From contig JALHLK010000048.1 of the NCBI GenBank assembly GCA_022844565.1, positions 1-38,015 of the forward strand: a stretch of 38,015 nucleotides of DNA, given 5' to 3'. The notes beneath the pieces are model-generated. The model was not told the DNA's origin and did not search any database. It saw nothing but the letters and a program-made list of their open reading frames with translations. The translations under genes and the position numbers were made by a program. Below are positions 1 to 38,015 of this stretch, piece after piece (position 1 is the first letter of the stretch; each line of letters begins with the position of its first letter). This stretch comes from Saprospiraceae bacterium (lineage in GTDB: Bacteria; Bacteroidota; Bacteroidia; Chitinophagales; Saprospiraceae).

Positions 1-111
1 TCAATGTGTGTTGCCCTAAATCTTCAGGAGCTTTTTTTTTGTAGACATTGTATTTGTTTTTATTTGAAATACTAATGCCAATAATCAAGCCATGTAGCTA
101 CCGAAGGTTTA

Positions 112-242
112 GTTCAACATCGGTTTGGCAAAAGTGGCGCTTCAGTGCTTCGTATGACAGTTTTTCGTAAATTTGAAGTGTGTGGTTCGTATGAAGTTTA
201 GTGGTGTAAACGCCACCTTCGCCAAGCCGCAAACCGTTGAAC
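112..242 (+). repeat. attC-like imperfect palindrome
   Basis: The ends are GTTCAAC (112-118) and GTTGAAC (236-242). These fit the RYYYAAC and GTTRRRY core boxes of integron attC sites and are exact reverse complements. Inside them 121-139 pairs with 211-229 (16 Watson-Crick pairs, one G-T, two mismatches), with an unequal bulge of 2 versus 6 bases. The 71-base loop holds two copies of TTCGTATGA (149-157, 186-194). The 131-bp length is within the attC range. Pairing continues about 5 bp outside the core boxes, which is not typical of attC, so it may instead be an IS91-type terminal structure. No other gene is seen in 1-345. Confidence 0.45.
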
Positions 243-282
243 AAACCCTACATACCTTCGCCCTAAAAAGTACTTCTCCGAA

Positions 283-313
283 TTGACATAACCCTATGAA
301 TGTCTTATCTTTA
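283..313 (+). promoter_or_regulatory. Candidate promoter for the recombinase/transposase pair
   Basis: TTG at 283-285 is followed after 20 bases by TATCTTTA at 306-313. This matches the Bacteroidota -33/-7 consensus TTG...TAnnTTTG except for the last base. It ends 32 bases before the ATG of the recombinase. Confidence 0.35.
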
Positions 314-345
314 TATCATTATTCAAACCATAAACAGATATAAAG

Positions 346-1242
346 ATGATAACAAAATTGATGACTGAATTACAACATGTGAGTACATATCATATTGACG
401 ACTTCAAAGACTTTATGACATTAAAAAACTATTCCCCAAGAACCATCAAAACATATAGCCAGATAGCCAACCAATTCATGGTTTGGTGGCAAGGGTTACC
501 CAACAAGCCTGCGATGAATGACGGTATAGTGCGTCAATATTTGCTTAAAAGATTCAAAGATGGGATGGATTGGCAGACGGTCAATAGTGATTACTCGGCT
601 ATTCAAAAATGGTTCAAGAATGTATTAATGTTAGATTGGAGTTTGACAAAATTGCCAAGACCGAAGAAAGATAAAAAGCTGCCTAGCATTTTATCAAAAG
701 AAGATGTGGTAAAGATAATAGAGGCCGCCCCCACATTCAAACAGCAAGTAATGCTGAGTTTCATTTATGCCACTGGGGTCCGGCTGAGCGAGGCGATAGA
801 AATGAAGATCGAAGACATCGATGGTAATCGACATCAAGTGAGGGTTAACAAAGGAAAAGGTAATAAGGATAGATTGATCTTAATACCAGAGGTGTTATTA
901 ACTTTATTACGAGAATATTACAAAAAGGAAAACCCAGAAATATATTTATTCAACGGCATAACAAAAGGGAAAGCGTACTCACCACGATCTATACAACTAA
1001 TGATGCAGGAGGCTAAAAGGCGAGCAAAAATCAATAAAAAAGGATCAATCCACACGCTTCGTAACTGTTATGCTACTCACCACCTAGAAGGTGGCACGGA
1101 TTTGGTGTTCTTACAGGAGCAGATGGGGCACAAAAATCTAAGAACCACCATCCGCTACATAGGCTTATGTGTGGAACGACACAAGTACATCAAACACCCG
1201 ATAGACCATCTGACGATCGCTTACCGCAACAAAACAGCATAG
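346..1242 (+). CDS. Tyrosine recombinase, XerC/D-like, IS91-associated
   Basis: This 298-residue protein has a SAM-like N-terminal DNA-binding domain (about 15-95) and a catalytic domain from about 113. The catalytic residues are visible: R146 in TGVRLSEA, a lysine in the beta-hairpin near 171-174, H236 and R239 in HTLRN, H262 in GHKN, and nucleophile Y271 in IRYIG. It would cut and rejoin DNA through a 3'-phosphotyrosyl link. The 27-residue tail after the tyrosine is short and basic. It lacks an obvious integron-integrase insertion between boxes I and II, so I do not call it IntI despite the nearby attC-like palindrome. Its last 76 bases overlap the transposase frame, implying co-translation. 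Start: the ATG at 346 is 32 bases after a candidate -7 box. Confidence 0.85.
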   Translation: MITKLMTELQHVSTYHIDDFKDFMTLKNYSPRTIKTYSQIANQFMVWWQGLPNKPAMNDGIVRQYLLKRFKDGMDWQTVNSDYSAIQKWFKNVLMLDWSLTKLPRPKKDKKLPSILSKEDVVKIIEAAPTFKQQVMLSFIYATGVRLSEAIEMKIEDIDGNRHQVRVNKGKGNKDRLILIPEVLLTLLREYYKKENPEIYLFNGITKGKAYSPRSIQLMMQEAKRRAKINKKGSIHTLRNCYATHHLEGGTDLVFLQEQMGHKNLRTTIRYIGLCVERHKYIKHPIDHLTIAYRNKTA

Positions 1243-2456
1243 GCGACCTCTTCAGAGACTATGGCGAAGAATACATTGCAACTTATAAGCCTTCTATCCA
1301 ACAAATCAAACTAATTAGGGCGATAAGAATTTGTAAAACCCCTCAGTTGGGAGGATTTCAATATACTTGCAAAACTTGTAGCAAAAAACACTTTGTTTAT
1401 AAAAGTTGTGGTCATAGTCATTGTATGCTTTGTCAATCCATCAAGCGTGAGCAATGGGTTGACAAATTAAAATCTAAATTACTCAAAGTACCCTATACCC
1501 ATATGGTTTTTACTCTCCCTCATCAATTCAATGGATTAGCGAGAAGAAATGAAAAAGTGTTTTATGGCCTCATGATGCGGGTATCTTGGATGACCGCTAG
1601 TGCAATGATGAAAGGCACAAAAATGGGGATGACCAGTGTGCTTCACACGTTTGGTTCAGACATGAAATACCATATCCATGTACACGCCCTAGTCACATTT
1701 GGAGGCCTAGATACAAACGGTGATTGGCAATTCCCCTCTTGTAAATATGCCCTTGCTAAATATAGAGTATTGTGTTCCACATTTAAAAATATATTTATCC
1801 AAGAGCTGCAAAAAGAAGTGCAAAAACAAAAAGTCTATTACCACCTAGACATACAAGATGTAATAAAAGAATCAGAAAAAATCCGTTGGGTAGTACACTC
1901 TACCTACCCAACAATGCAAACTCAAACCATAGAAGATTACCTAGCAAAATACATCAACAGAGTCGGGGTTACGAATAATAGACTTTCTTACCTAAAGGAA
2001 AAGCAAATCGTTCAGCTCCAATACAATGACTACAAAAACCAAGAATTGAATAAAGCCGCCCCAAAAGCTTACAAAAACCTAGAACCACTTGTAGCCATGA
2101 ATCAAATACTCCAGCATGTCTTACCTCCCTATTTTCAAAAGTCCAGACACCACGGATTACACAGTGCAAATGAAAAAACAAAAGCCTCAATTCCTGATAA
2201 AATACTAAAAAACGCAAGTTCCATAAGAACAGTTTTTGAGATCTTGAGCCACTTACTCAGCTTAAGACCTTTTACTTGCGACCAATGCCAATCAAATGAA
2301 TTTGAGATCGAGGAGTTATCTCCTGTAAGACCGAAAAACAATACAATGCCTGTTCATCAGTCTTCAAGAGCTCCTCCTAGACAAAATTCGATACCGTCAA
2401 TACAACATAAATTTGAATATCAATTTTCTAAGAAAGCATCTATGCAAACTTATTAA
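1167..2456 (+). CDS. IS91 family HUH (Y1) transposase
   Basis: This protein of up to 429 residues would nick single DNA strands and move the element by a rolling-circle-like route. An N-terminal zinc-binding region has C68-x2-C71 and C81-x4-C86-x2-C89. The HUH motif is H171-V-H173 in HIHVHALV, and the likely catalytic tyrosine is Y262 in YLAKYINRVG. A further CxxC lies near the C-terminus (CDQC). The length is usual for IS91 transposases. Family similarity begins only at about residue 26 (GDLFRDYG). No later in-frame ATG fits, so either the ATG at 1167, inside the recombinase gene, or a non-ATG codon near 1230 is used. The frame looks intact and the element may be active. Confidence 0.85.
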   Translation: MCGTTQVHQTPDRPSDDRLPQQNSIGDLFRDYGEEYIATYKPSIQQIKLIRAIRICKTPQLGGFQYTCKTCSKKHFVYKSCGHSHCMLCQSIKREQWVDKLKSKLLKVPYTHMVFTLPHQFNGLARRNEKVFYGLMMRVSWMTASAMMKGTKMGMTSVLHTFGSDMKYHIHVHALVTFGGLDTNGDWQFPSCKYALAKYRVLCSTFKNIFIQELQKEVQKQKVYYHLDIQDVIKESEKIRWVVHSTYPTMQTQTIEDYLAKYINRVGVTNNRLSYLKEKQIVQLQYNDYKNQELNKAAPKAYKNLEPLVAMNQILQHVLPPYFQKSRHHGLHSANEKTKASIPDKILKNASSIRTVFEILSHLLSLRPFTCDQCQSNEFEIEELSPVRPKNNTMPVHQSSRAPPRQNSIPSIQHKFEYQFSKKASMQTY

Positions 2457-2627
2457 AATTTACCCTTGATATTGACAATATATTTTAGATTCAAAAATAA
2501 CTATTTAACAAAATTTCTATTTCATTAAAATCTGTTCTAATAAATGAAATACAGAAACAATAAATTCTGTATATTTATCACTTTAAATAAGACAGTATAA
2601 AAAATATAAAAGCGTTTCCCCTATGGT

Positions 2628-2690
2628 CTAGCACCGGCTTCGTTCAACTTGAAAAGTTGACGCTGCGCGGTCAACTTTCCTTAGTGTTAG
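2628..2690 (+). repeat. Nested hairpin repeat, attC-like or IS91-end-like (copy 1)
   Basis: CTAGCAC (2628-2634) pairs with GTGTTAG (2684-2690) at 6 of 7 positions. Inside, AAGTTGAC (2654-2661) and GTCAACTT (2670-2677) form a perfect 8-bp stem with an 8-base loop. GTTCAAC, the same 7-mer as at 112, occurs at 2642-2648. The 53 bases from 2637 recur ungapped at 16084-16136 with 43 identities. The site lies between the transposase and the acetyltransferase gene, so it could be the IS91 3' end or a gene-cassette junction. The rest of 2457-2739 is AT-rich without a gene. Confidence 0.5.
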
Positions 2691-2739
2691 CGGTCATTGT
2701 AGAGCGACACGAAAAACGCATAAGGAACATTTATAAAAT

Positions 2740-3306
2740 ATGACAGAACTTAGCTACATACCTGTTGACAAAACCAATTGGACAGACTTAGAAAAACTTT
2801 TTGAATGTAAAGGTGGCCCACACAATTGCTGGTGCATGGTTTGGAGAAATATGAACGAAGCAACAGACCGAGCTAAGAAAGCCGACAAGAAAGCATCATT
2901 GGAAAATTATGTAGTCAATCAAAATCCTATAGGACTGCTCTGTTATGATAATTCAGAAGCTATCGGCTGGTGTTCTATCGCACCAAGAGAAAGTTACCGT
3001 GATTTGTCTGGAGAAAATTCGCTTACCAATGTGTGGTCGTTGGTATGCTTTTTTATTAAGAAAGAATATAGACAAAAAGGAATTACCGAAGAACTAATCA
3101 AACAAGCAATAAAGTACGCCAAAGCCAATGGAGCAAATTATGTAGAAGCCTACCCAGTTGACCCTGAATCGCCAAGTTATAGATTTATGGGTTTCAAACC
3201 AATATTTGACAAACTTGGGTTTGATTTTAAACATAAAGCAGGGCAACGAAGATATGTCATGACAATATCAACGTCTTTATCAATAGAGGGGATACAAAAT
3301 GAATAA
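2740..3306 (+). CDS. GNAT family N-acetyltransferase
   Basis: This 188-residue single-domain GNAT protein would move an acetyl group from acetyl-CoA to an unknown amine. Motif A is recognisable as strand VWSLVCFFI followed by the pyrophosphate loop R111-Q-K-G114-I-T and a helix (ELIKQAIKYAKANG). The usual small residue at the end of RxxGxG/A is T116 here. The N-terminal half contains the Cys/Trp-rich segment NCWCMVWRN (29-37), seen in a subgroup of uncharacterised GNATs. Motif B contains YRFMGFKPIF. It is a lone gene between the IS91-type unit and a broken regulator, a cassette-like context. The substrate cannot be told from sequence. Confidence 0.8.
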   Translation: MTELSYIPVDKTNWTDLEKLFECKGGPHNCWCMVWRNMNEATDRAKKADKKASLENYVVNQNPIGLLCYDNSEAIGWCSIAPRESYRDLSGENSLTNVWSLVCFFIKKEYRQKGITEELIKQAIKYAKANGANYVEAYPVDPESPSYRFMGFKPIFDKLGFDFKHKAGQRRYVMTISTSLSIEGIQNE

Positions 3307-3397
3307 GAAATTATCAAATGATGTTTAAATGTCATGTGACAGAGCAAATTTTGGGATTTTATTATTTCTATGCTGAAATTTGTAAAAAATAAAAATC

Positions 3398-3630
3398 ATG
3401 ACAAAAATATTTGAATTTAGGATCAAAAAGGGAATGACTCAGGAAGAATTAGCAAATGCTACTGGGATATCATTAAGAACGATACAGTGAATAGAACTCG
3501 ACCAAGTTAAGCCAAGGGCTTATTCACTAAAAAAATAGCAGAAGTCCTAAAAGTCGATTTCAACGATTTACAACACTTAGAGGATCGCCAAATGATAAAT
3601 TTATTTAGTTTATTTGAGGGAGATGCTTAA
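3398..3630 (+). pseudogene. Broken XRE-family helix-turn-helix regulator
   Basis: Reading from the ATG at 3398 gives a Cro/CI-type helix-turn-helix with the motifs MTQEELANATGIS and LRTIQ. A TGA stop at 3488-3490 falls where family members continue with an Arg followed by IE. The reading continues as IELDQVKPRAYSLKK. A seven-A run near 3529-3535 then lacks one base, shifting the frame. In the next frame IAEVLKVDFNDL continues to the TAA at 3628-3630. Two independent lesions in a gene of about 77 codons make it a clear pseudogene. It was probably a small DNA-binding repressor. It follows the acetyltransferase by 91 bases. Confidence 0.7.
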
Positions 3631-3666
3631 TTATTGACTTACATGTTTTATTAGCTGTAATATGCG

Positions 3667-3727
3667 AATCATGTAAACCATTTGTTAAATTATGTAATGC
3701 CTGCAACAAGTATTAAACCCACTTTTA
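3667..3727 (+). promoter_or_regulatory. Tandem 21-bp-spaced operator and weak -7 box upstream of osmC
   Basis: The half-sites are AATCATGTAA at 3667-3676 and AATTATGTAA at 3688-3697, 21 bp apart start to start. CACTTTTA at 3720-3727 stands where the other three copies have TAnnTTTG, 22 bases after the second half-site. This -7 box is the weakest of the four. A transcript starting here would have a leader of about 160 bases before osmC. Confidence 0.6.
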
Positions 3728-3894
3728 CATCATAGAAATTTTAGATTAATTAAACTAAAATATAATCAGCAACACTGAAAATTTGAACAACAAAGCAGCA
3801 ATGTTCATTAAAGAATTACCCTGGTGTATTGAAGCAGTTAATGCACGTAAACATTTATAAGACTACAAATAAAAATAATTAATAAAAAAGCAAT

Positions 3895-4311
3895 ATGATA
3901 CGAACAGCAACAGCACATTGGGAAGGTGATTTAAAAGAAGGCAAGGGCTCCCTTACTACAGCAAGCAACATTTTAAAGCAAACAAACTACAGTTTTAAAA
4001 CACGGTTTGAAGATGGGGCAACAGGAACAAACCCCGAGGAATTATTGGCCGCAGCTCATGCTGGATGCTTTACGATGGCTGTAGCTGCCTTGCTCACTCA
4101 AAAAAAAATAACTCCAAAAGCGTTGGATACCGAAGCAACCTTAACAATGGAAGGATTAAGTATTACAAGTATTCATTTGTCTATTACAGGTTTAGTACCA
4201 GGAATTACTGCTGATGATTTTACAGCAATTACAAAAGATGCAGAAAAAAACTGCTTGATTTCAAAGGTTTTAAACATCACAATTATTTCTGACGCACATT
4301 TAAAAAGCTGA
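3895..4311 (+). CDS. osmC: OsmC/Ohr family peroxiredoxin-like protein
   Basis: This 138-residue protein belongs to the OsmC/Ohr family, which reduces hydroperoxides in the cytoplasm with two cysteines. The catalytic pair is C58 in AAHAGCFTMA and C120 in AEKNCLISK. R37 and the glutamates in TNPEELLAAAH are the conserved active-site partners. Length and motif spacing match the OsmC branch more than Ohr. It is the first gene of an operon; the MDR reductase follows after 19 bases. The upstream tandem operator is shared with katG, which supports induction by oxidative or electrophile stress, although the inducer is inferred. The exact reductant is unknown; lipoyl or bacillithiol systems are possible. 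Confidence 0.88.
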   Translation: MIRTATAHWEGDLKEGKGSLTTASNILKQTNYSFKTRFEDGATGTNPEELLAAAHAGCFTMAVAALLTQKKITPKALDTEATLTMEGLSITSIHLSITGLVPGITADDFTAITKDAEKNCLISKVLNITIISDAHLKS

Positions 4312-4330
4312 TAACTAAAAAGAAAATAAA

Positions 4331-5329
4331 ATGAAAACAAAGCAAATAGTACTTGCCAGCAGGCCAAAAGGGATTCCTTTGCTGGAAAATTTTAATACCA
4401 AAGATTTTGAGTTGGCAGAAATTAAAGATAATGAAGTATTGCTGGAAGCTATGTATTTTTCTGTAGACCCCTATATGCGTGGCAGAATGAATGATGCTAA
4501 ATCGTATGTCCCTCCGTTTGAAATTGGAAAGCCAATTACAGGTGGAGTAATAGCTAAGGTTATAAAAAGCAATACAGGAAATTTTAAAGAGAACGATATT
4601 GTTACGGGAAATCTTCCTTGGCAGCAACATTGTAATGCATTAGCAACCAGCTTACTAAAAATAGATACTAGCATAGCACCGGCAAGTTATTATTTGGGCA
4701 TATTGGGTATGCCAGGCCTTACTGCCTATTTTGGCTTAATGCATATTGGCAAACCAAAAGCAGGTGAAACGGTTGTGGTTTCTGGTGCTGCAGGTGCTGT
4801 TGGGCTAGTAGTTGGTCAAATAGCTAAAATACAGGGTTGTCGTGTAGTTGGGATAGCTGGCACCGATGAAAAACTAAAATTATTAAAAGAAGAGTTTGGC
4901 TTTGATGAGGTCATAAATTATAAAACCTGTACCAATTTAAAGAAAGCGATTACGGATGCTTGTCCAAAAGCAGTTGATATATATTACGACAATGTGGGAG
5001 GTGAAACTTCGGATGCTGTTATTAGCAATATAAACTTCAATGCAAGAATTGTATTGTGCGGACAAATTGCCTTATACAACAGTACGGAAATACCAATGGG
5101 GCCTCGTCTCCAACCGATGTTATTAACCAGAAGTGTATTAATGCAGGGCTTCATTATAGGCAATTACCAAAGTCAATTTGGTGAAGGAACTAAGCAATTA
5201 GCTACGTGGATAAAAGAGGGTAAACTAAAATATAAAGAAACGATTGTGAAAGGCTTTGATAAATTACCGGCTGCATTGTTGGGATTATTCGAAGGGGATA
5301 ATATTGGAAAAATGATAGTGAAAGCATGA
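4331..5329 (+). CDS. Zinc-free MDR NADP-dependent oxidoreductase (curcumin/alkenal reductase-like)
   Basis: This 332-residue medium-chain dehydrogenase/reductase belongs to the leukotriene-B4-dehydrogenase / CurA / alkenal-reductase branch. Such enzymes use NADPH to reduce the double bond of alpha,beta-unsaturated carbonyls and so detoxify electrophiles. The N-terminal GroES-like domain has SVDPYMRGRM (44-53), typical of this branch, and lacks the zinc cysteines of alcohol dehydrogenases. The Rossmann loop is GAAGAVG (152-158). The segment YYDNVGGE is the next family signature. It is the middle gene of the osmC operon: 19 bases after osmC and 25 before the DJ-1-like gene. It probably acts in the cytoplasm. 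Confidence 0.87.
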   Translation: MKTKQIVLASRPKGIPLLENFNTKDFELAEIKDNEVLLEAMYFSVDPYMRGRMNDAKSYVPPFEIGKPITGGVIAKVIKSNTGNFKENDIVTGNLPWQQHCNALATSLLKIDTSIAPASYYLGILGMPGLTAYFGLMHIGKPKAGETVVVSGAAGAVGLVVGQIAKIQGCRVVGIAGTDEKLKLLKEEFGFDEVINYKTCTNLKKAITDACPKAVDIYYDNVGGETSDAVISNINFNARIVLCGQIALYNSTEIPMGPRLQPMLLTRSVLMQGFIIGNYQSQFGEGTKQLATWIKEGKLKYKETIVKGFDKLPAALLGLFEGDNIGKMIVKA

Positions 5330-5354
5330 AAATTTAACTTATAAAATATAGGAA

Positions 5355-6032
5355 ATGAAGATATTAATGGTTCTGACTTCACATAGTGAGTTGGGAAACA
5401 CAGGAAAAAAGACAGGTTTTTGGATTGAGGAGTTTGCTGCCCCATATTATGTATTTCTTGATGCAGGTGCTGTAATAACAATTGCATCTCCAAAAGGTGG
5501 TCAACCCCCAATAGACCCATCCAGCGATACTGCAGAAAATCAAACATCAGCTGTTATTCGGTTTAAAGCAGATAAAAGTTTACAAAAGATATTATCAGAA
5601 ACACATTTGTTATCCACTATTTCATCTGATGATTATGATGCCGTATTTTACCCTGGTGGACACGGGCCTTTATGGGATCTAACCAACGATCGTGATTCAA
5701 TAAATTTAATTGAGAATTTTTGGAAAAGCAAAAAACCTATTGCGGCTGTTTGTCATGCTCCGGCTGTTTTATTAAATGTAAAAGATGATGAAGGCAACTT
5801 TTTAGTAAAGGGTAAAAATGTAACAGGATTTACCAACAGTGAAGAAGCAGCCGTAGCACTTACTGAGGTAGTTCCCTTTTTATTAGAAAATGAATTAAAA
5901 AACAAAGGTGGAATTTACTCTAACAAAAATGATTGGGCTTCTTATGTGGTCAATGACGGCATGCTTATAACGGGACAAAATCCAGCATCTTCTGAAGCTG
6001 CCGCAAAGGAGTTGATAGATATTCTGAAATAG
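5355..6032 (+). CDS. DJ-1/PfpI family protein (Hsp31-like, type 1 glutamine amidotransferase fold)
   Basis: This 225-residue protein has the DJ-1/PfpI fold. The nucleophile elbow is AVCHAP with C133 and H134. The glutamate that polarises the cysteine is in WIEEFAAPYY (E25 or E26), and PGGHGPLWDL is the oxyanion region. Relatives include Hsp31-type glyoxalase III (methylglyoxal to lactate) and protein deglycases; the precise activity is inferred. As the third gene with OsmC and an alkenal reductase, it completes an operon for reactive oxygen and carbonyl damage. An inverted repeat starts 22 bases after its stop. Confidence 0.87.
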   Translation: MKILMVLTSHSELGNTGKKTGFWIEEFAAPYYVFLDAGAVITIASPKGGQPPIDPSSDTAENQTSAVIRFKADKSLQKILSETHLLSTISSDDYDAVFYPGGHGPLWDLTNDRDSINLIENFWKSKKPIAAVCHAPAVLLNVKDDEGNFLVKGKNVTGFTNSEEAAVALTEVVPFLLENELKNKGGIYSNKNDWASYVVNDGMLITGQNPASSEAAAKELIDILK

Positions 6033-6053
6033 AATCTATTAGCCCACACTACT

Positions 6054-6167
6054 GGACATTTTTAATTTGTGCAGATGTTACACAGAAAAAAAGGCAGATG
6101 TTATGCAGAAAAAACTGTTGATCATCTACGAAAACACATCTGTGTTTAATCTACACGAAAAATGTCC
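6054..6167. repeat. Inverted repeat with internal direct repeats
   Basis: GGACATTTTT at 6054-6063 and its exact complement AAAAATGTCC at 6158-6167 bound a 114-bp block; partial pairing continues inward through GTGCAGATG/TCTACAC-like segments. Inside, a 23-bp unit beginning GCAGATGTTA occurs twice in tandem (from 6071 and from 6094). CACATCTGTG at 6135-6144 belongs to the same sequence theme. It could act as a terminator for the osmC operon or be a dispersed intergenic repeat. No U-run follows directly. Confidence 0.45.
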
Positions 6168-6309
6168 AATATTGTGTTTTTAGATTCAAATGCACTTGCC
6201 CTACCCCTCATTTGATAATTTTTCCATTTGATGATAATTCATTTAATGCAACAGTGGCATTGGTAACAATTCATCATTGGCAAGATTTAGATAAATGGTT
6301 AAATAAATG

Positions 6310-6380
6310 TTACGCATAAGAAATTAACTTCATGAAACTTATGCTTCATATTAGTTTCAGAACTCAATTTTCCGTCTTCT
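6310..6380 (+). repeat. Fragment of the MITE-like element found at 17850-18021
   Basis: These 71 bases match the complement of about 17946-18016 at roughly 64 positions without gaps. The match includes a 22-base identical core at 6339-6360 that starts TTATGCTTCA. Similarity starts inside the terminal inverted repeat (TTACGCAT) and stops after CCGTCTTCT. The opposite end and the outermost CCCAG are not seen, so this is a degraded or truncated copy. Confidence 0.65.
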
Positions 6381-6900
6381 CCTTATCTCAACTTTTCAAC
6401 ATCAATTAGCAAAAATTGCACCCCTCGAACCACCACACACTATATATAATGACTTTATTTAATATGAGAAAAATTAATACTAAATTTTTAAAATTTAAAC
6501 CTCAAGGTGGCCTCGGCGTCACAGCTACTACAATAATAGCAGCGCTACGCTGAGAATTTTTAACGCAGAAATTTGGAAAAAGAACAACATTTAATTAGTT
6601 TCTTTAATTAGATGGAGCGCTAGCGTTTAAAGAATTTAGTTGAAGTTTCATTTCCGCCTTTCATTTTTTCTATTAATTTTGTGAAATGTAAAAGACGACA
6701 TTTATTGACCATTAAGGCCTTCACCACAGATGTAGATTTAACAGAGCCTATACGCAATTAGAGTTTGATGAACCGACCCATCCAGAAGGGTATCCGTGTA
6801 CTGGATGAACCAATAGATATGAAACAATTGAATGCCGATGAACTGAAGGTGACAAAGCGGAAGTACTCCGAGTTATTTTAATATTGTAAAAAAGAAAAGC
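6381..6900. other. Gene-poor stretch before the glycosidase; one doubtful short ORF
   Basis: No convincing gene is seen. Short GC-rich palindromes are present (CAGCG-CTA-CGCTG near 6540 and AGCGCTAGCG near 6616). A 37-codon ORF at 6768-6881 (plus strand, starting MNRPIQKGIRVLDEP) uses plausible codons but matches nothing I recognise. It may be the tail of a decayed gene. The overlapping frame is also open for about 20 codons. Confidence 0.3.
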
Positions 6901-9723
6901 ATGAACATAAAGCATTTTATCGTATTGAGTCTGTTGACAGTCAGTTGTTCAAATCCGAAACTACAGAAAAATATTCCTGAAGCTGTTAAACCATTACGAG
7001 ATATTTCGAATGAATTTGCTAATCCCACCGAATCATTTAGGCCTGGTGCTTTCTGGTGCTGGTTAAATGGAAATATGTCCATCACAGCGATTACGCGTGA
7101 CCTCGAAGCAATGAAATCCAAGGGAATAAATAGGGCTGAGATCTGGGATGTTGCTGCAATCAGAGACCCATCTTTCATTCCGGCAGGTGGTCAATTTCTT
7201 GGAGAAAAATCGGTGGAGCTCATAAAGCATGCTATAGCAGAAGGCAAAAGATTAAATATGAGTATTGGCATTGTTGCATCAAGCGGATGGAATGCCGGGG
7301 GTTCATGGGTAACACCTGAGTGGGCTTCAAAAAATCTTTACTTCTCAAAAGTTGATGTAACAGGGCCCAGCACTTTGTCTATGAATCTTCCATTTCCAAA
7401 GTTTCCGGAGGGATGCCCCATGAAAGACAAAGATACGCCCGTGTTTTATAAAGATGTTTCAGTGCTGGCAGTTCCTTATAGTGAATCCAACACGATTGGT
7501 GATGTTTCGCAGGTAGTTAGTCTTACTCCATTTTATAAGGATGGTAAATTAACTTGGAACGTCCCGGAGGGAAAATGGATAATACTCCGCTTCGTGTGTT
7601 CAAATAATGGTCAGCAACTGATTGTTCCATCGCCTAACTCGAATGGTCTGTTTATCGATTTCTTCGACCCACAAGCAACAATACGTCATTTAAAATACTT
7701 TATGGACCGGCTGGGCGTAACCCCTGAGAATTCTGCCGAAGCAGGATTGGCATATTTTGAATTCGACAGCATGGAACTTTCCGAAGGTACTCCATGGACT
7801 GATTCATTTCCTGCCATTTTCATGGAACGGCAAGGCTATGAAATAGAAAAATATCTGCCAATACTTGCCGGTTGGGACATTAAGAACAACACTAAACGTT
7901 TCCGCTACGATTTCAACCAAACCGTTAGCGATCAACTTATTTATAGTCATTATCAAACGGGTACAGAATTTTTGAAGAATTACAATGCTGAGCTGGTATC
8001 TGAATCTGGTGGTCCTGGTCCGCCTATCTGGGATACATGCCCAGTGGATGCTCTTAAAGCCCTTGGCAATGTGTCCACTCCCAGGGGTGAATTCTGGATT
8101 CAACATAGAAATATGTTTTTGATCAAAGAAGTATCTAGCGCTTCACACATCTACGGAAAAAAAATAGTCGATGCGGAATCTTTTACCACCTGGAGAAGAT
8201 GGAAAGATTCACCCTTTGATATGAAAAAAGTAGTAGACCGTGCTTTTTGTGAAGGGCTAAACAACATCACCTTCCATACTTTTGCCAGCACCAATCCGGA
8301 AGATGGTCTACCTGGTAGAACATATCATGCAGGTTACGATATGAACCCAGGTACCACCTGGTGGAATAAATCAAAACCTTTTATGGACTACCTTGCACGG
8401 TGCAGTTATTTGCTGCAGCAAGGATTATTTGTAGGTGATGTTTGCTATTACTATGGAGATCAGACACCGAATTTTTTTCCACTTTTTCATGATGTACCGG
8501 ATAAACCAACACTAAAAGGTTTAAGCAAAGGGTATGATTTTGATGTGATAAACACGGATGTAATACTCAACAGGATGTCGGTTAAAGACGGCCGACTGGT
8601 TTTGCCTGATGGGATGAGTTATGCGATGCTGTTACTGCCGGATCAGGTCCACATGCCATTGAAGGTATTAAAGAAAATCAGCGAGCTGGTTAATGCTGGT
8701 GCTACTATCGTTGGACCACGGCCAACAACAGTTCCTGGTTTAGCAAATTGGGAAAAAGAAAATATAGAATTAAATAAACTCTCTAATACATTATGGGGAT
8801 CAACTGATGGAAAAAACATCGTTGAAAACACCTATGGTAAAGGCCAGGTATTCTGGGGCCTTACTGCTGACGAAGTATTAAAAAAACAGAAGCTCGAGCC
8901 CGACTTCAGTTTTACAGGAAACTCAGATATAGATTATATTCACAGAACAACAGCATTTGGAGAAATCTATTTTTTACGAAATGAAAAAAATCAACCGGTA
9001 AAAGCCACATGTCGTTTTAGAATAAAAGGTATGTATCCAGAAATATGGGATGCTTCAACGGGTACTTCATTTCGAATAGCTGATTTCTCTGAAAGTGAGA
9101 AAGGCACAAGTTTAAACATTGAACTACCTGCCCATGGATCAACTTTTATTGTCTTTAGTAAAAATAATAGACCTATACTGACCGCATTGGATAAACAGAC
9201 GGTTAATCAACTAGTATCCGAAATTTCAGGCTCCTGGAAGGTAAACTTTCCTTCTGGCTGGGGAGCTCCGCCAACAGTCTCTTTTGATAAACTTATTTCA
9301 TGGACAGATTCTGAAAATAAAGGTGTTCGGTATTTTTCCGGAACAGCAGTATATGAAAATTCCTTCATATTAAATGTAAAATCTGAAAAGGAAACAATAC
9401 TACTTGACTTAGGAGATTTACGGGATGTGGCAGAAGTCTTTGTCAATGAGAAATCGGCTGGCATTCTATGGAAAAAACCCTATCAGGTTGACATTACGAA
9501 ACTTGTTAAGCCCGGTACGAATGGACTTAAAATCGAAGTCGTTAATATGTGGAGTAACCGATTGACAGGTGATATGCTATCCGACCCAAAGGATCGGTTC
9601 TGTAAAACCAATCATCCTTATATGAAATCGGAAGTCTGGCCTGGCGGAGATGAGCCCTATAAACTTCAAACGGCAGGGCTATTGGGTCCGGTTACAATAG
9701 TTGAATCTAGAGGAAAGAAATGA
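6901..9723 (+). CDS. GH106-like glycoside hydrolase, lipoprotein (alpha-L-rhamnosidase family)
   Basis: This 940-residue lipoprotein has a signal peptide with lipobox LTVSC (Cys16), so it is anchored in a membrane, probably facing the periplasm or the surface. The segment AFWCWLNGN followed by a DLEAMKSKGINRAEIWD-type stretch at 47-80 resembles the start of the GH106 (alpha-L-rhamnosidase) TIM barrel. The barrel runs to about 560 and is followed by beta-rich accessory domains. The last 100 residues (LDLGDLRDVAEVFVNE, KKPYQVDITKLV, NMWSNRL) form a galactose-binding-like domain common in this family. It probably removes rhamnose from plant or microbial polysaccharides; the specificity is inferred. 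No SusC/D genes adjoin it, so it is not part of a visible polysaccharide utilisation locus. Confidence 0.75.
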   Translation: MNIKHFIVLSLLTVSCSNPKLQKNIPEAVKPLRDISNEFANPTESFRPGAFWCWLNGNMSITAITRDLEAMKSKGINRAEIWDVAAIRDPSFIPAGGQFLGEKSVELIKHAIAEGKRLNMSIGIVASSGWNAGGSWVTPEWASKNLYFSKVDVTGPSTLSMNLPFPKFPEGCPMKDKDTPVFYKDVSVLAVPYSESNTIGDVSQVVSLTPFYKDGKLTWNVPEGKWIILRFVCSNNGQQLIVPSPNSNGLFIDFFDPQATIRHLKYFMDRLGVTPENSAEAGLAYFEFDSMELSEGTPWTDSFPAIFMERQGYEIEKYLPILAGWDIKNNTKRFRYDFNQTVSDQLIYSHYQTGTEFLKNYNAELVSESGGPGPPIWDTCPVDALKALGNVSTPRGEFWIQHRNMFLIKEVSSASHIYGKKIVDAESFTTWRRWKDSPFDMKKVVDRAFCEGLNNITFHTFASTNPEDGLPGRTYHAGYDMNPGTTWWNKSKPFMDYLARCSYLLQQGLFVGDVCYYYGDQTPNFFPLFHDVPDKPTLKGLSKGYDFDVINTDVILNRMSVKDGRLVLPDGMSYAMLLLPDQVHMPLKVLKKISELVNAGATIVGPRPTTVPGLANWEKENIELNKLSNTLWGSTDGKNIVENTYGKGQVFWGLTADEVLKKQKLEPDFSFTGNSDIDYIHRTTAFGEIYFLRNEKNQPVKATCRFRIKGMYPEIWDASTGTSFRIADFSESEKGTSLNIELPAHGSTFIVFSKNNRPILTALDKQTVNQLVSEISGSWKVNFPSGWGAPPTVSFDKLISWTDSENKGVRYFSGTAVYENSFILNVKSEKETILLDLGDLRDVAEVFVNEKSAGILWKKPYQVDITKLVKPGTNGLKIEVVNMWSNRLTGDMLSDPKDRFCKTNHPYMKSEVWPGGDEPYKLQTAGLLGPVTIVESRGKK

Positions 9724-9859
9724 TAATGAAACTACTGAAATAAAAGTACTGATTGCGTCTTAGTATGAAGCATGTTACTTCTTCGTTTTACACGAAAGAA
9801 GGAAACAAAGGGAAGGCTTCTATTATAAAGTAATGCTCCCCACTCCTCAGTAAAAAGGC

Positions 9860-10171
9860 ATGATGAAAAAAAATCATTATGCGAAAGCCAATAACATGGG
9901 AATATTAGGCATTACTGCCGAAGATGGCGACACAATTTTTTCACCATGGGAACGAATTTGGTTTCGCCCCACCCTTGAAATCATTGGGCCTCAAAGTGGT
10001 TATAAAGGAATCGACGGACTCTCCAATATTATACTTGACAATTCCATGGCAAGAATCACTTATAGATTAGTAAACAATCAATTAGGTGAGGAAATTCTTG
10101 ATATGATTGTAAAGCATATAAACATAAATGACGGCGATATCAACAAATTTTGCTGTAAGTCTTTGTCATAA
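9860..10171 (+). CDS. Hypothetical protein
   Basis: This 103-residue ORF has codon use like its neighbours, which favours a real gene. The segment SPWERIWFRPT (28-38) faintly recalls the N-terminus of Yip1-domain membrane proteins, but no membrane segments follow, so it could be a truncated relative. It lies between the glycosidase (136 bases downstream of its stop) and the convergent katG. The function is not recognised. The intergenic stretch before it has a weak hairpin (CTTCTTCG / CGAAAGAAG, about 9780-9801). Confidence 0.45.
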   Translation: MMKKNHYAKANNMGILGITAEDGDTIFSPWERIWFRPTLEIIGPQSGYKGIDGLSNIILDNSMARITYRLVNNQLGEEILDMIVKHININDGDINKFCCKSLS

Positions 10172-10270
10172 AGGTATTGGGCTATATATGGACTCACGGA
10201 GAACTCCTGAATACCCGATTTCATTATAAATGATACCAGACTTTTCCATAGCCTTCTTTTTATAGAAATT

Positions 10271-12568
10271 CTATTCGTCCTTCACATCGTACCGATCAAG
10301 CATCATCACTTTGTTCCACGCTGATACGAAATCATTCACAAAGCGCTCATTTCCATCATCAGCTCCGTAAACTTCAGCAATGTTGCGTAGTTGCGCATTG
10401 GAACCAAATATCAAATCGCAGCGGGTCGCTGTGTATTTTGTCCTTCCACTTTTCCGGTCATTGATGTTAAACAGCATTTCGTTTTCACCTTGAGGAACCC
10501 ACTCATAGTCCATGCTGGTTAGTACCTGGAAAAAATCATTAGACAATTGCCCAGGGTGGTCAGTAAATACACCGTGTTTGGAGTAATCGTAATTTTGGTC
10601 CAATACTCGAAGTCCTCCTACTAAAACCGTCCATTCTGGTGCATTTAATGTCAATAGTTGGGCACGGTCAAGGAAGATTCGTTCTGAAGGTACACGGTAT
10701 CCTATTTTATCATTATGGTAGTTTTTAAATCCGTCAGAAACAGACTTCAAGTAATCAAAACTTTCTACATCAGTTAGTTCTTGAGTAGTGTCCATACGTC
10801 CTGGGGTAAAAGGCACACTAACTTCCGTACCAGCATCTTTGGCTGCCTTTTCAATAGCTGCACAACCACCTAGAACCACTAAATCAGCCAGAGAAACTTT
10901 CTTGTTACCCAATTGACTAGCATTGAAATCACTTTGAATTGTTTTAAGCTTATCAAGAACCTTATTAAGTTCAGAAGGTCTATTCATAACCCAATTTTTC
11001 TGTGGTTCCAGTGCTATGCGAGCTCCATTGGCGCCACCTCTTTTGTCAGAATGGCGATACACAGCGGCTGATGACCAAGCCGCTGAAACTAGAGACGAAA
11101 TGCTTAAGTCACTGGCGAGGATCTTGTTTTTCAAGTCGGCCATGTCAATACTGGTAACCAATTCATGATTGCAAACTGGAATTGGATCTTGCCAAAGCAA
11201 ATCCTCTTTTGCTACTTCAGGACCCAAATAGCGAGCTTTTGGCCCCATATCTCTATGCGTTAATTTATACCAAGCTTTTGAAAAAGCTTCTGTGAAATAG
11301 TCAAAGTCGTTTAAAAATTTCTTACATACTACGTTATAGGCAGGATCTACCTTTAATGCAATATCAGAAGTCATCATCATCAAATCCTCCATCTTTCCAT
11401 TTAGATGTGCATTTGGAGTTTTTGGAGCACTTGAATCCATCGGAGTCCATTGGAGGGCTCCAGCCGGGCTTTTAATTTTTTTCCATTCAAATTTGAACAG
11501 GTTGATCAAGTAGTTATTGTCCCATTGTGTAGGATCAGGCGTCCATGACCCCTCAATCCCATTGGTCATTGCGTATTGAGCAAATCCCGTACCTTCTGGG
11601 TTCTGCCAGCCCATACCCATGGCCTGAATAGGTGCTGCTTCTGGTGCAGGACCTATCTTACTGGCAGATACCATACCGTGACTCTTCCCGAATGCATGTC
11701 CACCTGCAATTAAAGCTACAGTTTCTTCATCATTCATCGCCATACGCTTAAATGATTCTCGAATGGCTCGTGCAGAATCCATAGGTTCTCCATTACCACC
11801 AGGTCCTTCTGGGTTTACATAAATTAGTGCCTGATGGGTAGCAGCGAGCGGATTTTCAAGGTCTCGATTCTCATCCGAAGGTTCTCCTTCCCAGCGAAGC
11901 GTTTGGGTCACCATTTCATCGGGATGACCATCGTAGTATTCGCCCACTTTTGATTCCTTGAATGGCTTACCGTTCCAGAATTCTGGACCCCAGTAGGTAC
12001 TGCGGTCGGGTTCCCACGCGTCACGTCTTCCTCCTCCAAAACCAAAGGTAGGAAAATTCATGATTTCTAGAGCACAATTACCAGTCAAAACCATTAGGTC
12101 TGCCCAAGAGAGCGCAGCACCGTACTTTTTCTTTATTGGCCAAAGAAGGCGTCGGGATTTGTCCGTATTCCCATTGTCCCACCAAGAGTTGATGGGAGCA
12201 AAGCGCTGCATCGCTTGTCCTGCACCACCTCGGCCGTCGGCGATACGATACGTACCTGCTGCATGCCATGCCATACGAACCATTTGCGGACCGTAATTAT
12301 TGTAATCTGCTGGCCACCAATCCTTTGAATTAACAAGTAAAGTCTTAATATCCTGCTTAAGTTGCTGGAAATCAATTTTATTAAAAGCTTCTTTATAATT
12401 CTCGTCACTCATGGGATTGGCTGCAGGCTGGTCCTGATGCAGCAGCTCCACCTGTAAACGGTTGGGCCACCAATCATCAACCTGGGGATGTGTGCCAATT
12501 GCTCCACCTATTCGGGTACCCCGAAATGGACACTTGGCGAGATTTTCTGGATTATCACTATTTTTCAT
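10271..12568 (-). CDS. katG: Catalase-peroxidase KatG
   Basis: This 765-residue haem enzyme breaks down hydrogen peroxide and also acts as a peroxidase. The distal active site is R98, W101 and H102 in [13 protein letters not shown]. The residues of the Met-Tyr-Trp cross-link needed for catalase activity are present: W101, Y250 in [11 protein letters not shown] and M276 in FKRMAMND. The proximal haem ligand is H291 in [11 protein letters not shown]. The second, haem-free peroxidase-like domain fills the C-terminal half, giving the normal bacterial length. No export signal is seen, so it is cytoplasmic. It is a single gene with its own promoter and a tandem operator about 75-135 bases upstream. 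Confidence 0.97.
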
Positions 12569-12641
12569 ATTAAATTATTGACTTAAAAAATGTTTTAAAA
12601 GTTGTAAAACTAAACAGCTAACCTATTTTGTTTTTCTATAG

Positions 12642-12702
12642 CAAATATCAATCACATCACTTGGATAAGTGTTACATAATTTGTGATATGAGTATCATAA
12701 TT
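12642..12702 (-). promoter_or_regulatory. Tandem 21-bp-spaced operator and -7 box of katG
   Basis: On the minus strand, half-sites AATTATGATA (12693-12702) and AATTATGTAA (12672-12681) are 21 bp apart. The -7 box GATATTTG (12642-12649) begins 22 bases after the second. Similarity to the other copies extends upstream (AAATGTTTG, 12703-12711). The predicted transcript start is near 12635, giving a leader of about 70 bases before katG. No TTG -33 element is needed if the proximal half-site replaces it. Confidence 0.7.
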
Positions 12703-12799
12703 CAAACATTTAAGTCGATACTTTATTTTAACCTAAAATAGAATGATAAACTGTACATAATTGGGGATTAAGTTGATTAACCGGCGAAATTTCCTACAT

Positions 12800-13180
12800 T
12801 TATAATTGAAGAACATCCGTAGGTGTTACAACTAAAACTGTCTTGTCCCCTCTTATAGCAATAGGTTGTTTAAGAATTTCAGGATTCTTTTGAATCATTT
12901 TAATCCAATCATCTGGAGATAGATTTTGTGATTCCAAATTGATCGGTTCAAGTTGTGAGTCTAATAAATCATTGTCCTGATTTATTAGATCTTTTAACTC
13001 CATTCCTAACCGGCCGGCAATTTCTAAGATTTGCGAACCAGTAATTGGTGTTTTTGATATGTCTATGACGAAAACAGGGATGCCTTGCGCTTTAGCATAT
13101 ACCAAAGTTTGTTTGGCCCTGTTTGAGTTTTCGATACAGTATAGCGTTATTTGTTGGTTATTTGTTTCGATTTGTGCCAT
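12800..13180 (-). CDS. ArsC/Spx-like thioredoxin-fold protein
   Basis: This 126-residue protein resembles the ArsC/Spx/MgsR family. An N-terminal strand is followed by C15 (LYCIENSNRAKQ), then an alpha/beta core, a conserved PITGSQI loop, and the C-terminal signature PIAIRGDKTVLVVTPTDVLQL-like with the family 'RP-x-x-x-x-G-x-K' pattern. Only one cysteine is present, so it lacks the Cys-x-x-Cys of Spx and the extra cysteines of many arsenate reductases. It might be a thiol-stress sensor or a bacillithiol-linked oxidoreductase; the function is inferred. It lies between katG and the YihY gene on the same strand. An operator-promoter of the katG type is found 285 bases upstream of its ATG. Confidence 0.65.
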   Translation of the reverse strand: MAQIETNNQQITLYCIENSNRAKQTLVYAKAQGIPVFVIDISKTPITGSQILEIAGRLGMELKDLINQDNDLLDSQLEPINLESQNLSPDDWIKMIQKNPEILKQPIAIRGDKTVLVVTPTDVLQL

Positions 13181-13464
13181 AATTAATGTTTTAATAGAAT
13201 TTATATTTGCAATGAATGATTCTCATCAGAGCTCTTTTTAATTGGCAAAATTGCACCTCTGCCTTGTCACTTATTCCATTGAATTTATCCATAAGAAATA
13301 GCTAATGGAATACTGCATAAAATATTATTCAAATATGATATCATTTCTTGTTTGGCTTTTCGGTAACAATTTTCAATACATCATGGGTTGGCTAATCTAT
13401 TGATTGTATAAAGCTTTTGAATCGATACATTCATTTTATCTTTTTAACAGATTAGTTTCTTATC
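13181..13464 (-). other. Long putative 5' leader of the ArsC-like gene
   Basis: The stretch between the predicted transcript start (about 13458) and the ArsC-like ATG holds no convincing gene. A 17-codon ORF on the minus strand (13383-13436, starting MNVSIQKLY) is followed in frame, after its TGA, by about 30 open codons. Stop density is near what chance predicts for this base composition. It may be an untranslated leader or the remains of a small gene. Confidence 0.3.
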
Positions 13465-13525
13465 CAAAGGTAATGAGTTTTCACTAAGAGAGTCTTACAC
13501 AATTTTGAGAATGTGTTACATCACT
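13465..13525 (-). promoter_or_regulatory. Tandem 21-bp-spaced operator and -7 box (third copy)
   Basis: On the minus strand, half-sites AGTGATGTAA (13516-13525) and AATTGTGTAA (13495-13504) are 21 bp apart. A perfect TAnnTTTG box, TACCTTTG, lies at 13465-13472, again 22 bases after the second half-site. The flank 13526-13534 (AAAAGTTAG) resembles the AATGTTTG flank of the katG copy. It points towards the ArsC-like gene. Confidence 0.65.
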
Positions 13526-13593
13526 CTAACTTTTACGGTAGGCAATTTTTCTTGAATAAAATTTAAAGAACTGGACTTTTGAAAAGCGCACAG

Positions 13594-14496
13594 CTAATTG
13601 GAGTTAAAATGAATATCTGATTTTGCAATTTCGGTCGGAACAACCCTACCCGAAATGAAATCGGCATAGGCGCGAGTAAATTCTGCACCAAAGAAAACAA
13701 TCATTGAGGAATATGAAACCCAAAGCATAATTAAAATAATCGAACCTGCAGCCCCATATCCATCGCCGGGGTTTAATTTTCCAAAATATAATCCCAAACC
13801 GTATTCTCCTATATAAAACAAGAATGCAGTAACAATAGAACCAATCCACACATGTTTCCATTTTATTTTTGCATCCGGTAAAAATTTGAACATCAAAGCA
13901 AACAAAACGGTAAGAATTATAAAAGATAAAATGATATTAACTACATGAAGGGTCACAAAAAATGTTTCAGAAAAATTGCCCGACAACCAATTGCCAAAAG
14001 AGGAAAGTAACGCGGAAATAACAAGTGAAATTAACAATAAAAACGCAATTGTAACGATTAGTCCGAATGAAAACAAACGGATCCTGACAAAACTCCAAAT
14101 GCCATTTTTCGATTTATCCAACTTAACTTCCCATATGATATTTAAAGATTTTTGTAACTGTGCAAAAACGGTTGTGGCACCCACAATCATGATAATAATT
14201 CCAATGATTGTTGCCAAGAGTGAATTTTTTGCTTGGCTGGCCTCTAAAATAATATTCTGAATCTGCTTAGCAGCATCAACACCCATTGTAGATGTGAACT
14301 GGGCTGTTATTCGATTATTTACAGCATCGTTTCCAAAAAAATAACCGGCAGATGTTATAATAACTACCAACAACCCAGGTAATGCAAAAATTGCATAATA
14401 GGCAATTATTGCACTTTCGCGAAACGGATCTTTTACCCACCATTTCTTAAGCGCTTTTTTTAAAATTGAATAGAAATTTTTAAATGGTATTTTCAT
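13594..14496 (-). CDS. YihY/BrkB family inner membrane protein
   Basis: This 300-residue protein of the YihY/BrkB (formerly called RNase BN) family has about six membrane helices: near 28-52, 96-120, 138-165, 182-208, 218-240 and 246-270. The family motifs ESAIIAYYAIFALPGLLV (N-terminal), FGAEFT (near the C-terminus) and GAAGSIILIMLWVSYSS are present. The family's transport role is not settled. It lies 37 bases downstream of the methionine-rich lipoprotein gene on the same strand, so the two are probably co-transcribed. Relatives often neighbour stress genes in Bacteroidota (general impression, not checked). Confidence 0.85.
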   Translation of the reverse strand: MKIPFKNFYSILKKALKKWWVKDPFRESAIIAYYAIFALPGLLVVIITSAGYFFGNDAVNNRITAQFTSTMGVDAAKQIQNIILEASQAKNSLLATIIGIIIMIVGATTVFAQLQKSLNIIWEVKLDKSKNGIWSFVRIRLFSFGLIVTIAFLLLISLVISALLSSFGNWLSGNFSETFFVTLHVVNIILSFIILTVLFALMFKFLPDAKIKWKHVWIGSIVTAFLFYIGEYGLGLYFGKLNPGDGYGAAGSIILIMLWVSYSSMIVFFGAEFTRAYADFISGRVVPTEIAKSDIHFNSN

Positions 14497-14533
14497 TCCT
14501 ATCTTTTATCTCAAATACCTTTACTATGAATTA

Positions 14534-14983
14534 TTAATGATGCGGTTTATTTGGATCTTTCTTTTTATCCATGTTCATGTCTTTTTTTTCTCCCTTCATC
14601 TTTTGCATCATCTCCATCATTTCCATATTCTCCATCATCGATTTACACATTCCGGACATCATCGTCGAATCTCCTTTTGACATTTCCATCATTCCCGACA
14701 TCATACCCTGCATCATGCCGGGGTTATCTTTCATCATCTTTTTCATCATTTCCTTTTGCTCCATCATCATATTCATTTTTTCATTTTCCTGCATCATCAT
14801 TTTGCCGTTCTTGCTGTCCATTAGCACCTGCATCATTTCTTTAGCCATTTCTTTATCATTGGCGATTGTGGTCATGATTTCATTTTTTGATTCGGTTTTT
14901 GAAAGCATTTTTTGTGTCGATTGACAACCTGCTATACTTATTAACAAAGCGATCCATAAAGCAGTCTTAGGTAAGTTATTCAT
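14534..14983 (-). CDS. Methionine-rich lipoprotein, probably metal-binding
   Basis: This 149-residue lipoprotein has a signal peptide and lipobox SIAGC (Cys20). I count 38 methionines (about 25%), concentrated between residues 47 and 129 in MM, MMM, GMM and EMMEMM clusters. Histidines occur only at the end (PHH) and there is one mature cysteine besides the lipid-bearing Cys20. Met-rich envelope proteins commonly bind Cu(I) or Ag(I), or act as sacrificial oxidant sinks; both fit the stress neighbourhood, but the function is inferred. The segment NEIMTTIANDKEMAKEMM resembles part of the neighbouring frameshifted secreted protein, suggesting a distant family tie. Low complexity on the opposite strand produces spurious Ser/Phe-rich ORFs. 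Confidence 0.8.
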   Translation of the reverse strand: MNNLPKTALWIALLISIAGCQSTQKMLSKTESKNEIMTTIANDKEMAKEMMQVLMDSKNGKMMMQENEKMNMMMEQKEMMKKMMKDNPGMMQGMMSGMMEMSKGDSTMMSGMCKSMMENMEMMEMMQKMKGEKKDMNMDKKKDPNKPHH

Positions 14984-15183
14984 GATTTTTATTTGTTTAA
15001 GATTAATAATAAATTTTACATTAACTATTTAAGGACTTCGATTGACTTAAATTTGGCATGATTTTAATGACATTTTGTTTTCAATAATTTTCTTCTTCAC
15101 TAAGTATTCTTCATTGTTAATTCCCCTTGTTGCAAATCGCTTTTGCAAAATGCCAAACGGTGAATCCTATTTCTTTAGTTGTC

Positions 15184-15487
15184 CTAAAAAGTAATAAGGT
15201 GACGTTTGATATTGCTTCCTGAGCATATGTCCATCATGTTATCCATCGTTTTTAATCCCTTTGCTTTGTCTTCTATCATCATGCAGCATGATGTAGATGC
15301 CCTAATATTGCCATTTTGCTTAATTGCATCCATTACTTCTTTCGTGTAAACAACATTGTCCATGAGTTCGGTAATTACTTTTGCTCGGGTGTCTTCGTTG
15401 TTGATTTCAGTTGTTGAAGAAATTGCCACATTGTGTAAACTAAAACATCGCTGCAAGGGCAAGAAATAGAACTGTTAGATTTTTCAT
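15184..15487 (-). pseudogene. Small secreted Met/Cys-containing protein, frameshifted in the signal peptide
   Basis: From the ATG at 15487 the reading is a signal peptide, MKNLTVLFLALAAMF, that meets TAG at once. Removing one T from the TTTT run at about 15441-15444 joins it to SLHNVAISSTTEINN and an open frame to the TAG at 15184, giving exactly 101 codons. The mature part has DNVVYTKEVMDAIKQNG and the Cys/Met segment TSCCMMIEDK. It lies under its own operator-promoter, with the ATG about 30 bases after the predicted start. The frameshift could be a real loss, phase variation in a short homopolymer, or a sequencing error. Confidence 0.65.
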
Positions 15488-15520
15488 TTTGATAATTTAT
15501 TCCAGTAAATATTTGTACTA

Positions 15521-15581
15521 CAAAGGTCAACGTATTTAAAGAAATGGACATTACATAATTAGAAGGAAGAGTTACATGATT
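15521..15581 (-). promoter_or_regulatory. Tandem 21-bp-spaced operator and -7 box (fourth copy)
   Basis: On the minus strand, half-sites AATCATGTAA (15572-15581) and AATTATGTAA (15551-15560) are 21 bp apart, and the -7 box GACCTTTG is at 15521-15528. Beyond the half-sites the flank AATGTTTG (15582-15589) equals that of the katG copy. The ATG of the small secreted gene is 33 bases downstream of the -7 box. Its second half-site, AATTATGTAA, is identical to those of the osmC and katG copies. Confidence 0.7.
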
Positions 15582-15591
15582 CAAACATTGG

Positions 15592-16083
15592 CATTGTCAA
15601 GGTTTATAGGGAACTTACTGCAAAGAGAATAAAGGATTGGTAAAAACACTCTTTCATTTTTTTCTCCTTAGGCTTTTTGAGGGTGGCAAAAAAAAAAAAT
15701 GATAGTGTGATTTGTCCGATGGATAAAATTTTTGTGAGGTGGCTTAAAAAGAGGAGATTTAGTTTGTTAGGAGACTTGCAAAGCGATGTCTGTCATCAAG
15801 TTTTCTTTGAAAATCATCCATCAAGAGCCCCACGTTTTAACCCTTAAAATATTAACTAAAAGCAATCCTGGATATCATTTTTTCACTCAAGGGAGTAAGT
15901 AAAAAATGTAAAAATCTACGTCTAAACCATCCTATTCAAGATTTAAATACATAGTTTCGTCTATTGTTTATATAGTATAAGCTCAATAAAACTAAGAAAT
16001 AAAAATTTTTTATATATTTATTGCTTAAAGATTACTAAAACATTAAAAAACAAAAAAGCTTTTTCACTTTGGAATTGGCCCAA
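15592..16083. other. Intergenic region without a clear gene
   Basis: A 42-codon ORF at 15719-15847 (plus strand, starting MDKIFVRWLKKRR) is basic and unlike any family I know; it is probably chance. A 12-A run lies near 15688-15699. AT-rich sequence follows up to the repeat at 16084. I see no RNA gene. Confidence 0.3.
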
Positions 16084-16136
16084 GCTTCGTTCAGCTTAAA
16101 TAGTTGATACTTTGCGGTCAACATTCCTTAGTTTTG
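16084..16136 (+). repeat. Degraded second copy of the hairpin repeat at 2637-2689
   Basis: There is an ungapped match to 2637-2689 with 43 of 53 identical bases, including GCGGTCAAC and TTCCTTAGT. The mismatches damage the inner stem (TAGTTGAT versus GTCAACAT), so this copy looks decayed. It lies 80 bases upstream of a membrane-protein gene and is in the same orientation as copy 1. Confidence 0.55.
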
Positions 16137-16216
16137 GATGAGAATAAGAAACCAAAATAATTACAATAATTGCCAATTAATCCATATTTTCAATAATTTA
16201 TTTAAACTATAATCAA

Positions 16217-17263
16217 ATGTTCGGCTATTTATTATTTGTACTAACAGTTCTGGTTTATATCGTACTAAGTCTTTTCGTTCTTCAACCCGCTCCTTCTGGT
16301 AGTGATCAAAATTATGGTTGGGCATCTTCTGCCTTAGTTTTACTTACTGCCTATGGTGTATGTAGTTTATTACTAACGATAAATATTACAGTAAAAGGCG
16401 GTTTTAATTGGATTTCCGATGCTACATTAAAGCGAAATGTCGTAGTTGCTATCCTTTGGTTGGGCATGGTGGTGGGTGTTGTCTATTGTACATTTAAACC
16501 GGAATATCATAAATTTTATCAATTAACAGGTTTTGTCCGTTTGTTGTCCCTCGTTATCTCCTATGGTGTGACTTGGTTGCCCTTATTGATGCTCATACCT
16601 TATTACCTATTTTTGAAACCCGAATGGCGGGATACATTATTTCCAAATCTGTTTAAAATTCTCTTGGTATTTGCATCTGTGGTAGGGTTTTTATTACCCA
16701 TAGCACCAAAAATAATATTAGAATCCTATAAAAAATTTGATGAGCGTGAATTGGCTTTCAATGAAGCCATGAACAACATTAAAAAGTATAAAGCCGTAAT
16801 GTCACTCTTATACTATACCAGCAAGAGTTACGATGAGCAAATACGAAGTGCGGCATTGGCTAAAATAAAAGCCAACAAACATTTAGAAGATGAATTGATA
16901 CACATATTGGAATGGAGTAACAACCCATATAGCGTGTTCGAGTTTTTGGACGAGAACAAAGTAGAACATCCGGAACGCTTCATTGAACCTATCCTTAAAA
17001 GTTTTCCTACGATGACAGCCGATATGAAGGAAGGTATTGAAAGCGCCTACAAAACTGGAGCCTTTGATGTAGGACCATTGCTCCGTGTTTTAGAGGGACA
17101 ATTCAATGACAGTATCGCGGTATTTAAGCCACATATTCTAAAATTACAAGAAGTTATGGAAACGCCCCCTGCTAAAAATCGCGAGTATAATGATCCAAAG
17201 AAAAGTAACGAAGAACTCTATAAATACCGAGAGGAAGTAAAAAACTGGTTAGCCAGGCACTGA
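16217..17263 (+). CDS. Hypothetical membrane protein with helical cytoplasmic domain
   Basis: This 348-residue protein is not recognised. The first half has five hydrophobic segments, at about 1-24, 34-58, 74-94, 108-135 and 141-168. The second half is soluble and mostly helical; the stretch DEQIRSAALAKIKANKHLEDELIHILE suggests short alpha-alpha repeats of HEAT type, but this is a guess. There is no signal peptidase site. It is a single gene; the stop is followed by 209 bases without a gene before the toxin remnant. The degraded hairpin repeat lies just upstream. Confidence 0.6.
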   Translation: MFGYLLFVLTVLVYIVLSLFVLQPAPSGSDQNYGWASSALVLLTAYGVCSLLLTINITVKGGFNWISDATLKRNVVVAILWLGMVVGVVYCTFKPEYHKFYQLTGFVRLLSLVISYGVTWLPLLMLIPYYLFLKPEWRDTLFPNLFKILLVFASVVGFLLPIAPKIILESYKKFDERELAFNEAMNNIKKYKAVMSLLYYTSKSYDEQIRSAALAKIKANKHLEDELIHILEWSNNPYSVFEFLDENKVEHPERFIEPILKSFPTMTADMKEGIESAYKTGAFDVGPLLRVLEGQFNDSIAVFKPHILKLQEVMETPPAKNREYNDPKKSNEELYKYREEVKNWLARH

Positions 17264-17472
17264 AAAATTAAAGTCAATAGTATAGAAGGTGACTTTTTAT
17301 AAAAGGGATAAAGTGATTTTAAGATTAACTGAATTGGTTCAACCTCATTTTCAAAGGATTCCGAGTTTGTTATTTAGGTTTGCTTAATACCGATTATGCT
17401 TTGATTATTGTCCAATCTTCATTTTAGTTGATTTGATGGATAATTACTTGTAAGGATAATAAAGGAAGTAAT

Positions 17473-17727
17473 TTAATTATAGATGTCTTTTCTGTGTCCT
17501 AGATTAATGATTTCAATTGTCAGAATATCATCATAAATATTATAAATGATTCTATAATGACCAATTCTTATCCTGTAACTGTCTTGATTTTGAAGCTTTA
17601 TATATAACATGGGCCTAGGCTCCTCTATGAGACTAAATATTGCAGTTTTTCATTTGGAATAGTAAGGTTCATCAATAGTTTCATGCTTTTTTATAACTTT
17701 AGTCTTTAAGCGAACATTATATTTCAT
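17473..17727 (-). pseudogene. RelE/ParE-superfamily toxin with an in-frame stop
   Basis: The frame has 85 codons including the final stop, with one internal TGA at codon 26 (17650-17652). Apart from that it reads as a complete RelE/ParE-type toxin. The N-terminus is MKYNVRLKTKVIKKHETI; then come EPYYSK, the stop, KTAIFSLIEEPRP, YRIRIGHYRIIYNIYDD and the C-terminal GHRKDIYN. Active members cut mRNA at the ribosome or inhibit gyrase. The conserved Arg and C-terminal basic residues are present, so the lesion is a single nonsense change. Its ATG overlaps the end of the antitoxin frame by 11 bases, the usual type II arrangement. Confidence 0.75.
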
Positions 17728-18109
17728 TATTGTTCCTTCTCGCCTCAATTATTCTTAAAGCTTCCTCTATTGGAATTGTTGGCTCATATTCAGCCATCCC
17801 CTCCTCATACATTCTTTCATCTTCCAAATCCTCCAATTCTTCCATTAAACCCAGAATACGCATTGGACTTTATTCGAAAGGAAATTAGGCAAAATAGTAG
17901 TGAAGCACAGAAATTTTCATCCGCAGATGCAGCCTTAGCTGCATTGAGGACGGAAAATTGAGTACTGAAACTAATATGAAGCATAATTTTCTTGCAGTTA
18001 ATTTCTAATGCGTAATCTGGGTTAAAGCTTCAAATTCTTTGATAGGTATAATCACAGATATCTTTTCCCCTTTGCTGTCGGTGATAAATTGCGGTGAAAT
18101 TGTTAGCAT
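17717..18109 (-). pseudogene. Type II antitoxin (RelB/YefM-like) split by a MITE-like insertion
   Basis: The N-terminal part starts at the ATG at 18109 (MLTISPQFITDSKGEK, then VIIPIKEFEAL) and now ends at a TAG inside the insertion. The C-terminal part (MEELEDLEDERMYEEGM, then IPIEEALRIIEARR) resumes at about 17845. Taking out the 172-bp element plus one 5-bp duplication leaves exactly 216 bases: 71 codons and a stop, reading EFEALMEELEDLEDE across the join. A 48-codon ORF starting within the element (ATG at 17863) could still express the toxin-binding half. No antitoxin function is expected from the N-terminal remnant. Confidence 0.8.
17850..18021 (-). mobile_element. 172-bp MITE-like element inside the antitoxin gene
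   Basis: The ends are CCCAGAATACGCATT (17850-17864) and AATGCGTAATCTGGG (18007-18021), inverted repeats with one mismatch in 15. They are flanked by TTAAA direct repeats (17845-17849, 18022-18026), a 5-bp target duplication. The element encodes no transposase and must have been moved by one elsewhere. A 71-bp relative sits at 6310-6380. No IS in the window has matching ends, so the parent family is unknown. Confidence 0.8.
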
Positions 18110-18165
18110 AATTTTATAAATTTTACTTACAAAAATACCTCATTTAAAACAAAATAAGTTTCTTT

Positions 18166-19215
18166 TCATTCCAAACTTAAGAAAAAATTCTTTAATAACT
18201 GGGGAAACCCATACAACGGTTGGTCTTCTTTTGGATTATAAAGGATGTATGGTATCAATAATGAGTCTGAGTTTAATTTACCCAGATTTACTTCATGAAT
18301 TTGATAAAAAATGTTTTGGTGGGTTAATATATGCTTCCCGTTAGATATATTCATCGCTATCGAATCCAATTTTGTATTGGTGAGGATGCTGTTTACCTTA
18401 TTTTGAATATCTATTTCATTAAGAAGCTCGGACTCAATCAAAGGCAATTCGTGTAGTCCACTCCAAATGTCGTTTTCACCTCTGCGATTGATGACACAAT
18501 TGTGCCCATCTTGTATGAATAGGTAATGAAAATACCTTGATTTTTTTACCGTTTTTTTACTTTTGATGGGTAAAAATTCAGCAGTATTATTTTGATAAGC
18601 CTTGCAATGTTGTTTTAATGGACATGTTTCACATTTAGGTTTTGGAGTACATTGAGTAGCCCCAAAATCCATGATAGCTTGATTAAATTTTGCAGGCTTT
18701 TCAATATCAAATATTTGCTGTAAAGATTGTGTAATTTGTGCTAAACCCAACTTTGAGTCTATAGGGGTATCGATATCAAACCACCGACTTATCACTCGTT
18801 TGACATTACCATCTATCACAGCATATGGTAAATCAAAGGCAAAGCTTAAGATGGCTGCAGCAGTGTAATCGCCAATACCTTTCAGTAACTTAATCGCTTT
18901 TTCTTCATTTGGAAACTGACCATTGTGCTCATTGACAACTTGTTGGGCTGTTTTTAGCAAATTTCTACCTCGAGAATAATACCCTAGACCTTGCCAAAGT
19001 GACAAAACCTCATCTTCATTTGCTCGTGCTAAATCTTCGATTGTCGGCCAACGATCCATGAATTTGTAATAGTATGGCTTTCCTTGTTCGACTCTAGTCT
19101 GTTGCAAAATCACTTCAGACAACCATATTTTGTATGGATTTTCATCTTCTTTCCACGGTAAATCACGATCTATAGTTTGGTGCCATTGGTAGAGCTCCCT
19201 CCTTAATTGAATCAT
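18166..19215 (-). CDS. mutY: A/G-specific adenine glycosylase MutY
   Basis: This 349-residue base-excision repair enzyme removes adenine mispaired with 8-oxoguanine. The catalytic Glu is E34 in WLSEVILQQT. The helix-hairpin-helix is LLKGIGDYTAAAI (110-122), and the catalytic Asp is D135 in VIDGNVKRV. The [4Fe-4S] cysteines are C189, C195, C198 and C204, with a first spacing of five residues rather than the six of E. coli. The NUDIX-like 8-oxoG-recognition domain occupies the C-terminus from about 225. It is the last gene of a tight hflX - aminopeptidase - mutY operon; its ATG follows the aminopeptidase stop by two bases. Confidence 0.95.
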   Translation of the reverse strand: MIQLRRELYQWHQTIDRDLPWKEDENPYKIWLSEVILQQTRVEQGKPYYYKFMDRWPTIEDLARANEDEVLSLWQGLGYYSRGRNLLKTAQQVVNEHNGQFPNEEKAIKLLKGIGDYTAAAILSFAFDLPYAVIDGNVKRVISRWFDIDTPIDSKLGLAQITQSLQQIFDIEKPAKFNQAIMDFGATQCTPKPKCETCPLKQHCKAYQNNTAEFLPIKSKKTVKKSRYFHYLFIQDGHNCVINRRGENDIWSGLHELPLIESELLNEIDIQNKVNSILTNTKLDSIAMNISNGKHILTHQNIFYQIHEVNLGKLNSDSLLIPYILYNPKEDQPLYGFPQLLKNFFLSLE

Positions 19216-19217
19216 AT

Positions 19218-20324
19218 CTAGAGAGCCAAGTCATTGAGAAAATAGCCATTTTCATACACTAACTTGGAGTCTACAAATATTTGGCCACCTCGAGTCATGT
19301 CAGCAATCATATCCCAATGAATGGTCGAGTGATTTTTACCTCCATTTTGCAAGTAGGATTGTCCCACGGCCATATGTATGGTTCCACCGATTTTTTCATC
19401 AAAAAGGATGTTTTTGGTAGGTATCTTGATGTCATAATTGGTTCCCACAGCTACTTCTCCAAACCTTCGTGCCCCTTCAATTTTAAAAATTTCATCTAGT
19501 AGCTTTTGACCCATTTCTGCAGTCCATTCTTCGATCCAGCCATTTTTGACAGTTAGGGTGATGCCTTTTACCTCCTGACCAGCATAGATGGAAGGATAAT
19601 CAAAGTAGACAGTACCATTGACACTTTCTTCTACGGGTGCTGTAAAGACCTCTCCTGATGGCATATTAGCCTTACCGTCGCTATTGATCCATATTCTATT
19701 TTTTACAGAAAGAGAAATATTACTCCGATGGTTGATATATGTGATTTGATCAGCAGTATTTAAGAAATCGACAAGTTTTTGCTGATTTTTACCAAGCTGT
19801 TGCCATGAGGCAATAGGACTTTCATCATATAACTTGCAAGAAGTATAGATAAAATCCTCATATTCCTCTAAACTCATACCAGCTTCTTGAGCACCTGCGT
19901 AGGTCGGAAATTGACAAATACATCTTTTTAAACTACCATTTGCGGTCCTTTCAGAAAATATTTTGCTTAGTTCGAAATTTGCTGTAGCCTTTTGTGCTGA
20001 TTTTGAGCGGTCGATATTTTGATCTTCTCTCAGATTGTATGGAGCCCTGATGTACAAATAAGCGTCGAAGGTTTCATATATCAGTCGAGTCACGGGTGAT
20101 ACATAAGACAAGTGAAAATCATTGGCTTGATCAATAAAGATCTTATTTTCTTCGGGTAGTAATAGTTTTATTTCAGCTATAGCTCCTCTTTTTAATACTT
20201 CCTTATATACTTGCTTTACGAGGGGTTCGGCAAGGGCAGTTGAGACGATATATACCTTTTGCTCAGCTTTTACAGAAAGGCAATAATCTACTAAGAGATT
20301 GGCATATTTAGATAAAATTGTCAT
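19218..20324 (-). CDS. M29 family aminopeptidase
   Basis: This 368-residue metallopeptidase resembles the M29 family (AmpS/PepS/aminopeptidase T), which trims N-terminal residues in the cytoplasm with a two-metal centre. Family features visible include PAPVEESVNGT-like metal-ligand region (FTAPVEESVNGTVYFD), EIFKIEGARRFGEVAVGTN with the catalytic glutamate, and the C-terminal GGKNHSTIHWDMIAD with ligands His and Asp. The N-terminal 120 residues are the Rossmann-like domain of the family. It starts 3 bases after the hflX stop and is followed at once by mutY. Confidence 0.88.
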   Translation of the reverse strand: MTILSKYANLLVDYCLSVKAEQKVYIVSTALAEPLVKQVYKEVLKRGAIAEIKLLLPEENKIFIDQANDFHLSYVSPVTRLIYETFDAYLYIRAPYNLREDQNIDRSKSAQKATANFELSKIFSERTANGSLKRCICQFPTYAGAQEAGMSLEEYEDFIYTSCKLYDESPIASWQQLGKNQQKLVDFLNTADQITYINHRSNISLSVKNRIWINSDGKANMPSGEVFTAPVEESVNGTVYFDYPSIYAGQEVKGITLTVKNGWIEEWTAEMGQKLLDEIFKIEGARRFGEVAVGTNYDIKIPTKNILFDEKIGGTIHMAVGQSYLQNGGKNHSTIHWDMIADMTRGGQIFVDSKLVYENGYFLNDLAL

Positions 20325-20327
20325 GTT

Positions 20328-21542
20328 TTACCATGTTTTTGTTTTGTATGGATACCTAATCTGATATTCTATAGTTACCAATTCGGCTAATTTATCTTTA
20401 AAAAGTTCTAAATTTTCTTTTGTATGGGCAGAAATAAAGACATTGTCATGCTCAAAAGTGTTTTTTAAATTTTCACTTAATTCCTCTAATATTTCTTGTT
20501 TTGTTTTATTATCAAGAAACTCATCAAAGTTCTTTTCTTTGTAGGCATCGATCTTATTAAACACCATCAAAGTAGGCTTTTGATCGGCTTTTAGGTCTTT
20601 GAGTGTATTGTTGACCGTGCGAATTTGATCTTCGTACTGGGGATGTGAAATATCTACTACATGAAGAAGTACGTCGCTTTCTGTCACTTCGTCTAGGGTA
20701 GATTTAAAACTTTCTACGAGGTGATGTGGTAGCTTACGGATAAAACCAACGGTATCGGATAGTAAAAAGGGCATTGTACCAAAAACGACTTTGCGCACAG
20801 TAGTGTCAAGGGTTGCAAAGAGTTTATTTTCTGCAAAAACCTCAGATTTGCTTATTAAATTCATCAATGTCGATTTACCCACATTGGTGTATCCTACTAA
20901 TGAAACGCGAATCATTTCGCCTCTATTTTTCCGTTGGGTTTCTGTTTGCTGGGCAATTTTTTCCAACTTTTCTTTAAGCAAAGATATCTTATCCCTTACG
21001 ATCCTTCTATCTGTCTCAATTTCTTGTTCACCTGGACCTCTCATTCCAATACCACCTCTTTGTCTTTCTAAGTGAGACCACAAGCCCCTCAATCTTGGAA
21101 GAAGGTACTGTAATTGTGCTAATTCGACTTGTGTTCGCGCCTGTGAAGTTTGAGCTCTACTTGCAAAAATATCTAGAATAAGTGAACTTCTGTCTACAAT
21201 TTTTACTTTGAGAGACTCTTCAAGGATGTTGGTCTGTTTGCCGGTAAGGTCATCGTCAAAAATGACCATATTTATGTTTTCATTAGCTTCGATATAATTG
21301 GCAATTTCTTCCATTTTACCTTTACCGATATAGGTTCTCGTGTCAGGATGTGGTAATTTTTGTATATACCTCTTAACCGTTGAAGCCCCAGCCGTCATGG
21401 CAAGAAACTCTAGTTCATCTAGGTATTCTTGTATTTGCGCCTCTGTCTGATCTTTGGTCACTACACCCACCAGCACGCAATGTTCTTGTTCCACAAGTAG
21501 GCCTGTTGCCTTCTTACTCCCTACATTCCACTCTTTCGCCAT
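20328..21542 (-). CDS. hflX: GTPase HflX
   Basis: This 404-residue ribosome-associated GTPase splits stalled or stressed 70S ribosomes. The N-terminal HflX domain (about 20-205) contains the glycine-rich linker GGIGMRGPGEQEIETDRR, ending in a coiled coil. The G domain has P-loop GYTNVGKST (217-225), DTVGF (G3) and NKID (G4). It is the first gene of the operon with the M29 aminopeptidase and mutY. The start ATG lies 26 bases after a TATCTTTG box. Confidence 0.95.
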   Translation of the reverse strand: MAKEWNVGSKKATGLLVEQEHCVLVGVVTKDQTEAQIQEYLDELEFLAMTAGASTVKRYIQKLPHPDTRTYIGKGKMEEIANYIEANENINMVIFDDDLTGKQTNILEESLKVKIVDRSSLILDIFASRAQTSQARTQVELAQLQYLLPRLRGLWSHLERQRGGIGMRGPGEQEIETDRRIVRDKISLLKEKLEKIAQQTETQRKNRGEMIRVSLVGYTNVGKSTLMNLISKSEVFAENKLFATLDTTVRKVVFGTMPFLLSDTVGFIRKLPHHLVESFKSTLDEVTESDVLLHVVDISHPQYEDQIRTVNNTLKDLKADQKPTLMVFNKIDAYKEKNFDEFLDNKTKQEILEELSENLKNTFEHDNVFISAHTKENLELFKDKLAELVTIEYQIRYPYKTKTW

Positions 21543-21568
21543 ATTTGTATTTCCTACGTTTTATAATA

Positions 21569-21576
21569 CAAAGATA
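21569..21576 (-). promoter_or_regulatory. -7 box of the hflX operon
   Basis: TATCTTTG on the minus strand is a perfect TAnnTTTG, 26 bases before the hflX ATG. No TTG is found at the expected distance upstream, so the -33 element is weak. Confidence 0.45.
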
Positions 21577-21626
21577 CGAAGCAATATCCACTTTTGTAGA
21601 ATAACATGAACAATGATTAAAACCAA

Positions 21627-22259
21627 TTAAAATGGTGGTTTTAAATTTTGAAAATGGCCGTTCAACTGTGCACGTTTTCGCAACTCTTCCATCATGATCA
21701 CTTGGGGAATAAACTGATCTAAATGTTCAAGCATAAATTGCGAACGATCAAATTCGTTATCAAACAACATAAATTCCAATTCTTGATCAATGGTAAATCC
21801 TACTTTATGAGCTATATCGCTAGATCTAAAATCATCTGGCTCTTTCAGTTTGATATTTTGTATATTCATCGATGTGTACAATCTGTGTAAGTTTTTCAAT
21901 ATGTCCAGATTGATCAAAACATCAAAATTATCTCGAAAAGTCAGTGCTTCTATCTCCGCAGCAGGATATAACTTATTAGGATGTTTTGGAAAAAAATCCA
22001 AAATCTTTACAATATTTAATCCTTTTAAGACAATATCGGAGGTTCGGTCATGATAAATTTTTACTGTTTTTTCAAGCCTAACTTCGGTAGCGTAAAGTAG
22101 GTCTTTCCCCTCAAAATAAGGTGCCACAGCAAAGTGTATATCAAAAGCTCTCACTTCTTCCAACAATTGTTTATACCTTGGTTCGAATATATGCAGGTTG
22201 ATTAATTCACCTGGAAAAACGACAATTCCTAAAGGAAAAATGGGCATCATATCGGCCAT
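21627..22259 (-). CDS. Lon N-terminal (substrate-binding) domain protein
   Basis: This 210-residue protein has only the Lon substrate-binding domain: IFPLGIVVFPGELINLHIFEPRYKQLL at the N-terminus is its signature. ATPase and protease domains are absent. Stand-alone members are common in Bacteroidota and their role is not settled; peptide or misfolded-protein binding is inferred. The second half (about 120-210) is helical (EFMLFDNEFDRSQFMLEHL), consistent with the four-helix bundle of the domain. It lies 28 bases downstream of pepT, in the same direction, within the surface protein - pepT cluster. Confidence 0.82.
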   Translation of the reverse strand: MADMMPIFPLGIVVFPGELINLHIFEPRYKQLLEEVRAFDIHFAVAPYFEGKDLLYATEVRLEKTVKIYHDRTSDIVLKGLNIVKILDFFPKHPNKLYPAAEIEALTFRDNFDVLINLDILKNLHRLYTSMNIQNIKLKEPDDFRSSDIAHKVGFTIDQELEFMLFDNEFDRSQFMLEHLDQFIPQVIMMEELRKRAQLNGHFQNLKPPF

Positions 22260-22287
22260 ATACTTGTTTTTTATTCAAACACTAAAC

Positions 22288-23511
22288 TTAGACGATTAGT
22301 TTTGAAATTTCAAGGCAAACCTCTACTGCTTTCTCCATATCTTGCACAGCGACCCATTCTTGCCTCGAATGTATGGCTTGCTGACCAGCAAAAAGATTTG
22401 GGCATGGTAGACCAAGTAGTGATAAGCCTGCACCATCCGTACCTCCTCTGATTTTGGCAACTTTGGGCTTGACCCCCGTTAACTCCATTGCTTTAAGTGC
22501 TATATCTGAGACATATGGATGTTTATCAAGCACATCTTTCATATTCCTATATTGATACTTTCTTTCTACTTTGTATTGACTGCCAGGATATTGCTGCAAT
22601 GCCTCTTCAGCTGCAGTCTTAATAAGATCCTCATAGTGGTCCAATTGATTGGTGTCAAAATCACGTAGTATAAAATCAACGGTTGTACTTTCTAATTGTC
22701 CATTTATACGTGTAGGATGTATGAACCCATCATTCTTGTCTGCTGTCTCTGGGGTGAATTCAGCTTTTGGTAATCTGCTTATCACTTCACTAGCTATTTT
22801 AATGGCATTCTCCATTTTCCCTTTGGCATATCCCGGGTGAGCACTAACTCCTGTGATCGTTAAAGAGAGTGCGTCTGCAGAAAAGTTTTCCGCTTCAAAA
22901 CAACCCAAATCACCGCTGTCTAGTGTATATCCAAAGTCAGCGTCAACATTTTGGATATCGACCTTAGCAATACCTTTTCCAATCTCTTCATCTGTTGTAA
23001 AAAAGGCTCTTACAGGCCCATGCATAATCTCAGGGTTATTTTTGAGTTGGTATAATGTATCCATGATGATGGCTACACCCGCTTTGTCATCTGCGCCTAA
23101 CAATGTCAAACCACTAGCTGTAATAACATCGTACCCAATCTTATCTTGAAGATTTGGGTGATTTTCTGGCGATAATATTTGAGTGGTATCATCAGGTAGA
23201 ACAATGGTCTGACCTTGGTAATTTTGATGAACTATAGGCTTAACGTTCGTACCACTACAATCGGGAGCGGTATCAACATGTGCACAAAAAAAGACCTTGT
23301 ATTGATAGCTGTCCGTATTCTGATCAAGATGTGCATAGATGTACCCCGCCTCATTTGTAGTATACGATATACCCATTTCATCCAACTCTTTGCACAACTC
23401 TTTGGATAGATCTAGCTGCTTAGACGATGAGGGAAAAGTACTACTAAGCGGATCAGCTTGCGTATCAATTTGTACATATTTTAAAAACCTCTCTTTTACT
23501 GTGTGCTTCAT
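22288..23511 (-). CDS. pepT: Peptidase T (tripeptidase)
   Basis: This 407-residue M20B zinc aminotripeptidase releases the N-terminal residue of tripeptides in the cytoplasm. Metal ligands and catalytic residues are H78 and D80 in CAHVDTAPD, D141 in GADDKAG, E175/E176 in TDEEIG, and the later DSGDLG and ...FAGQQAIHSRQEW with the final His ligand. The dimerisation domain is inserted between about 205 and 310. The length is normal. It lies 13 bases downstream of the T9SS surface protein gene; together with the Lon-domain gene it may be co-transcribed from the promoter at 25820-25849. Confidence 0.95.
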   Translation of the reverse strand: MKHTVKERFLKYVQIDTQADPLSSTFPSSSKQLDLSKELCKELDEMGISYTTNEAGYIYAHLDQNTDSYQYKVFFCAHVDTAPDCSGTNVKPIVHQNYQGQTIVLPDDTTQILSPENHPNLQDKIGYDVITASGLTLLGADDKAGVAIIMDTLYQLKNNPEIMHGPVRAFFTTDEEIGKGIAKVDIQNVDADFGYTLDSGDLGCFEAENFSADALSLTITGVSAHPGYAKGKMENAIKIASEVISRLPKAEFTPETADKNDGFIHPTRINGQLESTTVDFILRDFDTNQLDHYEDLIKTAAEEALQQYPGSQYKVERKYQYRNMKDVLDKHPYVSDIALKAMELTGVKPKVAKIRGGTDGAGLSLLGLPCPNLFAGQQAIHSRQEWVAVQDMEKAVEVCLEISKLIV

Positions 23512-23524
23512 TATTCTATTTTAA

Positions 23525-25801
23525 TTATTTTAAAAGTGTTATGTTTCCTGTTTTTGTTGATGATACTATATTCTGATGTACGTCTTTAAAAGTATAATCT
23601 ATATGAAAAATGTAGACTCCTTCATTAACTAAAGTACCGTTCACACTACCATTCCATGCTTCTGTGTTATCCTTTGTTTGGAAAATTAAATTACCCCAAC
23701 GGTCAAATATTTTTGTAATTGAAGAGATTACATCCTCTATAATGGGATGAAACCGATTATTTAAATTGTTGGAGTTTTCGTTCAAAATCAAAATATTTGA
23801 AGTGTAAATTGTAGGAAGGCAAAAAGATTTTAGATCAAGTAATGTCACATTTTCACATTGATTAGAATCTCTAACATTTAATCTGTAAACCCCACTTTTA
23901 TTTACTTCAATACTCGGACTATTTTCCGAAGTTGACCATAGATAAGATATAAAACCTGCTCCGCCTTTCAACCGTACAATATCTGTTTTTTCACAAAAAA
24001 TAGTATCTCCCTCTATTTGTACTTTAGGCAAAGAATGAACCGTAACATTCGTAGATGAAGGCAAAGTAGGACAATCAAAATAGGAACCTACTACCGTATA
24101 CTTACCCTTCATTTCAAGTTGAATATCTTTAATTATAGGTGATTGCTCTTCAGATCTAAAATTATCAGGACCTTGCCATAAGTATGTTGCATCTTTAATA
24201 TCTGAAACGGAGAATACCAAATCCTCACCTTTACATAAAATATATTGGGGAGATATTTCAAGAGCTTGTCTGATTGTAACCTGATAATCTCTGTTAAAAG
24301 AATCTATTTCGTCTAAGCAAACATCTTTAATGGTAAGGGTTATTGGAAAAGTACCAACTGAAGAGAATAGTTTTTCTAATTTAGAATCTTTATACTTGGT
24401 ATTATCGTAAAAAGTCCATAAATGATGATATCGAGTAGTATCTAGTCCTGTATTAAAAATCCCTTTGGTGTTGACACAACTACCTAGAGGAATAGGGTTA
24501 GAATTAATATCTCTATAATTTGCACCACCACCATATGCATAGGATTCTGCCTCTCCGTATCCATATACATTTGCTATCACTCCGCACCCTTTTGCAATAA
24601 TTGTGTGAGCACCTGCTTGTACTCTAATAGTGATATAGCTGTACTTTGGGTTAGCGGCAATCTTTGTAATATTAGGTAGACTTTGAATCGGGACACCATC
24701 AAAGAGTACTGTTGGAACATCAACTGTTCGCATAATCACATTAATAAAATTAGAAGTAATAGCCTGAAGTGAGGAGTTAAAAAGTGTCACAGTATCTTTG
24801 GTTTGCTCGATACTATTCAAAATAAGCATAGATGGGTCTCCATTGGGGTTTAGGCCACTACATCTGTTGCCGATCAAATATTGGGCGATTTGTATTGGTT
24901 TGCTTGCCAGTACAAAAATAGGTTCGGAAGTATCAAATTCGTGAATTTCCCCTCGGTTGAGACTAACTTTATTGATTTTAGAATTTTCAATACTCACAGT
25001 GGTGTTATCCTCTGATGCTATAACCCTGTATTTATCATAGATGCTGCCCGATGTTGGTACAGAAACAAATTGTCTACCCCAAGTAGCTAACGGTGCCAAC
25101 ATTTCTATCAAATTGTCCCTTGTGCCACATCCTATCGGTATCTCTATCCATTTTGCTCCACAAAGTACTACGACATCTTTATCAGCTTCGATGTTGGCAC
25201 CACTGATATCTCCAAGTGCTTCGCTTGCCTGCACTTGATAAACTTGACCTTGATTGATCGCAATTGTTTCAACTTCTGACTTTTTCTTGCCACCGATTGA
25301 TGTCGTTGAATGGTGTATATTGACAATTGTATTTTCTTTGGTCCCTACGATGATAAACTGTGAAGGATAATGCGCATTGCCTTGTTGGACCGAATGATAA
25401 CTGAGGGTGAAATATTCTTTCCCTAAGGATGTCACAGGCAATATAGCTGCGGCCTCTGACCTAAAAGATGCGTATTGATGTATGTATACAGATACTGGTA
25501 AAGCACTCGTCACTTTAATGCCTAGGTTTTGAATTACTTCTGATCCAATTACTTCCGCATCAATTGGCATTGTAATCAATTGAACCTGATTAGCAACGAC
25601 TCTTACATTTGAACTATATCCCAAACCTGCAATACTTAATGAGCAATCAGTATCATATTTTGAGGTGATCATCACAACTTTTGAGTTGGCACGGACGTCT
25701 CTGTGCTCCATAAAAGCAAACCAAAATTCGGTGCCTTCATTTGATTGCCCTATCAAACTTAAAGAGATTAAAAAACAAAATTGAAAGGCATATATCTTCA
25801 A
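23525..25801 (-). CDS. T9SS type B surface/secreted protein with IgGFc-binding-like domain
   Basis: The protein has about 758 residues. A signal peptide (KIYAFQFCFLISLSLIGQS) precedes an IgGFc-binding-like beta domain starting at NEGTEFWFAFMEHRD and running to about 420. PKD/Ig-like segments follow (YLWQGPDNF, ISYLWSTSENSPSIEVNKSG). The C-terminal CHU_C type B sorting domain (ITKIFDRWGNLIFQ, WNGSVNGTLVNEGVYIFHIDY) directs export by the type IX system. The frame is open to a TTG at 25822, but that codon overlaps the promoter -7 box. The TTG at 25801 (or 25804), just before the signal peptide, is therefore preferred; no in-frame ATG exists nearby. It probably works in adhesion or as an extracellular matrix component. 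Confidence 0.85.
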   Translation of the reverse strand: MKIYAFQFCFLISLSLIGQSNEGTEFWFAFMEHRDVRANSKVVMITSKYDTDCSLSIAGLGYSSNVRVVANQVQLITMPIDAEVIGSEVIQNLGIKVTSALPVSVYIHQYASFRSEAAAILPVTSLGKEYFTLSYHSVQQGNAHYPSQFIIVGTKENTIVNIHHSTTSIGGKKKSEVETIAINQGQVYQVQASEALGDISGANIEADKDVVVLCGAKWIEIPIGCGTRDNLIEMLAPLATWGRQFVSVPTSGSIYDKYRVIASEDNTTVSIENSKINKVSLNRGEIHEFDTSEPIFVLASKPIQIAQYLIGNRCSGLNPNGDPSMLILNSIEQTKDTVTLFNSSLQAITSNFINVIMRTVDVPTVLFDGVPIQSLPNITKIAANPKYSYITIRVQAGAHTIIAKGCGVIANVYGYGEAESYAYGGGANYRDINSNPIPLGSCVNTKGIFNTGLDTTRYHHLWTFYDNTKYKDSKLEKLFSSVGTFPITLTIKDVCLDEIDSFNRDYQVTIRQALEISPQYILCKGEDLVFSVSDIKDATYLWQGPDNFRSEEQSPIIKDIQLEMKGKYTVVGSYFDCPTLPSSTNVTVHSLPKVQIEGDTIFCEKTDIVRLKGGAGFISYLWSTSENSPSIEVNKSGVYRLNVRDSNQCENVTLLDLKSFCLPTIYTSNILILNENSNNLNNRFHPIIEDVISSITKIFDRWGNLIFQTKDNTEAWNGSVNGTLVNEGVYIFHIDYTFKDVHQNIVSSTKTGNITLLK

Positions 25802-25819
25802 CAATCTAATGATTTGTAA

Positions 25820-25849
25820 CAAAAGTACATTCTATCAGGTAAAAAACAA
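25820..25849 (-). promoter_or_regulatory. Promoter of the T9SS protein - pepT - Lon-domain cluster
   Basis: On the minus strand, TTG (25847-25849) and TACTTTTG (25820-25827) are separated by 19 bases, a full Bacteroidota -33/-7 promoter. It places the transcript start near 25813 and rules out the TTG at 25822 as the start codon. Confidence 0.55.
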
Positions 25850-26466
25850 AAATTGATTACTGTATTAACATCAAATCGCAAATTATTGCCAAAATGCAGA
25901 AAATGAAATTACTTGTGAGCGTTCAAAGTACAATTCACCACGTTGAAAAACTGAATTTTTGGCTTTTGACTTTTCTGGAGACTCAACTTTAAATTTGCTA
26001 ATTCCAGCCAAATTGACAGAGAACCTATTTCTTTATTTACCTTACCAATCGTATGTCCGACCACATTATACTGTAAAGTAACTCCATCCTTTCCATTCAA
26101 TTCCTCCTAATCTCCTTGACAAATTGTCCTTCTATTAATAGAAATAGAGTTTTAGATATTCCCTTCGTTTATCAAGGCGTAAATGAGGCAGATAGCCAAA
26201 GCTATAAAACGAGTAGATAACACCGATAAATAGAAAAAGAACAAGCCAAAATACATTAGCTATTTGTTAATAGCTCCCACATTAAAGTGAGGACACTTCC
26301 CAACTCTTAACGCAGTAATTGAATTTTGGAGTCTCTAAGTATACACAAAGTGATAAATTTTCTGTAATACAAATAGCGTTTTTAGAACTTCCCTTATGTA
26401 AATTGTTAAGCTTTTTTCGTTCTACTTTAAGTATTAAGTGTATTTTTATGTTCATTTCAACCTTAC
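25850..26466. other. Intergenic region between divergent units
   Basis: Two 63-codon minus-strand ORFs (25909-26100, 26282-26473) lack family features and are probably chance. TTG (26405-26407) and TACTTTAA (26425-26432), 17 bases apart, could be a weak promoter for the permease gene. I see no RNA gene or repeat. Confidence 0.3.
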
Positions 26467-27579
26467 ATGTCATTATTTAATAACATTCTCCGTTTGACGA
26501 TTCTTGATAAATATCTAATAAAGAAATATTTATCTAGTTTTTTGTTTACAATTGCTATGATTACTTTGATTGCCATAGCTATTGACTTTTTTGAAAAAGT
26601 GGATCGATTTTTAGAAGCAGAAACCACCGCATTACATATCTTAAAAGACTACCATCTAAATTTCATACCATGGATAAATGGGTTACTTTGGCCTTTATTT
26701 TCTTTAGTAGCAGTTATCTTTTTCACTTCAAGATTAGCAAAAGATACGGAATTCATTGCCATGTTGAGTGCTGGAATATCTTATAGTAAAATAGTTAAAC
26801 CATACATAATTTCAGCCTCTATACTTGCCTTTCTTTTGTGGATTGGGAATAATTATGTAATTCCTAACGCATCAAGGATAAAAAACGAATTTGATTCAGA
26901 ATATTTAAAGAAAAGTGGCAAAACGACTTTAGAAAGTGATAGACATTTTTTTATATCACCGACGCAAAAAGCGTATTTTAGAATATATAGTGAATCAGAT
27001 AGTTCTATTTATAATTTTAGATTAGAAACCATTAAGAATGGTAAAATTAATGAGGTCACCAAAGCTGATAAGTTAAATTTTATTGCAGATAGTGCAAAAT
27101 GGAAAATGGTGGGATACGAAATAAGAACTTTTGACTCTTTGAAAGAAACTTATGTGAAATATGACGGTCAAGAAAAAACGATGAATCTTCCATTCTTGCC
27201 TGAAGATTTTGTGGTCTATAGTAAACAAATGGAAATGCTCACCTCTCCTGAATTGAAAGACTACATCATAAAAGAGGAAGAAAGAGGTATTGAGCCTCCA
27301 AAAAAGTACAAAATAGAATTGTATAGAAGAACTGCAGACCCTTTTACCATAATCATTTTAACGATTATTGGTGTTTGTGTAGCAAGTAGAAAAGTGAGAG
27401 GTGGTTTAGGTTATCACCTTGCAGTAGGAATTATTCTTGGGGCAATTTACGTCGTCTTATCAAAGTTTACCATGACTTTTGCCCTCAATCTATCTTTTCA
27501 CCCTTTGTTAGGAGTTTGGGTTCCTAATTTTGTATTTTCTTTAATTGCTGTATATTTGTATTATAAAGCTCAAAAGTAA
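26467..27579 (+). CDS. LptF/LptG family lipopolysaccharide export permease
   Basis: This 370-residue permease of the YjgP/YjgQ (LptF/LptG) family belongs to the LptB2FG ABC transporter, which lifts lipopolysaccharide from the inner membrane. The topology is typical: three N-terminal helices (about 20-42, 58-82, 104-126), a periplasmic beta-jellyroll (about 135-285), and three C-terminal helices (295-365). The coupling helix region SRLAKDTEFIAMLSAGISY is well kept. Whether it is F or G cannot be decided. It opens a four-gene operon with short gaps (23, 21 and 23 bases). The start is at ILDKYLIKKY as in relatives; the ATG is 9 codons upstream. Confidence 0.88.
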   Translation: MSLFNNILRLTILDKYLIKKYLSSFLFTIAMITLIAIAIDFFEKVDRFLEAETTALHILKDYHLNFIPWINGLLWPLFSLVAVIFFTSRLAKDTEFIAMLSAGISYSKIVKPYIISASILAFLLWIGNNYVIPNASRIKNEFDSEYLKKSGKTTLESDRHFFISPTQKAYFRIYSESDSSIYNFRLETIKNGKINEVTKADKLNFIADSAKWKMVGYEIRTFDSLKETYVKYDGQEKTMNLPFLPEDFVVYSKQMEMLTSPELKDYIIKEEERGIEPPKKYKIELYRRTADPFTIIILTIIGVCVASRKVRGGLGYHLAVGIILGAIYVVLSKFTMTFALNLSFHPLLGVWVPNFVFSLIAVYLYYKAQK

Positions 27580-27602
27580 TTTTAGAATTTAAAAACTAGA
27601 TA

Positions 27603-28643
27603 ATGAGATCGATCATATTTTTTGTTGTCATTTCTGTTTTTTCTATCTCTTGTAAGAAAACAGGAATTAAGGATTATAATGTCACTGCAAATTACATTCG
27701 AGTACCTCAAATTGCATTAGACACTTCCATTAAAACATATCAAGTTGAATTTGATAGATATGCTTCCGACGGGATCTTTAATATGGGATTTAACCAAATG
27801 AACTACCTTAACAACATTAACCTACCCGGATATAAAAAAGTTAATTTTGGGGCTGATCTAAATATCATGCTTGGCTTAGGAAACGGTTATTTCTATGACA
27901 GAGGAATACAAACCAACAAGATAAAGGACAAAAATGGGGTTGAAACAATTACTTATTTCAGGCAATTGGAATACAGTAATTTTGCATTTTATAGATTATT
28001 TGATAAAAATCGAAGAATGATTGATGAGCATGAGGTCCAAAACAGAAATCAGTCTGATGTTTACAAATCATCCACCTTCACTTCAGCAAAAGATTGTGAA
28101 GCATGGTGGTCAAAAAATGGTAATAATATTGTAGAAGAATTAAGAACAAATATGATCAACAATAGCCAAAGATTAATCAATACTTCACTTAACACTAAGT
28201 ATAGTTGGGCAGAAACATCCTCACGAGTAGAATTTAACACACTAAAGGATAAAGAAAATAGAAATTTTAAAAAATGGCAATCCAATGATGAAATCGTAAA
28301 AATGGCATTTAGAACGATGAGCAGCTATTCAACAGCCGAGTATGAAAAAAGAATTATGCCCGCAATTGAGTTTTGGGAAAATGAATTTAATTCAACACGC
28401 AATTCGGACGAAAAATCCTTATATCTAAAATGGGCTTGCTTACAAAATATTGCCTTGGCCTATTTTTGGATGGATCAATTTGACAAAGCAAGAGATTATA
28501 CTTTTAAAATGAATGAAATCCCAATAAACACAAGTCAAACAAAACGATTTTTAAATATGATTGAAGATACTATTTTAAGGTTAGAAAGAGTAGGTGTAAC
28601 AAAACAACATATCGATTTAAGAAGATCAAATAGATTTGCATAA
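27603..28643 (+). CDS. Hypothetical lipoprotein
   Basis: This 346-residue protein has a short signal peptide and lipobox SISC (Cys17) followed by KK, so it is probably lipidated. No recognised domain is present. The middle is rich in aromatic and polar residues (FNMGFNQMNYLNNINLPGY), and the C-terminal 120 residues look helical, with a possible TPR-like segment (LQNIALAYFWMDQFDKARDYTFKMNEIP). It lies between an LptF/G permease and a sterol-desaturase-like enzyme, so a role in the envelope is likely but unproven. Confidence 0.7.
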   Translation: MRSIIFFVVISVFSISCKKTGIKDYNVTANYIRVPQIALDTSIKTYQVEFDRYASDGIFNMGFNQMNYLNNINLPGYKKVNFGADLNIMLGLGNGYFYDRGIQTNKIKDKNGVETITYFRQLEYSNFAFYRLFDKNRRMIDEHEVQNRNQSDVYKSSTFTSAKDCEAWWSKNGNNIVEELRTNMINNSQRLINTSLNTKYSWAETSSRVEFNTLKDKENRNFKKWQSNDEIVKMAFRTMSSYSTAEYEKRIMPAIEFWENEFNSTRNSDEKSLYLKWACLQNIALAYFWMDQFDKARDYTFKMNEIPINTSQTKRFLNMIEDTILRLERVGVTKQHIDLRRSNRFA

Positions 28644-28664
28644 TAAGATTAAAATAAGCAAGTA

Positions 28665-29918
28665 ATGGCAGAATACGCAGCTATATTGATGGTGGCAATC
28701 CCAATATTTATTGTACTTACCCTCATCGAATATGTGATAAGTATAAAAATGAAAATGCAAGTGGTAAAAAGTTTAGATACCATCTCAAGTCTAAGCAGTG
28801 GTATGACCAATACCATCAAATCAGTCTTAGGCTTAGCAATTGGAATCATCAGTTATGAGTGGATGGTGAAGACATTTGCCATCGTAACCTTTGAGGCTTC
28901 GTTTATTCATTACTTTATTGCATTTATTACATTAGATTTTGCTGGGTATTGGTCGCACCGTTGGGAGCACGTGATCAATATATTTTGGAATAGGCACATC
29001 ATTCATCATAGCAGCGAAGAATTTAACCTAGCATGTGCTTTAAGGCAAAATATTTCCGCCATTTTTATGATTTTTACTTTTTTACTTTTACCCGCAGCTC
29101 TTTTGGGTGTTCCAGTTGAAGTAATTGGTGTTGTCGCACCTTTACATTTGTTTGCTCAGTTTTGGTACCACACAAGGCTTATTAATAGAATGGGATTTTT
29201 AGAAAACATTTTAGTTACACCATCTCATCACAGAGTCCATCATGCAATCAATGACATCTATATTGATAAAAATTATTCACAAATATTTATCATCTGGGAC
29301 AAATGGTTTGGCACTTTTCAAGAAGAATTGCCAAGTATACCACCTGTGTATGGCGTAAAAAAACCAGTTTTAACTTTTAATCCCATCATCATCAATTTTC
29401 AACATGTTTGGCAACTTATCAAAGATGCTTATCATACTCAAGATTGGGTCGAAAAATTGATAATATGGTTTAAACCTACAGGTTATAGACCCGCAGATGT
29501 GGCTCAAAAATATCCGATAAGTATCATCGAAGACCCTTATTCGTATCAAAAATACGAACCACAAGCCAAGTTTTCGCACCACATTTGGGCTTGGATCAAT
29601 TTGATCATCGCCCTAATTTTAATGCTCCACCTATTCTCCATCGTAGCTGACTTCTCATTATCCAATCTTATATTGTATGGCTTTTTCCTATTTGTAACCA
29701 TTTTTGGATACACATCATTGATGGACTTCAAAAACCATTTTATCTTTACCGCAGTCTTGAGAGTGGTTATCTTACTCATACATCAGATCAAATTTGAGAA
29801 TTGGTTTGGGATTAACTTTATCGTGATGTACGCACTTGTGATCATTACTTTTATAGTTGATTGGTATATGTATAAAAATAGAAGTGGTCAATTTACTTCA
29901 CCAGTATTTCAAACATAA
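28665..29918 (+). CDS. Sterol desaturase / fatty acid hydroxylase family membrane enzyme
   Basis: This 417-residue di-iron membrane oxygenase has the three histidine clusters in order: HRWEH (98-102), HIIHH (111-115) and HHRVHH (188-193). A fourth conserved region follows. It has about four N-terminal membrane segments around the clusters and a C-terminal membrane region (about 305-410) that is an extra domain in this subgroup. It would hydroxylate or desaturate a lipid; the substrate is unknown, with ornithine lipids, fatty acids or sphingolipids possible. It is the third gene of the lptF/G operon, immediately before bshB1. Confidence 0.85.
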   Translation: MAEYAAILMVAIPIFIVLTLIEYVISIKMKMQVVKSLDTISSLSSGMTNTIKSVLGLAIGIISYEWMVKTFAIVTFEASFIHYFIAFITLDFAGYWSHRWEHVINIFWNRHIIHHSSEEFNLACALRQNISAIFMIFTFLLLPAALLGVPVEVIGVVAPLHLFAQFWYHTRLINRMGFLENILVTPSHHRVHHAINDIYIDKNYSQIFIIWDKWFGTFQEELPSIPPVYGVKKPVLTFNPIIINFQHVWQLIKDAYHTQDWVEKLIIWFKPTGYRPADVAQKYPISIIEDPYSYQKYEPQAKFSHHIWAWINLIIALILMLHLFSIVADFSLSNLILYGFFLFVTIFGYTSLMDFKNHFIFTAVLRVVILLIHQIKFENWFGINFIVMYALVIITFIVDWYMYKNRSGQFTSPVFQT

Positions 29919-29941
29919 ATTTTCATTATTAAAAAATATTA

Positions 29942-30682
29942 ATGTCACTTAACAATATACAAAAAGTAGATATCCTGGCCTTTGGAGTACATCCTGATGA
30001 TGTGGAGCTCTCTTCTATTGGTACGCTTATAAAACACAGGCAAGCGGGTTACAAATTTGGGCTTTGTGATCTGACGATGGGTGAATTGGGAACTAGAGGA
30101 AGTGGTCCGTTACGACTTATCGAAGCAGAAAATGCTGCCATCCATTCTGGGGCATGTTTTAGGATAAATTTAGGACTTCCAGACGGTTTTATTCAACACG
30201 ACAAAGATACAATCATAGCAATTTGTAGGGTAATAAGACAAGCTAAACCAACCATTGTATTAGCGAACTCGATAGATGACAGACATCCTGATCATGGAAG
30301 ATCAGCTAAGATTGTACAAGATGCTTCCTTTTATGCTGGGCTACCAAAAATCGAAATTAAAGATCAAAATGGGCACATCTTAGAAGCCCACAGACCTAAA
30401 TTTGTGTATCATTATATCCAAGATAGAATGTTAAAACCTGATTTTGTGGTTGACATAACCGATTATATTGATAAAAAAATCGAAAGTATACAAAAGTTTA
30501 GCTCTCAATTTTTTGTCGGACCTGATGATCAAGGACCACAGACGGCTATTTCTGGCAAAGATTTCTTAGATTATATCAAAGCAAAAGACAAGGTTTTTGG
30601 TAGACATTCACAGGTAGAATATGCAGAAGGATTTAATGTGGTGAAAGTTCCGGAGGTTAAGGATTTATTTGATTTGGGGTGA
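29942..30682 (+). CDS. bshB1: Bacillithiol biosynthesis deacetylase BshB1
   Basis: This 246-residue LmbE-type zinc deacetylase removes the acetyl group from GlcNAc-malate in bacillithiol synthesis. The metal motifs are HPDD (17-20) followed by E22, and HPDH (115-118). Features such as CDLTMGELGTRGS, LGLPDGFIQ and YHYIQDRMLKPDFVVDIT are typical of the BshB1 branch. The length matches. It is the last gene of the lptF/G operon, 23 bases after the desaturase. It implies that the organism makes bacillithiol, a probable partner of the thiol-stress genes elsewhere in the window. Confidence 0.93.
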   Translation: MSLNNIQKVDILAFGVHPDDVELSSIGTLIKHRQAGYKFGLCDLTMGELGTRGSGPLRLIEAENAAIHSGACFRINLGLPDGFIQHDKDTIIAICRVIRQAKPTIVLANSIDDRHPDHGRSAKIVQDASFYAGLPKIEIKDQNGHILEAHRPKFVYHYIQDRMLKPDFVVDITDYIDKKIESIQKFSSQFFVGPDDQGPQTAISGKDFLDYIKAKDKVFGRHSQVEYAEGFNVVKVPEVKDLFDLG

Positions 30683-30826
30683 GAGTTTACCCTAATATTT
30701 ATATATTTAGTAGAATTCATCAACTTTCAATACACTTTGATTCGATAATCAGCCAATTGAATAAATTAGATTGTGAATCATGATTTTTTTTGCAACTTGA
30801 TTTAGTTTTTATAATAGATTATTCCT

Positions 30827-30834
30827 TATTTTTG
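30827..30834 (+). promoter_or_regulatory. Candidate -7 box of the Rpn-type gene
   Basis: TATTTTTG fits TAnnTTTG and ends 37 bases before the TTG start. No TTG lies at the standard -33 distance. Confidence 0.3.
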
Positions 30835-30871
30835 TATAGATTTACTGTTAAACAATTTAAATTATTTCAGA

Positions 30872-31744
30872 TTGAGATATTTAGATCCAAAAAATGATCT
30901 TGTATTCAAAAAAGTTTTTGGAGGACATGCCAATATACTTATTAGTTTCTTAAATGCAATGTTGCCTTTGGAACAAGGACAGATTGTAATTGGCATAGAA
31001 TATTTACCTGCTGAGTTAGTTCCAGAAATACCTCTAATAAAAAACTCAATTGTTGACGTACGATGTGTAGATAATTTTGGGAGACAATTTATAGTTGAAA
31101 TGCAAATGCTGTGGACAGACAGTTTTAAAAGTAGAGTACTTTTCAATGCTTCAAAAGCTTATGTTAGGCAATTAGACAAAGGGATTGCTTACAAAGGATT
31201 AAAGCCAGTATATGCTCTTAGTTTAGTCAATGAAATATTTGATCATGATTCTGACTTTTATTATCACCATTACAAGCTAGTTCATGCTCAAAATAGTGAT
31301 AAGACCATTGATGGACTGCAATTAATTTTTGTGGAGTTACCAAAGTTTAAATCAAATAACTTTAAAGAAAAGAAACTTACTGCTTTATGGTTGCGTTATT
31401 TATCTGAAATCGAAAATGGACAGGAAATGTTAGATGAAAATTTATTAAACGAGTTAAACTCAGTACCTGAAATTGCCCAGGCTCTTGAGTTAACTAAGGA
31501 GAGTGGGTATACCAAAGCCGAATTAGAAGCTTATGATAAGTATTGGGACACGATTCAAACAGAGAAATCATTTATTGCAGATGCTGAGGAGCGAGGCATC
31601 ATTCAAGGAAAAATTGAAGGCAAAATTGAATTTATCTTGTCTTTAAATGAAGATAAAATATCTATTCCCCAAATTGCTAAACGTGTTAGGCTTTCTGAAC
31701 AGGAAGTTACTAAAATTCTACAAGAGAAGGGAAAGTTAAACTAA
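30872..31744 (+). CDS. Rpn family recombination-promoting nuclease / PD-(D/E)XK transposase-like protein
   Basis: This 290-residue protein starts with RYLDPKNDLVFKKVFG, the signature of the Rpn/PD-(D/E)XK 'putative transposase' family. The nuclease core is D62 in NSIVDVRC and E76-M-Q78 in FIVEMQ, with Gln replacing the usual Lys as is common here. The C-terminus has a short repeat (GIIQGKIEGKIE) and a helical tail, IPQIAKRVRLSEQEVTKIL, resembling a small DNA-binding helix pair. The start is TTG at 30872; no ATG fits and the family sequence starts at the next codon. Relatives act in recombination or anti-phage defence, but the role here is not shown. It is a single gene. Confidence 0.85.
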   Translation: MRYLDPKNDLVFKKVFGGHANILISFLNAMLPLEQGQIVIGIEYLPAELVPEIPLIKNSIVDVRCVDNFGRQFIVEMQMLWTDSFKSRVLFNASKAYVRQLDKGIAYKGLKPVYALSLVNEIFDHDSDFYYHHYKLVHAQNSDKTIDGLQLIFVELPKFKSNNFKEKKLTALWLRYLSEIENGQEMLDENLLNELNSVPEIAQALELTKESGYTKAELEAYDKYWDTIQTEKSFIADAEERGIIQGKIEGKIEFILSLNEDKISIPQIAKRVRLSEQEVTKILQEKGKLN

Positions 31745-31800
31745 AGTTTCCTATTTCTTATATCTAAGAATCCTATAAAAGTTATTGAAAATCTTAAAGT

Positions 31801-33690
31801 TCACCTCAACTGATCTTCCTGATCAATATACTCTAACTCTGCTTCCTTCTCCCATATTTCCATTTCACATGGCTTGCAATTGAACTTGAGCTTATACTCC
31901 AATTCACCTTGCTTTAAAGTAAGTGGTTCAGTAACTTTTTCCCCCATGGTGGCACGCTGAAATCTTGCACATTTACCTAACTCATACTTGACACAATACT
32001 TGGTAGTCATAACCCTTGATTTGCCAGGATCCCATTGAAGTTCAAATGCCTTTTCAATAAAGGTTACACCATGCCTTTGATAAAAACTACGAGCCAATTT
32101 ATTAGATACGTTGTAAGTAAAATCTAGTTCTTTCACAGGGTAAGGATGATCTGTTTTTTCGATTACCCGTTCTTTTCTTTTATATTCATTTATCCTAACT
32201 TCTACTAATTGGTCAAGCACTTGTCTTCTCATCTCGTTTATAACAGAGATAGGCAGAAACCAATGATTCGATAGCTCGATTGTTATATCATCAGCAATAA
32301 AAACCGTGTTACCCGTTTTTGACAAATTGGTCAAAATGGTAGATAGCGCTGCTTCTTCGTTTTTCGCTTCGATTTTTTCGGCATTGATAGTGTGAGTCGC
32401 TTGATGTCCATCCTCATCTATTGCTATTAGCTCAAAGCCAAGTTCATGCTCTTTAAATTTAAAATTGACGTCTATTTTCCTAATAGCACTGCGCTCTTGT
32501 TCTACTAACTTGATGAATTCAGCATCAGAATTTCTGTAGATGTCAGTCCCGATTTTGATCGTCTTCGGTGTATTTAGAATTACGACATCATTAAGTATGA
32601 CATTGATTTGAGCCCCATCTGCATGATCATCACTATTGACAAAATACAGACCATCGCCATTGTTAAGTATTTCGTGATTTTCAATTACATAGCCGTTTGC
32701 TTTTGTCGCCACTACTTTACCGATATACTGTCCTTGAGACTTCGGAGTCTCCCAATTGCCAATTTTTTCTTTTCTATTGTTTACAAAATAATCGGTATAG
32801 CCTCTATTAAAAGAACGATCCATTTGTGGCTCAAAATTATAGAAAGTTCTTCCAGAGGACGCTTTTGAATATTTTTCTGGATTTTGGTCCAAGAAGTTAT
32901 CCAATTTTTTTCGCAGATAAGATACATTATTTTTGACGTAGACGATATCTTTTAGCCTCCCCTCTATTTTGAACGAAGTAATTCCAGCACCTATCAATTG
33001 AGGTAATTCATCTGAAAGGTCAAGATCTTTAATAGAAAGTAAGTGACTACTTTGCATCAACACTTTACCATTGCCATCTACTAGATCATAGGGAAGTCTG
33101 CAATTTTGTGCACATGATCCGCGATTAGCAGATCGCTCACCGTTTGCAACACTCATATAACAATTACCACTAAACGATACACACAAGGCACCAGAAACAA
33201 AAAATTCCAATTCTACATCAGTCGCATTGCTAATAGATTTGATTTGATCTAGATTCAGTTCTCTTGCTAAGACGACCCTCTTGATCCCTGTGTCAGCCAA
33301 GAATTTGACATGTTGTGGATCGCGATTATTGGCTTGAGTACTAGCGTGAATGACCATCGGTGGCATATTATCCATCTCCAATAAAGCCATATCCTGCACA
33401 ATGATAGCATCAACACCAATTTCATAAAGCTGCCAGATCAATTTACGACAAGCCTCTAATTCATTGTCATAGAGTATGGTATTGATCACCACAAAAACTT
33501 GTGCCTTAAACAAATGTGCATACCGCACCATCGACGCAATATCTTCGACAGAATTAGTAGCATTAGTACGGGCACCAAATTGATCTGCACCAATATATAC
33601 AGCATCTGCACCTGCATTAACAGCTGCGATACCTTGTATCAAATTTTTAGCAGGTGCTAAGATTTCTATTTTTTTCTTCATATTGGACAC
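31801..33690 (-). CDS. Peptidase U32 family protein (RlhA-like 23S rRNA hydroxylation)
   Basis: This 629-residue U32-family protein is nearest to RlhA (YdcP), which is needed for 5-hydroxycytidine at C2501 of 23S rRNA. The N-terminal TIM barrel has EILAPAKNLIQGIAAVNAGADAVYIGA and FVSGALCVSFSGNCYMS. The cysteines of CVSFSGNC and of NRGSCAQNCRLPYDL (about 168-200) are likely Fe-S ligands. A C-terminal region has CVKYELGKCARF and KFNCKPCEMEIW with further cysteines. Despite the name, protease activity is doubtful. The second Met (MKKKIEIL, 33681) may be the true start. The promoter is at 33713-33740. Confidence 0.85.
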   Translation of the reverse strand: MSNMKKKIEILAPAKNLIQGIAAVNAGADAVYIGADQFGARTNATNSVEDIASMVRYAHLFKAQVFVVINTILYDNELEACRKLIWQLYEIGVDAIIVQDMALLEMDNMPPMVIHASTQANNRDPQHVKFLADTGIKRVVLARELNLDQIKSISNATDVELEFFVSGALCVSFSGNCYMSVANGERSANRGSCAQNCRLPYDLVDGNGKVLMQSSHLLSIKDLDLSDELPQLIGAGITSFKIEGRLKDIVYVKNNVSYLRKKLDNFLDQNPEKYSKASSGRTFYNFEPQMDRSFNRGYTDYFVNNRKEKIGNWETPKSQGQYIGKVVATKANGYVIENHEILNNGDGLYFVNSDDHADGAQINVILNDVVILNTPKTIKIGTDIYRNSDAEFIKLVEQERSAIRKIDVNFKFKEHELGFELIAIDEDGHQATHTINAEKIEAKNEEAALSTILTNLSKTGNTVFIADDITIELSNHWFLPISVINEMRRQVLDQLVEVRINEYKRKERVIEKTDHPYPVKELDFTYNVSNKLARSFYQRHGVTFIEKAFELQWDPGKSRVMTTKYCVKYELGKCARFQRATMGEKVTEPLTLKQGELEYKLKFNCKPCEMEIWEKEAELEYIDQEDQLR

Positions 33691-33712
33691 CTCTTTGATA
33701 TTATCGAGGGTG

Positions 33713-33740
33713 CAAAGATAAGGAAATGTTGGGAAGTCAA
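33713..33740 (-). promoter_or_regulatory. Promoter of the U32 gene
   Basis: On the minus strand, TTG (33738-33740) and TATCTTTG (33713-33720) are 17 bases apart, a complete -33/-7 pair, 22 bases before the first ATG. The rest of 33741-33961 holds no gene. Confidence 0.6.
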
Positions 33741-33961
33741 TAAAGATATTGTCCGGTTAAAGTTACGATTTCATAATTTCATTTATTACAAAATCGTTAG
33801 GAGCTGTAAAGAAATAACATATACATTTTGACTCAGTCTTTTGCGCTTTTTCTTTGTTATAAATTCGCCAAGTAACTAAGGCTATTCTCCTATTTGATGT
33901 CTCGAAAAAAAAATAACTACTACGTTAAATTTGTACACTTAATTTCTTTACTGTTCCTAGA

Positions 33962-35863
33962 CTAACTTTTTTTGATAAGAATAATTTTTCCCGTTTCCAG
34001 TTTATTTACTTCCTTACATACTCTGATGTATTTTTGATAAGCATCTTTTGAAAAAGTTCCAGGTTTATATGTACAAGTTCTTTTATATACAACTTGATTT
34101 TCGTTTTGCTCAATTGTAGCTTCGTAATTTAGAAAATCTGATATTACTTTTTCTGTTTTAAATGGAAGATTTTCAAGTTTAAAGTTTTCTGGGATTTCAT
34201 AAAAAATTTTTATATTATCTGAATAATCATAGTCTAGTGTAAATGAATCTAAGGTTACAGAGTCAGCTTTGGGTTGCAGTGAAATGCGGTCAATAATGTT
34301 TGCATTGAAGAATAATCTGTTACCAGAATAACTGCCAATTTTGTGAATATCAAAATGTGTTGCTATATGAGCTTTTGGTTCTTTTGTATCAAAATCCAAA
34401 CTTATGCTCTTAAAATTTTGTGGGTTTGCATCTATATAGTTTTGAATAAATTTTTCTTTTTGGGACTGATTAAGGTTATCAGAATAGTATCTGATGTAAT
34501 CATGGCTGGTTCCTGTAACGTCAATATTTAGATCTACCACAGCACCTACGTTTACGTCTATCTTAACATTAGCTAAGGAAGTGTAACCGCTTGCGAAATC
34601 TTGCGATTTAGGTGTGTTGACTAGCTTTCCTCCACTTTCTTTTATCAACAATGAGCTACGGTCCATATTGTCTTTTCCAATATACCCCAAAGGAAGACTT
34701 TTTGAGGTACATTCCAACCATATGTCTTCACTTTCGATATATAATATAGCGTGATTAAATTTAGGAGACACAAAATCATCGGGAATAAGTGATTTGCTTG
34801 ACTCATCTCTATATATCAACGCCCAACAAGATTCAATTCCAACTTCATTTAACAAAGCTTGAGTAAAATTTGTTAAAGCCTTACAATCACCAAAAGAGTT
34901 TTTATTTACATAATTGATGTCATGGGATTTGAAGCCGCCAATGCCTAACATTACATTGACATATCTCATTTTGGACTTCACATAGTCATAAATTAAATTT
35001 ATCTTTTCTCTTTTATCACTCGTTGAACCTATTATGGTTTTAGCCAATTTTTGAATCTCAGGGCTTGGTGACCTAGTATTTTTATTAAGGTCAAAAATAA
35101 ATTTTGAATAATCCTGCCATTTATTCATACTTCCTTGAGTACCTTCTACTACGAAAGTACTAGGTGATATTAAAACAACTGGAATAATTGTGTTAATGTC
35201 TTGGTATGGTTGGTATTTTAACGCTGGATTATTTTCAGTTTTCCATTCAAAATATCGGTATTTTATATCTTCATACTTTTGTTCCTGTATATTGGTATTT
35301 ACATTCTTGTAGTTTATGCTTTGGGATCTGGGTATCGCTACTGTAAAAGTTTGTTTTTCTATGCTTTGTTCAAATGATTCTTGGATATAAAAATTGGGAT
35401 AAAAAAAATTAAACTTTTCCTCCATTTCATACTCTAAGTCTATAGTCATGGGAAACTCTAATTCTTTGATTTCTAAATACATCGTCCGATAATTAGAAAA
35501 AAAGGTTGAATAATCACTATCAGCAATGTTTAAAAAATCCTTTTTTTTATAACTCTTTAATAGCTTACCATCTTTATCGTAAACCTTTACATCAACATTT
35601 TGAATTTTTTTTAAATCAGAGTAATCCAGAGTAATTGTACGTTCACTACTATTTTTTTCTAAAATTGTATAAACTTTCTTATAATTTTTTATAGAGTTAC
35701 TTTCGTCTAAAACAGTATACTTTACCGTCTTTTGTCGCACAACTTCTTTCGCGTTTAGTTTAAGTTGGGGTGCTATTCTATCAATAGACCATTCATTTAT
35801 CGAGAATCCTGAAAATGGCAGGTATAAAAATAATATTAAAGCTGAATAAGATTTTGTTTTCAT
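33962..35863 (-). CDS. DUF3857 / transglutaminase-like exported protein
   Basis: This 633-residue protein has a signal peptide (SALILFLYLPFSGFS), an N-terminal DUF3857 beta domain (about 40-230), a transglutaminase-like core (about 270-400) and a C-terminal DUF2569/DUF3858-like beta domain. The putative catalytic Cys is C327 in FGDCKAL and His is H371 in FNHAIL. The third position is in WLECTSKSLPLGYI, where a Glu or Cys stands instead of the usual Asp. It is probably periplasmic or outer-membrane associated; substrate unknown. It is the second gene of a pair, 19 bases after a paralogue of the same length. Confidence 0.85.
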   Translation of the reverse strand: MKTKSYSALILFLYLPFSGFSINEWSIDRIAPQLKLNAKEVVRQKTVKYTVLDESNSIKNYKKVYTILEKNSSERTITLDYSDLKKIQNVDVKVYDKDGKLLKSYKKKDFLNIADSDYSTFFSNYRTMYLEIKELEFPMTIDLEYEMEEKFNFFYPNFYIQESFEQSIEKQTFTVAIPRSQSINYKNVNTNIQEQKYEDIKYRYFEWKTENNPALKYQPYQDINTIIPVVLISPSTFVVEGTQGSMNKWQDYSKFIFDLNKNTRSPSPEIQKLAKTIIGSTSDKREKINLIYDYVKSKMRYVNVMLGIGGFKSHDINYVNKNSFGDCKALTNFTQALLNEVGIESCWALIYRDESSKSLIPDDFVSPKFNHAILYIESEDIWLECTSKSLPLGYIGKDNMDRSSLLIKESGGKLVNTPKSQDFASGYTSLANVKIDVNVGAVVDLNIDVTGTSHDYIRYYSDNLNQSQKEKFIQNYIDANPQNFKSISLDFDTKEPKAHIATHFDIHKIGSYSGNRLFFNANIIDRISLQPKADSVTLDSFTLDYDYSDNIKIFYEIPENFKLENLPFKTEKVISDFLNYEATIEQNENQVVYKRTCTYKPGTFSKDAYQKYIRVCKEVNKLETGKIILIKKS

Positions 35864-35882
35864 GAATCTGTAATTTAACCTC

Positions 35883-37784
35883 TTAAACTTTTTTCTTCAA
35901 GACAATCATTTCATTTGATCGATTGATAATTTCTTCGTAAATTGTTTTCACTTCTTTATATACATCTTCGAATATGAAATACTCATTTATACCAATTTTA
36001 CGATTCACAGTGATACTAGGCCCAGTATTTGTAAAGGAAATCATAAATGAGATTTCTCGCTTCGTAGTTGCCATATTGATGTTTTTAGGCAAACTTTCTA
36101 TTTCATATCCTTCAGGTATTGCAAAAGCTAAAATATAGTTTTCTGAAGTAATATTTTTAAAGTTGATAGGAGAGTCTCTATCTGGGTCTTTAAATGGATT
36201 CTCAGAAAAAAAAGTTAAGAAATTTATAGGGACATAAATTTTATCATCTGATTCGATGACAATATTTTCATAATTAAAATCAAAACCTACTCTGCATTCC
36301 TTTTTAAGATTATCGTTGGAAATCATTTTATAATCATTCATCTTAAATTCACCTTCATCCTTTTTCATTCTTTCAATCCAATGCTTACCTTCTTTATCAT
36401 TTTCGTACTTAGCAGATTCATCTGCATAGGCCAAAGTGTTTAACTTCATAGACATTTTACCTTGTATATTTTTTTCCTCATTCAATGCAATATTTATTGA
36501 ATACACACTTTTACTTTCTTGTATAGGAATTTCTACCCATTCAAACGAGTTTTCAGTAATCATCAATGCTTCAGGTACTAAATCCTCCTCACCGATTATA
36601 CCAAAAGGCATATCTTTGTAAACAGCATCAAAAAAAATATTTTTATTGTCAATTTGAACTATCCCAAAGGTATGACCAAAATTTTCCATATCAGGATAGT
36701 ATTTATTGATCCCACCCTCACTAACAGGATTAGAAACCAATGGATAAGCTTTTAAACCACTAAGTCTCATTAAATTTATTGCCGCAGCATTGATCGCAGC
36801 ACTATTGCCTTTTTTTAGTTCAAAACTCTTGTCTCCACTTTGCATAGGATACAACCTAAAGTTTTCATCCCAAGTAATGTTATCTTTTACATATTCATAA
36901 ATGTAGGCTGCTTTTTCAAAGTCAGTTGCTTTGTTGTTTAATTCACTAGATACTTGATTCCATAAATTATCAGTTGATGATTTACTAAAAAACTTGTTGT
37001 AAAAATCGCTATCTTTTCTCAATATCTCTACTACTTCTTTCCAATCAGCTAGATATGGTTCTAGGATTCCACTAGTATTTTTGTATCTCGAAAGTTGAAA
37101 TTTCACCTTACATGCATAGTCTTGCGGTCTATCATTATATGGTGCTTGCTTTATTGACTTCAAATTATTAACTATATATAATTGATCAATTTGCCTCACG
37201 TAAGAAAATTTTTGAAATAAAGGTCGATATTCCAATGTTTCATAAGGTACAAATAATAGTTGAGAATTTCTAGTTGGTATACTTTTTTGAAAATACCAGT
37301 CTCTTGTGCTTGCTAATTTATTTGATTGCAATTTGTATCTATATTCTATTATACATCCAACCTGAAGATTCGGGCAAGTTATTTTCTTTTTCATCCAGGT
37401 GTTGTTTACTTTTTCTGTAAAAATATTATCACCCTTTAGCTTTGTTATTGTTCCGTCTACTTGAATTACTTGTACATCAAGTCCAGAAATACTTTCATCT
37501 TTATCCCTATAGGAGATTTCAAATTCTCCTTGCTCAAAGCCAGCTTGAGTAAACACTTTAATACGTTTATGAACTTCTTGGTAGGTATTTAATCCCGAAG
37601 CAGCTCCAAAATAAATTTGGCAGGTTTCATCTAAAACCATCGCTTCTGCCCCTTTTTCAAAATCGCATTCCTTTAAATTTAAGTCTTCAGGAGGAATTTT
37701 GCCAAACTTTAGACCTACAAATTTTTGTGCATCAAGGTTGATCAAAGTTTTTAAAAGGAATAGAATTAAAAGTACCTTTTTCAT
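35883..37784 (-). CDS. DUF3857 / transglutaminase-like exported protein, Cys-to-Ser variant
   Basis: This 633-residue paralogue of the downstream gene has a signal peptide (LLILFLLKTLINLDAQ), a DUF3857 domain (about 45-250) and a transglutaminase-like core (about 285-400). The catalytic Cys position is Ser: S328 in KKGNSAAIN. His (H371, FGHTFGI) and Asp (D386, FFDAVYKDMPFGI) are kept. So it may bind rather than cleave or cross-link. Bacteroidota DUF3857 proteins often have GNSADIN here, so this is a subfamily trait rather than a recent mutation. It is the first gene of the pair; upstream 128 bases contain no clear promoter. Confidence 0.85.
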   Translation of the reverse strand: MKKVLLILFLLKTLINLDAQKFVGLKFGKIPPEDLNLKECDFEKGAEAMVLDETCQIYFGAASGLNTYQEVHKRIKVFTQAGFEQGEFEISYRDKDESISGLDVQVIQVDGTITKLKGDNIFTEKVNNTWMKKKITCPNLQVGCIIEYRYKLQSNKLASTRDWYFQKSIPTRNSQLLFVPYETLEYRPLFQKFSYVRQIDQLYIVNNLKSIKQAPYNDRPQDYACKVKFQLSRYKNTSGILEPYLADWKEVVEILRKDSDFYNKFFSKSSTDNLWNQVSSELNNKATDFEKAAYIYEYVKDNITWDENFRLYPMQSGDKSFELKKGNSAAINAAAINLMRLSGLKAYPLVSNPVSEGGINKYYPDMENFGHTFGIVQIDNKNIFFDAVYKDMPFGIIGEEDLVPEALMITENSFEWVEIPIQESKSVYSINIALNEEKNIQGKMSMKLNTLAYADESAKYENDKEGKHWIERMKKDEGEFKMNDYKMISNDNLKKECRVGFDFNYENIVIESDDKIYVPINFLTFFSENPFKDPDRDSPINFKNITSENYILAFAIPEGYEIESLPKNINMATTKREISFMISFTNTGPSITVNRKIGINEYFIFEDVYKEVKTIYEEIINRSNEMIVLKKKV

Positions 37785-37912
37785 AGTGAATAGTTGTTTT
37801 ACGTTTACAGCTGGGAATTGTATAGACTTTATTTCTTTTTCGAGTTTCTCCTTTCAATATAATTGTAAATGATTAAAAAGATTAACCTTTACTAACTTAA
37901 CGTGAATAATGT

Positions 37913-38015
37913 TTAAGCTGCTGTCAAAAAGGGTTTAAAAGAGTCAAGTTCGTGCTTGATTTTGATGCTTGGTTTTTTTTCAAAGGTTTGATAAGCAACT
38001 AAAGCTGAAATAGCA
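37913..38015 (-). CDS. 3' end of an unidentified gene (partial)
   Basis: The minus-strand frame is open from the window edge for 33 codons to the TAA at 37913-37915. It reads ISALVAYQTFEKKPSIK and ends SFKPFLTAA. Codon use resembles the neighbours, but the fragment is too short to assign. Its direction matches the DUF3857 pair, 128 bases away. Confidence 0.4.
   Translation of the reverse strand, partial: AISALVAYQTFEKKPSIKIKHELDSFKPFLTAA

Follow-up and report, generated by a model that had tools for sequence, protein, structure and literature searches.

The window analysed here, a stretch of 38,015 nucleotides from a Saprospiraceae bacterium (contig JALHLK010000048.1, assembly GCA_022844565.1), carries four genes or gene groups that are preceded by a tandem operator and a -7 box:

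3667-3697, plus strand: fourth tandem operator, before the OsmC gene; half-sites AATCATGTAA (3667-3676) and AATTATGTAA (3688-3697); matrix score 53.0
3720-3727, plus strand: weak -7 box CACTTTTA of the fourth site
3895-4311, plus strand: OsmC-family peroxiredoxin gene (Pfam OsmC, 9.6e-18; NCBIfam TIGR03562, 164.5 bits, cut-off 85.8)
10271-12568, minus strand: katG, catalase/peroxidase HPI, 765 aa (NCBIfam PRK15061, 1116 bits, cut-off 981)
12642-12649, minus strand: -7 box GATATTTG of the katG promoter
12672-12702, minus strand: katG tandem operator, a 21-bp direct repeat; degenerate distal half-site AATTATGATA (12693-12702), proximal half-site AATTATGTAA (12672-12681); matrix score 37.9
12800-13180, minus strand: ArsC/Spx-like gene, 126 aa (Pfam ArsC, 27.2 bits, cut-off 24)
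13465-13472, minus strand: -7 box TACCTTTG of the ArsC/Spx-like promoter
13495-13525, minus strand: tandem operator of the ArsC/Spx-like gene; half-sites AGTGATGTAA (13516-13525) and AATTGTGTAA (13495-13504); matrix score 51.0
13594-14496, minus strand: YihY/BrkB membrane protein gene (Pfam BrkB, 1.2e-49)
14534-14983, minus strand: ORF of a Met-rich lipoprotein-like gene; no Pfam family matched
15184-15487, minus strand: small-protein gene, 3' of the third site
15521-15528, minus strand: -7 box GACCTTTG of the third site
15551-15581, minus strand: third tandem operator, before the small-protein gene; half-sites AATCATGTAA (15572-15581) and AATTATGTAA (15551-15560); matrix score 60.3

A sequence-only reading of this DNA had described the three minus-strand sites as tandem 21-bp operators positioned for activation. 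All three were found, with half-site pairs exactly 21 bp apart from start to start and -7 boxes that each begin 22 nt past the proximal half-site, and this fixed arrangement agrees with a site at which a bound regulator would activate. The claimed likeness of the half-sites stands except for the degenerate distal half-site of katG, and the flank thought to be common, AATGTTTG, is missing from the ArsC site, which has AAAGTTAG instead, and present in the other two. The fourth site, upstream of the OsmC gene, had been overlooked. Overall, the operator consists of two AATnATGTAA half-sites repeating at 21 bp, with a σA-type -7 box starting 22 nt further. With a weight matrix built from 50 sites, the four window sites partly among them, exactly these four were detected across the window, at scores of 37.9 to 60.3, while the best reversed-matrix score was 1.6. 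Among the genes behind the sites, the ArsC/Spx-like product reaches 46.5 bits against the NCBIfam Spx/MgsR family, below that family's cut-off of 75. In the small-protein gene, the start that resembles a signal peptide is not in the frame of the longer ORF, and both the Met-rich lipoprotein-like gene and the YihY/BrkB gene possibly belong to the same transcription unit as this gene.

The pattern recurs in the genome of this bacterium: half-sites plus -7 box gave 14 matches with at most two mismatches, compared with none for the reversed pattern. These 14 sites are spread over six contigs, and at each of them an ORF begins 36-284 nt beyond the -7 box. Of 129 matrix matches, 2 fall inside a same-strand ORF of more than 600 nt; the outcome that the sequence-only reading had named as refuting, hits at random places or within genes, thus did not arise. 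The half-site pair alone (at most three mismatches, 5.59-Mb genome) yielded 32 matches, many of which are due to chance since the reversed pattern gives 14. Among 30 of these 32 (two lie in stretches that were not fetched),.AnnTTTG, which is absent from that search pattern, stands at offset 22 in 11 cases, compared with a single case at each of nine other offsets.

The operator reaches across Bacteroidota. We analysed 907 kb surrounding the regulator genes in 80 named relatives, including Flavobacterium, Chryseobacterium, Dyadobacter and Echinicola, these loci having been picked by the regulator described below and not by the site. RTGTAA pairs occur 61 times at 21 bp versus a mean of 1.4 (maximum 7) at other spacings, and.AnnTTTG follows at +22 in 37 and at +21 in 5 of the 61. 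A control hexamer, GTAAT[AG], which overlaps the motif (TGTAAT), is also raised at this spacing (6 versus a mean of 1.1). The matrix matched 101 times in 52 of the 80 loci and the reversed matrix not once. The conserved box is.AnnTTTG, and TAnnTTTG is described as the housekeeping σA promoter consensus of Bacteroidota (PMC7366714, PMC9723704).

Families encoded downstream of the sites comprise OsmC, KatG, Spx/ArsC-like, BON/OsmY, CsbD, YtxH, Dps-like, Mn-catalase, Usp, DUF892 and DnaJ, together with ice-binding proteins and many unannotated envelope genes. A repeated operator before stress-protection genes is real and common to many Bacteroidota. In this genome the sites precede OsmC, KatG, BON, YtxH, PNPOx-like, DnaJ and other genes, so that one operator serves many stress genes at separate loci, as in a general stress regulon. 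The stress regulon that had been proposed from the window stands, but its gene set looks broad and general and not centred on peroxide or redox defence. Stress families were matched by a minority of the 117 and 75 downstream proteins scanned, many of which are lipoproteins or outer-membrane proteins; the second set represents 75 of 94 ORFs, 15 regulator genes and four other ORFs having been left out by hand. Starting from genes instead of sites, a site lies upstream of 10 of the 15 CsbD genes present in 18 regulator genomes, compared with 0 of 15 for the reversed matrix; several of these sites belong to the matrix training set, and one (L283 in G094) lies outside the pattern-search list that supplied it. 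For katG, a same-strand site was found before none of 33 other genes (the best katG loci of 30 of 62 genomes and three more), six of which are informative, five being in genomes with a stress-type regulator and one being the second katG of this genome. We therefore rejected katG as a core member, and the katG gene in the window looks like a local recruit. Near katG of G012, a site of score 26.1 lies in the opposite orientation.

The sequence-only reading had placed the regulator outside the window, and candidate genes are indeed located on contig C12 of this genome:

C12 60893-61480, minus strand: HMA-AraC candidate copy
C12 57009-57542, minus strand: HMA-AraC candidate copy
C12 55399-55959, minus strand: HMA-AraC candidate copy

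The candidate is a protein of about 190 aa in which an N-terminal HMA (copper-chaperone-like) domain is fused to an AraC DNA-binding domain. Positions 3-61 of the family profile match HMA domains of copper ATPases (best E 4.2e-7), and positions 74-176 match AraC domains (best E 4.4e-13). Pfam HTH_18 and HTH_AraC were detected in 21 of 21 family members and HMA in 8 of 21, and no LytTR domain was found in the regulator. The AraC-type domain of the protein from this genome scores 53.4 bits (Pfam cut-off 33.6), and Pfam HMA does not match this protein taken alone. The C-terminal domain assigns the protein to the AraC/XylS family, and homology, as judged from sequence profiles, assigns its N-terminal part to HMA.

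Members of this family fall into two types. In stress-type proteins the CxxC metal-binding motif is mostly lost: all 80 closest named relatives have SxxC, and S10 and C13 are invariant in 40 of 40 sequences. The stress-type clade (54 rows, 50 of them SxxC) has support of 100/95 in a tree that includes 30 of the 80 named relatives, is midpoint-rooted for drawing only and whose bootstrap has not settled; within the clade, G088, at its base, and G073 retain CxxC. From 78 regulator matches in the order sample, 73 entered the alignment, neighbour and site analyses, the rows left out being G097:C15 and G094:C66 (no fetched locus), G028 and G061 (mis-extracted) and G094:C101 (partial); one more, shorter than 175 aa, is not in the tree. 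The 100 stress-type genes counted below do not include three remote SxxC rows (G010, G096:C400 and G097). Neighbour classes, assigned roughly by simple text patterns on the next ORF, differ between the types: a P-type ATPase/HMA protein follows 15 of 47 CxxC-type but 0 of 100 stress-type genes (Fisher p 6e-9), a metallothionein-like protein follows 2 of 47 CxxC-type genes, and a PAS histidine kinase/receiver protein follows at least 23 of 100 stress-type genes. The copy in this genome is likewise followed by a PAS kinase/receiver protein and then a lone receiver.

Sites and family members occur together. In the order sample, 28 of the 55 genomes that encode a family member have sites, versus 4 of the 44 that encode none, and 108 of 112 sites were in the former group (4 in the latter; control 6). 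In the phylum sample the corresponding figures are 24 of 36 versus 10 of 112 genomes and 71 versus 22 sites (control 8); outside the order, they are 19 of 31 versus 9 of 108 genomes. Seventeen of the 22 phylum-sample sites scored as lacking a regulator come from five genomes in which a weaker family member was detected at E 1e-37 or better. At a threshold of 1e-10, no family member was detected in G086, G005, G030, G046, G224, G159 and G107, with one site each; in G181 (one site) the regulator match covers the HTH part only, and site-bearing G020 has only a CxxC-type member. Conversely, no site was detected at this stringency in 27 of the 55 family-positive order genomes, including G008, G029, G033 and G053, which carry a stress-type copy. 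A site lies within 260 nt of the regulator gene in 38 of 100 stress-type and 9 of 47 CxxC-type cases, compared with 0 of 153 for the reversed matrix. Upstream of the gene itself a site is present in only 17 of 100 stress-type genes, and of the three copies in this genome one has a strong upstream site (score 47.2), one a weak site (18.2) and one none.

The operator, its spacing and spread, its link to the regulator gene, and the domain make-up and clade of the encoded protein are established here. We consider it likely that the sites are the operators of a Bacteroidota general-stress regulon activated by HMA-AraC at σA promoters; the operator itself very probably belongs to this small activator, a relative of copper sensors, which would bind it.

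One alternative is that the regulator is still a sensor of copper or thiol metals and that the supposed stress genes are a copper-defence set. The HMA domain, the invariant second HMA cysteine (40 of 40), a Csp1-like copper-storage protein among the targets in this genome (below cut-off) and four P-type ATPases among the 117 downstream proteins would fit such a role. The uniform SxxC of the closest relatives and the lack of P-type ATPase/HMA genes as next ORF of stress-type genes speak against it, as do targets such as CsbD, BON, YtxH, ice-binding and OsmC proteins, which, as annotated, are not copper families, and we regard a copper-defence set as unlikely. It is also rather improbable that a third regulator binds the operator and controls the stress genes and the AraC gene alike. 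Co-occurrence and gene linkage cannot separate a regulator from a target, few stress-type genes have a site of their own upstream, and the adjoining PAS kinase/receiver genes would offer other candidates. However, the sites follow the family down to CxxC-type copies with different neighbours, no other DNA-binding domain was found among the linked-set proteins scanned (part of the genes), and AraC-family activators use just such a layout, a direct repeat spaced by two turns that adjoins the core promoter.

LytTR-type regulators also use direct repeats about two turns apart, as found here, so that a LytTR response regulator might own the operator with the AraC gene merely a fellow target. Of the 99 genomes in the order sample, 88 carry LytTR genes, but LytTR gene number is only a weak correlate of site number (Spearman 0.23, p 0.02), which is tracked better by the presence of a stress-type AraC (0.49, p 3e-7). 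Among nine genomes with at least 17 LytTR genes, six have no site and two have one, and the two richest (44 and 39 genes) have none, whereas G048 has two LytTR genes and ten sites, G078 one gene and five sites, and G073 and G040 no LytTR match and one site each. Furthermore, no LytTR gene is systematically linked, a single weak site (24.6) preceding one (G096:C424). Together with the missing LytTR domain in the candidate, this bears out the doubt about LytTR already voiced in the sequence-only reading, and we consider such an owner very unlikely. Chance, AT-rich low-complexity matches or a recent repeat family, to which the 14 control matches of the pair without -7 box might point, can be dismissed as the origin of the sites given the 14 versus 0 matches, the 21-bp spacing and 22-nt offset kept in loci picked independently of the site, the silent reversed matrix in 907 kb, and the dissimilar sequences between half-sites.

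For activation by HMA-AraC, we infer that the protein would bind as a dimer to the direct repeat, whose half-sites are separated by two helical turns. At the target promoters the -7 box is good but a good -33 box is missing, and the proximal half-site would occupy the position of the -33 element, so that the activator would contact the housekeeping sigma factor (class II). In part of the genomes it may also switch on its own gene. Judging from the housekeeping-type -7 box, the promoters at these sites are presumably not of the alternative-sigma kind. E. coli AraC uses direct-repeat half-sites two helical turns (21 bp) apart, and the HMA-AraC candidate shares its AraC-type DNA-binding domain. 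AraC shifts to araI1/araI2, where the promoter-proximal half-site adjoins RNA polymerase (PMC6018408), and the proximal half-site described here would likewise lie beside RNA polymerase. In contrast to AraC, the candidate has an N-terminal HMA domain instead of an arabinose-type cupin domain and would serve a multi-operon stress regulon at Bacteroidota σA-type promoters (TAnnTTTG).

The closest parallels within the phylum are the CxxC-type HMA-AraC proteins, for which we found no family name. These share both domains (most with 28-55% identity to the copy in this genome) and, in 9 of 47 cases, the same kind of flanking site, but they keep CxxC, have few sites per genome and often adjoin copper genes, which suggests a copper role. 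A copper-responsive ancestor of the stress regulator is probable because the stress-type clade nests among CxxC-type proteins that often lie beside copper ATPases; the first CxxC cysteine would have been mostly lost and the second kept. Loss of the cysteine as the cause of regulon growth is not supported, since G088 keeps CxxC and has six sites.

CsbD, YtxH, OsmC, OsmY/BON, Dps, DUF892 and DnaJ also belong to the σB regulon of Bacillus or the RpoS regulon of E. coli. The classes overlap with those found here, whereas the -7 box points to an activator at housekeeping-type promoters. We know of no account of the coordination of general stress genes in Bacteroidota, where RpoS and σB are lacking. 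No paper on this operator or regulator was found in one open-access library, and the main text of a Flavobacterium transcript-start map (PMC9723704) contains neither "AraC" nor "general stress". There is perhaps an even chance that a large part of Bacteroidota controls its general stress response through one activator derived from a copper-sensing HMA-AraC protein, its metal site cut to SxxC, its regulon swapped on the same half-site and its input arriving via the remaining cysteine or the adjoining PAS kinase/receiver. Activation by HMA-AraC would give these bacteria a general stress response independent of any special sigma factor, and a metal-sensor family would have been turned into a stress regulator with its DNA site retained. 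For named organisms, our analysis puts forward a candidate for the regulator and defines the operator precisely, along with the positions of promoters and lists of targets.

The sequence-only reading had described three sites in the window, each with two AATnATGTAA half-sites 21 bp apart and a -7 box 22 nt after the proximal one, and we recovered them at exactly the claimed positions and geometry. The flank AATGTTTG, said to be common to all three, occurs in two but not in the third, and the katG site has its half-sites correctly placed although the distal one is degenerate. A weight-matrix scan of the window returned these sites, a fourth upstream of an OsmC gene, and no other. The window corresponds to contig C48 of the own genome, which is of Bacteroidota type by its σA boxes and relatives. 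Two further features were observed near the sites:

346-2456 (+), left part of the contig: overlapping tyrosine-recombinase-like and transposase-like ORFs (named by eye), about 1.2 kb ahead of the OsmC site
15184-15490 (-), after the third site: small-protein gene that looks interrupted, with a 15-residue signal-peptide-like start, then a stop, and a longer ORF in another frame

The apparent interruption may represent a sequencing error or a decayed gene. Given the recombinase- and transposase-like ORFs near the OsmC site, the stress genes of the window may be on a mobile or acquired segment.

In the 5.59-Mb own genome, the half-site pair without the box gave 32 matches versus 14 for the reversed pattern and is not cleanly separated from this chance control. 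The whole-genome scan proposed in the earlier reading, which combined the pair with the -7 box, yielded 14 matches versus none. Of the 32 pair matches, found without the box, 30 were inspected for.AnnTTTG: 11 have it at +22, and nine other offsets account for a single case apiece; the box offset from the proximal half-site is fixed. The cleanest test of spacing used 907 kb around the regulator gene of 80 named relatives, since this DNA was selected by protein, independently of the site. Same-strand RTGTAA hexamers formed 61 pairs at 21 bp, compared with a mean of 1.4 and a maximum of 7 at other spacings from 7 to 60; the reversed hexamer gave 1 pair at 21 bp, and GTAAT[AG], another control but one that shares bases with the motif, gave 6. 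The box followed the 61 pairs at +22 in 37 cases and at +21 in 5. With the matrix, 101 matches were found in 52 of the 80 loci, and none with the reversed matrix.

The 50 sites that deviate from the search pattern in no more than one position give the consensus (A.GTGT)GAAT.ATGTAA-N11-AATTRTGTAAC/T-N21-.AnnTTTG. Columns outside the search pattern are conserved ahead of the distal half-site (A -11, G -9, T -8, G -7), which is therefore about 17 bp long. A passage of PMC7366714 quotes a promoter consensus of -7 TAnnTTTG and -33 TTTG. No TTTG-like -33 element is visible in the 50-site consensus, and the proximal half-site occupies its place.

Several sites on contig C12 are placed around small AraC genes, and the own genome carries three full-length copies of the candidate regulator, all on this contig. 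A 21-member profile matched copper-ATPase and CopZ HMA domains at positions 2-69 and AraC domains at 69-180. Members are of two types, MVSxRC (S) and MVCxRC (C, the CxxC type), with 23 S, 47 C and 6 unclear among 76; all 80 closest named relatives are of the S type, and S10, R12 and C13 are invariant in 40 of 40 aligned sequences. In a midpoint-rooted tree the stress-type members grouped as one clade (support 100/95) that comprises 54 rows: 50 S, 2 C and 2 unclear. CxxC is the canonical HMA metal site and thus probably ancestral in the family. The next ORF encodes a P-type ATPase or HMA protein in 15 of 47 CxxC-type genes versus none of the 100 stress-type genes; it encodes a PAS kinase in at least 23 of 100 stress-type versus 0 of 47 CxxC-type genes, and a cupin in 11 of 100 versus 0 of 47. 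The site flanks genes of either type (38/100 stress-type, 9/47 CxxC-type), so the half-site predates the stress role. One genome, G088, has kept CxxC and holds 6 sites, which suggests that growth of the regulon preceded cysteine loss.

Three remote SxxC members (G096:C400, G097:C4 and G010:C201; loci L186, L187, L189; MVSDSC/VSRSC) form a separate well-supported group outside the stress clade; behind two of their genes lie ORFs that resemble each other (MxKKKxNVAVTGLNN...), a hint that the family may have a third function. At L178, L182 and L172, the ORF after the CxxC-type gene is very small, rich in Cys and metallothionein-like; at two of these loci a matching or weak site lies between gene and ORF.

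Regulator and sites co-occur. In the order sample, a family member was found at E 1e-15 in 55 of 99 genomes; 28 of these held 108 sites, versus 4 sites in 4 of the 44 others (control 6), and 15 genomes with the closest members held 91 of the 112. In the phylum sample of 148 genomes, 36 have a member at E 1e-60, and 24 of these bear sites, as do 10 of the 112 without (71 versus 22 sites; control 8); 17 of those 22 fell in five genomes with a weaker member. Site-bearing G020 has a CxxC-type member; no full-length member at 1e-10 was found in site-bearing G181, G224, G159 and G107, nor any member on renewed search of four site-bearing order genomes. Four stress-type genomes (G008, G029, G033, G053) had no strict-pattern site, with weaker matrix sites in the first three. 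Among nine sampled genomes of family f1, only the own genome has the stress type; of the others (G017, G031, G044, G057, G068, G079, G086, G093), seven are CxxC-type and one lacks a member. The stress type is thus patchy and may move between lineages.

An ORF starts 36-284 nt downstream of all 14 own-genome sites.

Predicted targets in the own genome
Window: OsmC; KatG; ArsC/Spx-like; small interrupted gene
Elsewhere: cupin; one AraC copy; lipoprotein; YtxH; lmo0937-type membrane protein; PNPOx-like protein; three-BON-domain (OsmY-like) protein; CbpA-type DnaJ; outer-membrane-like protein
G000:C2:166901 (L140:995-1324): DUF326 protein, Csp1-like copper storage (below cut-off), a possible relic of copper control

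Downstream proteins of relatives formed sets of 117 and 75, with families taken from the 25 commonest of 76 and the 25 commonest of 32. Among these listed families, ice-binding proteins (PF11999; 3/117 and 11/75; L210, L203, L251, L247, L207, L102 and others) were the commonest annotated family, alongside cupin (4), P-type ATPase (4), BON (3), CsbD (3), Mn-catalase (2), DUF892 (2), Usp (2), YtxH (2 and 1) and Ferritin/Dps (1/75). Stress annotations are absent from most of the downstream proteins, many of which belong to the envelope.

Gene-first tests avoid the bias of site-first target lists. For CsbD, 10 of 15 genes in 18 regulator-bearing genomes had a site (matrix score at least 24 within 400 nt upstream), and none with the reversed matrix. 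For katG, no site was found upstream of 30 genes, only three from stress-type genomes (G034, G048, G095), nor of three more, two from stress-type genomes (G012, G029) and one the own genome's second katG (G000:C8:11857-13710; upstream region L330). The site-bearing window katG scores below this second copy against the Pfam peroxidase model. In the order sample, 10 of the 16 stress-type genomes gave no peroxidase match.

We infer that an AraC-type dimer would bind the tandem half-sites, its proximal subunit replacing the -33 contact and recruiting the housekeeping polymerase, as in class II activation. Autoregulation may occur in some genomes: 17 of 100 stress-type genes have an upstream site, and the three own copies have a strong one, a weak one and none. 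The signal might enter through the invariant cysteine or through the neighbouring PAS kinase/receiver proteins, or be simply the amount of regulator.

The DNA-binding domain of the candidate regulator and the geometry of the operator are of the kind seen in AraC-family activators. NCBIfam names no model for the HMA-AraC architecture; the entries listed there for the own protein are models of other AraC equivalogs, all scoring under their thresholds. Our search of one open-access library found no paper on this architecture. Judged from sequence, what may be called new here is a general-stress-type regulon with a candidate activator from a metal-sensor lineage.
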